From a virus, in the IMG/VR virus record IMGVR_UViG_3300045996_000217, positions 1-40,791 of that record: a DNA stretch of 40,791 nucleotides; one strand, written 5' to 3'. Positions 1 through 40,791 of this stretch are shown in pieces. The notes beneath the pieces were generated by a model. The model saw only the letters and a program-made list of their open reading frames with translations, was not told the DNA's origin and did not search any database. Every line of letters starts with the position of its first letter. Positions within the stretch are counted from its first letter, which is position 1. The translations under genes and the position numbers were made by a program.

Positions 1-123
1 CTAGTTCTTCAGCCTCCATCCCAACTGCTCCCTGATTCTCTCAGGGCTGGGAGGTGGCTCATTGGAGTTGCGCCGCTCTGTCTGATACGCCCTTACCTGC
101 TCTTTCGATGGCTTGGTGATCAT
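1..123 (-). CDS. Small hypothetical phage protein, 40 aa
   Basis: ATG at 121-123 is preceded by a strong GGAGG (minus strand of 129-133), and the stop TAG lies at 1-3. The product is basic and polar, with a proline-rich centre (PPPSP) and the C-terminal segment REQLGWRLKN. I do not recognise a function; short proteins ending in an 'IRxxLGW' segment occur in many phages. It lies just after the Q-like gene and before the late leader on the circular map, so it would be transcribed early or from the late promoter. The same gene appears again at the right end with R instead of K in its last residues. Confidence 0.65.
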   Translation of the reverse strand: MITKPSKEQVRAYQTERRNSNEPPPSPERIREQLGWRLKN

Positions 124-140
124 AGCGGCCTCCAGGCGGA
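1..140. repeat. Left copy of 140-bp terminal direct repeat
   Basis: Matches positions 40652-40791 base for base except C at 14 versus T at 40665. It shows that the window is a circular or terminally redundant phage genome opened inside a small gene. A repeat that were only an assembly overlap would normally be exact, so the mismatch reflects a population variant, a sequencing or assembly error, or true terminal redundancy. Confidence 0.9.
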
Positions 141-176
141 CAAAATCCACCCTAGTGTTTTGATAGTACTTTCTGT

Positions 177-206
177 ATCACAATGATGCTAGCGGTAAAT
201 TGTGAT
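177..206. promoter_or_regulatory. 8-bp inverted repeat, possible operator
   Basis: ATCACAAT (177-184) and ATTGTGAT (199-206) form a perfect inverted repeat around 14 bases, and TGTGATCACA (201-210) is itself a perfect palindrome. It lies in the only gap between the wHTH-like gene and the 40-aa gene, close to where a late promoter is expected. No T-run follows, so it is more like a protein-binding site than a terminator. Function unknown. Confidence 0.35.
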
Positions 207-442
207 CACAGTTGCGGCATTTGCCACACCATCCTCGGCAGGGGCAAATCCAAGCAATAAACAATGAATGCGTTCCCCCTTTCCGTTATTCGAAACTGTC
301 TGTTTGTCGCCGTCTTCAACAGGTCATTTGCAACGAACCACCCCACAGCCTCCGCGACTGCTGGCGCACTGAAATCCCCGTTTCGGTAATCATCGCCGTG
401 CGAGTAGTAGTGCAGCAGGATTTCCAGTTGTAAGGGGGTCAT
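206..442 (-). CDS. Small winged-helix-like hypothetical protein, 78 aa
   Basis: The start ATG (440-442) overlaps the stop of the Q-like gene as TGATG and has a G-rich ribosome site just upstream. A GTG four codons earlier is possible but less well placed. The sequence (MTPLQLEILLHYYSHGDDY, later AVGWFVANDLL and QFRITERGNAFI) has the helix-helix-wing pattern of small phage winged-helix proteins. It probably binds nucleic acid or protein, but no specific role can be given. It is translationally coupled to the antiterminator gene, so may be a late-switch accessory. Confidence 0.7.
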   Translation of the reverse strand: MTPLQLEILLHYYSHGDDYRNGDFSAPAVAEAVGWFVANDLLKTATNRQFRITERGNAFIVYCLDLPLPRMVWQMPQL

Positions 443-927
443 CACATCCCCCACATGGCATAGTTAAGCTGCTCATGGCAGAAGCGCAGCCGGATAGAAA
501 ATACTTCGCGTGACATACCGAGCACCGCAGCTTTTGACTTCTGCGGGCGCTTGTCGCGATACTCCAGGCGAAGGATTTGCTTAAACAGCGGCGCGAGCTT
601 TTCCACTTCCTCGTTCAGCCTCTCCACATCGGGCGGAATCTCCCTGAATGTCTCGGTGCTGCGGTTGCTGTTCTGCACCCGCTCATTGGCAAACGCCGAT
701 TGCTTGGGATAGCCCGTACCATATCCATCCTGGTAATAGCCCGCCCAGACCGTCAGCAACTCCTTGATTCTGTCCATGTATTCCCCTTTCTCCCTGTCAA
801 ACTTCACGCCTTCACTTGCTGGCCGGCTGTACCTGTAGGCCGGCTTCGCATAGCTCTCTTCTTTCCCTTGTCTTGCCAGCCCCAGAAAGAACAAGTCTTC
901 GTGGCTTAGTTCTAGTTCTTTAGTCAT
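442..927 (-). CDS. Q-like antitermination / late transcription regulator
   Basis: 161 aa. The start ATG (925-927) overlaps the stop of the upstream tiny membrane gene as ATGA; an in-frame GTG start at 999 would overlap that gene fully and is rejected. The C-terminal third (about 128-157, SKAAVLGMSREVFSIRLRFC) reads as a helix-turn-helix like sigma region 4 or the RinA/Q-type phage antiterminators. The position, last substantial gene of the early-right operon and directly before the late genes on the circular map, is exactly that of Q. Expected role: letting RNA polymerase pass the tandem terminators at 40452-40556 and the others in the late operon. Family assignment comes from pattern and context. 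Confidence 0.6.
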   Translation of the reverse strand: MTKELELSHEDLFFLGLARQGKEESYAKPAYRYSRPASEGVKFDREKGEYMDRIKELLTVWAGYYQDGYGTGYPKQSAFANERVQNSNRSTETFREIPPDVERLNEEVEKLAPLFKQILRLEYRDKRPQKSKAAVLGMSREVFSIRLRFCHEQLNYAMWGM

Positions 928-1076
928 GCCGTCCATGCGTGCAGATATGGTTTCAGCCATTCCCAGATAGCCGGAATGCCCCAGAATATGAAACCGCACA
1001 ATAGGAACCCAGCTATTACCGCAAGAATGATCATCTTTAAGATAGCCTCGCCTATCGCATCTCCAATTCCGCCCAT
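924..1076 (-). CDS. Single-pass membrane peptide, 50 aa
   Basis: ATG (1074-1076) follows a purine-rich GGGGGAAGGG site, and the stop TGA overlaps the ATG of the Q-like gene. Residues about 13-37 are strongly hydrophobic (MIILAVIAGFLLCGFIFWGI) and are followed by a Trp-rich tail (WEWLKPYLHAW). Likely an inner-membrane peptide. No homolog recognised; a holin-like or host-interfering role is possible but unsupported, since a holin candidate lies in the lysis cassette at 22 kb. Confidence 0.6.
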   Translation of the reverse strand: MGGIGDAIGEAILKMIILAVIAGFLLCGFIFWGIPAIWEWLKPYLHAWTA

Positions 1077-1094
1077 CCCTTCCCCCTTATCCAA

Positions 1095-1205
1095 TTAGCT
1101 GCGCAGACTGCGGAAAGCAGACCACACGAACACGCCGAACGACGCCGCCGCGCATATCGGCATCACGATGTATAGTCCAATTGCCTTTACGACCTCAATG
1201 TCCAT
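1095..1205 (-). CDS. Single-pass membrane peptide, 36 aa
   Basis: ATG (1203-1205) is preceded by GGAGGGG at ideal spacing, one of the best ribosome sites in this operon. The product is MDIEVVKAIGLYIVMPICAA onward, hydrophobic from about residue 8 to 29, ending in a basic SAFRSLRS tail, so probably N-out/C-in by the positive-inside rule. It lies 18 bases before the next membrane gene. Function unknown. Confidence 0.6.
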   Translation of the reverse strand: MDIEVVKAIGLYIVMPICAAASFGVFVWSAFRSLRS

Positions 1206-1213
1206 ATCCCCTC

Positions 1214-1519
1214 CTAGCTAACGTCAACTTCGCGGAGCTTTGCCCCGTCCCATCCTTGAACGAGCAGCCTAATCCCCGCCTTCCGCACCGCGCCCACGTT
1301 CTCATGCTCGGCTATCTTCTTTACCCTGGCGCTTACGTTGCTGTAGCTGGTCGCCTGTACGCCGATGATCTCGTTATCCCCCAAGCACCAGATGTCGATA
1401 AAGCCGAAAGCGTCTTTCCTGATACGCGCGAAGGCGTGCCAGTATTCAGCGATGTCGCAGGTATAGCCGCGCTCTCGCATCTCTTTTAGGCTTCGCTGGG
1501 TGGGGGATACTTTGCTCAT
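1214..1519 (-). CDS. PD-(D/E)XK-like nuclease-fold protein
   Basis: 101 aa. The ATG (1517-1519) directly abuts the stop of the upstream 49-aa gene. The central part (FGFIDIWCLGDNEIIGVQAT, then SNVSARVKKI) resembles phage proteins of the PD-(D/E)XK fold: an Asp in the first strand and then a V-Q-x-T in place of the usual E-x-K. With replication and recombination genes nearby, a Holliday-junction resolvase or repair-nuclease role is plausible. The variant active site means that catalysis is uncertain. Confidence 0.55.
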   Translation of the reverse strand: MSKVSPTQRSLKEMRERGYTCDIAEYWHAFARIRKDAFGFIDIWCLGDNEIIGVQATSYSNVSARVKKIAEHENVGAVRKAGIRLLVQGWDGAKLREVDVS

Positions 1520-1669
1520 CTAGCCGCCGTAGTTGTTGTACTTCTCAATGCGTTTTCCGCAGTGCTTGCACATGAACACGGTCTTAAACCAGCCGCCGCC
1601 AACCCTCTGGCTGTAGCGCGATTCATTCTCGTCTTCTGTATGGCCCCATAGCCAGCAAAGGAATCTCAC
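1520..1669 (-). CDS. Small zinc-ribbon-like protein, 49 aa (DUF1660-like)
   Basis: A GTG start (1667-1669) overlaps the stop of the exonuclease gene as GTGA and has GGAGG upstream. The N-terminus MRFLCWLWGHTE and the C-terminal CKHCGKR give a Cys/His set (Cys5, His10, Cys34, Cys37) like the small DUF1660 prophage proteins, which begin 'LCxLxGH' and carry a CxxC near the end. Probably a zinc-stabilised mini-protein; role unknown. Confidence 0.6.
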   Translation of the reverse strand: MRFLCWLWGHTEDENESRYSQRVGGGWFKTVFMCKHCGKRIEKYNNYGG

Positions 1670-2088
1670 GATGTCGCCTCCAGTTCCAAGTGCCTGCGCT
1701 TGATGGCCCTTGCGTCTTCCAATGCGTTATGCGGGCAGGCAGAAACAGCGTCCAAGTCGCGCCGAATCTCCATACTCAGCAGCGGCGTATCGAGGCGATA
1801 ACCGGGGCCGGTGATAAGAAAGTTGCAGAAGTGGGCGATGTCTTCCGGCCAATCTGCGACTAGGTGCACGGAATCGAACTGCGCTAGAAATCGTGCGGCG
1901 GACGATTGCAGCGCCTCTATCGACTGTGGCGCTTGTCCTAGTATCGGCATCACGTTTACAGCAACCCATTCACCGGGGTTGTCGCAATACGTCACGCCGT
2001 ACCACTCTCGGCCATCCTCAGCAACCAGCGCCATTGAAATCAGGTCGCCTTTGAACTCGTTGAACTCTGTGTCGATCCAGATACGCAT
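1666..2088 (-). CDS. DEDDh-type 3'-5' exonuclease/exoribonuclease-like protein
   Basis: 140 aa. The start is the ATG of a GTG-ATG pair, downstream of AGGGGAAG. The three exonuclease motifs are visible: D6-T-E8 (IWIDTEF), D79 (VADW), and H120 with D125 (HNALEDA). This is the DnaQ-like DEDDh set, and the short length and N-terminus resemble the Rv2179c-like phage/bacterial exoribonuclease group. Expected to trim 3' ends of RNA or DNA with two metal ions in the cytoplasm. It is coupled to the next gene by GTGA. Confidence 0.7.
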   Translation of the reverse strand: MRIWIDTEFNEFKGDLISMALVAEDGREWYGVTYCDNPGEWVAVNVMPILGQAPQSIEALQSSAARFLAQFDSVHLVADWPEDIAHFCNFLITGPGYRLDTPLLSMEIRRDLDAVSACPHNALEDARAIKRRHLELEATS

Positions 2089-2106
2089 CACTTCCCCTTT
2101 TCTCGT

Positions 2107-2301
2107 TTAGCTATTTCCCGCTGCGCCCGCAATATCCGATACGATCCTCCCAAGAATGGAAACCGGCACGTAAATCCAGTACAAGAACCACATAAGCTCA
2201 GTGGCATTGATTGCCTGAAGTACCTTGTAGAGCAGGTAGTACCAAATTGGAGCAACTACGAACACTGTTAGCAGTCCTACAATCACTTTTAATGCTTTCA
2301 T
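2107..2301 (-). CDS. Two-helix membrane protein, 64 aa
   Basis: The ATG is preceded by GGGGAAGTGAG. Two hydrophobic stretches (about residues 3-27, KVIVGLLTVFVVAPIWYYLL, and 37-54, MWFLYWIYVPVSILG) make a hairpin membrane protein. It starts one base after the upstream stop. Holin-like by shape, but a better-placed holin exists at 22 kb; it belongs to a cluster of tiny membrane genes before Q. Function unknown. Confidence 0.65.
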   Translation of the reverse strand: MKALKVIVGLLTVFVVAPIWYYLLYKVLQAINATELMWFLYWIYVPVSILGRIVSDIAGAAGNS

Positions 2302-2302
2302 C

Positions 2303-2530
2303 TCACTTCCCCTTATGTCTGTTGTTCCACCACTCCAGCCGCTTTACTACCGTCTCTCCGTCTGCTGCCCTGTAGTGCTCACAATTGCGCTCTGAGTGAA
2401 TGCTGGTGAACACTCCGCCGTACTGCACTCCGTCTATCTGGATCTGCTCATGTGGGCAGGTTCCCATGCCTGTCTTGGCGTGTTTGGGGTTATCCCGTAG
2501 ATTGATCTTGGCGCAGTCGATGCACTTCAC
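2303..2530 (-). CDS. Four-cysteine hypothetical protein, 75 aa
   Basis: I use the GTG at 2528-2530, which overlaps the stop of the upstream membrane gene as GTGA. A longer reading frame from 2590 would translate that gene's membrane segment out of frame. Residues include C3-x2-C6, C25 and C50, with an ending rich in Trp and Arg (RLEWWNNRHK). Similar Cys-rich phage proteins, possibly zinc-binding, start with 'CxxCxxxNLRD'. It superficially resembles Lar-type restriction-alleviation proteins in its C-terminal WNNR, but I do not assign it to that family. Confidence 0.6.
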   Translation of the reverse strand: MKCIDCAKINLRDNPKHAKTGMGTCPHEQIQIDGVQYGGVFTSIHSERNCEHYRAADGETVVKRLEWWNNRHKGK

Positions 2531-2652
2531 GCCGTCAACAGCCACAGAAAGCCCGCCGCAGCAGCAAACAGCACAGCTATCAAGAGCCATACCGCTGCCT
2601 GTTCTTTGGCTGTTAGCGGCTCCATGTCAAAATCGTTGTCGTTGTCTATCAT
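2527..2652 (-). CDS. Single-pass membrane peptide, 41 aa
   Basis: ATG (2650-2652) overlaps the upstream stop (ATGA) and its own stop overlaps the next GTG (GTGA). An acidic N-terminus (MIDNDNDFDMEPL) is followed by one transmembrane helix from about residue 20 (VWLLIAVLFAAAAGFLWLL). Coupling at both ends argues strongly that it is translated. Function unknown. Confidence 0.6.
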   Translation of the reverse strand: MIDNDNDFDMEPLTAKEQAAVWLLIAVLFAAAAGFLWLLTA

Positions 2653-2849
2653 TTGGTTTTCCCTTCAATTTCTGCCAGAAGCGAATCAACGGCCGTATCT
2701 ACCTCTTCGCTCGCGCCCTTGGCGTCTTTCAGCATTCCCGAGAAAAACGCGCTGTAAATCTCATCAGTCAGGATGTTTTCCGCCGTTACGGCCGGATAGC
2801 CGAACGTCCTAAGATTCCGCACCCCGGACGTAATCAATTTCTCCCTCAT
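2649..2849 (-). CDS. Hypothetical phage protein, 66 aa
   Basis: ATG preceded by AAAGGGGAAGGGA. Soluble protein with a conserved-looking core (LRTFGYPAVTAENILTDEIY) and acidic C-terminal half. Proteins of this style occur between replication and late regulators in many phages, without known function. It overlaps both neighbours by four bases (ATGA). Confidence 0.7.
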   Translation of the reverse strand: MREKLITSGVRNLRTFGYPAVTAENILTDEIYSAFFSGMLKDAKGASEEVDTAVDSLLAEIEGKTK

Positions 2850-3007
2850 TTCCCTTCCCCTTTCTTCCAGCCCAATACGGGCGTTTCCAGTTTCTTGCTC
2901 AGCATCGTGCGTCTGTATGTCCTCGCCTTCCGCTTTCCCATTTCTGGCCTTTGCTCATGTAGTAGCGGGCCGGTTGCCAGATGGCCCTTTGTTACTGGCT
3001 CTTTCAT
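2846..3007 (-). CDS. Basic hypothetical protein, 53 aa
   Basis: The start ATG overlaps the stop of the helicase-loader gene, and its stop overlaps the next ATG. Very basic from residue 24 on (KRKARTYRRTMLSKKLETP), so it may bind nucleic acid. No family recognised; the two ATGA junctions are the main support. Confidence 0.55.
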   Translation of the reverse strand: MKEPVTKGHLATGPLLHEQRPEMGKRKARTYRRTMLSKKLETPVLGWKKGEGK

Positions 3008-3699
3008 GCCTTCAATGCTTCTCTTGCAAAGTTGATCTGTAGCGGTGAGAGCTTCGAATCACCCTCTTCTGCTCGCTTGATGATTCGCCGCGCCCATAGC
3101 TTGTGATCCACCTTCGCCTCCGCCTTCTTGATCGTGCCGGTAGCGTTTAGCTCGTTGATCATCTGGGTAGCTTTCTCTTTCGAGAGGTGGCTTTTGCCGG
3201 GCTCTGGCAGGGCCAAGCGTGGTTCAGGTACGGCAGGCCATGCGCCCTTCTCGATTTCGTCGGCAAGGGCTTTTTCCCATCGTGTTTTCAGTTGGGAATA
3301 GCTCTGGTTCTTGAAGTCGAATGCGCCGATCTTTTGCCATGCCCAATAGACGGCAGGGCTTGACCACTCGCCTGCTTCGCCCATCTCCCGCTTTTGGCCT
3401 TGCTCCAGCGCTTCGTAGTAAGCGACCGTGGCATCTATCGCGGGGCGGCATAGCTTCTTGAACTCGGGGAGAGTCGGAGGCCAATCTCGAGACTCGAGCG
3501 CATCCAGTCCACGGCGAATCTCTTGCGGCAGATACCCGGCCAGCTCTCGAGACCAATGCGCAATCAGCTTGTCAGTCGAGGTGCCTGCCCACTGATCGAC
3601 AAAGCGCTTGCCGTACGTGAGGAACATGCGGTCAAGCATCTCCTCCACCCAGCGCTCTGGCAGGGCTTCAGTTGATGTCGATAATGTCAGGTGGGTCAT
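3004..3699 (-). CDS. Lambda P-like replication protein (helicase loader)
   Basis: 231 aa. Residues about 15-80 (RWVEEMLDRMFLTYGKRFVD ... LPEFKKLCRPA) match the pattern of phage replication P proteins, which deliver host DnaB helicase to the origin. The start overlaps the end of the initiator gene by 32 bases, and the O-then-P order is that of lambda. The C-terminal part is basic and helical. Three of the nine CTCGAG palindromes of the candidate origin lie in the 5' half of this gene. Confidence 0.75.
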   Translation of the reverse strand: MTHLTLSTSTEALPERWVEEMLDRMFLTYGKRFVDQWAGTSTDKLIAHWSRELAGYLPQEIRRGLDALESRDWPPTLPEFKKLCRPAIDATVAYYEALEQGQKREMGEAGEWSSPAVYWAWQKIGAFDFKNQSYSQLKTRWEKALADEIEKGAWPAVPEPRLALPEPGKSHLSKEKATQMINELNATGTIKKAEAKVDHKLWARRIIKRAEEGDSKLSPLQINFAREALKA

Positions 3700-4376
3700 G
3701 TCGTTTTCCGCTTATCCGGTCGATGAGGCTTTGGCGCTGTGCTTCCTTCGCTTGGCTCGGTGACGCTCGAGCAGGCGCTCGCTCGTTCCGCACCCAGTTC
3801 CGCCACGTTGCAGGCCAATCCGTTTTCCGCCCCTTCACCCCTGGCACGGCAATCCAGAAATCCCTAAACCGCTTTGCAACCTCGAGAGGCTGAAGCTCTG
3901 GGCGCTCTTTTCGGCAAAAGGCAATGTCCTCGTCCGATGGCGACCAGTCAGCAGGCAAGCGCGAAGCGCGCTGCGTGTCTTCTCTGCTTTTTTCTGGTTT
4001 ATGGTTATTGGTTATTGGTTCTTGGTTAGTTGAACGGGTGTTCAACACGTGTTCCTTTGTGTCGTCACTGTTCGTAAGTGGTTGATTCTGTTGAGTCTTG
4101 GCTGCGGCTCGAGCTTCTGCACTGGCCTTTCCTGCTGCTGATTTCTTCTGAATTTGTGCCTGATACTCGGCAATTACCTGATCGCAGCGAGCATGTGCCC
4201 AGCCCTGTTCAGTAGGTGTAAAGAACTCGTTCAACACCTGTTCAACGGCTGTTCTTTCCTCTTCATCTCGAGCCATGAGCTTGCGGCACAGCATGTTCAT
4301 GTCGGCGGTAAGAGGCTGCTCGGTGTCGTAGTACATATCGAGCATGTCGCGATACAAAGCCCGCTCGAGCCTCGAG
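3486..4376. other. Candidate replication origin: nine CTCGAG palindromes around an AT-rich repeat
   Basis: CTCGAG occurs at 3486, 3493, 3546, 3766, 3881, 4108, 4267, 4364 and 4371, within 891 bases of the O- and P-like genes; a 6-mer is expected about once in 4 kb. Two copies extend to CCTCGAGAGG. Between them, 3996-4032 is a T/G-rich run of TGGTTAT-type 7-bp repeats that would melt easily. Lambda's origin also lies inside the O gene, with repeats next to an AT-rich segment. Inference only; codon use could contribute to the cluster. Confidence 0.45.
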
Positions 4377-4429
4377 AGGTGCCTTGTGGCGTTGTTGAAG
4401 TCGCCTATGTGGTGCGGGTAGTAGTTCAT
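3668..4429 (-). CDS. Replication initiator, DUF1376 N-terminal domain (O-like)
   Basis: 253 aa. The N-terminus (MNYYPHHIGDFNNATRHLSR ... ALYRDMLDMYYDTEQPL) is typical of DUF1376 phage replication proteins. A Gln/Asn-rich linker at about 110-150 leads to a C-terminal part (DWSPSDEDIAF ... TDWPATWRNWVRNERAP) like the ssDNA-binding tail of DnaT/O-type initiators. Role: binds the origin and recruits the P-like loader encoded next. ATG overlaps the upstream YbcO stop (ATGA). The gene itself contains most of the candidate origin repeats and the AT-rich stretch, which encodes the linker. Confidence 0.8.
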   Translation of the reverse strand: MNYYPHHIGDFNNATRHLSRLERALYRDMLDMYYDTEQPLTADMNMLCRKLMARDEEERTAVEQVLNEFFTPTEQGWAHARCDQVIAEYQAQIQKKSAAGKASAEARAAAKTQQNQPLTNSDDTKEHVLNTRSTNQEPITNNHKPEKSREDTQRASRLPADWSPSDEDIAFCRKERPELQPLEVAKRFRDFWIAVPGVKGRKTDWPATWRNWVRNERAPARASPSQAKEAQRQSLIDRISGKRHDPPDIIDIN

Positions 4430-4731
4430 TTGACGCGGACGAGCCCTTCATCAAATAGGGCGAGCATGGTTCGCTCGAACCCGCGCTGCCAGTAATACTT
4501 CTTTTCTTCGTAGTCCAGCTTGTTTCCCTGATCGAGTTCCGCATGGCAGGCAGAGCAGCCACGAGCGTGGAACACGTCATGAGCCTTCAATGCACCGCCC
4601 TTGCCGTACTCTGTCCAGTTCGCATGACACGCCACTACAGTTTCCGGGTTGCCGTTACAGACCCCAGGAATCTGCAAGAGGCAGTCTTTGCCCCTTGCTG
4701 TTTGTAGTAAGCGTGGATTGCGGTAGTTCAT
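4426..4731 (-). CDS. YbcO-like (DUF1364) putative nuclease
   Basis: 101 aa, starting at the ATG that overlaps the upstream stop (ATGA); an upstream extension has no ribosome site. Residues KDCLLQIPGVCNGNPETVV and GCSACHAELDQG are hallmarks of DUF1364, whose E. coli member YbcO has a Cys/His metal-binding, HNH-like endonuclease fold. Visible metal ligands: C17, C25, C59, C62. Expected to act on DNA in recombination or repair next to replication genes. Confidence 0.85.
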   Translation of the reverse strand: MNYRNPRLLQTARGKDCLLQIPGVCNGNPETVVACHANWTEYGKGGALKAHDVFHARGCSACHAELDQGNKLDYEEKKYYWQRGFERTMLALFDEGLVRVK

Positions 4732-4952
4732 TCGATGCTCAATTGCTCGCCCTGCTGGGCCTTGGCTTTCGGATGGCGGAGCGGGCCTTGCTCCCACTGG
4801 CCTTTAAACTCGAAACCGTTTGTTTCCATCTTCGACAGGAAGCGATGACGGCGCTGTGCCGCAGGAATGCAGTTCGCCTCGTCGTTGAACTTGTAGAGGC
4901 CAAGATCGATCTTGCGATCACCGTTTTTCTCAACTAGGAATAAGCGCATCAT
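4728..4952 (-). CDS. Hypothetical protein, 74 aa
   Basis: Two tandem ATGs overlap the upstream stop (ATGATG). N-terminus MMRLFLVEKNGDRKIDLGLY, then FNDEANCIPAAQRRHRFL, a pattern seen in phage proteins of unknown role beside replication genes. Soluble and mildly basic; no catalytic motif visible. Confidence 0.7.
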   Translation of the reverse strand: MMRLFLVEKNGDRKIDLGLYKFNDEANCIPAAQRRHRFLSKMETNGFEFKGQWEQGPLRHPKAKAQQGEQLSIE

Positions 4953-5170
4953 GGGACGATCCTTCCTGTTTTCTCTTGGATGAAATCGGAGACAATCTGA
5001 AGCGCTTTTTCCTTGTCCTTCAAGGCGAGCGCTTGATAAACAGCGTCAATGTCGAGGCAGAGATAGTCTTCGCGGCTCGCAAGCTCCCTTTCAAGGTCTT
5101 GGGTGACAAGCTCGGACATAACGTCATCCGTCCAAACCTCTGCTGATACAGTTATGCGTGTTTGGCTCAT
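4949..5170 (-). CDS. Hypothetical protein, 73 aa
   Basis: The start MSQTRITVSAEVW overlaps the previous stop as ATGA; a start six codons earlier is less likely. Acidic and helical, with C-terminal KALQIVSDFIQEKTGRI. No family recognised. Part of the coupled run between the CII-like gene and the replication genes. Confidence 0.65.
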   Translation of the reverse strand: MSQTRITVSAEVWTDDVMSELVTQDLERELASREDYLCLDIDAVYQALALKDKEKALQIVSDFIQEKTGRIVP

Positions 5171-5538
5171 AGCTGCTTGGACTTCCACTCTTTGCTGATC
5201 TGGCCTTCAGGGCGATACGGAGGCTCGGGGAGATACTTGGATTGCAGCGGGCCGGATGCGTACACGCTGACCTTGTAGGGAGCCTTTACGATTTCGCCTT
5301 GATGGCCTCTGTATTCAGGGTTGAAGTGCTGGATGACGAATACCTTGATGTCGTACTTGTCATCAGCACGAACGAGGAAATCACCCAGCGCGTTCTCGCG
5401 AAACAGACGGCTGACATAAGGCTGTGTGAGCCCGAGAGACACCATGAAGCGGTCCATCTCCTTCATGGTCTGCGGACCTTCCATGTAGATGTGATGGAGG
5501 AGCTTGTAAGCCGTGGTGTGCGGGAATGGCATCTTCAT
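5167..5538 (-). CDS. Winged-helix-like DNA-binding protein, 123 aa
   Basis: The start MKMPFPHTTAYKLLHHIYME overlaps the upstream stop as ATGA; longer in-frame starts would overlap the CII-like gene heavily. Residues about 8-60 (helix, then QTMKEMDRFMVSLGLTQPYV, then wing-like RADDKYDIKVFVI) suggest a winged helix. Possibly a regulator or replication accessory; not assigned to a family. Confidence 0.65.
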   Translation of the reverse strand: MKMPFPHTTAYKLLHHIYMEGPQTMKEMDRFMVSLGLTQPYVSRLFRENALGDFLVRADDKYDIKVFVIQHFNPEYRGHQGEIVKAPYKVSVYASGPLQSKYLPEPPYRPEGQISKEWKSKQL

Positions 5539-6053
5539 GCTGGCACCCGTGCATCTTTCTTGGCGCGGCCACGCAAGCGAGCGCGGAACGAGCAAATGGC
5601 CGTCAGCGTCTTGCGATACCACTTCTCTATCTTCTCGTCTTCGTGCGTGTGGATTACGTTGTCATCCAGTGACTCGTGAGCGGTGCCGATCATCTGGCCC
5701 AACTGAGCAGCAGCGTTAGAAGCAGCGCGGTTAATGCAGTCGTCGGAGACTTGATGCAATTCCGTGGACTCCATCGCAATGTGATGCAGACGATTGTTGA
5801 AGTTGTGCAGAGGTGCCGCCCAATCTTCCATTCCGGCTTGACGGCAGATTTCCATGATGGCAGCGGCTTGCTCGAAACCGATCTTGTTCGTCCCGGCTTG
5901 TGTCAGTTGATTGCGCAGGATGCCGACCGGCGTTCCCAGGATCTGAGCCACAGCCTTGATGCCTGAGACTTCCGTTCCCGGGATTTCCGGGTAATCGCAC
6001 ACCAACAGATACAGCGCCTGACTCATATCGACTTCCGACCATTTGCACGTCAT
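5535..6053 (-). CDS. CII/YmfL-like phage regulatory protein
   Basis: 172 aa. After MSQALYLLVCDYPEIPG comes an HTH-like region (about 30-60, GIKAVAQILGTPVGILRNQL ... FEQAAAIMEI), the pattern of the phage CII (CP76)/YmfL family. The C-terminal half is helical and basic at the end. Start ATG at 6051-6053 has AAGGGA upstream. It is the first gene of the coupled replication cluster, as cII is in lambda. It may influence lysogeny choice or simply early transcription; the TTGC-N6-TTGC motif used by lambda CII was not found exactly. Confidence 0.65.
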   Translation of the reverse strand: MTCKWSEVDMSQALYLLVCDYPEIPGTEVSGIKAVAQILGTPVGILRNQLTQAGTNKIGFEQAAAIMEICRQAGMEDWAAPLHNFNNRLHHIAMESTELHQVSDDCINRAASNAAAQLGQMIGTAHESLDDNVIHTHEDEKIEKWYRKTLTAICSFRARLRGRAKKDARVPA

Positions 6054-6274
6054 GTTTTTTTCCCTTTGTTATTCACGTGGAACGTTGTTCTTGTTTCACT
6101 TAACCTTGCTACAACTGCTAATTGGCAAAATTCCTGTGATGCAAAACGACTTGATCAATCTCAAAAACTCAGAAAACGGCGAAAATTTTTTAGCCTTTCC
6201 CTATGAAAGGGAGGCAATTCCAATCGTGGTAAATTTCGGTTTCCACACTTCAATAACCACGAAAGCAATTACCT
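6054..6274. other. Intergenic region between divergent genes
   Basis: About 220 bases without a gene, between the CII-like gene (minus) and the 62-aa gene (plus). It is AT-richer than its surroundings and holds a short inverted repeat CCTTTC/GAAAGG near 6200 (no T-run) and CGTGGT...ACCACG near 6225-6256. No clear sigma-70 promoter stands out to me. In lambda the equivalent interval carries nutR and PRE. Confidence 0.3.
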
Positions 6275-6463
6275 ATGGCCTACACAAAACACACTGCTAC
6301 ACAAAAGGCGGTAGACGTAGTTATCGCCGCACTCGGAAGTGGCTCAATCAAGCTGAATGGCTCCAATGCAGAAAAATCCAACGCCGAGGGTTACGCTATT
6401 GCGGACGCGGCTTATCTTTCGAGACTGATCGGCGACCTCTCGGCTTCGCTACAGTCGGAGTAG
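6275..6463 (+). CDS. Hypothetical phage protein, 62 aa
   Basis: MAYTKHTATQKAVDVVIAAL followed by GSGSIKLNGS and DAAYLSRLIGDL. Small phage proteins of this style (a helix, a GS-rich turn, then 'DAAYL..LI..L') are familiar near repressor regions. The ribosome site is weak. It faces the PR operon, and its 3' end overlaps the 67-aa minus-strand gene by 68 bases. Confidence 0.55.
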   Translation: MAYTKHTATQKAVDVVIAALGSGSIKLNGSNAEKSNAEGYAIADAAYLSRLIGDLSASLQSE

Positions 6464-6599
6464 CGCCGGCATATGCCGCCAATCCAGCTGTGAAGGCTCT
6501 GGCGGCGTCTTCGGCTGCCTTTGTGCAGTCATGTCCGCGGTCTTGGGCTGTCGCAATCGCATTGCCCACCACGTTCAATAAAGTCTCGTATTCGTCCAT
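6396..6599 (-). CDS. Hypothetical protein, 67 aa
   Basis: Start ATG has a near-perfect GGAGGTGAG site. N-terminal part helical (MDEYETLLNVVGNAIATAQD), C-terminal part basic and disordered-looking (PRGRRSVSKDKPRPQ). It follows the terminator after the Cro-like gene, so would need read-through or antitermination. Unknown function. Confidence 0.6.
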   Translation of the reverse strand: MDEYETLLNVVGNAIATAQDRGHDCTKAAEDAARAFTAGLAAYAGATPTVAKPRGRRSVSKDKPRPQ

Positions 6600-6610
6600 C
6601 TCACCTCCGA

Positions 6611-6642
6611 ATAAAAAAGGCGGTCAGCCGAAGCCAACCGCC
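6611..6642 (-). terminator. Intrinsic terminator after the Cro-like gene (tR1-like)
   Basis: On the minus strand GGCGGT pairs with ACCGCC, the stem continues to a C(TTCG)G tetraloop, and six Ts follow. It separates the Cro-like gene from the rest of the early-right operon, as tR1 does in lambda. Confidence 0.85.
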
Positions 6643-6654
6643 ACAATTCACGCC

Positions 6655-6906
6655 CTAAGAAATCTGTTTGCTACTAACCCTAGCTTTCTTCCCACGCCTC
6701 AAATACGCCCAGTCGCAATCAGGCCGCAGTTCCTCACAGGACACAGCAGCCCCCGATTCGCGGTCAATATTGATTGCCAGCGATTCGCCGCACTGCTTGT
6801 TTCCGTAAGCAACTTGTTGCAGGTAGTTAAGGGATGTGCCACAGCGAGCGGCAAAGTTCTTGCGCTCTGGAACTGGAAACTGTTTCAGGTAATCAAGGAG
6901 GGTCAT
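6655..6906 (-). CDS. Cro/YdaS-like HTH repressor
   Basis: 83 aa. The N-terminus MTLLDYLKQFPVPERKNFAA ... RCGTSLNYLQQVAYG is the YdaS/Cro-like helix-turn-helix (about 8-40), followed by the typical AINIDRESGG-type helix (here LAINIDRESGAAVSCEELRP). First gene from promoter PR, so it is the Cro equivalent. The promoter -10 box ends only seven bases before the ATG, so the transcript probably has no leader. It should bind the TTTACC-N4-GGTAAA operators in competition with the repressor. Confidence 0.75.
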   Translation of the reverse strand: MTLLDYLKQFPVPERKNFAARCGTSLNYLQQVAYGNKQCGESLAINIDRESGAAVSCEELRPDCDWAYLRRGKKARVSSKQIS

Positions 6907-6912
6907 GTCTAC

Positions 6913-6941
6913 AATTTACCCCTCGGTAAATGGTATGTCAA
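6913..6941 (-). promoter_or_regulatory. Promoter PR (leftward early promoter)
   Basis: Minus strand: perfect -35 TTGACA (6936-6941), 17-base spacer, -10 TAAATT (6913-6918). One operator fills the spacer and -10, another touches the -35. Nearly the same sequence and spacing recur at PL (8770-8798). Confidence 0.85.
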
Positions 6942-6955
6942 TACCCGTGGGTAAA
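6915..6955. promoter_or_regulatory. Operator pair at PR
   Basis: TTTACCCCTCGGTAAA (6915-6930) and AATACCCGTGGGTAAA (6940-6955), centres 25 bases apart. Both fit TTTACC-N4-GGTAAA. Their placement over the -10/spacer and -35 would block RNA polymerase. Confidence 0.8.
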
Positions 6956-6969
6956 TATATGTCGCAGAA

Positions 6970-7015
6970 TGTACCCGGCGGGCAATTACCCTCAGGTATT
7001 TTACCTTTCGGTAGC
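6970..7015. promoter_or_regulatory. Three tandem operators in front of the repressor gene
   Basis: TGTACCCGGCGGGCAA (6970-6985), ATTACCCTCAGGTATT (6985-7000) and TTTACCTTTCGGTAGC (7000-7015) have centres exactly 15 bases apart. They are more degenerate than the PR and PL pairs. They lie 50-95 bases upstream of the repressor start and so may serve its autoregulation. No convincing sigma-70 promoter for the repressor was found here. Confidence 0.7.
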
Positions 7016-7063
7016 TATCAATTAACTTCGTGTCTACTTAAGCACTGCGCACCGAAGTTTTCT

Positions 7064-7465
7064 ATGGATGAGCTACATAAGAGGCGGATCGAGACTCTGA
7101 AGCAGATCCGGGACACCGAATTCAACGGCGTCCAAGCAAAGATGGCCGAGCGCTTGGGCGTACAGGCTGACTATTTGTCACGCGTACTAAATGACCGAAA
7201 AGGCCTCGGCGGCGATACCGCCCGCGAATGGGAAACAAAGCTAGGCAAGCCAAATTACTACCTTGATGGCGTTGTTGTGACAGAAGGAAAGCTTTCGCTT
7301 GCCTCTGCTCCGCCTGATCCGTCATTGGTCAATCCAGAACAATTGATCAAGCTCGCCCAGCTCTTTTGTGCATCCAGCCCATTAGGGCGAGAACAGATAT
7401 TAGACGCCGCCGAGAGCGCTCAAAAGTTGGCCGTCAGTAAAACTCGGAAGGCTTCTGGGGACTAG
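7064..7465 (+). CDS. Phage repressor (CI position), HTH without peptidase domain
   Basis: 133 aa from ATG 7064 (MDELHKRRIETLKQIRD); the ribosome site is weak. Residues about 18-60 (AKMAERLGVQADYLSRVLND, then KGLGGDTAREWETKLGKPNY) form a lambda-type HTH as in CI/Cro repressors. Only about 65 residues follow, with no S24 Ser-Lys peptidase motifs, so RecA-stimulated self-cleavage is not expected. Position between two operator-covered promoters, divergent from the Cro-like gene, is that of cI. Its last 66 bases overlap a minus-strand gene. Confidence 0.7.
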   Translation: MDELHKRRIETLKQIRDTEFNGVQAKMAERLGVQADYLSRVLNDRKGLGGDTAREWETKLGKPNYYLDGVVVTEGKLSLASAPPDPSLVNPEQLIKLAQLFCASSPLGREQILDAAESAQKLAVSKTRKASGD

Positions 7466-7591
7466 CGTAAGTATTGGTGCTTGGCGCTGCTTGGCAGCTC
7501 GTCGCGATGCCACATCCAAGATGTAATCCTGGTCTTCTTGTTTTAATGATTGGAAGTCCCTTACGAGACGTTCGATTTTCTGCTGTTGCAT
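7400..7591 (-). CDS. Small antisense protein overlapping the repressor 3' end, 63 aa
   Basis: ATG at 7589-7591 is preceded by GGAGGGG at ideal spacing and by a possible promoter at 7687-7715. N-terminus MQQQKIERLVRDFQSLKQED, then QDYILDVASRRAAKQR; soluble and helical. Convergent with the repressor gene, overlapping its last 66 bases. Function unknown; transcription from it could interfere with repressor expression. Confidence 0.55.
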   Translation of the reverse strand: MQQQKIERLVRDFQSLKQEDQDYILDVASRRAAKQRQAPILTLVPRSLPSFTDGQLLSALGGV

Positions 7592-7914
7592 TACCCCTCC
7601 TACATACCGGCAACCTGGTTTATAAACACCTGAGTTTCCGGCAGTTGTGAGTGCCTTGCGGGGATCAGATTACTGTATGCACGTCCAGTATATCCAATTT
7701 TCGCGAGTCGTCCAATTGAAACTTTTGATAGTTATTCGGTTGCCGGGTTGCAATAGTTTTGCAGATTCCTGACGCCGGTCAAGTAGTGCGGGTGTAAGAG
7801 TTTGTGACCGCTTTCAAGCATCCCATAAACATGGGACGCATCTCGCAATTTTGGATCAAAGAAGGATCGAAACAGGCGAAACGGCACGCCCCTTTGCCGA
7901 CACTGGAGATTGAG
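7466..7914. other. Gap between repressor and exported protein gene, plus strand
   Basis: On the plus strand there is no convincing gene. It contains most of the 63-aa minus-strand gene, its possible promoter, and a direct repeat TCCAATT at 7693-7699 and 7711-7717. Long rightward and leftward open frames here lack ribosome sites and are not coding in my view. Confidence 0.4.
7687..7715 (-). promoter_or_regulatory. Possible leftward promoter for the 63-aa gene
   Basis: Minus strand: TTGGAC (7710-7715), 17 bases, TATACT (7687-7692). The -10 is five of six to consensus, the -35 three of six. It lies 96 bases upstream of the 63-aa gene start. Confidence 0.45.
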
Positions 7915-8286
7915 ATGAAACGCTTTCTGGTTTTGGCATCCCTCGCCTTCTGCGGGCAGGCGTATGCGGGCTGCGTTGGCACGGGAATATACAAATCGTG
8001 TACCGACGACAGCGGCAATACTTACAATGTGAGCAAGTATGGAAATACAACCCATACGACTGGATCTAACGCGCAGACCGGAAGCACCTGGAGCCAAAAT
8101 TCCACCACATTCGGGAATACGACGCATCACAACGGCACCGCTGCGAATGGGCGCACATGGAGCGGCACGACCGCAACGTACGGGAAAACCGATGACAACC
8201 CGCGCAGCGGCATCACCATTCACTCTGGCGTAGACAGTGATGGCAACGTGTATTCCAAGACCTGTACGGCGTACGGCTGCAATTAA
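7915..8286 (+). CDS. Exported Thr/Gly/Asn-rich protein (lysogenic conversion candidate)
   Basis: 123 aa. ATG 7915 has GGAG upstream; a longer in-frame start is rejected because it precedes the signal peptide. Signal peptide MKRFLVLASLAFCGQAYA is followed by C-bearing ends (GCVGTGIYKSCTDD and TCTAYGCN) flanking imperfect 23-25 residue repeats centred on YGNTTH, FGNTTHHNG and YGKT. Likely periplasmic or secreted, with terminal disulfides. Similar repeat proteins are chromosomal in proteobacteria. It stands where lambda keeps rexAB, so it should be expressed in the lysogen and affect host phenotype rather than phage growth. Confidence 0.7.
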   Translation: MKRFLVLASLAFCGQAYAGCVGTGIYKSCTDDSGNTYNVSKYGNTTHTTGSNAQTGSTWSQNSTTFGNTTHHNGTAANGRTWSGTTATYGKTDDNPRSGITIHSGVDSDGNVYSKTCTAYGCN

Positions 8287-8309
8287 ATAAGAACTAGAAA
8301 GGGAGTGGT

Positions 8310-8603
8310 ATGAAGCGGATAGCCATAGTTTCGCTAGGTGTTTTATTGTGCGCCGGGTGCGCATCGTCTGGCCCTGTTCAGGTAGGTCCAGATACTTATC
8401 TCATCAGCAAGCAGAGCGCAGGCGGCTTGTTTGTCACTGGCAACACGGTCAAAGCCGATCTTTTGAAAGAAGGGTCAGCTTTCTGCGCCTCAAAAGGTAA
8501 GGACATGGAAGTGGTATCAGCCGAGGGCAACAACGCCATTCCATTCGTGCGCACATCAAATGCTGAAGTCCAAATCAAATGTGTTCCGAGGTCTGCCCAG
8601 TAA
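8310..8603 (+). CDS. Lipoprotein (lysogenic conversion candidate)
   Basis: 97 aa. RBS AAGGGAG. N-terminus MKRIAIVSLGVLLCAGCASS is a lipoprotein signal with the modified Cys at 17. The mature part (GPDTYLISKQSAGGLFVTGN ... AFCASKGKDMEVVS ... VQIKCV) matches a style of small outer-membrane lipoproteins found in proteobacterial chromosomes. It follows the exported protein by 23 bases and is closed by a strong terminator, so the two form one unit with, or downstream of, the repressor. Confidence 0.7.
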   Translation: MKRIAIVSLGVLLCAGCASSGPVQVGPDTYLISKQSAGGLFVTGNTVKADLLKEGSAFCASKGKDMEVVSAEGNNAIPFVRTSNAEVQIKCVPRSAQ

Positions 8604-8636
8604 GATGAACTAACGGCGGCACTGCACAAACCATTA

Positions 8637-8660
8637 AACCGGCCAAGCGCCGGTTTTTTT
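8637..8660 (+). terminator. Intrinsic terminator closing the repressor/moron unit
   Basis: AACCGGC (8637-8643) pairs with GCCGGTT (8649-8655) around a CAAGC loop and continues into seven Ts. It insulates PL from lysogenic transcription. Confidence 0.9.
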
Positions 8661-8755
8661 ACGTCCAATGCATCACAGACTATCGAAACGCGCAAATCGA
8701 TAGAAATATTTTCGCCCTCAGCGTTGCCCCCAAGGTACATAAAAACTCAAATATA

Positions 8756-8796
8756 TTTACCCAAGGGTATTGACTATGTATTTACCTTTGGGTAAA
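8756..8796. promoter_or_regulatory. Operator pair at PL
   Basis: TTTACCCAAGGGTATT (8756-8771) and TTTACCTTTGGGTAAA (8781-8796), centres 25 bases apart, as at PR. One overlaps the -35 by two bases, the other fills the spacer and -10. Confidence 0.8.
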
Positions 8797-8798
8797 GT
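8770..8798 (+). promoter_or_regulatory. Promoter PL (rightward early promoter)
   Basis: TTGACT (8770-8775), 17-base spacer, TAAAGT (8793-8798). Sequence and operator geometry copy those of PR, so one repressor can silence both. Confidence 0.8.
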
Positions 8799-8833
8799 TA
8801 CTCCATCGAATCAGCAAACAGATGGAGAGACAG

Positions 8834-9040
8834 ATGGCAACAGTAGGCACCGGCACCGTGATTCGCGAGCTTGAACTGAGCGTCAAGTATTTCGCAGAGC
8901 CCGCAGAGAAAGACGTGGGCCATCCCAACAGTGTGGAAATCCTCTCCGTGTCGATCAATGGCGTGTCTATTCCGCTGACCAAGGAGCAGGAAGACGCCAT
9001 CCGCGACGAGATCATCGAAAACCACTATTACGCGCATTAA
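8834..9040 (+). CDS. First gene of the PL operon, hypothetical, 68 aa
   Basis: I choose the ATG at 8834, which has GGAGAG four bases upstream; an ATG four codons earlier lacks a site. Soluble, acidic: MATVGTGTVIRELELSVKYF ... VSINGVSIPLTKEQEDAIRD. The beta-rich front and helical end resemble no family I can name. It is not an N-type arginine-rich antiterminator despite its position. Confidence 0.65.
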   Translation: MATVGTGTVIRELELSVKYFAEPAEKDVGHPNSVEILSVSINGVSIPLTKEQEDAIRDEIIENHYYAH

Positions 9041-9121
9041 CTCATCGGGCGCTCAGGCGCAAACGAAGTGCCCCCGGTAGCCACGGTGACGGGGCAAACC
9101 AAATTCTAGGAGAGAGAAATA
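9041..9121 (+). promoter_or_regulatory. Two leader hairpins after the first PL gene
   Basis: A small GCGC-TCAG-GCGC hairpin (9049-9060) and a larger TGCCCC/GGGGCA hairpin (9069-9074 with 9091-9096) lie in 81 bases between genes. No T-run follows. Position suits a nut/put-like or mRNA-stability element; inference only. Confidence 0.35.
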
Positions 9122-9349
9122 GTGAACAACTTCGGTCAATACATCACCCCGGAACGCGCTATCGCGGGTGGAGATACCCGAACACTGGAGCAACTTCAGA
9201 AGATCGCAAAGCGCCGTGCGCGCACTTGCAGCAACTGTGACGAACTCGAATGGAAATTTGCGGACTGTGGAATGTGCTTCTCCTGCACTACGGGCGAAGC
9301 AGATGCATCAGACGACTTCGAAATTACAACTGATGGAGCGGCACGATGA
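9122..9349 (+). CDS. Cys-rich (zinc-finger-like) protein, 75 aa
   Basis: GTG start after GGAGAGAGAAATA. The centre carries C36-x2-C39 and C49-x2-C52-x2-C55 (CSNCDELEWKFADCGMCFSC), a plausible zinc site; the tail is acidic. Stop overlaps the next ATG. Function unknown. Confidence 0.65.
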   Translation: MNNFGQYITPERAIAGGDTRTLEQLQKIAKRRARTCSNCDELEWKFADCGMCFSCTTGEADASDDFEITTDGAAR

Positions 9350-9588
9350 AAGAAAGCTCGGTATTCACATTCAACCTTGTCTCCAACACTGGCTATGAAG
9401 CAGAAGGTGAATACCCTCGCGTCTCGCCAGCTCAATACGGCCAAGTAATAGCCGCACTTGAGGGCACGTTAATGAACGTTTCGCCAGCCAAGGAATTGCT
9501 AAATGCGCTGCAAATGATCGCAGACGGCCATGGGTGTCCTGCTGCGCTGGCTGCCGATGCAATCGCAAAAGCAACGGAGACAGCATGA
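9346..9588 (+). CDS. Hypothetical protein, 80 aa
   Basis: ATGA-coupled to both neighbours. MKESSVFTFNLVSNTGYEAE, then YPRVSPAQYGQVIAALEG and an Ala-rich C-terminal helix. Phage proteins with this 'VSPxQYxxVxAALEG' core are common in early regions, without known role. Confidence 0.65.
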   Translation: MKESSVFTFNLVSNTGYEAEGEYPRVSPAQYGQVIAALEGTLMNVSPAKELLNALQMIADGHGCPAALAADAIAKATETA

Positions 9589-9743
9589 ACGCCGCACAGA
9601 ACGTAGTCGAGATGATGCAGCGCTTTCCTCCTCCTGTACGCGAGGATGCCGCAGCGCTGATCCGTCTTATTTTGGACGACGCGGACACAAAGATAAAGAG
9701 TGCTTACCGGGTAGCGCTGGAACACATGATTGAGTCGAATTAA
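9585..9743 (+). CDS. Small helical protein, 52 aa
   Basis: ATG overlaps the previous stop. MNAAQNVVEMMQRFPPPVRE, then AAALIRLILDDADTKIKSAY. Amphipathic helices; unknown function. The longer frame from 9534 is rejected because it lies inside the upstream gene. Confidence 0.6.
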   Translation: MNAAQNVVEMMQRFPPPVREDAAALIRLILDDADTKIKSAYRVALEHMIESN

Positions 9744-9757
9744 CCAGAGGAGAAAAA

Positions 9758-10090
9758 ATGACCAAAGCAGAACTACAAGCCGAACTCAGAGAAATTAAGC
9801 GCCGCCATGACGAAATCATTGCCGCTATCAGCGCAATTGATCACGCACCTGAAAACAATGTCTTTGCCTCGCTTGAGGAAGCCTCAGCAGAGTTGGAGGA
9901 GCGCTTACGCGACGAGGCGGCACAGGACTGTGAGGGCTCGCATAACTGCGGAGCTGACGTGTATGTGCAGGAATTTATCGTTGATGGCGTGCATTACGTC
10001 GGCTACTTGCATGTCGAGTATGGCCGTCACGACAAAACATATTACTTCATTGACAGTGCTCGCTTCGAGTACGCGAAAAAAGGCAACTGA
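9758..10090 (+). CDS. Hypothetical protein with N-terminal coiled coil, 110 aa
   Basis: Good ribosome site (AGAGGAGAAAAA). Residues 1-55 are heptad-like and charged (KAELQAELREIKRRHDEIIA), the rest beta-rich (YVQEFIVDGVHYVGYLHVEY). It is the last gene before the structured gap at 10.1 kb. Unknown function. Confidence 0.65.
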   Translation: MTKAELQAELREIKRRHDEIIAAISAIDHAPENNVFASLEEASAELEERLRDEAAQDCEGSHNCGADVYVQEFIVDGVHYVGYLHVEYGRHDKTYYFIDSARFEYAKKGN

Positions 10091-10096
10091 GTCTCC

Positions 10097-10346
10097 TCCA
10101 TCAGTTTGCAATGGAAGGTAATCGGAGCTGCCAGTCCCGATGCAGACAACTGGCACCAAGACGCATGCGCTCTGGCCCTTGCCGCCGATGAAACCAGATG
10201 AGGCGGAAGCAAGTGGTAACTGGTTTCCAGAGCGCAGTCGTGTTGGTGAATGCGCATGAGATGCGCGCCGACGCTGGTTCGATTCCAGCGCCCCGATCAC
10301 CGGGGAATTGCCTGAAGGCGGCTTCCTTCCGAAATGCTGGAAGCCT
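10097..10346 (+). ncRNA. Putative structured RNA with a tRNA T-arm mimic
   Basis: A roughly 350-base gap in a gapless operon. Seven hairpins follow each other: TCCAT 97-101/111-115; TGCCAGT 129-135/149-155; a 9-bp stem 166-174/228-236 stacked on an 8-bp stem 190-197/220-227; GCGCAT 252-257/261-266; GCTGG-TTCGATT-CCAGC 273-289; CCCCG 291-295/301-305; GGCTTCC 320-326/339-345 (add 10000). CCGCC (182-186) can pair with GGCGG (202-206) as a pseudoknot. The 273-289 hairpin is a canonical tRNA T-arm, and the arm before it has U33- and A37-like bases. No matching 5' acceptor strand exists, so it is not a normal tRNA. Strand taken from the operon. Confidence 0.55.
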
Positions 10347-10437
10347 AACCACCAACAGCATGGCGGACATGCTCAGAGCCGCACGGGAGTCTGCGCCGTA
10401 GAGGTAAGCAAGCAGGCCGCTTAACTAGGGGGAAGAC

Positions 10438-10524
10438 ATGGAACTAGACGAATTTGATGTAGTGGCGCGAATCGCTTTAGTGCTTAGCGTGATGGCGCTC
10501 TTTATTACGGGGATGGCGGTATGA
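10438..10524 (+). CDS. Membrane micro-peptide, 28 aa
   Basis: ATG 10438 has GGGGGAAG upstream, and the stop overlaps the next ATG (ATGA). Sequence MELDEFDVVARIALVLSVMA then LFITGMAV: acidic head and one transmembrane helix. Directly downstream of the structured RNA. Function unknown; it could also act as a translated leader for the next gene. Confidence 0.5.
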   Translation: MELDEFDVVARIALVLSVMALFITGMAV

Positions 10525-10748
10525 GTGAGAAAGATACAGGCGGTTACGCATTTCCCCTTCCTGCAACACCACGCGAGCATTACACCGAGTCAGAGCCGGG
10601 CATGACATTGCGCGACTACTTCGCGGCCAAGGCTCTTGAAGGCCATTGTGCGCATTCTGGAGTGGGCGCTGCGGCAGGCACAAAAGGCCACGTGACAACG
10701 AACTGCTATGCGCTGGCAGACGCCATGTTGAAAGCGAGGGAAGCATGA
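10521..10748 (+). CDS. Hypothetical phage protein, 75 aa
   Basis: MSEKDTGGYAFPLPATPREH ... EPGMTLRDYFAAKALEGHCA ... CYALADAMLKARE. The 'GMTLRDYFAAKAL...YxxADAML' pattern is widespread in small phage early proteins of unknown function. ATGA-coupled to both neighbours. Confidence 0.75.
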   Translation: MSEKDTGGYAFPLPATPREHYTESEPGMTLRDYFAAKALEGHCAHSGVGAAAGTKGHVTTNCYALADAMLKAREA

Positions 10749-10942
10749 GCAAACCTGATCTATGGGCAGAAGCAAGGGAAAGCGCAGAGCGGGCAAGAGC
10801 CAAGGCAAAAGTCCCGTCTGTCTCCCTTCTCAGCCGTGACTTTGACTACGTGGACGCCGCGAAGACGAATTTGCAGGAGCGTTTCGCACGTATCAAGGCA
10901 GAACAGAACAAGCAGCAGAAGCAAGTGAGAAGAGTGAAATGA
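10745..10942 (+). CDS. Charged helical protein, 65 aa
   Basis: ATG overlaps the upstream stop. MSKPDLWAEARESAERARAK then RFARIKAEQNKQQKQVRRVK; rich in Lys, Arg, Glu and Ala and probably all helical. May bind nucleic acid. Unknown. Confidence 0.6.
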   Translation: MSKPDLWAEARESAERARAKAKVPSVSLLSRDFDYVDAAKTNLQERFARIKAEQNKQQKQVRRVK

Positions 10943-11154
10943 AGGTTACAGACTGGTTCCCCGCAAATATGACGCCAGTGCGCGAAGGCGTTTATGAAGT
11001 TGTGTTCGGAGACTCGCTTGACCTTTACTACAGCTATTTTGACGGCTTGCGATTCAACGGCGGATGGTGGTCTGCTGAAAGAGCAAACAACAACAGACAC
11101 GACGATGACCACGGAATAACGGCATGGCGCGGTCTAGCGGAGAAGCCGGAATGA
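10939..11154 (+). CDS. Hypothetical phage protein, 71 aa
   Basis: MKVTDWFPANMTPVREGVYE ... YYSYFDGLRFNGGWWSAERA ... ITAWRGLAEKPE. A familiar phage pattern ('DWFPxxxxPVRxGVYE...YxYFDGxxW...WRGLxEKP') of unknown function. Coupled by ATGA. Confidence 0.75.
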   Translation: MKVTDWFPANMTPVREGVYEVVFGDSLDLYYSYFDGLRFNGGWWSAERANNNRHDDDHGITAWRGLAEKPE

Positions 11155-11167
11155 ACAGGTATCAGAC

Positions 11168-11380
11168 ATGCAGATTAGGCCGCATCCGGGCCTTTCTGCG
11201 GAGATGGTGGAGGAATTTATGAGCGCATCCAGTAGGCACTTCTTCCAGCTTTGCGAGGAAGAGGAAGCCAGAGAAGCAAGGGATTGGCCGGAAGGCCGGA
11301 GCATAGAGCCAAAACAGATTGAAACACGGGTTGAGCGCTTACCCGAACCAAAAGCGAATGACGAACAAATACCCTTTTAG
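11168..11380 (+). CDS. Acidic hypothetical protein, 70 aa
   Basis: MQIRPHPGLSAEMVEEFMSA then EEEEAREARDWPEGR. The start at 11168 has a poor ribosome site. An internal ATG at 11219 has a strong GGAGG and would overlap a 23-codon frame (11151-11222) as ATGA, so a 53-aa product is a real alternative. Immediately upstream of the recombination genes. Confidence 0.55.
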   Translation: MQIRPHPGLSAEMVEEFMSASSRHFFQLCEEEEAREARDWPEGRSIEPKQIETRVERLPEPKANDEQIPF

Positions 11381-11388
11381 GAGAAAAC

Positions 11389-12276
11389 ATGGCATTCGTA
11401 AAAGCCACCAGAGAGAAAGCAAAGCTACGGCTTGCGCTCACGGGGCCAGCTGGATCAGGCAAGACACTTGGAGCCCTTCTGATTGCAAAAGGTCTTGGAG
11501 GCCGCACAGCCTTCATTGATACCGAACGCGGCAGCGCCCGCCTCTACAGCGATGTGCTGGATTTTGATGTGCTGGAGCTGGCACCGCCCTTCACGCCTGA
11601 AGCCTATATTGCCGCGATCAATGACGCGGTAGAAGGCGGCTATAGCAACCTGATTATCGACTCCACTTCGCACGAATGGAGCGGCACGGGCGGATGCCTG
11701 GAGATCAACGAAGCCACCGCCAAGGCGAAATACAAGGGCAACACATGGAGCGCCTGGAACGACACCACGCCGCGCCACCGCAAGTTTATTGATGCGATGT
11801 TGCAGGCGAATCTCCACATTATCGCCACAGGCCGCAGCAAGACAGAAACCGCCCAGGTAGAGGAAAACGGGCGCAAAAAGGTTGCCAAGCTGGGCATGAA
11901 GACAGAACAGCGCGACGGGTTCGAGTACGAATTCACGGTCGTTCTGGACATTAGCCATGACGGGCACTTTGCCGTGCCTTCTAAGGACCGTACAGGCGTT
12001 TTCCGTGGCGATCCCCAGCCAATCACCGAGGAGACCGGCAAGCGCCTTCTGGCATGGCTAGATAGCGGCGCAGAGCCTTCTGAGAAGCCGGTAGAGCCGA
12101 CATTGGCGGACAGGCTTATCGCCATCAAGAGCGCGACCACGATGGACGAGCTAAAGACCGTCTATCTAGCAGCAGCCAAAGCAGCGCAAAAGCTTGGAGA
12201 CGATCACGCGCTGGCACTGTTCACAGACGAAAAAGAAGCAATGAAACTCAAATTAACCACCAAGGAGGCAGCGTAA
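11389..12276 (+). CDS. Sak4-like AAA/RecA-type recombination ATPase
   Basis: 295 aa with good site TTAGGAGAAAAC. Walker A at 19-26 (GPAGSGKT), an acidic DTERGSAR after the second strand, and Walker B-like [12 protein letters not shown] near 85. C-terminal region about 235-295 is helical. This is the single-domain RecA-like core of phage Sak4/AAA_24 annealing or recombination proteins, which commonly sit beside an SSB, as here. Expected to promote single-strand annealing in the cytoplasm. TAATG overlap with ssb. Confidence 0.8.
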
Positions 12277-12749
12277 TGGCATCGGTAAATAAAGTGATTA
12301 TCGTGGGCAATCTGGGCCGCGATCCTGAGGTTCGTTACATGCCTTCTGGCGACTGCGTTGCAAATATCGCAGTAGCCACTACAGACAGCTGGAAGGACAA
12401 GACCACCGGCGAGAAGAAAGAGCAGACCGAATGGCACCGCATTTCATTCTTTGGAAAGCTAGCCGAGATTGTCGGCCAGTACCTCAAGAAAGGCTCTGCC
12501 GTCTACATCGAAGGCTCGCTGCGTACACGCAAATACACGGACAAAGACGGCATTGAGAAGTACAGTACGGAGATCAAGGCTGATTCCATGCAGATGCTTG
12601 GCGGGCGTCCTAGCGGCTCACAGGGTGATGATTCCCAGCCTGTGCAGCAACGCAGCGCCCCAGCATCATCTGGCGGCTCCTTCTCCGACATGGACGACGA
12701 CATTCCGTTTGCCAATCCGTATCACGGCAAGTATTGCTTCGTAGCGTGA
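12276..12749 (+). CDS. ssb: Single-stranded DNA-binding protein
   Basis: 157 aa. Clear OB fold: [20 protein letters not shown] ... [20 protein letters not shown] ... [12 protein letters not shown]. After a Gly/Ser/Gln-rich linker comes DMDDDIPF, the SSB tip that binds partner proteins, but here it is followed by twelve more residues ([12 protein letters not shown]) rather than ending the protein. Protects ssDNA in replication and Sak4-driven recombination. Confidence 0.93.
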
Positions 12750-12750
12750 C

Positions 12751-13131
12751 ATGAAACGCGTCTACATCATCACTGAGACGAACCGCCCCCATATCTGCCA
12801 AGCGGTAGAGACGGCAAATGTCGGGCAAGTGGTGCAGATCAGCGACATGACCCGCAGCCTGGAGCAGAACGCCCTCCTTTGGCCGTTGCTGGAGTGCCTG
12901 GAGAAGCAGGTGGACTGGTACGGCCAAAAGCTCACCAAGTACGAATGGAAGGATGTCATGACGGCAGGGCTGAAGAAATCCAAGGTCGTGCCGGGCATCG
13001 ATGGCGGAGTCGTGATCTGCGGGCAATCCACAAGCCAGATGACAAAGAAATACTTCTCGGAGCTGATAGAGCTGATCTATGCGTTCGGATCACAGCAAAA
13101 GCCACCAGTGCGGTTCGTACAAGTGCCATAG
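12751..13131 (+). CDS. ninB: NinB/Orf-family recombination mediator
   Basis: 126 aa. Residues RSLEQNALLWPLLECLEKQV, then GQKLTKYEWKDVMTAGLKKS and GVVICGQSTSQMTKKYFSEL are typical of NinB (lambda Orf), a dimeric ssDNA-binding mediator that works with RecBCD- or Red-type pathways. It lies one base after ssb, completing a Sak4-SSB-NinB recombination unit. Confidence 0.9.
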   Translation: MKRVYIITETNRPHICQAVETANVGQVVQISDMTRSLEQNALLWPLLECLEKQVDWYGQKLTKYEWKDVMTAGLKKSKVVPGIDGGVVICGQSTSQMTKKYFSELIELIYAFGSQQKPPVRFVQVP

Positions 13132-13150
13132 ATCGGCTAAGGGAGGAAGC

Positions 13151-13732
13151 ATGGATATAACAGAACTGAAGCAGAAAGCGGAAGCGGTAGACGGCCAATT
13201 CCCTCTGACTGTATGGGAAACCGAAGACGGAGACCGTTACGAGTGCCCGCTATGCAATGGTGACGGCGAAGTGGATGGTGACATCAGCTACAGCAAGGGT
13301 GCGAGTGGCATCCAGGCATTCGGGATCGGCAAAGACTTAAACGACATGAAAGCGTACGTTGATGCTTTCACGCCATCCACTGTCCTCTCGCTAATAGCCG
13401 AGGTTGAATCCCTTAAGGCGGATTTGCACAACTACATGAACATTGCGAACACTGAGGCCAATCTCGCCACTGAGTTAAAGGCCGATAACGCATCCCTGCG
13501 TAAGCAACTGGAAGAGGCAGAGCAGCGCCATTCAACGCTTGAAGTTGAGCATTGGGCCAGCAATCGGATGATAAGCGCTCTCCGCTCCTCCATAGACGCC
13601 CAGGCAGAAAGGGCTGTGAGGTGGACGCTTGACGAATACGAGCGGCAAAGTAATGCAACTCTCGATTTATTAGGACGAGAGGCGGTTATTGCCGCAGTTC
13701 TCTCCCAATTAAAGGAGCAGAAGAATGGATAA
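13151..13732 (+). CDS. Zinc-motif plus coiled-coil hypothetical protein, 193 aa
   Basis: ATG 13151 follows GGGAGGA. An N-terminal CPLCNGDGEVDGD element (about 35) resembles a DnaJ-type zinc knuckle half; from about 85 to 150 it is a coiled coil (SLKADLHNYMNIANTEANLA ... LRKQLEEAEQRHSTLE). Long phage early proteins of this mosaic type are common and uncharacterised. Confidence 0.65.
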   Translation: MDITELKQKAEAVDGQFPLTVWETEDGDRYECPLCNGDGEVDGDISYSKGASGIQAFGIGKDLNDMKAYVDAFTPSTVLSLIAEVESLKADLHNYMNIANTEANLATELKADNASLRKQLEEAEQRHSTLEVEHWASNRMISALRSSIDAQAERAVRWTLDEYERQSNATLDLLGREAVIAAVLSQLKEQKNG

Positions 13733-13910
13733 CTTCCCCGCAACGGCAATCGTGCATTGGCCTACTGGCCCTGTCGCAGTGTGTGAGAGGCATGCGCTTG
13801 GGTTACTGGGACTTGCTCGCTTCCTCGGTTCACATGTTGGAGTGTCGCATTCGTCAGGCGGCGAGCAATGTATGAACTGCGTCAATGAAGCCGCGAAGGA
13901 GCAGAAATGA
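13725..13910 (+). CDS. Small protein with Cys/His pairs, 61 aa
   Basis: AAAGGAGCAGAAG ribosome site; overlaps the upstream gene by 8 bases. VHWPTGPVAVCERHALGLLG and GEQCMNCVNEAAKEQK give C..H and CxxC, a possible zinc ribbon. Unknown function. Confidence 0.6.
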   Translation: MDNFPATAIVHWPTGPVAVCERHALGLLGLARFLGSHVGVSHSSGGEQCMNCVNEAAKEQK

Positions 13911-14695
13911 GCCGCGAACTGATAACGAAACTTTGCGAGCAGATTGGCGCATATGGCTTGCAGTGCAGCCAAACCAACGAGCTTGCCCCGACTACTGAGT
14001 TTTCCGACACCATCAAGCAGGTTGAAGCTGCCCTTGCAGCCATAGACGCACAGCGGGAAGAAGCGCGGAATGCCGGTTTGGAAGAAGTCGCAAAGGAAGC
14101 CGACCACTGGCACCAGATTGGCGGCATTGACCCGAAACACGTCTGCGGCCAGTACATAGCTGCTGCGATACGTGGGCACAAATCTCCAGCACCCACGCCA
14201 GCACCGGAGCAGCAGAAGCTTCGCGATCAATACGAGTCTGAGAGTGCTATGGCCGAGGATCTAGCCGCCATTGCCGCCGCCCCCTCGCAGCCATCCAGCA
14301 TGACCGAGCGGGAAGCGCCTACGGAAGCATGGCTATTCGAGTGGGAAGACACGCACGGCAAACGCGCAATTGTTTCGAGATTCAGAGACGAGCCAGCTTT
14401 CCTTGGCGCATATGAAGGCGTCACCGTAACGAGCCTTGTACGCCGCGCCTCCATAGCATCCAGCACAGAGGACAAGGATGCGGAGCGCTTGGACTTTCTT
14501 GAGGGCGAGGAGTTTGTAAGCCTGCACCGCTATGACGCCGTATATGGCGCAGACGGCATGCCGCTTGAGAAAGTGCGGACATTCTTCCAGCTTGAAACCA
14601 TGAAGGGGCCGCTTGCGGAGGGATCAACGGCCCGCGCTGCCATCGACGCCGCCATAGACCGCATGCGCTCCGAGGGAGGGAAGGCAGATGTTTAA
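13907..14695 (+). CDS. Mosaic hypothetical protein, 262 aa
   Basis: ATGA-coupled start MSRELITKLCEQIGAYGLQC. N-terminal helical part (about 1-95), Pro/Ala-rich linker with APTPAPEQQ, a middle segment LFEWEDTHGKRAIVSRFRDE, and a C-terminal RLDFLEGEEFVSLHRYDAVY. Looks assembled from several phage 'hypothetical' modules. No function visible. Confidence 0.65.
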   Translation: MSRELITKLCEQIGAYGLQCSQTNELAPTTEFSDTIKQVEAALAAIDAQREEARNAGLEEVAKEADHWHQIGGIDPKHVCGQYIAAAIRGHKSPAPTPAPEQQKLRDQYESESAMAEDLAAIAAAPSQPSSMTEREAPTEAWLFEWEDTHGKRAIVSRFRDEPAFLGAYEGVTVTSLVRRASIASSTEDKDAERLDFLEGEEFVSLHRYDAVYGADGMPLEKVRTFFQLETMKGPLAEGSTARAAIDAAIDRMRSEGGKADV

Positions 14696-14933
14696 CCCGT
14701 TTGCACCGTCTGACACCCTGTTTGGCATGCGGATATATGAAAGCCCGCTTGTTCCGAAGAAGCCGCGCTTTCAACTGGCGGAAAGCGTTCCAGTGACACA
14801 GGAGTTCCGTGATGGCTTTAACCACTGGGCGCGTGAGTTCTTCGGCGAGGATGAGCAGATATTGGTTTACCAAGACACGATTTTCGCATCGCCTGAAACT
14901 ATGAAACTGATTCGTTTGAAGGTGCAGCCATGA
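14688..14933 (+). CDS. Hypothetical protein, 81 aa
   Basis: MFNPFAPSDTLFGMRIYESP ... KKPRFQLAESVPVTQEFRDG ... EEFFGEDE-like C-terminal half (HWAREFFGEDEQILVYQDT). Overlaps the upstream gene by 8 bases and the next start by ATGA. Early phage protein of unknown role. Confidence 0.65.
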   Translation: MFNPFAPSDTLFGMRIYESPLVPKKPRFQLAESVPVTQEFRDGFNHWAREFFGEDEQILVYQDTIFASPETMKLIRLKVQP

Positions 14934-15898
14934 ACCAAGCCACAATTAAACTTAGAGAGGCGCTGGAAGCCTTGTATGTAGATACTGCCGACTACATCCG
15001 ACTTAACAATCTTGGCGACGTACACCAGAACCAGAGCATGCGGATGGCTCGTGACGCCCTTGCAGCATCGCAGGAAGCCGACACTCAGGAGCCGGTAGCA
15101 AGAGGAAACGAGCATCCGGCCCTCGTTCAAGACTTGGCGATGACGGTACGACGATTGGTGCGCCGGTTAGAAAAGGATAGCCCCGGCACCGACACGGCAG
15201 CTCAGGCATTGGACTTTCTACGTCGCAAGGGCTTGCAAGGCTCCATTCTGCGCGCCGCCCCACCATCCCAGGAAGCCGACACAGTGTCGAGCGAGCTACC
15301 GCCGCTGCCTGAATACGGCATCAACACGGCAAGCCACATCCATACGCGGATTAAAGGCTACACCGCCGATCAGATGCACGCCTACGGCCAACAGTGCGCC
15401 GCCCTCTCCCGCGCTGCCGTGCCGCCCGAACCAGATATTTCGGATCGTTTCAAACAAACAATCATTGATGCACTGCTGAATCATCGCCTGATCTATACGC
15501 GTGAAGGCGATGGCGGCACGCCTTACCTGCTGGTAGACATGCTCTCACCATTCGGCGGAACGATTGCTCAAGGCGCGGAAGAAATCGAAGACATTGCCGA
15601 CGCGATTATAGAGGCATCTTGCGAGCTAGTTGGTCAACTAGATAGCGAAGATGCAGCCGAGACTCAGCCATGCCATTGCGCAGGCGTTGAGACAGGGGCG
15701 AAGTGTATGCCGGGGTGTGATGTGCCGGAAGGATGGATGCCGGTGCCAAAGTACCCGACGCAAGCAATGCGCGACGCAGGAAACTGCCAGCTTGATCAGA
15801 TCAAACGCGAGCCAGGAATGGAGCACGCAGACCGTGCGTTCTACGCATATTGCGCCATGCTGCACGTCGCCCCGGTTGCAAAGGAGTATAAAAAATGA
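14930..15898 (+). CDS. Mosaic hypothetical protein, 322 aa
   Basis: Begins MNQATIKLREALEALYVDTA. Two linkers repeat SQEADT (about residues 46 and 114; a 14-base direct repeat CAGGAAGCCGACAC in DNA), separating helical modules. A C-terminal part has CHCAGVETGAKCMPGCDVPE and GWMPVPKYPTQAMRDAGN, the latter a module seen in many phage early proteins. No enzymatic motif. Last long gene before the methylase cluster. Confidence 0.65.
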   Translation: MNQATIKLREALEALYVDTADYIRLNNLGDVHQNQSMRMARDALAASQEADTQEPVARGNEHPALVQDLAMTVRRLVRRLEKDSPGTDTAAQALDFLRRKGLQGSILRAAPPSQEADTVSSELPPLPEYGINTASHIHTRIKGYTADQMHAYGQQCAALSRAAVPPEPDISDRFKQTIIDALLNHRLIYTREGDGGTPYLLVDMLSPFGGTIAQGAEEIEDIADAIIEASCELVGQLDSEDAAETQPCHCAGVETGAKCMPGCDVPEGWMPVPKYPTQAMRDAGNCQLDQIKREPGMEHADRAFYAYCAMLHVAPVAKEYKK

Positions 15899-16071
15899 AG
15901 CCTTATGTTCAATGGAATCACATTGACGGCCCGATGCTGTCTTGCAGTGATCATCAGGTGCATTGGCTTACTTGGCGTGAGCGCTTTGCATTATGGCTTG
16001 GGCTCACCACGATTGCGGAAATCGACGCAAAGATTGTCGCCGCCGCTCCATCAGAGGAGGCGAACGGATGA
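15895..16071 (+). CDS. Hypothetical phage protein, 58 aa
   Basis: ATGA overlaps at both ends. MKPYVQWNHIDGPMLSCSDH then VHWLTWRERFALWLGLTTIA. The Trp-rich 'WLTWRERFxLWLGLT' core is a recurrent small-phage-protein pattern of unknown function. Confidence 0.75.
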   Translation: MKPYVQWNHIDGPMLSCSDHQVHWLTWRERFALWLGLTTIAEIDAKIVAAAPSEEANG

Positions 16072-16226
16072 TCATCAAGTGCAAATGCTGCAAACGGGAA
16101 TTCGACACCCAGAAACAGCGCAAGCAGCATGAGAAGGACGCGCATCCAGAAGGATGGCTGAAGTACACGCTCAAGCAAATGGAAGCCAAGGTCAGCCGCC
16201 ATGCCGATAACAAGGGGGATACGTGA
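16068..16226 (+). CDS. C2H2-like mini zinc finger, 52 aa
   Basis: MIIKCKCCKREFDTQKQRKQ then HEKDAHPEG: C5-x-C7-C8 and His21/His26 fit a C2H2-type finger; strongly basic, so DNA or RNA binding is likely. Its stop overlaps the GTG start of the methylase (GTGA). Confidence 0.65.
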   Translation: MIIKCKCCKREFDTQKQRKQHEKDAHPEGWLKYTLKQMEAKVSRHADNKGDT

Positions 16227-17038
16227 GCGCTACTTTAACAAGGCCCATCTTGCGCTACCACGGCGGAAAGTGGCGGCTTTCTCCTTGGATCCTTCAGCAT
16301 TTGCCAAACCACCGCGTATATGTCGAACCGTTTGGGGGAGCCGCTTCTGTGCTTCTGCAAAAGCCGCGCAGCTATGCCGAGGTCTACAACGATCTTGACG
16401 GCGAGTTGGTCAACCTTTTTACCGTCGCCAGGGATCGCGGAAACGAACTTCGAGCCGCTCTCGATTTGACGCCATTTGCCAGGAAAGAATTCCTCCTCAG
16501 CTATCAGCCGAGCGAGGATCCTTTAGAGCAGGCCCGGCGAACGGTTGTCCGGGCTTTCATGGGGTTCGGCAGCAATGCCCACAACAAACCTACCGGCTTC
16601 CGCGCGAACAGCAACCGCTCAGGCACCACCCCGGCGCATGACTGGAAAAACTATCCAGCAGCTCTAACCGCAATTACCGAACGCTTGCGCGGAGTGGTCT
16701 TGGAAAACCGGGACGCGGTAGATGTGATGCTTGCCCATGACGGAGATGAAACGGTTCATTACGTGGATCCGCCCTATGTAGCCGCAACCAGGGACAAGGG
16801 GGCAGATTACCGGCACGAGATGAGCGATCAGGATCACGAAGACCTTGCCGAAGTCCTGCACTCACTACGCGGCCGCGTCGTCCTAAGTGGCTACTGTAGC
16901 CCGCTCTACGCTTCCCTGTATGCCGGATGGCAGAAGATCGAACGCCATGCGTTTGCAGACGGGGCCAAGACTAGAACGGAGGTCTTGTGGCTATCGCCCA
17001 ATTGCGAGGCTTTCGGGCTTTTCAGTGCCGCAGCTTAA
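16223..17038 (+). CDS. D12-class (Dam-type) DNA N6-adenine methyltransferase
   Basis: 271 aa, GTG start coupled to the upstream gene. Motif I in NHRVYVEPFGGAASVLL (about 29-45), N-terminal RYHGGKWRLSPWI, catalytic DPPY in VHYVDPPYVAATRD (about 178). Transfers a methyl group from S-adenosylmethionine to adenine in DNA. Target probably GATC-like by family, not provable here. Likely protects phage DNA from restriction. Confidence 0.9.
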   Translation: MSATLTRPILRYHGGKWRLSPWILQHLPNHRVYVEPFGGAASVLLQKPRSYAEVYNDLDGELVNLFTVARDRGNELRAALDLTPFARKEFLLSYQPSEDPLEQARRTVVRAFMGFGSNAHNKPTGFRANSNRSGTTPAHDWKNYPAALTAITERLRGVVLENRDAVDVMLAHDGDETVHYVDPPYVAATRDKGADYRHEMSDQDHEDLAEVLHSLRGRVVLSGYCSPLYASLYAGWQKIERHAFADGAKTRTEVLWLSPNCEAFGLFSAAA

Positions 17039-17074
17039 ACAACCCAGGATATTCACCACGGTGAGGAGTAAGAG

Positions 17075-17296
17075 ATGAGCGTCTACAAACAACGGAATGA
17101 CTATGAAGGCTTTTCCGTGCCCAGCGGAACCGTCTACAAAATCGCATGCTGCGACTGCGGCCTTGTGCACGATTTTGTGTTTGTCAGTCAGGATGGCAAA
17201 GATATTGGTATTGCTGCCCGAAGGAACAGGCGAGCAACAGGGCAACGTCGACGAAAGTTAGCCAATGCCACCTATACAACGGAGAGTGTGAAGTGA
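17075..17296 (+). CDS. CxxC hypothetical protein, 73 aa
   Basis: GAGGAG site. MSVYKQRNDYEGFSVPSGTV then IACCDCGLVHDFVFVSQDGK: a single CCDC-H knuckle followed by a basic tail (AARRNRRATGQRRRKLA). Similar short 'CDCGLVHDF' proteins are known from phages; role unknown. Stop overlaps the next GTG. Confidence 0.7.
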   Translation: MSVYKQRNDYEGFSVPSGTVYKIACCDCGLVHDFVFVSQDGKDIGIAARRNRRATGQRRRKLANATYTTESVK

Positions 17297-17532
17297 GCGC
17301 CCCAACTTGCAAAGTAAACGGACTCGTCGCGCGTGGCGGCATGTGTTCAATGATTATTGTAGGCGGAAAACACTGCGGCTACAGCGGCTACTGCGTGAAC
17401 AAATTAACTGAGCCGGTGGGGCACGTTATGGCGGACGGGCAAGGATGCATCTACAAGCAGCTTCCCGCTGGAACAAAGCTTTATGCCCCACTCCCTCCTA
17501 ATGCAGCCGAAGAAACGCAGCCGCAAGGCTAA
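17293..17532 (+). CDS. Cys-rich hypothetical protein, 79 aa
   Basis: GTG start overlapping the previous stop (GTGA). MSAPTCKVNGLVARGGMCSM ... GKHCGYSGYCVNKLTEPVGH; several Cys and Gly residues in a compact N-terminal half, Pro-rich end. Not recognised. Confidence 0.55.
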   Translation: MSAPTCKVNGLVARGGMCSMIIVGGKHCGYSGYCVNKLTEPVGHVMADGQGCIYKQLPAGTKLYAPLPPNAAEETQPQG

Positions 17533-17547
17533 ACAGTAGAGGTAGAC

Positions 17548-17736
17548 ATGAGCGCAATACTTGATCCGAAATACATCCCGCTTAAGGAGTGGGCGGCTCG
17601 CATGTTTGGCGATACCAAACTGCCGCACGATAATACCCTGCTCAATTGGGTACATCAGGGCAAGATCACCCCCATGCCAAAGAAGATTGCTCGCAAGTGG
17701 TGGGTACGCCCGAATGCTGAATATCAGGACAATTAA
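17548..17736 (+). CDS. xis: Excisionase-like DNA-binding protein
   Basis: 62 aa, directly upstream of int and overlapping it by TAATG. IPLKEWAARMFGDTKLPHDN, LLNWVHQGKITPMPKKIARK and WWVRPNA follow the lambda-Xis-like winged-helix pattern ('L.EW..R......T.L.WVR.G.I.P.P....R.W.V'). Expected to bend attachment-site DNA and direct integrase to excision. Confidence 0.85.
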   Translation: MSAILDPKYIPLKEWAARMFGDTKLPHDNTLLNWVHQGKITPMPKKIARKWWVRPNAEYQDN

Positions 17737-18830
17737 TGGGCAGGCAGCGAAGTGCCAAGAAGCGGGGATGGCCTCCGAACCTGTACGAGAGTAACGGTTA
17801 TTACTCGTATCAGAACCCGATCAACGGGAAGCGGAAAGGGCTAGGCCGGGACAAAGCCAAGGCATTCAGCGAGGCTCGTGCGGCCAATAGTGCTGTTGCC
17901 CAGATGAAAGAAAGCTCCCTGGTCAATTGGGTAAAAGGCATCAGCCAATACACCTTCAAGGAATGGCTACCTGTCTACCGTGGCTTCTGGCTGGAGCACA
18001 GTACGCCCGCCGCTTCCACCATCAGCCGCGCCGACAATCTAATGGAGCGCTTCAAGGCTGCTGAGTTCGCCTGGATGCCTTTGCAGGACATTACGACCGT
18101 TCATATCTCGGAATACATCGACGGTATCACCAAGAACAGCGGTGCAGGAATGGCCGTCAACATGCGCACACGGCTGATGGACATCTTCAACTTTGCCGAG
18201 GTCAAGGGCCACGTTGACCGCAACCCGGTAGCCCCTACCCTCGTTCCCAAGTACGAAGTCAAGCGGGAGCGCCTGTCGCTGGAGCAGTTTCTTGCCATCC
18301 GCGAGAAGGCATCGCCCTTCCTGGCAAATGCCATGAATCTCGCTCTGTTGACTGCACAACGCCGCGAGGACGTTGCCAACATGCTCTTTGCCGATGTACA
18401 GGACAATCATTTGCTGGTCGTTCAAGGCAAGTCGCAAGGCAAGGTCAAATTGAAGCTGGACTTGAATATCCGCCTCGAAGCCGTTGGCATGTCGATTGGC
18501 GATGTCATCAAGGCATGCCGGAACTCAGGCGTTGTCAGCCGCCATATCATCCACATAACGCGGACGTTCGGACATGGGAAGGCAGGCGCTAGGCTTGAAC
18601 CCAATACCCTCACCGGAGCCTTCTCACGGGCCAGGGAAGCGGCAGGAATCGAATCGACTACGGGGACACCACCCTCGTTCCATGAGATTCGCTCGCTGTC
18701 CGAAAGGCTGTACAAGAAGGAATACAGCGCTGAGTTTGCACAGGCGATGCTAGGCCATAAAACAGCGTCTATGACGGCCAAGTATGACGACTTGAGGGGC
18801 AGCGAATACCAGATTGTTTCAACGCGTTAA
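17736..18830 (+). CDS. int: Tyrosine integrase
   Basis: 364 aa. Basic N-terminal arm-binding domain like lambda Int (MGRQRSAKKRGWPPNLYESN, YYSYQNPINGKRKGLG), SAM-like core-binding domain, then catalytic residues R209 (TAQRREDVANM), K235, H316 and R319 (FHEIRS), H341 (LGHK) and nucleophile Y350 (AKYDD). Catalyses attP x attB recombination. Near the right end of the PL operon, with xis, so both depend on PL. Confidence 0.95.
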   Translation: MGRQRSAKKRGWPPNLYESNGYYSYQNPINGKRKGLGRDKAKAFSEARAANSAVAQMKESSLVNWVKGISQYTFKEWLPVYRGFWLEHSTPAASTISRADNLMERFKAAEFAWMPLQDITTVHISEYIDGITKNSGAGMAVNMRTRLMDIFNFAEVKGHVDRNPVAPTLVPKYEVKRERLSLEQFLAIREKASPFLANAMNLALLTAQRREDVANMLFADVQDNHLLVVQGKSQGKVKLKLDLNIRLEAVGMSIGDVIKACRNSGVVSRHIIHITRTFGHGKAGARLEPNTLTGAFSRAREAAGIESTTGTPPSFHEIRSLSERLYKKEYSAEFAQAMLGHKTASMTAKYDDLRGSEYQIVSTR

Positions 18831-19067
18831 TTGCTAAAATTTTGAATGAATACTGAACGGGGTAAGCGGAAAGCCGCATGGATAAAGGTTCTTCGCCCTA
18901 TATAGCCGTTTGCCATAGAAACATATTCCGTTCAGGAGTTTGCGCAATGAAATCAACGGATTAGGTCAATTCAGGTATGCAGGCACCACCCACAAATGAC
19001 CACTGTATGAACCTAGAAGAATCAATGACTTACACACTGTATTTTGCAAGATTGAACGGGAGGAAGT
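18831..19067. other. Gap after int; probable attP region
   Basis: About 240 bases without a gene next to int. It contains an inverted repeat CTGAACGG (18853-18860) / CCGTTCAG (18928-18935) and a GCGG-AAAG-CCGC hairpin, and is AT-rich in between. Arm and core sites cannot be delimited without the host junction. No tRNA fragment is visible. Confidence 0.4.
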
Positions 19068-19502
19068 ATGGAAGATAGAGAATTGCTTGAACTGGCAGCA
19101 AAGGCATATTGGAGTGATGAAATAGACGATGTTTGTTCCATCGAATGGAGCGAGATCGATCAGACCATCGCTTACACGCATGCCGACAACCAAGACCATA
19201 ATGGCGTCGATCAGACGTACTTATGGAACCCGCTAGAAGATGATGGCGATGCGTTCCGGCTGGCAGTGAAGCTTGGTATTGGGGTGCGGTACGAGAAGAA
19301 CTCGCCGCCAGAATTAAGTCTGCCTCGCGAATGTGGTGTTGCCGTGACTGAGGACAAGCGCTGGTTCGTAGAGGAAAGGCGAGATCCTTGTGCAGCTACC
19401 CGTCGAGCAATCGTCCGTGCCGCCGCTGCTCTTGCTCAACAATCCACAGACTCAGTGGATAAGACTGTGGATAAGCCGGGTGAAATGGGGATAAGTAGCT
19501 GA
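19068..19502 (+). CDS. Hypothetical phage protein (DUF2591-like), 144 aa
   Basis: GGGAGGAAGT site. MEDRELLELAAKAYWSDEID ... WNPLEDDGDAFRLAVKLGIG ... RRDPCAATRRAIVRAAAAL is the frame of a common phage protein ('REMLELAAKA...W.PL.DDGDALRLAVKL...P..ATRRAIVRAAA') of unknown function. C-terminal tail with DKTVDKPGE. Confidence 0.75.
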   Translation: MEDRELLELAAKAYWSDEIDDVCSIEWSEIDQTIAYTHADNQDHNGVDQTYLWNPLEDDGDAFRLAVKLGIGVRYEKNSPPELSLPRECGVAVTEDKRWFVEERRDPCAATRRAIVRAAAALAQQSTDSVDKTVDKPGEMGISS

Positions 19503-19563
19503 TTCGTCTACTGAAACGTTTAATGCTGTCGGAAAAGGCTTATCATTTATGCAGGAGGAAGGG

Positions 19564-19704
19564 ATGGAAGATAAAGACCCATATGCTGAAGGCGTTGAAG
19601 CCGCGCACAAGGGCAAAATCATTGCGCATTGCCCATACCCATTCGGATCTGTTGAAGCGAATGAATGGATAGACGGATTTGAAAGCGTGAAGCAGGCTGA
19701 TTGA
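19564..19704 (+). CDS. Ribosome modulation factor (RMF)-like protein, 46 aa
   Basis: ATG 19564 follows GGAGGAAGG. MEDKDPYAEGVEAAHKGKII then HCPYPFGSVEANEWIDGFES match the RMF pattern (Y..GY.AG..G.....CPY......W..GW). RMF dimerises 70S ribosomes in stationary phase; phage relatives of this short type are known but uncharacterised, and CrpP belongs to the same superfamily. Basic N-terminus of true RMF is missing, so ribosome binding is inference. Confidence 0.65.
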   Translation: MEDKDPYAEGVEAAHKGKIIAHCPYPFGSVEANEWIDGFESVKQAD

Positions 19705-19747
19705 TACTCCGAAAACGGAGTGATATTTACGATTTAGCGGAGGGATG

Positions 19748-19960
19748 ATGCAGATAGTGAACGACACCATCATTATGGATGATGGTACGAAATATCAAGC
19801 CAACTGCGGCATTATCGGCATCGGCATGGATGATGAGTTCGGCCTGACTCTGCATGAAGGCTATGACGGCGGGCTAGAAGTGGCTCCACGGCACCGGGCA
19901 GAGCTGGCGGATTACATGATTGCGCAGTGGCAGGCGTTTAAAGACTCGCAAACTTCTTAG
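19748..19960 (+). CDS. Hypothetical protein, 70 aa
   Basis: Two tandem ATGs follow GCGGAGGG; the second (19748) has the better spacing. MQIVNDTIIMDDGTKYQANC, then GLTLHEGYDGGLEVAPRHRA, ELADYMIAQWQAF. Phage protein of familiar type, no function known. Last rightward gene; its stop codon overlaps the stop of the convergent metallophosphoesterase. Confidence 0.7.
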   Translation: MQIVNDTIIMDDGTKYQANCGIIGIGMDDEFGLTLHEGYDGGLEVAPRHRAELADYMIAQWQAFKDSQTS

Positions 19961-20826
19961 ACGGCTCCCGTCCAGCGCTTATCCTTATCCAGCACCATCG
20001 GAACAAACATCGGCACCCCGCCTGTAATGATGGAGAGCCCGAGTATTGGCTTTTGCTTCGCGTGCTTCCCGTACCTGAAAGCATAGGCTTGAGCATCGAT
20101 CAGGCAGCCGGAGTAGAGGCCGAAGAGTAGCGTGGTGCCGTTGTAGAAGTAACTTGCGCCCGCGTTGCCGTGCCAGTGCCCTACCGCCTGCGATTTGCCC
20201 TGCCTGATTGCCAGATTCAGCGCCCCATTTTGCCCGGTTGCGCCTTCTCCGTGGGTGTACACCACACCGTCTAGCTCGAACTCATCCGCCCATACCCAGC
20301 CTTGTGGTGCGTTCATGAACTCGGCATAGGTCTTCAGGTATTGAGAGGGAAGCCCAGCCTTGTACGCCCGTTTAAACGGTCTCTGCCCGTGGTTGGATTC
20401 ACAGACTAGCGCCTCCTTGAACAGTGCGTATATCTGCTCTAGCTGCTTTAAACCGGCTGTCAGTTCATGGCCGGGGCTGTAGCCGTTCGGATCTGCGTCA
20501 TGCGCGGAGATGGCGTGCTGGTCCAGCTCGTCACCGGCTAGAACCGTGACTGTGGGCTTGTACTTCTCAATGCATGCCTGGATGAAGGCGGGCGCATCTT
20601 CGTGCATGAACGGGCAATGGAGATCAGGCAAATGCATCACCACATGGCCCGTTTTCGGCTGCTCTACCCTAGCCGTCAGCCCTACCCTGTGGGCTATCTG
20701 AATGCGGCTATCAAGCGTGCCGCGGGGGATGCCGAGGGCTTTGGCTGCTTCGGTCTTGGAGCCGTACTGAGCGAGAGCGTCAACGGCTTGCTGAAGTATT
20801 TCGTTCGGTAGGGGTGCAGTCGCCAT
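19957..20826 (-). CDS. HTH-fused calcineurin-like metallophosphoesterase
   Basis: 289 aa. N-terminal HTH (about 10-48, AVDALAQYGSKTEAAKALGI ... GTLDSRI) joined to a phosphoesterase: D68-L-H70 (HLPDLHCPF), G98-D99 (LAGDELDQH), N145-H146 (CESNHGQRP), H192 (YTHGEG), H217-W-H219 (GHWHG). These are the metal-binding motifs of the calcineurin superfamily. Such HTH fusions are found in podophages; the substrate is unknown, and DNA or nucleotide hydrolysis is plausible. Last gene of the late operon, TAATG-coupled to the previous one. Confidence 0.8.
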   Translation of the reverse strand: MATAPLPNEILQQAVDALAQYGSKTEAAKALGIPRGTLDSRIQIAHRVGLTARVEQPKTGHVVMHLPDLHCPFMHEDAPAFIQACIEKYKPTVTVLAGDELDQHAISAHDADPNGYSPGHELTAGLKQLEQIYALFKEALVCESNHGQRPFKRAYKAGLPSQYLKTYAEFMNAPQGWVWADEFELDGVVYTHGEGATGQNGALNLAIRQGKSQAVGHWHGNAGASYFYNGTTLLFGLYSGCLIDAQAYAFRYGKHAKQKPILGLSIITGGVPMFVPMVLDKDKRWTGAV

Positions 20827-21032
20827 TATTGCTTTCCGCCTAGCTGATGCTCACCGCACCATTCAGTTGCGTCTACGATCGGATGAACCGTGAATGCTGC
20901 GTCACCATCGTTAAGGATGGCGGGAGGGTAGCGACGGCATATGCCCACGTCTTCCTGCTCCATGAAGAAACGGCAGTTGCCGCAGTATTCAGAGACGCGT
21001 GTAGAGACTGCTTTCTTCTTCACTGGGGGCAT
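20826..21032 (-). CDS. Cys-motif protein (CGxCRFF type), 68 aa
   Basis: Basic start MPPVKKKAVSTRVSEYCGNC, then RFFMEQEDVGICRRYPPAIL and a final TEWCGEHQ. Four Cys (CxxC, C, C) in a spacing typical of small metal-binding phage/mobile-element proteins; no function known. Overlaps Rz by 13 bases. Confidence 0.7.
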   Translation of the reverse strand: MPPVKKKAVSTRVSEYCGNCRFFMEQEDVGICRRYPPAILNDGDAAFTVHPIVDATEWCGEHQLGGKQ

Positions 21033-21478
21033 GTGTCGCTCACTTTCCGAGCGTCGTTTGCGTGGCCGTCAGCTTGTTCCGCCACCGCTGTATATCTTGC
21101 TGCGCAGTTTTCGAATACGTCTGCGAGGGCGTTGGCGTAGTTAATAATGGCTTCTCGAGAAGCTTCGGGCATTCGGCGCTTGGCGTCGGCAAGCTGGTTG
21201 CGCAGGCTGTCACGCTCAGAACGAGCGGCATCAGCATCACGGCGGGCAATCTGTTCACGTTTCGCGGCTTCATGTAAGGCTTCCTCCTTGGTTTTGAGCC
21301 ATGCCCGCTCCTTGGCTCGATACTCGGCATCCTTCTTTGCTGTAGCCACTGCCACCTCTGCTATGGCCTTGCGATAGCCAGCGTTGAATATGGAGCGATA
21401 CCCCGCCCATGTGATAGCCACAACGATAGACAGCAGGAACACGGCGAGCCCGATACGCCAGGAGAGTGGAATAGTCAT
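21020..21478 (-). CDS. Rz: Rz-like i-spanin
   Basis: 152 aa from the ATG overlapping the endolysin stop (ATGA); a longer frame lies inside the endolysin gene. N-terminal transmembrane helix (about 8-24, RIGLAVFLLSIVVAITWAGY), then a long periplasmic coiled coil (YRAKERAWLKTKEEALHEAA, ARRDADAARSERDSLRNQLA). Inner-membrane half of the spanin complex that fuses membranes in the last lysis step. Contains the Rz1 gene in another frame. Confidence 0.88.
   Translation of the reverse strand: MTIPLSWRIGLAVFLLSIVVAITWAGYRSIFNAGYRKAIAEVAVATAKKDAEYRAKERAWLKTKEEALHEAAKREQIARRDADAARSERDSLRNQLADAKRRMPEASREAIINYANALADVFENCAARYTAVAEQADGHANDARKVSDTCPQ
21040..21273 (-). CDS. Rz1: Rz1-like o-spanin lipoprotein embedded in Rz
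   Basis: 77 aa, wholly inside Rz in a shifted frame. Start MKPRNVNRLPAV follows GGAGGAAGCC; the signal ends in a lipobox (VMLMPLVLSVTAC, Cys24) and the mature part is Pro-rich (LPTPSAECPKLLEKPL). These are the marks of the outer-membrane spanin partner. A nested Rz1 is as in lambda. Confidence 0.88.
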   Translation of the reverse strand: MKPRNVNRLPAVMLMPLVLSVTACATSLPTPSAECPKLLEKPLLTTPTPSQTYSKTAQQDIQRWRNKLTATQTTLGK

Positions 21479-21936
21479 GATTGCCCCATGCACTGTCGAT
21501 ATTCGGCTTGCCTGCGGATCGTCAGACCCCTCAACGGCTTGCCCTTGAATTTGTTCCACTTGAGAATTTCCCGGCAGGCTTCCGGGTACTTCTCGGCATT
21601 CAGGTACTTGACCAGCGTGGACTTGCAAAACGCTGTCAGGCCGATGTTGTAGGCAAGTGAGAGATAGGCGTCGTACTCGTGCTGATATAGCGGCACCGTC
21701 ACGCAGCGCTTCACCGCCCCTTCGTATTTCTGCACGTCGGAGAGAGCCCGGTTCACCGCTTTAACCGGCGTCGTCCTCTCGCCCAGCTTGACGCCTTGCG
21801 TGGTGCCGAAACCAAGTGTGGGAACATCGCCCTTGACCGGGATGGCGGCTACCTCTTCGTAGCCTTCCAGATTGAGCAAGCCGACAAATGCGGCAGCCGA
21901 AAAGGACAGCGCAGCAACTGCTATTCGCAGGCGCAT
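21475..21936 (-). CDS. SAR endolysin, GH24 lysozyme
   Basis: 153 aa from ATG 21936; the longer frame overlaps the holin. N-terminal weakly hydrophobic Ala/Ser-rich segment (RLRIAVAALSFSAAAFVGLL) is a signal-anchor-release helix. Then E24 (NLEGYEE), D37 (KGDVPTLGFGTT) and T46 as the E-D-T lysozyme triad, followed by KRCVTVPLYQHEYDAYLSLA and AFCKSTLVKYLN. Secreted by the host Sec system, held in the membrane, then released to cut peptidoglycan. Order holin-endolysin-Rz/Rz1 is classical. Confidence 0.92.
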   Translation of the reverse strand: MRLRIAVAALSFSAAAFVGLLNLEGYEEVAAIPVKGDVPTLGFGTTQGVKLGERTTPVKAVNRALSDVQKYEGAVKRCVTVPLYQHEYDAYLSLAYNIGLTAFCKSTLVKYLNAEKYPEACREILKWNKFKGKPLRGLTIRRQAEYRQCMGQS

Positions 21937-22112
21937 TTCTTCTCCTTGCGCCTTGTCATCCAGCCTTGCACAGTGTTGGTTTCGTAGATACGGATCAAGC
22001 CCCACACAATCGAGACAAGCGCCGCGATAGCCGGAAGCCATGCTGCAAGGGTGCCGAGGACGACCGCTACGGATGCGGCGTCGCCGAGTTGTTTTGCGTG
22101 TTCTACTGACAT
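21921..22112 (-). CDS. Holin (pinholin-type candidate), 63 aa
   Basis: Start MSVEHAKQLGDAASVAVVLG at ATG 22112 with GGAG upstream; overlaps the endolysin by 16 bases. Hydrophobic from about 13 to 44 (AVVLGTLAAWLPAIAALVSI, VWGLI), long enough for two short helices, then a basic tail RRKEKKCACE. With a SAR endolysin, a small holin depolarising the membrane is expected. Confidence 0.82.
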   Translation of the reverse strand: MSVEHAKQLGDAASVAVVLGTLAAWLPAIAALVSIVWGLIRIYETNTVQGWMTRRKEKKCACE

Positions 22113-22128
22113 GGGCAAAGCTCCAGGC

Positions 22129-22155
22129 GAAATAAAAGCCGCTCAAAGGCGGCTT
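22129..22155 (-). terminator. Intrinsic terminator before the holin
   Basis: Minus strand: AGCCGC pairs with GCGGCT (22137-22142 with 22149-22154) and TTTTATT follows. It lies between the ejection gene and the lysis cassette, so lysis genes need read-through. Confidence 0.75.
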
Positions 22156-22158
22156 GGT

Positions 22159-22164
22159 TATAAT
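22159..22164 (+). promoter_or_regulatory. Perfect -10 box for the 30-aa gene
   Basis: TATAAT in plus orientation, 24 bases before the ATG at 22188 and before an AAGGGG ribosome site. No recognisable -35 at 16-18 bases upstream, so it could be fortuitous or activator-dependent. Confidence 0.35.
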
Positions 22165-22187
22165 TGGACTTCTACTAAGGGGTTGCT

Positions 22188-22280
22188 ATGGAAGGTACTC
22201 TTTGGGGCATGAACCCGATCATGCTCGGCAGTGTCGTTGCAATGATCATTGTTGGCTGGCTATTCAGGGATAGAGAGTAG
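22188..22280 (+). CDS. Counter-oriented membrane micro-peptide, 30 aa
   Basis: MEGTLWGMNPIMLGSVVAMI then IVGWLFRDRE: one transmembrane helix with a charged C-terminus. It has its own ribosome site and -10 box and points against the late operon, in the only gap before the holin, overlapping the end of the ejection gene by 21 bases. Possible moron; evidence is limited to these signals. Confidence 0.4.
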   Translation: MEGTLWGMNPIMLGSVVAMIIVGWLFRDRE

Positions 22281-24344
22281 CCCCGGCATCGCAAGGAATG
22301 GCGCAACCGGTACTTGTGGCGATCTAGCTGGAGGCTTGGCAACAATAGAGCCTGGCGCATTCAACAGGCGTTTTGCTTGCACCGAGGCTGCGATATTCTG
22401 CGCCGGACCACCTACCAACGATTCACCAAAAGGAATCTTCCGCAGAAGCGGGCTATTCCCCAGCATTTCGAGTGTTGCCATCATTGCCGTTCCTGCCGTG
22501 TTCGAGTTGTTCACCGCAGAGCCACGCGGCTGAAATTGCTCATACCGCGCAACACGGCTGATTGCCTTGAGCTGCGAAACCTCTTCCGGAGAGAAAAAGG
22601 CATTCAGCTTTCTATCGCCGATTGCAGACAACGCCTTATCGAAGTTTGACGCGCTGAAATTGCCTACCTCATCAGCCGCGCCGCCCAAAGCCTTGGACTT
22701 CAGATGCTGGGCAATGATGCTGCGAATCGACTGCTGGGCATCCGGATTAGATGCTGTCAGCTTCTTTAACTGCATGACATCCATCACGTTTGCGTTCTTG
22801 CCATTCCCAATGATGAAGTCCTGCACAAATTTGTCCGGCTCGACACCATCTCGAACAGCTTGCAAAGCGGGAGTTTTCTCAACTACGCCCATCCAGGCAC
22901 GATTCGTAGAGCGAGCCCGATTAAATGCCTCAACAGCGCCCACGCCTTGTGCATCCATTAGCGGCGTTTCGTCTAGCGCTTGCCGCACCAAGGACAAGGA
23001 TTTTCTTTCTGCGCCATCTCTGGTTGCCCTTTGCAGGTCGCCAATTCGCGTCTTGAATTGCTCTGCCACGTCAACCGTGAGAGGCATTTCGCCCGTCGCG
23101 GCACGATTCAACAGGTTGCGCACATCGCCCGGCAACTTCCCGCCCAGTAGGGCATTATCAAGCAAGTCATTGGCCCGGTTGGTAAATTCGCTTGGGTTCA
23201 ACGCGGCACTTCTGCCGTCCGTGTTCCTTGCCTGCTCGTAGAGGCGGTTAATCTTGGATTGGGCAAAATCCTGCTTTCCCTGAAGGGCATTGATTACCTT
23301 GCCTCCTGTCGAGTAGGCATCGTCTGATGTGCTTGCGCCAAGGTTATTCAACCCCTGAATCAGCGTCTTGTTGTTTTGGTTCTCAATGCGGGCCAATTCT
23401 TGAAGCTTCGGATCTACGCTGTTGGCTCCCATCTTGGACAGATTGCGTTGCCGGGTAATCAGCGCTGGATCGAGCGTGATCGGGCCTTGTGTCGGGGTTG
23501 CCCCCGTCATGCGGTAATCAATCAAGCGCTTTAGTGCTGCATCGTCCAGGTTGTCACCTGTCTTCAGTGCTTGTTGGATGTCGTTGCGAAGCGCCAAGCG
23601 AGCGGAGGCCGGTAGATCGGCCAAGGTCGTGCCGGAATTGTTTAGGGCATTTTCAAGCTGAGCATCCGCTCCGTTAATCGGGCGAAATGCGCTCGTTCCT
23701 GTTCTAGCAAGACTTTGAGCACCGTGCAATGCCAGCGGAGAAGCAATGCCGCCGAATAGAGAAGCGGCAAATTGCCCAGCCGGGCCAAATCCCGCTTCCC
23801 GCGCTGTTCCGCCCGCCGCGCCCGCCCCCGCTGCTGAAGCAGTCTGCATACCCGGATTGGAGCCCATGGCAGAAAGCACCGTTTTAGGAATGCCTTGCGT
23901 AAACTGGGCCGCACCTTTAGCCAAGCCCATAAAGCCACCAGTTCCGGCCATCGTGCTCGCAATATCGCCAACAACACGTTCCTGCGCATTCCGAGGAGAA
24001 GGCAAGCCAAGACTATCGGCAATACCCCTGAATCCGCCCGGCCTGAATTTATCTTCACCGGCAATAGCATTCATGCCCGCACGGACTGGAGTCGCCACGA
24101 AATCCAGTGAATTCCCGATGCCCTCAATTCCATGGCGTGCGGTGAGTCCGATTTGGCGTGGCACATCACCAAGGACGCGCTCCGCCTTTTGCCCCATGGT
24201 CGGCTTGGGTAGGGGTTGGGGCTCTTGCGGAGTCTCCACCGAACGCATCTTCATGATTTCGCCAGCCAAGATCGTGGCGGCTTCGGTATCACCAGCGGCG
24301 TCTGCGTTGATCAGCGCAGTTTCGAGCTGCTTTATATCGGCCAT
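22260..24344 (-). CDS. Large ejection / internal virion protein, 694 aa
   Basis: Begins MADIKQLETALINADAAGDT. A Gly/Ala-rich region at about 115-215 (TMAGTGGFMGLAKGAAQFTQ, ASAAGAGAAGGTAREAGFGP) suits membrane insertion; the rest is long helical and Asn/Gln-rich. Size, position after two other ejection-type genes and before lysis, and the hydrophobic glycine-rich centre match podophage proteins of the P22 gp16/gp20 and BPP-1/Bcep22 kind, which enter the cell envelope with the DNA. TAATG-coupled to the previous gene. Confidence 0.7.
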   Translation of the reverse strand: MADIKQLETALINADAAGDTEAATILAGEIMKMRSVETPQEPQPLPKPTMGQKAERVLGDVPRQIGLTARHGIEGIGNSLDFVATPVRAGMNAIAGEDKFRPGGFRGIADSLGLPSPRNAQERVVGDIASTMAGTGGFMGLAKGAAQFTQGIPKTVLSAMGSNPGMQTASAAGAGAAGGTAREAGFGPAGQFAASLFGGIASPLALHGAQSLARTGTSAFRPINGADAQLENALNNSGTTLADLPASARLALRNDIQQALKTGDNLDDAALKRLIDYRMTGATPTQGPITLDPALITRQRNLSKMGANSVDPKLQELARIENQNNKTLIQGLNNLGASTSDDAYSTGGKVINALQGKQDFAQSKINRLYEQARNTDGRSAALNPSEFTNRANDLLDNALLGGKLPGDVRNLLNRAATGEMPLTVDVAEQFKTRIGDLQRATRDGAERKSLSLVRQALDETPLMDAQGVGAVEAFNRARSTNRAWMGVVEKTPALQAVRDGVEPDKFVQDFIIGNGKNANVMDVMQLKKLTASNPDAQQSIRSIIAQHLKSKALGGAADEVGNFSASNFDKALSAIGDRKLNAFFSPEEVSQLKAISRVARYEQFQPRGSAVNNSNTAGTAMMATLEMLGNSPLLRKIPFGESLVGGPAQNIAASVQAKRLLNAPGSIVAKPPARSPQVPVAPFLAMPGLLSIPE

Positions 24345-25537
24345 TAGTTGCCCCCATATTTCTTCAGCAGGCTATCGATTGTGGTTTGGGTATTAACGGT
24401 GGCAGGCTTGGCAATGCGGTCAGCATTCAGGCCGTAATCGCTCGCGATGGTGCGGAATTCGGACGCTGCATCGTTGTATCTATTGGATGCCGCCGAGTAC
24501 AAACCTTCCGCCGACTTGTAGAAGTCTTCACGCTGCTTAGGGGTCAATTTGTAGCCCTTCGCCATCATGTCCGCGTAGTTGTTCACGCGGTCAAGTAGTC
24601 CGGTTGCGGACATTGCCATTGCCAGTTCCGACTCACGAACCACGGAGCCCGGATCAAGCAGTTTCATGAACTTGGTTGCTGCTGCCAAGTCATTGGCGGC
24701 TGACGGGTTCTTCAGTGCAAAATTGATTTGATCGTATGCGCCCTGCACTTCGCGGAATGCTTTTGTGGTCGGCAGCCCTTGGAAGTCGTTGCGCAGATCG
24801 CGCTCATTCTTGAACGTTTCCTTTGTGCCAAGGAAGTTGTTCACGCTTGATGCGGGTGCGTGCGTAACCTGCTTATTAAGGGCTTGGCTGATATATCGCG
24901 ACCGTACCAGCGGATCTTTTATGCCTGCTGCGTCTAGCATGCGCTCAAGCTCTAGCGGCTTCTCCTGCTTGGGGTTGGCAAATAGCTGTTTGCCGGAGCG
25001 CTTGCCAACAAGCGAAGACCCCTCACTGACCACCACGCCCTCATCATCCTTGCTCATGCCTTGCAAGCCTTGCGCCGCCAGCGTAGGAGAGCCAGAGCGA
25101 AGCATGGCGCTATACATGGCATTCGCGTCAAAAGCCTGTTGCGGCATCTGCGGGATGCGTGCCGCATTGCCCACTGTTGGGCCTACATCGCCCACAGCTG
25201 CGCCTGCCGTCAAAGCCTGTTGCTCTTGTGATGGCATGAACTGCGAAAGATTGCTGTAGAAGTCGCGCACTTTTTGCTGATCACCCACCTGCCCTTCAAG
25301 CTGCTGCATTTCCAGCCCAGCACGTTTCGCCTGCAAGTCGCGGATGGCTTTCTGCTGCAAGTTCTCTTGTGCTCCCTGATAGCCCTGCAATCCGCCCACC
25401 AGCCCACGGGAAAGCGCCTGCCCAAAGCTCACAGGCACACGGGAAGGCCCTCCCGCCTCCATCATCTGCGCGGCCATGTTGAGCAAGCCAACGGTCTTCG
25501 GATCGTCAAAGTTCAAGTTGTCGAGTAGTCCTGGCAT
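24344..25537 (-). CDS. Ejection-type structural protein, 397 aa
   Basis: Start at ATG 25537 (MPGLLDNLNFDDPKTVGLLN) with AGGA upstream. Gln-rich helical N-terminal part (QGYQGAQENLQQKAIRDLQA), central linker, helical C-terminus (RYNDAASEFRTIASDYG). Typical of second internal virion proteins in podophages. No catalytic motif. Confidence 0.7.
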   Translation of the reverse strand: MPGLLDNLNFDDPKTVGLLNMAAQMMEAGGPSRVPVSFGQALSRGLVGGLQGYQGAQENLQQKAIRDLQAKRAGLEMQQLEGQVGDQQKVRDFYSNLSQFMPSQEQQALTAGAAVGDVGPTVGNAARIPQMPQQAFDANAMYSAMLRSGSPTLAAQGLQGMSKDDEGVVVSEGSSLVGKRSGKQLFANPKQEKPLELERMLDAAGIKDPLVRSRYISQALNKQVTHAPASSVNNFLGTKETFKNERDLRNDFQGLPTTKAFREVQGAYDQINFALKNPSAANDLAAATKFMKLLDPGSVVRESELAMAMSATGLLDRVNNYADMMAKGYKLTPKQREDFYKSAEGLYSAASNRYNDAASEFRTIASDYGLNADRIAKPATVNTQTTIDSLLKKYGGN

Positions 25538-25546
25538 ATCCAATCC

Positions 25547-26875
25547 TTAATCGAGGTCGTAGCCGCTTGTCCAGGTATCACCGGCAGCGCCGCCCGTGTA
25601 ATAACCGTTCGTGTAATTGGAGCCGGCGTTGCCGCTATTGCCGTTCGCATTCTTGAACGAGTTATAGATGCCCAAGCCCGCCATCGCACCGCCCATCACA
25701 TTGGCCGCCGTGTTGGAGTACATCGGCTGCGTGGAGGTCATCGAACCTCCAAGACCGGTAAAGGGTGAAATCATTCCGGCGACTTGACCGGCTTTGTTGA
25801 GGTTGTAGGAATCGTTATTGCCTGCCAGACCGTAGGCTTGAGACAGCAGCCCGCTATTGGCACCGATACCGGCCGTAATGGCGGCGTTGCGCTGCTGGTT
25901 GTTCTGCAACTGGAATTGGCCGTTCATCTGCTGCTGGCGCAATCTCGCGTCCTGATTCGCTAAAGCCGCCTGCTGCTGCATGGAGGCATTCTGAGACGCG
26001 ACGCCGTACTGCTGCGCACCGAGCCCAGACATCGCCCCTAGAGCACGATTGCGGTCAGCGTCATAGGCTCCGGCTTGCGCGGAGACTGCGGCATCCGTGT
26101 TGTTCTGTCCGAACTGCGACATGGCACGGCCAATTTGCGTGTTGAAGCTGTCCATTGTCTTGCCTTCAGCGAGGGCTTGGCGGTTGCTGCCGAACTGATT
26201 GTTGGCAATGGCACCACTGCGGATATTGCCCAGCAAGCCCTCTGTGGCTTTGGTGGCGTCGGTCAGGTAGTTGCCGAAAGCGTTGGTGCTCTGGTTGATG
26301 CCCTTCTGAATGGCTCCGGTCAGGTAGGGGTTATTGCCCGCTTGACCGTACACCATGTCGTTATAAGCGCCGGTCAGGTCAACATTGTTCTGGCCGGGTG
26401 CATTCACCTTGGCGGCTTCGACTGCTTCGAACTTGGCTTGTGGTGCAAACTGATTAGCCCCCATCAGCGCATTGGCTGATGCCCGCATGTTGTTGAGGTC
26501 TTGCAGCCCGTTCTGCCCGATGTAGGTATCGGAGGCTTTGCCGAAGTTGGCAAGGCCGGGGCTTTGTGGCGTGTCGAGGTTGCTGGTAATGCGGCCTAAA
26601 AGACCCGTGTCAGACTCGTAATCACTGTCAGGGTTTGTTATATAGTTGGACTCGACACCTGCCGCACCTTGCCCTGGATAGCCAACAATGCGAGTCCCGT
26701 ATGTGGGCGTAACGCCCGACTTAAGCTTTCGTCCGCCACCGTACAAGATCGACTGAATGCGCGGGTCAAGCTCCTGCTTTTGCGATGCGCCCGCTTCGGC
26801 GGCTTCCTTATTCTTTTTTGCGGATGCGTACGATCCTACTGCGCCAATTGCGGCACTTGCGACGGCCCAAGGCAT
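25547..26875 (-). CDS. Ejection-type protein, Asn/Gln-rich, 442 aa
   Basis: Start MPWAVASAAIGAVGSYASAK at ATG 26875, preceded by AGAGGAGAT; a longer frame overlaps the oxygenase gene. Hydrophobic N-terminal helix, then low-complexity Asn/Gln/Ala-rich helices (ASQNASMQQQAALANQDARL). This layout resembles P22 gp7-like pilot proteins. The C-terminus is Gly/Asn/Tyr-rich (NYTNGYYTGGAAG), unusual, perhaps for assembly contacts. Confidence 0.7.
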   Translation of the reverse strand: MPWAVASAAIGAVGSYASAKKNKEAAEAGASQKQELDPRIQSILYGGGRKLKSGVTPTYGTRIVGYPGQGAAGVESNYITNPDSDYESDTGLLGRITSNLDTPQSPGLANFGKASDTYIGQNGLQDLNNMRASANALMGANQFAPQAKFEAVEAAKVNAPGQNNVDLTGAYNDMVYGQAGNNPYLTGAIQKGINQSTNAFGNYLTDATKATEGLLGNIRSGAIANNQFGSNRQALAEGKTMDSFNTQIGRAMSQFGQNNTDAAVSAQAGAYDADRNRALGAMSGLGAQQYGVASQNASMQQQAALANQDARLRQQQMNGQFQLQNNQQRNAAITAGIGANSGLLSQAYGLAGNNDSYNLNKAGQVAGMISPFTGLGGSMTSTQPMYSNTAANVMGGAMAGLGIYNSFKNANGNSGNAGSNYTNGYYTGGAAGDTWTSGYDLD

Positions 26876-26877
26876 GA

Positions 26878-27438
26878 TTAATCTCCTCTGTGAGAACGAA
26901 TACAAACGATCAAGGAGATGCGGTCGCGGTTTGAGTTGTTTTCTACCCAGTGCGGCACGTCATTCCTGAACCAATACACTTCCCCCAGTTGCGGAGCTAT
27001 TACCCCGTCTTCGAAGCCAAAAATGGCACCCTCATCGTTTTGAATCGGGATGTAATACTTGTCGTAATACTCGGCATGCCAGCCGTGATCGGTGTGCGGC
27101 TCAATGCGTCCGCCCGGTGGTACTTTGGTGATCAGCACGCCGCCTAGCCGCTCACCTTCTACGTGGTTCATCAGCCAGAAAATGATGGGCCGGATCTGCG
27201 GAATGGCGTGGTACTCGGGATACCAAACCGAGTCATGCTCATCGTTGAACGTGGCAAGATCGGTGTAGTTTTTGAAATCGTTGTAGCGAACCCAGATGTC
27301 CGTCATCGCGGTATGCGGCGAGACATAGGCTTCAGCTCTTTGCTTACGTCTTCCGAACAGTTCCGGCTGACGGGCGAGCGCCATTTGCAGAGGAAGCACG
27401 TTGATGCCCTCTGCGATCTTCATAAAGCTGCGACTCAT
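26878..27438 (-). CDS. Fe(II)/2-oxoglutarate oxygenase-like protein (Asp/Asn hydroxylase type)
   Basis: 186 aa, ATGA-coupled to the cupin gene. Double-stranded beta-helix core with H115-T-D117 (RIEPHTDHGWHAEYYDKYYI), distal H163 (VPHWVENNSNRDR) and a following Arg (173) for the 2-oxoglutarate carboxylate: the complete facial triad of aspartyl/asparaginyl beta-hydroxylase-like enzymes. Its site between tail and ejection genes suggests that it modifies a virion or host protein late in infection. Substrate unknown. Confidence 0.75.
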   Translation of the reverse strand: MSRSFMKIAEGINVLPLQMALARQPELFGRRKQRAEAYVSPHTAMTDIWVRYNDFKNYTDLATFNDEHDSVWYPEYHAIPQIRPIIFWLMNHVEGERLGGVLITKVPPGGRIEPHTDHGWHAEYYDKYYIPIQNDEGAIFGFEDGVIAPQLGEVYWFRNDVPHWVENNSNRDRISLIVCIRSHRGD

Positions 27439-27749
27439 GGTTTTTCGATCAGAACTTCGTCGATCTTTTCGGCGTCGGTCTCAGTGGTTGCGTGAATGCA
27501 GAACCACGTGACATCCTCAAGAGCGGTAATCTTGTGTTCTGCGCCTGCCTTGATTTCAATGCAGGAGCCGGGGCCGTATTCCGTTGCAACGCCATCTACT
27601 TCCACAATGGCCCGCCCCTGTGCAAGCACGCTCAGATGGCAGTAGGAATGCTTGTGGGAGACGGCGTAATGGTCTTTCGGCAGGTGCATTTGCTTGGCGT
27701 AGAGCCCGTCCGAAAAGTGATGTTGGATGCCCAAGTCGATTTCAATCAT
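27435..27749 (-). CDS. Cupin-domain protein, 104 aa
   Basis: Start MIEIDLGIQHHFSDGLYAKQ with GGGGTGAG upstream. Single cupin: H32-K-H34 and H38 in SHKHSYCHLSVLAQG, then YGPGSCIEIKAGAEHKI with H72. Probable metal-binding beta barrel. Coupled to the oxygenase gene, so the two may work on one substrate; alternatively a structural barrel. No direct evidence of catalysis. Confidence 0.75.
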   Translation of the reverse strand: MIEIDLGIQHHFSDGLYAKQMHLPKDHYAVSHKHSYCHLSVLAQGRAIVEVDGVATEYGPGSCIEIKAGAEHKITALEDVTWFCIHATTETDAEKIDEVLIEKP

Positions 27750-27751
27750 GC

Positions 27752-27997
27752 TCACCCCAAAAACACCCATGCCGAACCGCTGTGGCAGTACACGCCCGCC
27801 CCGCTGCCGGGGTTCCAATCCGTACCGTCTGCTCTCACCACCATCCCTTCACGCGGCTTTGCGGGCTCTACGTGTAGAGGCGTGAGCCACAGCATCTTTT
27901 GAGCGCCGTAAGCCGCCTGCTGAATCTTCTTGAACTCCTCACGTAAAAAATCCGGCAACTTGGCCGGATCGGTGGGGACAACTCCTGGTTCGTACAT
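27752..27997 (-). CDS. Hypothetical virion-region protein, 81 aa
   Basis: ATG overlaps the upstream stop (TGATG). Helical start MYEPGVVPTDPAKLPDFLRE, then LHVEPAKPREGMVVRADGTD and a C-terminal GVYCHSGSAWVFLG, the strand pattern 'G.VVRADGT.W.PG.G.G.Y...G.W..L' found in many phage tail-region proteins. Unknown role. Confidence 0.75.
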   Translation of the reverse strand: MYEPGVVPTDPAKLPDFLREEFKKIQQAAYGAQKMLWLTPLHVEPAKPREGMVVRADGTDWNPGSGAGVYCHSGSAWVFLG

Positions 27998-29532
27998 CAG
28001 TAAGCTCCTGCGTCTACCACTTCCAAATCCAGGCTGCGAAGCCTCCATGCGCCTTGCGTGTTTGACTCAAACTTGATGGCGGGATAACGCCAGCTTTGCA
28101 GTACGTCCACCTTCAAGGAGCTGCCAATCGTGAAGGGTTGAGCTGTTCCCCAGGTCGTCGCAGTGTTGACATCGTTCTTGCCGCCTACCGAGATAAACAC
28201 GGTGCCGCTGCCATCGATACGCGGGCGAATTTCCTTGATCAGCTTCATTCGATCTGGACCAAGACCGACTTCTGGGAAGCTCAAGCCCTCACGCACGACA
28301 TAGGCGGAGAAGTTGGAGCCATCAAAAAGGCGCGTGGAGTCCGCCAGATACAGTTCGCTGGAGGCCATCACCATGCGCTGAGCGGCTTGGGTGTAATCGG
28401 TGTAGTTGATCGGATCGGTGTAGGTGTCGATTGCCTCTGTCATGGCATCGATAGAACTTGCCGCTACTGCATCGATCACGCCGGATGTAGCGTGGTAGAC
28501 ATCCGGCAGTTCGCGGAAGGTCCAAGTGTTCGTTTCCCAGTTCCAGACGAGTGCCATATTCGGCACTTCCGAGCCTGTCATAGGGATACATACCCAGATT
28601 TCGGAACGAGTTGGTAAGGAGGTCAGAAACGAGCGTTGATACCACTGCGAATCAAGGTTCGCTTGCAGCCATCTCCGCATGCGTCCTGTAATCGCACTTT
28701 GAACCTGTGCGCCGTTGTTGATGAAGATGTCGGACTGCCCGAGGACCATATGCCCACCAGGGAACTCGGCAATACAGTTGACCGCCAGGGCTCCAGCCTG
28801 AGTCGAGATGGGGTCGGACAACCTGAAAATATCCGGCGCGCCGATGTAGGACAGGCGGTAGACGGACGATTCCTTGTACAAATAGAAGTCGTTACCCATC
28901 GCCATGCCGTCGATCAGATGATCTGGCGTCGCTGACAGATTATTCCGGTAGCAGTCTTTGGCCGCGTCTGTGTAATCCCACGATGACGGCACAGAGCCCG
29001 GCTCCGCAGGGTGTGAAGTCCGGATCATGTGCGGGTAATTCGTGCCCGACTCGGTACAGTTCATTGCAATCAGCGTGTACTTGAAATTACGCAGTGACTT
29101 GCAACGAAGGTTTGCATCCCAATTGGTGAGGTCTGCGGCGCTGCCAGAGCCAGCCCAGAACTGCGGCTTGTCGGTCGGGTTGTTCAGGTACGCAATCCCG
29201 CCCATGACATTGGCTGTCCAGACATTCGGCGTGGCCGTGTAATCTCCACCTACGGCGCGGGTAATGTCGGTATGCGTCGAGCCGGTAACTGAATACAGCT
29301 TGGAAGCGCCGCCATACAGCCAGAAACGAGTTGATCCGCTGTAGTACGGCTGAACCACGTAAGGCGTGACGCTAGGCGTGCCGTAGAGGGCCTGATGGCC
29401 CTTCATGCGCTCCACGTAGCCATCGCCAAAGCGAACATTTCTGCCCTCGCTCCAAGCGCCTACAGGAAGCTCATGCGGCAGGGCGTCACGGATGACACCG
29501 AACTGCCCGGCATTGGGGATCGTAACCAGCAT
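27997..29532 (-). CDS. P22 gp10-like tail hub / stabilisation protein
   Basis: 511 aa from ATG 29532 with GGAG upstream. MLVTIPNAGQFGVIRDALPH ... ELPVGAWSEGRNVRFGDGYV ... repeated beta blades (TRFWLYGGASKLYSVTGSTH, MNCTESGTNYPHMIRTSHP). The 'LPxxAWS.G.NVRF.DG' opening is typical of podophage gp10-like proteins that close the portal and carry the tail tip. TAATG-coupled to the upstream gene. Confidence 0.75.
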   Translation of the reverse strand: MLVTIPNAGQFGVIRDALPHELPVGAWSEGRNVRFGDGYVERMKGHQALYGTPSVTPYVVQPYYSGSTRFWLYGGASKLYSVTGSTHTDITRAVGGDYTATPNVWTANVMGGIAYLNNPTDKPQFWAGSGSAADLTNWDANLRCKSLRNFKYTLIAMNCTESGTNYPHMIRTSHPAEPGSVPSSWDYTDAAKDCYRNNLSATPDHLIDGMAMGNDFYLYKESSVYRLSYIGAPDIFRLSDPISTQAGALAVNCIAEFPGGHMVLGQSDIFINNGAQVQSAITGRMRRWLQANLDSQWYQRSFLTSLPTRSEIWVCIPMTGSEVPNMALVWNWETNTWTFRELPDVYHATSGVIDAVAASSIDAMTEAIDTYTDPINYTDYTQAAQRMVMASSELYLADSTRLFDGSNFSAYVVREGLSFPEVGLGPDRMKLIKEIRPRIDGSGTVFISVGGKNDVNTATTWGTAQPFTIGSSLKVDVLQSWRYPAIKFESNTQGAWRLRSLDLEVVDAGAY

Positions 29533-29768
29533 TAACGCAACTCCGGGGGCAAGTGCGAACGGCGCAGTTCCTCGTAATAGGAGCGCTCGCAGTGGTTCCA
29601 TTTACCTAGTTCGAGGATGAAAAAAAGCCCGTCAATGACGGGCCTGAGTGCTTTGAACGGCTGTTTATGCCGGGAGCGCCAACAATGGGTTGAAACAGTC
29701 TCATCTGCATAGCCACGGAAGATCCACGCGTTAATACACTGTGATAGCGAGATGAGCATTTGTCTCAT
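29532..29768 (-). CDS. Hypothetical protein carrying an internal terminator, 78 aa
   Basis: ATGA-coupled start MRQMLISLSQCINAWIFRGY. The sequence ADETVSTHCWR ... VIDGLFF ... NHCERSYYEELRRSHLPPEL is a common phage head/tail-region family ('GxADET.S.R.WR...DALFF..NHC..AY..E..R..LPPEYR') of unknown function. Codons for RPVIDGLFF form a perfect 7-bp hairpin followed by seven Ts. Confidence 0.75.
   Translation of the reverse strand: MRQMLISLSQCINAWIFRGYADETVSTHCWRSRHKQPFKALRPVIDGLFFILELGKWNHCERSYYEELRRSHLPPELR
29620..29644 (-). terminator. Intrinsic terminator inside a coding region
   Basis: Minus strand GCCCGTC-ATT-GACGGGC then TTTTTTT; stem arms at 29627-29633 and 29637-29643. All of it lies within the 78-aa gene. 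Same design as the intergenic terminators of the late operon. Confidence 0.8.
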
Positions 29769-30130
29769 GGCTGATACTCCGGCAATTCAGCAAGCAACTG
29801 CGCCATCGTTGGTTGTGGACGTGTTCCGCTTTGCACCTCTCCCATCAGCTCGTAACACTTGGCCCAGACCAAGCCGCGCCACGTTACAAAAGCCACGCCC
29901 TCGCTTTGGAACGGGTTAGCGGCTCCAGCATAGGAACAGGCGGAGATGATGTTGTCGTAACCCTTCTCCATCGCTTTTGCGTCCAGTGCCGCTTGGACGC
30001 TCTTCACGTACTCTTCGAGAGTAGGAAGCGCAGTCTTGCGCGCCTCAATCTCGGCAATTTCTTCAGGCGAGCAAGGAACCTGCTTGAATGCCCGCTCCTC
30101 TACGTCCCATACGTCATTGAAATAGGTCAT
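29765..30130 (-). CDS. Hypothetical tail-region protein, 121 aa
   Basis: AGGTGATCC site, MTYFNDVWDVEERAFKQVPC. Helical centre LEEYVKSVQAALDAKAMEKG then ACSYAGAANPFQSEGVAFVT and ending in PTMAQLLAELPEYQP. Resembles DUF4376-like phage tail/fibre-assembly proteins in layout (proximal helices, 'PF...G.A...WR..VW'). Follows the tail fibre gene, the usual place for a fibre assembly factor. Confidence 0.65.
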   Translation of the reverse strand: MTYFNDVWDVEERAFKQVPCSPEEIAEIEARKTALPTLEEYVKSVQAALDAKAMEKGYDNIISACSYAGAANPFQSEGVAFVTWRGLVWAKCYELMGEVQSGTRPQPTMAQLLAELPEYQP

Positions 30131-30140
30131 GGATCACCTG

Positions 30141-31547
30141 CTAGTAATTGTTATAGCCGTAGATACGAATGGAGCCCGCCGCCGTGAAGTTTGCGCCGCC
30201 CAACCAGTAAAGGCGGAAACCTGAAATGGCGTTGGCTGCTTGATATGCGCCGTAAAGAGCCAGCGCGGTATAGGTTGGCGTTGCGGCGCTTTGTGAGATG
30301 GCGTCACCTTTGTACATCTTCATGTTGACGGCATCGTTGACGTTCGTGACATGCAGCATGAAGCCCACCCCCTTGCCCGTATTAAGGGTGGATGGCCCAA
30401 CGTTGACCACTGCCGTTGCAGAGCTGAGCGAGCCGGTAGAAGATCCTTCGTAATAGTTCGATCCACTATCCGCCGTTCCTGCATTCGCCCAGCGCAGACG
30501 CAGACTGTCTGTTGCAGAAGGCTTTAAGCCTTGGCCGATGATCAGGTAATTGTCGTAGCTGGACGTAAAGAGGGAGAGGAAATCAACATTGGCCGCAGCC
30601 GATGGTGTCAAGGCAGGCGTCAAGGGAGTCAAACCGTTGAGGATTGGTTGACCGTTTGCGCGTTGATAAGTCACCACGCGAGCCGTACCGGACGCGTCAC
30701 CGCGCACCTTAGCAACATCGCCCGCCGCCGTGGTGATATTGGCTCCGCCCGGCAGAATCAAGGTTGAGGCATTGTGTGTCAGCGTCAGAGCACTATCAAA
30801 AACGAGGGTGCGCTCAGACCCTGACGCGATCGTGATGGCCGTAATCGTTGTCGTGCCAGTGATGTGGACTAGATTGCCGGTGGCTGTATCTAAGTTGATA
30901 GTGGCTGCTGACGCAATATCCGCGCCTTTTGCTTCATCCAGTCGCCCAGTGACCTCAAGTTCTGTGGAAATCGTGAGATTAGATAGGGAATTTGTCCAGC
31001 TTGCCGTTGTTCCGTCTGTGGTAACAAGCTTGCCTGCATTGCCTGTTTGTTCTGGCAACGCCGCTTGATACGCCAACTGGGTGGCGTAGTCGTACACCGA
31101 CTCCGCGTAATCCCGCACATCGTCGATATAAGCCTTTGACGGGTTGATCAGGAGATAGCTGGTGCCGTTGTACAAAACAAAGTAATACGTGCCTGCGACC
31201 AGCTCGCCAGGCACAACTGCTGTTCCATCCAGCCGCTTGATCGTCTTTGCGCCTAGTGTCGAGACGTTGAGGGTCGGTGTCGTGATCGTATTCGTGACTG
31301 GCGGCGAGAACAGCGCAATGTGCTTCGTGGAGTAGCTGTAAAGGGCAGTTGTCGGCGTTAGCGTGTAGGCGTTGACTGCGCCGCCATCCGTGCCGGTGAC
31401 GAGGATTGCGCCCTCAAAGCCGGGGAAAGTCTGTTTTGCGACCTTCTTGGCTAACCGGAGATGATCATCTACCGTCGAGCCCTGGTCTGCGCCGTCCGGG
31501 TTGGTAATCACCAGATCGGCAATGTAGTTACCTGTTTCGAGAGCCAT
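30141..31547 (-). CDS. Tail fibre / receptor-binding protein
   Basis: 468 aa from ATG 31547 (MALETGNYIADLVITNPDGA). The N-terminal 60 residues (DQGSTVDDHLRLAKKVAKQT) are a phage tail-protein motif that anchors fibres. Middle is beta-rich, Thr-rich, low complexity; a predicted helical stem near residue 155 (YIDDVRDYAESVYDYATQLA). C-terminal domain with SLRLRWANAGTADSGSNYYE and GFRLYWLGGANFTAAGSI is likely the receptor-binding head. Most variable part of such phages. Confidence 0.75.
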   Translation of the reverse strand: MALETGNYIADLVITNPDGADQGSTVDDHLRLAKKVAKQTFPGFEGAILVTGTDGGAVNAYTLTPTTALYSYSTKHIALFSPPVTNTITTPTLNVSTLGAKTIKRLDGTAVVPGELVAGTYYFVLYNGTSYLLINPSKAYIDDVRDYAESVYDYATQLAYQAALPEQTGNAGKLVTTDGTTASWTNSLSNLTISTELEVTGRLDEAKGADIASAATINLDTATGNLVHITGTTTITAITIASGSERTLVFDSALTLTHNASTLILPGGANITTAAGDVAKVRGDASGTARVVTYQRANGQPILNGLTPLTPALTPSAAANVDFLSLFTSSYDNYLIIGQGLKPSATDSLRLRWANAGTADSGSNYYEGSSTGSLSSATAVVNVGPSTLNTGKGVGFMLHVTNVNDAVNMKMYKGDAISQSAATPTYTALALYGAYQAANAISGFRLYWLGGANFTAAGSIRIYGYNNY

Positions 31548-31549
31548 TC

Positions 31550-32140
31550 TTACCTCGCAGCCTGAATTGTGAGAGCCTGCCCAGAGAAGCGGCTTTCTTT
31601 GTCGGATGTGTTGATACTGTCGATTACGCCGGTCATGCCCGCCAACCACTGAGGCGGGCGCGGATCATCCATTGCCAGCTTCATGTAAGGCACGGCCTCT
31701 ATCAGCGTGGCGTAGAGGTACAGGTCGGGCGCTACGTCGAGCAGCCAGTTTGTGGTGTTGCTGTCTGTGAGAGCGGGAATGCGGGCGTAATAGAAAAGGG
31801 AAACGTCTGTGGCGTCGCTGATGTCGCTTGCCAGCACCAATTGATTGCCGCGCCGGGTGTAGTAATTCCCCTCCAGCATGAAGAAATCACGGCGGGTGCG
31901 GTAGTCGTAGTCTTCATCGCCTACGTTGAGGCTGATGGCTTCCAGGTAGTCCGCAGGGAGGTCAATTTCAGGCGTGGTGATGCTATCGGCGAACTCTTCC
32001 ACCATGTCTTCCACGCGGAGCACGCGGTTGAACTTAGCTTCAGCCAGGGCAATCAGCATCGGCACCATGTCCGCAGCGGCAGAATTGTGCAGGAAGCTTG
32101 TAACCGTATCGTTTAGCTCGCTGTAGGTGCCAATGCTCAT
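31550..32140 (-). CDS. Head-tail adaptor-like protein (P22 gp4-like position)
   Basis: 196 aa, ATGA-coupled. MSIGTYSELNDTVTSFLHNS ... DMVPMLIALAEAKFNRVLRV ... TTPEIDLPADYLEAISLNVG ... WLLDVAPDLYLYATLIEAVP. This is the familiar podophage adaptor pattern ('Y..L...V..WL.R.D....P.FI.LAE...NR.LR...M')., expected to bind beneath the portal. Confidence 0.75.
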   Translation of the reverse strand: MSIGTYSELNDTVTSFLHNSAAADMVPMLIALAEAKFNRVLRVEDMVEEFADSITTPEIDLPADYLEAISLNVGDEDYDYRTRRDFFMLEGNYYTRRGNQLVLASDISDATDVSLFYYARIPALTDSNTTNWLLDVAPDLYLYATLIEAVPYMKLAMDDPRPPQWLAGMTGVIDSINTSDKESRFSGQALTIQAAR

Positions 32141-32457
32141 TTGACGGATGCCTTATCAATGATGAAACCGGAGTTGTCCGGGTCTTGCAGAAACAAGGTG
32201 AACAAGTTGTCGTCTTGCATGACATCGGCAAAACGCTTGCCTCTGGCCCTTGCCCATGCGTCAATCACGGGGATTGGTAGAGACGCCACATGCCTGTCGC
32301 CCATGCCGGTACGGTTGAAGCCTTCGTTGTGCAGTGCTTTGGCGCGCTCAAGAATCGGCGTGACATCGGCCACGGTTTCGAAAGCCACTCGCCCGTCCTG
32401 CTCTTCGTGCATGTAGGTGGCGGTAACGCCGTTAAAACTGACTAACTGTTTGCCCAT
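32137..32457 (-). CDS. Hypothetical head-region protein, 106 aa
   Basis: MGKQLVSFNGVTATYMHEEQ ... VTPILERAKALHNEGFNRTG ... HVASLPIPVIDAWARARGKR. Matches a small podophage protein regularly found between capsid and adaptor genes. The ATG comes immediately after the seven-T run of a terminator, so little space remains for a ribosome site. Confidence 0.7.
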   Translation of the reverse strand: MGKQLVSFNGVTATYMHEEQDGRVAFETVADVTPILERAKALHNEGFNRTGMGDRHVASLPIPVIDAWARARGKRFADVMQDDNLFTLFLQDPDNSGFIIDKASVK

Positions 32458-32488
32458 AAAAAAACGGCCCAGGTTGCCCCAGGCCGTT
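32457..32488 (-). terminator. Intrinsic terminator after the major capsid gene
   Basis: Minus strand AACGGCC ... GGCCGTT (arms near 32482-32488 and 32463-32469) followed by TTTTTTT, then directly ATG of the next gene. Could lower downstream expression relative to capsid. Confidence 0.85.
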
Positions 32489-32508
32489 CCTTAAGTTGCT
32501 ACGGTTGA

Positions 32509-33447
32509 TTAAGCTTGCAGATCGCGGATCGCGCCCGAAGCTGCCTCGTTCTTGCACTTCAGCGTCCATTCAGTATTAATCAGACGCTTCTTGCTATCGC
32601 CCGTCTTCGCCAGATCCTCGCCCTTCATTGGGCTCAGGGTCATCAGAGACCACATGTCCGGGTCAATCAGGAAGCAGTCACGTGCACGCTGGTGGCGGCT
32701 GTTGATGATCGAATAGCGCCCAAAATCGCCCACGTAGACCTCGACAGTCGCGTTCAAGGTCTTGTCTTCGGTCTTGTCGAACTTGGTAGCGCCGCCAGTG
32801 AAGCCGGATACCGTTGCGCGCAAGGCTGCCGGAACGAACAGCTTGGTAGGATTACCGCCCTCTTCCCAGCACTGCTGTGCTACGTCTTTCAACATGGCTT
32901 CAGTGAAAGAGCGAAGCGTTCCGTCTGTCGGCGCTGTGTTGGATGTCGGGCTAGGATCAGCGCCGCCTGTGCCTTTGCTGGTGTTGGTTGCCAGCCAGCC
33001 CAGAACGCCGCGAGCCTGCGGAGCTGTGCCAGAGGCGGCAGCAATGGCAGTCGTATTCTGCAAGGCGGCAAACTCCATGTCGCGCTTCAGCTCCACCATT
33101 TTCTTGGCGTCTTGGTGAGCGACTTCTGACTTGCGGCCTGCCTTTTGCACGATTTCCTGAGTACGGGTAACGGCGTACACCTTCTCGGAAATCTGAGTAC
33201 GGTTGCCGACACGAACAGTAGGAGTAACGGCCGCAGCGGATGCCTCGTTGCCCTGCTCTACCTTGTTATTGGCTGCGGCAGCCAGCGTTTCAGTCTGCCA
33301 CTCTTCGTACACGCCGTAGGCTTTCTCCTTGCCGATGGACGACACGAACGGCGTTTCTTCCGGGTTAATATTGTAGATTTCATCAGCCAGTTGCTCACGC
33401 AGGCCGATGGCGTCAAAGGTTGCAAACGAATTCGAGAGTTGTGCCAT
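32509..33447 (-). CDS. Major capsid protein (SU10/DUF5309-like HK97 fold)
   Basis: 312 aa with AGGAAATATC site. MAQLSNSFATFDAIGLREQL ... EIYNINPEETPFVSSIGKEK ... EEWQTETLAAAANNKVEQGN ... RVGNRTQISEKVYAVTRTQE. This is the typical N-terminal half of the SU10-type (DUF5309) major capsid family; the C-terminal part has VYVGDFGRYSIINSRHQRAR. Lies after scaffold and before adaptor, bounded by a terminator, consistent with high expression. Confidence 0.9.
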   Translation of the reverse strand: MAQLSNSFATFDAIGLREQLADEIYNINPEETPFVSSIGKEKAYGVYEEWQTETLAAAANNKVEQGNEASAAAVTPTVRVGNRTQISEKVYAVTRTQEIVQKAGRKSEVAHQDAKKMVELKRDMEFAALQNTTAIAAASGTAPQARGVLGWLATNTSKGTGGADPSPTSNTAPTDGTLRSFTEAMLKDVAQQCWEEGGNPTKLFVPAALRATVSGFTGGATKFDKTEDKTLNATVEVYVGDFGRYSIINSRHQRARDCFLIDPDMWSLMTLSPMKGEDLAKTGDSKKRLINTEWTLKCKNEAASGAIRDLQA

Positions 33448-33455
33448 GATATTTC

Positions 33456-34388
33456 CTATAAGGTCTTGGCAAGCAGAGCGGCGAAGGAGTTGATGTCCTT
33501 CTTTTTGCTGAACTGCTTTACCTGTTTAGTGATGTCCGAGTCCACGGCAGTCGATGCCTGTTTCGTCGGTTTCGGAGGGGCGGACTTGACCTTGTTCACC
33601 GCAGTAGGCTTCTTGGCCTGTAGATCGCGGAATTGACGCGCATCGTTAAACAGCCGGACGATTCGCGGATCGGTCAATGTGGCAAGCTCCTGGTCGGAGA
33701 AGCCGTAATCACGCCCCGTTACTTCAAGTTTGTTAAGGAGTTCTGTTCCAAAGCCGGGCAAGCTGGAAAGGTCTTGCAGCATCTTCTGCCGCCCTTCCAC
33801 AAGCGTTTTTTGCATCTCTGCTGAGCGCTGCTGATTCACCTGCTCCAAACGGGTAGCTACTCCGTTGCGCTGGTCTTTCAGCTCTCGAAAGCGGTCTTTA
33901 ACGTCGAAGTACGTAACCGGGTCGTCATCCCTGTTGAGTGTTGGAATCAACTGTTCTAACGATGCGATTTCCGCATCCAACGCGTAAAGCGCTCCGAAGT
34001 CTCTGGCGTAGGCATTTACGGTCTGGAACTGCTCTTGGATTTGCTGATGTGCCTGCTCCCGCTCTTGCGCAACCTGCTGCGTCTTATGGCGGTAGTCCTG
34101 ATCCCGCATGTATCCGCTTTTGAGTTCGGCTACTGGGACTTCGAACTTCTCACCTGATGCCGTTTCCCAGGACACGACACGCTCATCCAGCGACTCCGGT
34201 TCCGGTTGGTCGCTTTCGGCTTCGGCCTCGTCGGTCGTTTCTTCCTGTTCTACTTCGGTCTGCTGTTCCTCTTGGACTTCATCGCTTTGCGCCTCCTCTT
34301 CGGGTTGGGCGTTTTCAATGTCGTCTGGGGCGTGTTCTGCCTGTTCAAGACGTTGGGCAAACTGATCAATGGTGAGTGCTTCTGACAT
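33456..34388 (-). CDS. Scaffolding protein
   Basis: 310 aa from ATG 34388 (MSEALTIDQFAQRLEQAEHA) with GAGAGGA upstream. Very acidic N-terminal third (PEEEAQSDEVQEEQQTEVEQ), then long coiled coils (DYRHKTQQVAQEREQAHQQI) and a basic C-terminus (KQVKQFSKKKDINSFAALLA) that would bind capsid. Directly precedes the capsid gene. Organisation is typical of podophage internal scaffolds. Confidence 0.82.
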   Translation of the reverse strand: MSEALTIDQFAQRLEQAEHAPDDIENAQPEEEAQSDEVQEEQQTEVEQEETTDEAEAESDQPEPESLDERVVSWETASGEKFEVPVAELKSGYMRDQDYRHKTQQVAQEREQAHQQIQEQFQTVNAYARDFGALYALDAEIASLEQLIPTLNRDDDPVTYFDVKDRFRELKDQRNGVATRLEQVNQQRSAEMQKTLVEGRQKMLQDLSSLPGFGTELLNKLEVTGRDYGFSDQELATLTDPRIVRLFNDARQFRDLQAKKPTAVNKVKSAPPKPTKQASTAVDSDITKQVKQFSKKKDINSFAALLAKTL

Positions 34389-34420
34389 GTCAAATCCTCT
34401 CGAAGAATGTGACTCCGAAA

Positions 34421-34446
34421 ACAAAAAAGCCCGCTAGAGGCGGGCT
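34421..34446 (-). terminator. Intrinsic terminator upstream of the scaffold gene
   Basis: Minus strand AGCCCGC-CTCTA-GCGGGCT and six Ts (arms 34428-34434 and 34440-34446). Separates the small head genes from scaffold/capsid. Confidence 0.85.
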
Positions 34447-34501
34447 GTTCGGTTGGTCTTTTTTCGGGTTATGTTCAAGGGCACATAACAAGCCCGGAAA
34501 A

Positions 34502-34687
34502 TCAGTTTTGCGGCGGGAAGTGTGTAAAGATGAGGAAGTTCTCGCCTTTAAGCGCGTGATTAAATCCATCATCAGTTCGCGGCATATGCCGGAGATTCTC
34601 CGCATCCCATTTGCGTAGCGCGTAACACTCCAGCGGAGTCTCTGCAATCACGCTCAGGGTGCCGTGCTCATCAATACGCGCCTTCAT
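34502..34687 (-). CDS. Hypothetical protein, 61 aa
   Basis: Start MKARIDEHGTLSVIAETPLE overlaps the upstream stop (TGATG). ECYALRKWDAENL, then NHALKGENFLIFTHF. A 'L.V.AET..E.YAL..W' pattern seen in other phage head-region proteins; function unknown. Confidence 0.7.
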   Translation of the reverse strand: MKARIDEHGTLSVIAETPLECYALRKWDAENLRHMPRTDDGFNHALKGENFLIFTHFPPQN

Positions 34688-34896
34688 CAGTGTTTCGAGC
34701 CGTCGCAGTAGGTTGCAGACAGTTCGCCTTCAATCAGCACAATCCCGGCATAGCGGCCCGGATAGACGCGGTTCTCAGCCTGCGGATGGACAATCTTTGT
34801 CACCACAAGGCCCGTCTTCTGCGCTGCGTCTTCGTGTTCTTTGATGTATTGCTCCAGCGGCATAACCTCTACTGGCTTGGTTGGCTTAGCGGCCAT
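34687..34896 (-). CDS. Hypothetical protein, 69 aa
   Basis: MAAKPTKPVEVMPLEQYIKE ... IVHPQAENRVYPGRYAGIVL ... YCDGSKH. Overlaps both neighbours (11 bases upstream, TGATG downstream). Small soluble protein in the portal-scaffold interval; no recognised family. Confidence 0.65.
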   Translation of the reverse strand: MAAKPTKPVEVMPLEQYIKEHEDAAQKTGLVVTKIVHPQAENRVYPGRYAGIVLIEGELSATYCDGSKH

Positions 34897-35191
34897 ATAC
34901 GTGCTCCTTTACGCGGGACAGCAGCCCCTTTTTCACTTCATCCGCCCTTAGTTCGGCAGCAGCCAGTGCGCCGTTCTGCATGTGGGCGTGGAATACAGCC
35001 TCAAACTTCTTTTTGGCTTGCAGCAATCGGCGAAGATGCTCGCTCCCTTCGGTATCACGTAGGGGCATATCCTTCCAAGCTGCAAAGATCCCGTCCTCGA
35101 TGGCTTGCAATGCCTCTTTCACCATCGGATCGTCCATGATCCGTTTCGCCGCTTCAGCGCGGGAAATATCGATGTGCTGTTGATCGTTCAT
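34886..35191 (-). CDS. Hypothetical head-region protein, 101 aa
   Basis: ATG abuts the portal stop. MNDQQHIDISRAEAAKRIMD ... MVKEALQAIEDGIFAAWKDM ... DTEGSEHLRRLLQAKKKFEA. Helical; the 'AI....W......D...RE.LR.LL.A..KF' pattern occurs after portal genes of many podophages. Role unknown. Confidence 0.7.
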   Translation of the reverse strand: MNDQQHIDISRAEAAKRIMDDPMVKEALQAIEDGIFAAWKDMPLRDTEGSEHLRRLLQAKKKFEAVFHAHMQNGALAAAELRADEVKKGLLSRVKEHVYGR

Positions 35192-37261
35192 TTAGAAGCC
35201 TTGCGGTGCGTATTGGCGGGAGATGGTTTCGTGGTCTTTACGGTCTTGCTCACGCTGGGCCACGGCCTCTTTCAGCATCAGTTCCCGCTCCTTGATCTGG
35301 AGTTCGACGGCCTTTATCTGGAGGTCTAGCTGCTTCATCTCCTTGTCGGCAGCGATCTTCTCGCGCTGGCCTTGCAGCTTGATCATCTCGACTTCCTTTT
35401 GCGCCTCAGCCAACAGCGCTTCAGGCGGTGGAGGCGGCGGGCCGGGAGGCTGTACCTTGGCAGGGTCATTGAAGTACAGATCAAAGCCCTTGATGCCCAT
35501 GAGTTTGAGCATCTGGCGTAATGCGTTGTAGAGCTTGGAAGGATCAGCCAGCGGAGAACCGGCCATCATGAGTTCCTTCTGCTGCACAATCAGCATCTGG
35601 AAGTGAGCAATCATTTCCGACTTGTCGCCTGTGCCCAGACCCACATTGACTGTCGCATCCATCTCGTGCGACCACGAGCGCGGATCGAACTCCACCCACT
35701 CATTACGCAGGCGGACTGTGGCGGCTTTGTCCTGGTTCTGGCAAACGAGCTTCAGAATCAGCTTGAACAGGTCTTTGACGCCTGTTTCCGCCATGATTCG
35801 GGCAATCATCTGCAAGCGCTGCTGTGCGGCTCCCATGATCTTGGAGACGCCAAGCGCAGTTTTATTCAGCGTGTCAGCCTCAAGCCCCTGGTTGTAACGT
35901 GTAATGCCGGTACGGATCTCGCGGCGGGTATCCATGAACTCGATACCTTGCAGCGCTTCACCAGCCACGAGAGACGTTTCCAGCGGACCAGCCATGCCCG
36001 GCTCTTTCATGCGAACCACGCCGCCAATGCGGTTGTTCAGCAAGTCATCCAGATTCACCCGCCCGTCAATGGCGTAGGTTCTGGGGTTATTTCCCAGATA
36101 CAAAGAATCGAGGTATTGCCGTGTTAATGCGGTGTTCGTCTGCTGGATCGGCGCCGTAGGGTCGGCAAGCGCAAAGCCGTGGATGCGATGCGGAATCGGA
36201 ATAGGCGTGACAACACAGTAATCGTGGCCGTCCGCCTCGTCATTCTTCAGCGTCTCGGAGCCACGCAGGACATAGCGCCACTCGGCAATCCCGTCGCCGT
36301 CATGATCACACTGCACATAGCCTTCAAACAGAACGACTTCCTCCATCGCCTTATCCAGCGTGGTTTCGTCCTGCAAAGTGTCTAGGTCGCTGTCCGCATA
36401 TTCCTTGAGCGAGTCGCCTTCGTCCATCACACGCATGTCGTAGCTTTGGACGGAATAGGCCTCGGCCTTGGGAATGCCCATTTCCACCAGCTCAGAGCGC
36501 GTGTAGCTGTTGTACTGGCCTACCAACGTGGCGTCATAGATCGAACAGGCGCGGCGGGAGACAATGAACGTTTCCGGGCGCACGTTGCGGATGCAGACTT
36601 GACCCTTCTTCTGGGTAATCTTCAGTGTTACGTCATACAGCTTCTTGGACGGCTGCATGAGCATCTGCTGCACCTGCATTGCCTGTTCGGGAGCCATGAC
36701 GTTCAGCCCGGCAGCAGCTTGTGCCCTCTGTGCCTCGTCTTCCAGATCAGGATAGGCGGCTTGCTCAATGACCTCAACGCCATCCTGTTGCAGCATCATA
36801 GTGAGCTGCATTTCATCCAGGCCCGTGTACTCTTCCTTCGTTACCTTGTCATAGTCATTCCAGAAGGCGCGAACAATGCCCAGCTTTGCGAGTAGCGCGT
36901 CCTTGAACCATGTATTAAAGATCAGAAAGCCGGGGTTCTGCTTCTTGACGATGTGGTTGACGTAATCCGTGGCCTGCTGTGCGTAGCGCTCGTCCTCGAT
37001 GCCTACAGGCTCGAACTCGCCAATGTTGTCACCAGACAGGAAGATGTCGAGCAAAGAAGGCAGAGCCGACTCCACCACCTCAAACACATCCCAAGAGACG
37101 ATTTGCGAGCGGCCCTCTACCTCGTTACCATCAGGCAGACCCAGGTAATAGGCGTAGTTACGCTCCCGCTCCGGGTTGATGGCGTGCTGCGCCCACGCAG
37201 TAGCTTGACCAATTTCATGGTCTAGCAGCGCGTTGAACGTGTCTTCGGGTAGTTTAGCCAT
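35192..37261 (-). CDS. Portal protein
   Basis: 689 aa. MAKLPEDTFNALLDHEIGQA ... YYLGLPDGNEVEGRSQIVSW ... VFEVVESALPSLLDIFLSGD is the classical opening of large podophage portals; the C-terminal third is a long Gln/Lys/Glu helix after a Pro-run (PPGPPPPPPE, about 615). Twelve copies form the DNA-entry vertex. The ATG follows a terminator hairpin whose loop holds the only Shine-Dalgarno-like GGAG. Confidence 0.88.
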   Translation of the reverse strand: MAKLPEDTFNALLDHEIGQATAWAQHAINPERERNYAYYLGLPDGNEVEGRSQIVSWDVFEVVESALPSLLDIFLSGDNIGEFEPVGIEDERYAQQATDYVNHIVKKQNPGFLIFNTWFKDALLAKLGIVRAFWNDYDKVTKEEYTGLDEMQLTMMLQQDGVEVIEQAAYPDLEDEAQRAQAAAGLNVMAPEQAMQVQQMLMQPSKKLYDVTLKITQKKGQVCIRNVRPETFIVSRRACSIYDATLVGQYNSYTRSELVEMGIPKAEAYSVQSYDMRVMDEGDSLKEYADSDLDTLQDETTLDKAMEEVVLFEGYVQCDHDGDGIAEWRYVLRGSETLKNDEADGHDYCVVTPIPIPHRIHGFALADPTAPIQQTNTALTRQYLDSLYLGNNPRTYAIDGRVNLDDLLNNRIGGVVRMKEPGMAGPLETSLVAGEALQGIEFMDTRREIRTGITRYNQGLEADTLNKTALGVSKIMGAAQQRLQMIARIMAETGVKDLFKLILKLVCQNQDKAATVRLRNEWVEFDPRSWSHEMDATVNVGLGTGDKSEMIAHFQMLIVQQKELMMAGSPLADPSKLYNALRQMLKLMGIKGFDLYFNDPAKVQPPGPPPPPPEALLAEAQKEVEMIKLQGQREKIAADKEMKQLDLQIKAVELQIKERELMLKEAVAQREQDRKDHETISRQYAPQGF

Positions 37262-37285
37262 AATAAAAGCCGCTCCAGGCGGCTA
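37262..37285 (-). terminator. Terminator-like hairpin between terL and portal, with Shine-Dalgarno in its loop
   Basis: Minus strand AGCCGC-CTGGA-GCGGCT then TTTTATT and the portal ATG. Arms at 37268-37273 and 37279-37284. GGAG spans the loop and the first stem base (37273-37276), 11 bases before the start codon, so the hairpin may also tune translation. Confidence 0.7.
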
Positions 37286-38791
37286 TACGATTCCCATAGG
37301 TCGATAGTTGAGGCTTCCGCCCCACATTTTTGATACCGGCTCAGCAAACGTGAGCCCCAGCGCGTCCGCCGTATCTGGCGATCTAAAGCCGCGCTTCTTC
37401 ATGTCTTCCTTGCGCTCCATCTTCAGAGCGTTACTGCTGTCGTAGGCGTATCGAATCTGCGTCAAATCCGCCTGGAGTTCGTCGCTATCAGGGATCTTGG
37501 CGGGCTGCTTTTCCAGCCATAGCTTCATCTCGCCCCACATCTCAGCGCGCTTGTTTGTGTACTTGGTTTCGTCAATCGGAGAGTTTGAGCTGTTGACCTG
37601 GAGGAGCTGCACGCTCTCATCCTTGATCAACTCGGCAAGGCGGTCATAGACGCCAGCCCCTAGCCCCCCTACGTCTACCGCCACTTGGTCAGGCTTTACC
37701 TCATCAATAATGGTCTTGACGATGCCAGCCACTTCCATCGTGCTTTTCTTCGAGAAGCTTCGTATCCAATGGACTACGCGGCCCTGCCTCAAGCAGACTG
37801 ATGTCCGGTCATCACCAAAGCGGGCGGGATCGACGCCAAGCTTCTTTTCGCCAATCGCCTCAACGCCTTCCGCCTTGCGAGCAGCTAGAACCAAATCAGG
37901 CTTGATATATGGGTCAAGGCCCGACACTTGAAACGCTTCGGCTGCTGTAGCCGGATATTCCTGCTTGAACAGCGTTTCATCCTTCAGCTCGACGATCTTG
38001 GCTCTGCGCCAAACCATCTGCTCCAGGTCTAGCCCGTAGGCTTCCCGATATTTCTTTTCGTCTTCGCTTAGCTCGAAGCCATCAGGCACAGCCTTGCGAT
38101 ATTCCGGCTGCCAGTACCACGGCACGAAGATGGCGATGTATTCAGACTCGCCCGCCTCTGCTGCTTGCCATTGCTGATGGAAGTAGTTGCCAACACCGTT
38201 AGCCGTAGACTCAAGCACCGCCTCAGTTCCGGGCTCATCCGGTATAGCCTGCAAGATGCCTGCTGCATGCTGTTGCGCATTCGGCCAGAAACCGACTTCG
38301 GAGCCGTGAAAAAGCTGAATGGTTGAGCCGCGCCCTACCGCTTTATTCCCTGCTGTCCCGACCTTGTAGCCGGAATCAATGTTGCTAAAGGACAGTTCCT
38401 TGGCATTTGCCGCGCCTGTACTTGGCCTGACTACTGCCGGGCAATTCTCGTGATACCGCTCTGCCAGCTCAAATAGGTTGTTCGTCGCTTCTTCCTCATG
38501 GGTGAGGATGAATGCCCGCACCCCCTTGGAATGCGTCACACGCCAGTAAAACCGGCCTTCAACGTAGGTAGAACAACCCTGCTGCCTGCCCTTGAGGATG
38601 ATGGCCCGAACCTTGCCAGTTCTAGCTCTCTGCTCCTCGATGCGCTGATGGATATACCGCTGCGCCTCGTTCAACTCAAGCGGCAGAACCTCGCCTGCCT
38701 TCGTGCGAATCTTCAAGCACTTGGCTGCGTAATGTAGAAAGTCATCCTTTAACCGCTGACGGATGGCCTTTTCTCTTTCACTCAAGCTCAT
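37283..38791 (-). CDS. Terminase large subunit
   Basis: 502 aa. Motor: Walker A-like GRQQGCST (68-75) after AIILK, Walker B-like LFHGSEVG (160-167, E165), coupling ESTANG (194-199). RNase H-like nuclease: D321 (GVDPARFGDDRTS), D373 (VAVDVGGLGAGV) and a late D in DTADALGLTF. Cuts and pumps DNA into the prohead through the portal. Overlaps the TerS-like gene by 14 bases. The set does not by itself show cos or headful cutting. Confidence 0.93.
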   Translation of the reverse strand: MSLSEREKAIRQRLKDDFLHYAAKCLKIRTKAGEVLPLELNEAQRYIHQRIEEQRARTGKVRAIILKGRQQGCSTYVEGRFYWRVTHSKGVRAFILTHEEEATNNLFELAERYHENCPAVVRPSTGAANAKELSFSNIDSGYKVGTAGNKAVGRGSTIQLFHGSEVGFWPNAQQHAAGILQAIPDEPGTEAVLESTANGVGNYFHQQWQAAEAGESEYIAIFVPWYWQPEYRKAVPDGFELSEDEKKYREAYGLDLEQMVWRRAKIVELKDETLFKQEYPATAAEAFQVSGLDPYIKPDLVLAARKAEGVEAIGEKKLGVDPARFGDDRTSVCLRQGRVVHWIRSFSKKSTMEVAGIVKTIIDEVKPDQVAVDVGGLGAGVYDRLAELIKDESVQLLQVNSSNSPIDETKYTNKRAEMWGEMKLWLEKQPAKIPDSDELQADLTQIRYAYDSSNALKMERKEDMKKRGFRSPDTADALGLTFAEPVSKMWGGSLNYRPMGIV

Positions 38792-39077
38792 CTAGTGCGC
38801 CCTCGTGGTTTGTCACGTTGGCATTCATCTCGATAGATGACAGCTTTGGATGGATATACGGAGCAGCAGCCTTAGCCGCCTCAAACCGCATAGCCTTTAA
38901 TGCAATGACCTGTGCGGGCTCAGCACCCTCCGGCACTGTGTCGCTGCGCATAATCTCCAGCATGAACTCAAGCGGCGTAATTCCTTCGCTTGCCGCCTTG
39001 TCCGCTATGTCGCGTGTCTTGGTGCTGGCGCTGCCTGCCTTGCGGCCTGCGCCATCGCGCTTTCCGCCTCGTGGCAT
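38778..39077 (-). CDS. Terminase small subunit-like protein, 99 aa
   Basis: Start MPRGGKRDGAGRKAGSASTK at ATG 39077 after AGGAAATC. Basic N-terminal DNA-binding style, then TRDIADKAASEGITPLEFML and KAAAPYIHPKLSSIEM. This compact protein directly precedes terL in many podophages and is taken as the TerS equivalent, recognising the packaging site. Assignment rests on pattern and neighbour. Confidence 0.7.
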   Translation of the reverse strand: MPRGGKRDGAGRKAGSASTKTRDIADKAASEGITPLEFMLEIMRSDTVPEGAEPAQVIALKAMRFEAAKAAAPYIHPKLSSIEMNANVTNHEGALDELE

Positions 39078-39099
39078 GTTTGATTTCCTTTGATTGTTT

Positions 39100-39402
39100 T
39101 CAAACACCCTCACCCGGCGTAACATAAACTGTTGCCGAATCAGAGTTGGTAATGCCGGATATATGGGTTGCGCCGCCCTTGCTGATTACCTCTATCACTC
39201 CAGGAGGAATAGGCAGATCGCTCGTCGTCGCCGCAACCGTGGCTCCGCCCGCCTTGATAAAGACAGTCGTTGTGCCCGCGTTGAATAGGCGGATCGTGCC
39301 ATTGCGCGTAGGAACAGCAACACGCGTCCCGCTGGATGTTGTCGCCGCTAGAGTCTGCGTTCCCGACTCCCAATCTGGCGCAAAGGGCACTGTTTCAGCC
39401 AT
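39100..39402 (-). CDS. Beta-rich structural/hypothetical protein, 100 aa
   Basis: AGGAAACGAAG site. MAETVPFAPDWESGTQTLAA ... TRVAVPTRNGTIRLFNAGTT ... FIKAGGATVAATTSDLPIPP ... ATVYVTPGEGV: short beta strands with Thr/Gly turns, a jelly-roll-like small protein known from podophage genomes, possibly capsid decoration. Lies upstream of the terminase genes. Confidence 0.7.
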   Translation of the reverse strand: MAETVPFAPDWESGTQTLAATTSSGTRVAVPTRNGTIRLFNAGTTTVFIKAGGATVAATTSDLPIPPGVIEVISKGGATHISGITNSDSATVYVTPGEGV

Positions 39403-39634
39403 TCTTCGTTTCCTTTAATTTCGCCTCTAGCACTGCCTTTTCACCCATCAGGTTTTGCAGATCACCTATCAGGCTGCCCATTAAGCGGCCAAGCACCAGA
39501 CTTGCTGCGTCTGCCCTGATCTGATTTTCTTGCTGCTGCTGGACTTGTGCGGCCAATTGTTCGGCGAAGCCTGTTTCGCTCGGAAGCTCGCTTGGCTTGT
39601 CTTCAAGCGTTTGATCAGGGATTAGCCCAGCCAT
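39395..39634 (-). CDS. Helical hypothetical protein, 79 aa
   Basis: MAGLIPDQTLEDKPSELPSE, then Gln-rich helix (LAAQVQQQQENQIRADAASL) and LMGEKAVLEAKLKE coiled coil. Overlaps both neighbours by 8-13 bases. Unknown; could be a small assembly factor. Confidence 0.65.
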   Translation of the reverse strand: MAGLIPDQTLEDKPSELPSETGFAEQLAAQVQQQQENQIRADAASLVLGRLMGSLIGDLQNLMGEKAVLEAKLKETKNG

Positions 39635-40440
39635 ACAGGTATTGCTCCATTTGAACCATTGACAACTACCCTCAGCCAGAACGCGGGGTTGCCTGCCGCC
39701 GGGGAATTGGTCAGCGTCGCGGTGGCCGCTCCAGCGGAGGAAGTTTGGTTGGTGTACCGAACGCCACGGTCGGAAAGGATCTCTGCCCCACCTGTGACTT
39801 GCAGAATCGTGCTGTTGCCACTGTTTGCACTTGCTCCAATGACCACAGGAGCGCCGCCAGAAGGAATGGCAATGTTGAACTTACCCGTTCCCGCTGTCAG
39901 TTGGCCGTAGAAACCAATCGTGGAACTAGATCCCGCCTGGTTCAGCATGTTGAAGCCGATTACGTTGGCGGGAGCCGTACCTGAGAACGCGTTGGCACGG
40001 AAGTAATTGACGTTGCTGATCGTGCCGGAATTACCAGATATGGAGGCGTTGAAGTTGGCTAATGTGCCCACTGTGCCGCTTGCACCCACATTTGCCAGTC
40101 CGCCCTGCACTGCAACAAGGTTCGTTACTGTGCCTGCTGTGACTTCCGTCTTACCCTCAGCGCCAATCAACAGGGAGGCAGTCTCCCCGGACGAGTTCAT
40201 CAGGGCGTAACCCATCGTGCCGATGTTGTGCCCGATAGCGTCAAAACCGCCCGTTCCGGTATATGTCACCTTACCTAGAACGGGGATAGTTACCGCGCTC
40301 GATTGCCCGCTTGGATTGGTTGTTACGTCAGCCTGAGCAAAAAGAAACGTGCCGGATGAACGCGTAGAACTGGAACGGGAAATGGATAGAGTGCTGAAGA
40401 CGCCAGCACTACCCGGCCCTTGTCCTCCCGCTCTGATCAT
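39622..40440 (-). CDS. Beta-rich virion/tail-like protein, 272 aa
   Basis: Start MIRAGGQGPGSAGVFSTLSI at ATG 40440 with AGGACTGGAA. Low-complexity beta repeats rich in Gly, Thr, Ser and Asn (GTVTNLVAVQGGLANVGASG, ASISGNSGTISNVNYFRANA), ending GNPAFWLRVVVNGSNGAIPV. This is the style of phage fibre/spike-associated or exported structural proteins. First gene after the tandem terminators, so possibly the first late gene. Exact role unknown. Confidence 0.7.
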   Translation of the reverse strand: MIRAGGQGPGSAGVFSTLSISRSSSTRSSGTFLFAQADVTTNPSGQSSAVTIPVLGKVTYTGTGGFDAIGHNIGTMGYALMNSSGETASLLIGAEGKTEVTAGTVTNLVAVQGGLANVGASGTVGTLANFNASISGNSGTISNVNYFRANAFSGTAPANVIGFNMLNQAGSSSTIGFYGQLTAGTGKFNIAIPSGGAPVVIGASANSGNSTILQVTGGAEILSDRGVRYTNQTSSAGAATATLTNSPAAGNPAFWLRVVVNGSNGAIPVWLG

Positions 40441-40451
40441 TTCCAGTCCTA

Positions 40452-40491
40452 TAAATAAAAATGCCCGCTCATCAGTGAAGAAGGCGGGCAA
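40452..40491 (-). terminator. Second tandem terminator before the late genes
   Basis: Minus strand TGCCCGC ... GCGGGCA (arms 40484-40490 and 40462-40468) followed by TTTTTATTT, 12 bases before the first late start codon. The base pairs 40491-40500 form a perfect AACACGTGTT palindrome next to it. Confidence 0.85.
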
Positions 40492-40520
40492 ACACGTGTT
40501 TTAAGGCACGCGAGGGAGAA

Positions 40521-40556
40521 ATAAAAACGCCCGACCGGAGCTAACCGTATCGGGCT
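40521..40556 (-). terminator. First tandem terminator before the late genes (tR'-like)
   Basis: Minus strand GCCCGA ... TCGGGC (40550-40555 and 40529-40534) followed by GTTTTTATTT. Together with the next one it would stop late transcription unless antiterminated. Confidence 0.85.
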
Positions 40557-40575
40557 TGTGAACGTGCTATCAAGG

Positions 40576-40640
40576 GAGCCGCCTGCAATTTCACCTGCTG
40601 TTAGCTAAGCTACAGTGGCAGGAGAATCCTCAAGCGGCTC
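40576..40640 (-). promoter_or_regulatory. Structured 65-nt leader element before the tandem terminators
   Basis: GAGCCGC (40576-40582) pairs with GCGGCTC (40634-40640) as a 7-bp closing stem. Inside, CCTGC/GCAGG (40594-40598, 40618-40622) and TAGC-TAA-GCTA (602-612) make a second, longer hairpin. It resembles a put- or qut-like antitermination signal by position; it lacks a T-arm and is too short for tRNA. Confidence 0.5.
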
Positions 40641-40651
40641 ACTTCATAACG

Positions 40652-40774
40652 CTAGTTCTTCAGCTTCCATCCCAACTGCTCCCTGATTCTCTCAGGGCTG
40701 GGAGGTGGCTCATTGGAGTTGCGCCGCTCTGTCTGATACGCCCTTACCTGCTCTTTCGATGGCTTGGTGATCAT
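40652..40774 (-). CDS. Second copy of the 40-aa terminal gene
   Basis: Same gene as at 1-123, complete here too, with the same GGAGG site (40780-40784). The single mismatch changes residue Arg to Lys (WKLKN instead of WRLKN). On a circular genome the two are one gene; it should be counted once. Confidence 0.65.
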   Translation of the reverse strand: MITKPSKEQVRAYQTERRNSNEPPPSPERIREQLGWKLKN

Positions 40775-40791
40775 AGCGGCCTCCAGGCGGA
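40652..40791. repeat. Right copy of 140-bp terminal direct repeat
   Basis: Equals positions 1-140 with T at 40665 for C at 14. See left copy. Confidence 0.9.

Follow-up and report, generated by a model that had tools for sequence, protein, structure and literature searches.

A modular phage RNA family with a hypervariable, at times tRNA-like arm, and its relative in an early-left operon gap

What is encoded by a stretch without proteins in an otherwise gapless phage operon? In the 40,791 nt of viral DNA analysed here (the window; IMG/VR record IMGVR_UViG_3300045996_000217), the early-left operon on the + strand contains 347 nt without open reading frames (ORFs) (10091–10437), bounded by an upstream ORF that ends at 10090 and, on the 3′ side, by the next plausible ORF, which starts at 10438. 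A sequence-only reading had proposed that this gap is protein-free and encodes a structured RNA with a T-arm resembling that of tRNA. The first of these claims held, as short ORFs crossing the gap gave no convincing match in a PHROG search (best E 0.021). The 28-codon ORF immediately 3′ of the RNA (10438–10524), which contains a hydrophobic stretch, had no PHROG match either. The region 10091–10440 folds with a minimum free energy of −145 kcal/mol versus −126 ± 6 kcal/mol for dinucleotide shuffles (z −3.1, equalled by 0/100 shuffles), and this fold, together with the covariation in relatives described below, confirmed the presence of a structured RNA with a T-arm. The element occupies about 10130–10357, and is larger than initially described.

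The covariance search of Rfam that the sequence-only reading had called for did not place the RNA in a family, with no match in the gap region at gathering score and none of relevance up to E 10, and blastn with the window region gave no matches in plasmids. ARAGORN detected no tRNA gene in the window, the Rfam tRNA model was not reached and no acceptor-like stem was present beside the T-arm, in line with the earlier view that the 5′ acceptor and D-arm of a tRNA are absent.

The T-arm and insert of the window member

The window contains one perfect T-arm (5-bp stem, TTCRANN loop) on each strand. That on the + strand, GCTGG-TTCGATT-CCAGC, is located at 10273–10289, and when the 250-nt region is dinucleotide-shuffled, a perfect T-arm arises by chance in 0.3% of cases. 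A blastn search of 50,697 phage records gave one significant match, between 10247–10349 and an unannotated stretch of Pseudomonas phage phPA-G (75% identity), in which the T-stem bases are swapped pair by pair relative to the window. The T-arm is one of three hairpins of an insert (10267–10349, + strand) that is homologous in phPA-G and in the IMG/VR contig L003. The other two are a CCCC/GGGG hairpin (10291–10305), with 4 pairs that are 100% paired in the three sequences and 1 double-changed pair, and the hairpin GGCTTCC-TTCCGAAATGCT-GGAAGCC (10320–10345), with 7 pairs of which 2 are double-changed and a loop, TTCCGAAAYGCT, that is near-invariant in the three phages. Three of the five T-stem pairs are double-changed across these phages, which are the compensatory changes that had been named beforehand as support for the structure. 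Taken over four helices (the three of the insert and the preceding hairpin P2, see below), all 20 pairs are 100% paired in the window, phPA-G and L003, and 7/20 are double-changed (0/500 shuffles), in a sample of the only three sequences with a window-type insert.

Pattern searches with the insert gave L003 and L005 as the only true matches in viral contigs, the rest resembling coding sequence, while the single match in genome contigs was a chance occurrence within Mycetocola coding sequence. A scan of 80 genomes from the phylum of Mycetocola with the family covariance model R1 (see below), run without a positive control, gave no matches.

A family with a constant scaffold and variable inserts

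The phPA-G region matched 169 phage records, and that of an enterobacterial relative matched 237, some of them in one block only. Most of these matches consisted of two conserved blocks around unrelated middles, with GTTGTGGTGAATGCGC-AGGCTGAT-GCGC as the 5′ block and GCCGG-AGATCAGCA-CCGGC-CACCACAAC as the 3′ block. The resulting family is present in well over 100 phages and prophages, including P1, HK620, PAJU2, Klebsiella phages and the BASEL phage Bas77. Each of two pattern scans of IMG/VR gave at least 120 matches, and among 5,426 complete E. coli genomes, 853 carried one and the same insert variant, which was unannotated in all of the matches listed. Judged by these sequence matches, the family is widespread in enterobacterial and Pseudomonas phages.

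From the fetched loci we extracted 159 elements with 147 distinct inserts, forming 123 insert clusters. In the common scaffold an outer helix (P1) encloses, in order, a hairpin (P2), the hypervariable insert and a second hairpin (P3), with a core of about 65 nt plus an insert of 12–166 nt (median 74 nt). The insert lengths are evenly distributed over the three reading frames (51/46/50), and the region is therefore non-coding. In 47 diverse cores, double-changed pairs were found at 11/12 positions of P1, 3/3 of P2 and 4/5 of P3, with the P2 stem 100% paired across the family cores, and the covariation score of 0.374 compares with 0.118 for shuffled alignments (0/500), while slid partners gave no more than 0.13. 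The true variation is underestimated by these figures, since sampling was partly by exact match to the 5′ or 3′ block, which curbs the variation of P2 or P3 but leaves that of P1 almost unaffected. Extraction also required partial P1 and P2 pairing, giving a bias towards structure and not towards particular bases.

Conserved inverted-repeat ends with different inserts, and similar inserts carried by different P1 sequences, would also be expected of a DNA-level site for recombination or cassette exchange, in the manner of integron attC sites, where conserved ends enclose variable cargo. The neighbouring genes included no consistent recombinase, and since T-arms and terminators are restricted to one strand, we favour an RNA and consider such a DNA site highly improbable. 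An intrinsic terminator closely follows 29/142 members on the RNA strand, compared with 1/142 on the opposite strand. Of the 123 insert clusters, 7 contained a strict T-arm, where mononucleotide shuffles predict 0.06, and none did so on the opposite strand. In the 140 nt upstream of the elements, strict T-arms occurred in 10/124 cases, versus 0 on the opposite strand and 5/445 in distant windows, where some of the upstream T-arms may be part of ordinary tRNA genes (as at locus L180).

Six bases of the P2 loop are complementary to six of the P3 loop (GCTGAT/ATCAGC), with 98.6% of cells paired. As these loop bases are nearly invariant, the complementarity is not accompanied by covariation, and the P2–P3 kissing pair is a prediction; the conserved loops could instead form a protein site.

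Model R1 was built without the window, and scores of 67.9 bits for HK620, 61.1 for PAJU2 and 57.7 for both phPA-G and P1 were obtained. When the window was scanned with filters off, the best match was 10237–10361, at 15.8 bits and E 0.025; 369 kb of other phage loci, picked by a neighbouring AAA protein and doubling as negative control, gave no match at E ≤ 1. In the R1 alignment, the P1 5′ strand TGTTGGTG (10241–10248, strand B) pairs with its perfect 8-bp complement CACCAACA (10350–10357, strand C), and is directly followed by AAT and the P2 hairpin GCGC-ATGAGAT-GCGC (10249–10266, with P2 itself at 10252–10266), which align with AATGCGCAGGCTGATGCGC of the family, phPA-G and L003. The hairpin at 10252–10266 had been taken for an anticodon arm, with T and A in a 7-base loop; the R1 alignment identifies it as P2 of the scaffold, for which the usual family loop is AGGCTGAT, so that the anticodon-arm assignment has to be abandoned. 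The P3 hairpin that usually precedes the P1 3′ strand is missing from the window, and is present at the corresponding place in L003 and phPA-G. The P2 loop of the window, ATGAGAT, has also lost the GCTGA complementary to TCAGC of P3.

The loss of P3 accounts for the score of just 15.8 bits. The insert is homologous to those of phPA-G and L003, which are canonical members by their R1 scores (57.7 and 55.8 bits), and this homology, the P1/P2 arrangement and the upstream domain described below are the reasons for filing the window, on sequence grounds, as a divergent P3-less relative by descent and not as a canonical member. As far as structure is concerned, the gap almost certainly holds a divergent member of a large modular phage RNA family. 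The window element may be a decaying copy. Joint loss of the P2 loop and P3 is what a loop–loop contact would predict, in a single case. The sequence GCGGACATGCTCAGAGCCGC (10363–10382) is a candidate relocated P3, with a CTCA complementary to the TGAG in the P2 loop, and AGCATG/CATGCT forms an alternative hairpin at the same site. Just 3′ of P1, the hairpin AGCATG-GCGGA-CATGCT (10357–10382) overlaps GCGG-ACATGCTCAGAG-CCGC. A pattern search for a window-like P2 loop gave 7 matches, none of which was a relative.

The upstream domain, genomic contexts and proposed function

The window sequence 5′ of P1 has the order CACCAAGACGCAT-helix-insert-helix-AGTC, and a hairpin (P0, GCCAGT...ACTGGC, 10130–10154) lies directly 5′ of strand A, with a hairpin at this place recognised by eye in several relatives (for example at loci L034, L078 and L090). 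Strand A, CACCAAGAC (10154–10162), can form a helix with strand B, for which strand C competes. It is followed by a domain (10163–10239) comprising the internal loop GCAT/AGTC, the helix GCGCTCTGG (10167–10175)/CCAGAGCGC (10227–10235) and a variable 51-nt interior. The plan of ACGCAT and a helix immediately 5′ of P1 is common to 16 relatives, with the helix 94.9% paired and 5/8 pairs double-changed, and the covariation score of the whole structure was 0.345, compared with 0.169 when shuffled (0/500). The coaxial stack of 9 + 8 bp noticed earlier corresponds to 10154–10175 paired with 10227–10248, and the 5-bp pseudoknot proposed alongside it (GAAGG/CCTTC) can be written, with bases that are invariant in the three relatives of the insert and overlap a covarying stem. 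Enterobacterial members (L014, L018, L041, L048 and others) have another conserved upstream domain, AACAGGTAAGAGCATTG...CAGTGCTCTTTCCGTT, located approximately 100 nt 5′ of P1 and with a variable interior.

Compensatory changes, found in P1 and P2 as well as in the insert and the upstream domain, indicate that selection keeps the structure, the insert type of the window included. They also bear on whether the element is a remnant of tRNA genes, or debris of another kind, that lies in a phage RNA hot spot and has no present function. The loss of P3 in the window would fit such a relic, as would two members resembling tRNAs with altered anticodon arms, one (L078) with a D-arm and T-arm and lacking the anticodon arm, and the other (L128) with a tRNA-like outline and a long replacement where the anticodon arm would be. 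For the family this reading is largely refuted by the covariation, and we regard it as very improbable overall.

In the window, the A–B fold (−91.0 kcal/mol) and the B–C fold (−89.3 kcal/mol) are mutually exclusive and within 2 kcal/mol of each other. Upstream sequence able to pair with strand B over at least 7 nt was present in 19/134 relatives, compared with 3/134 control stretches, and the A–B helix was 89.5% paired in 17 sequences, with mostly one-sided changes. Sharing of strand B by two helices suggests, on these predicted folds, a folding intermediate or a switch. The near-equal energies would suit a cis-acting transcription element, with the scaffold and the competing A–B and B–C helices influencing RNA polymerase within the early operon, either as an attenuator or as a put-like antiterminator, the latter already raised by the sequence-only reading. 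Such a role is also compatible with the position of the element in the early-left operon of the window and PAJU2 (as well as phPA-G), with the presence of two copies each in PAJU2 and phPA-G, and with a strong promoter directly 5′ of the element at locus L067. Across the elements, σ70 promoters on the 5′ side were not enriched over shuffles. Against this, the HK620 element is located between pR′ and tQ, a position at which constitutive antitermination would make Q unnecessary, intrinsic terminators closely follow the 29/142 members mentioned above, and some members are antisense to their neighbours, among structural genes. A put-like mechanism also gives no need for a hypervariable insert. Because of the HK620 position, the 3′ terminators and the antisense cases, a cis-acting antiterminator is disfavoured, and a cis-acting element in general appears improbable to us.

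Other members were found between the late antiterminator and holin genes (Klebsiella phage 6), adjoining a tRNA (phiEt88) and beside tRNA genes in the tRNA region of P1. The P1 locus (L329) contains a canonical member and a possible diverged second member (18.9 bits, E 0.0099), at 1815–1922 and 2076–2205, 150 nt apart and near tRNA-Asn and tRNA-Thr. In Escherichia phage 24-32N, a 1.56-kb gene-free gap (L336:2302–3860) adjoins an annotated anti-CRISPR gene and contains a 66-bit member and three GGTTCGANTCC repeats. Klebsiella phage Madison (PQ368523) has a 3.2-kb tract without annotated genes 5′ of tRNA-Met (L337:1425–4638). One family member lies in this tract together with consecutive long, imperfect stems and fragments resembling T-arms, and the whole may be a giant composite built from RNA modules of this kind.

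Genes for tRNA are located at approximately 300 nt or closer to 11/124 elements, and one lies within an insert. Together with the T-arms in inserts and the intergenic place within the operon in the window, this proximity would be consistent with a processing or stability module, in which RNase P or tRNA enzymes, brought in by the T-arm, would cut the polycistronic transcript, with the scaffold shielding RNA ends. Most inserts lack a T-arm, and the window T-arm is not accompanied by an acceptor-like stem, which makes this module a poor candidate. The wider tRNA-mimic idea of the sequence-only reading fared better, and gained support from the repeated occurrence of perfect T-arms among the family's variable arms, even though its anticodon-arm part was wrong.

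The diversity of contexts (left operon, pR′–tQ, tRNA genes, antisense positions and an anti-CRISPR neighbour) argues for a trans-acting accessory role, and the lack of a constant partner gene favours an RNA that acts by itself or together with host factors. We consider it probable that the RNA is a trans-acting accessory RNA of the phage–host interface, acting in regions with phage exclusion and anti-defence genes. The scaffold would fix and protect the molecule, with the variable arm as effector, and the hypervariability of the arm would be the outcome of an arms race. More tentatively, the T-arm could imitate the tRNA elbow as a decoy or bait for a tRNA-recognising host factor, with tRNA-targeting defence nucleases and tRNA modification or decay enzymes as candidate targets. 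Since most inserts are without a T-arm, a tRNA decoy cannot alone explain the whole family, and the other inserts would address other targets. The combined reading, of a modular phage RNA serving as trans-acting accessory RNA and perhaps as tRNA-elbow decoy, is the best explanation overall, to which we give slightly less than even chances.

The combination of a constant scaffold and a hypervariable, at times tRNA-like arm is suggestive of a modular RNA effector of phages. In its boldest and rather unlikely form, phages mostly of Gammaproteobacteria would share an RNA weapon or shield, with a kissing-loop scaffold showing an exchangeable, fast-evolving arm that is sometimes a partial tRNA. If this is true, the arm would engage or neutralise host defence or other tRNA-recognising machinery, much as an RNA equivalent of the variable anti-defence proteins whose genes lie in these regions. 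The presence of the family in P1, HK620 and Bas77 makes these predictions testable in laboratory strains.

Comparison with known systems

This widespread and strongly covarying RNA family is missing from Rfam 15, and Rfam searches of the loci of relatives gave only tRNAs and known or chance sRNA matches elsewhere in these loci. The conserved blocks had no sequence match in 5.39 million open papers, searches of open papers by topic gave no description either, and within this open literature the family is new on this evidence. The YNNGG tandem repeats of the VIPR vrRNAs (PMC13142463) were not seen in the family elements.

The sequence-only reading had mentioned Y RNAs as one idea. The bacterial Y RNA YrlA, which has been reported in phages too, is non-coding and combines a tRNA mimic with a distinct stem made from distant strands. 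The family resembles YrlA in having a tRNA-mimicking part and a stem formed by pairing of distant strands, while a conserved P2/P3 loop pair and a hypervariable insert are, to our knowledge, not YrlA features. Scans with the YrlA model RF02553 at E ≤ 0.001 were negative for the window, phPA-G, PAJU2 and the L003 contig, as was cmscan, and no Ro60/TROVE protein (PF05731) was found in the records of the window, phPA-G, PAJU2, L003 and L252, where the window record is possibly a fragment and a host Ro60 is possible. These results speak against a Y-RNA-like element.

Similarity to the put RNA of phage HK022 lies in RNA hairpins in a lambdoid early operon, and we know of no hypervariable arm in put RNA. 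With phage tRNA genes the family shares the perfect T-arm with a TTCRANN loop and, in rare members, a D-arm, whereas the window element has no acceptor stem or ordinary anticodon arm and gave no cloverleaf. The Pas sRNAs are base-pairing sRNAs of enterobacterial prophages with a 3′ terminator, with PasD located near Q (PMC13192938). The family resembles these and STnc100 as small RNAs of enterobacterial prophages. It differs from the Pas sRNAs as so described, and from STnc100, which matches locus L016 at a place other than the family element.

The RNAs GOLLD and ROOL are associated with tRNA genes. Like the family, they are structured and phage-borne and have loop–loop contacts, which are predicted in our case. 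They form homo-oligomers, as shown by cryo-EM (PMC12286853). By analogy, the P2 and P3 loops might kiss between molecules to give an RNA-only assembly, an oligomer with the arms as cargo, for which the loop complementarity in nearly all members, the frequent proximity to tRNA genes and the Madison tract of chained stems around one element could be cited. We hold such an assembly to be improbable, given that both loop partners are lost in the window member and that the Rfam models of GOLLD and ROOL were unmatched. The two known RNAs are also several hundred nt in length, far larger than the family element with its core of about 65 nt plus insert.
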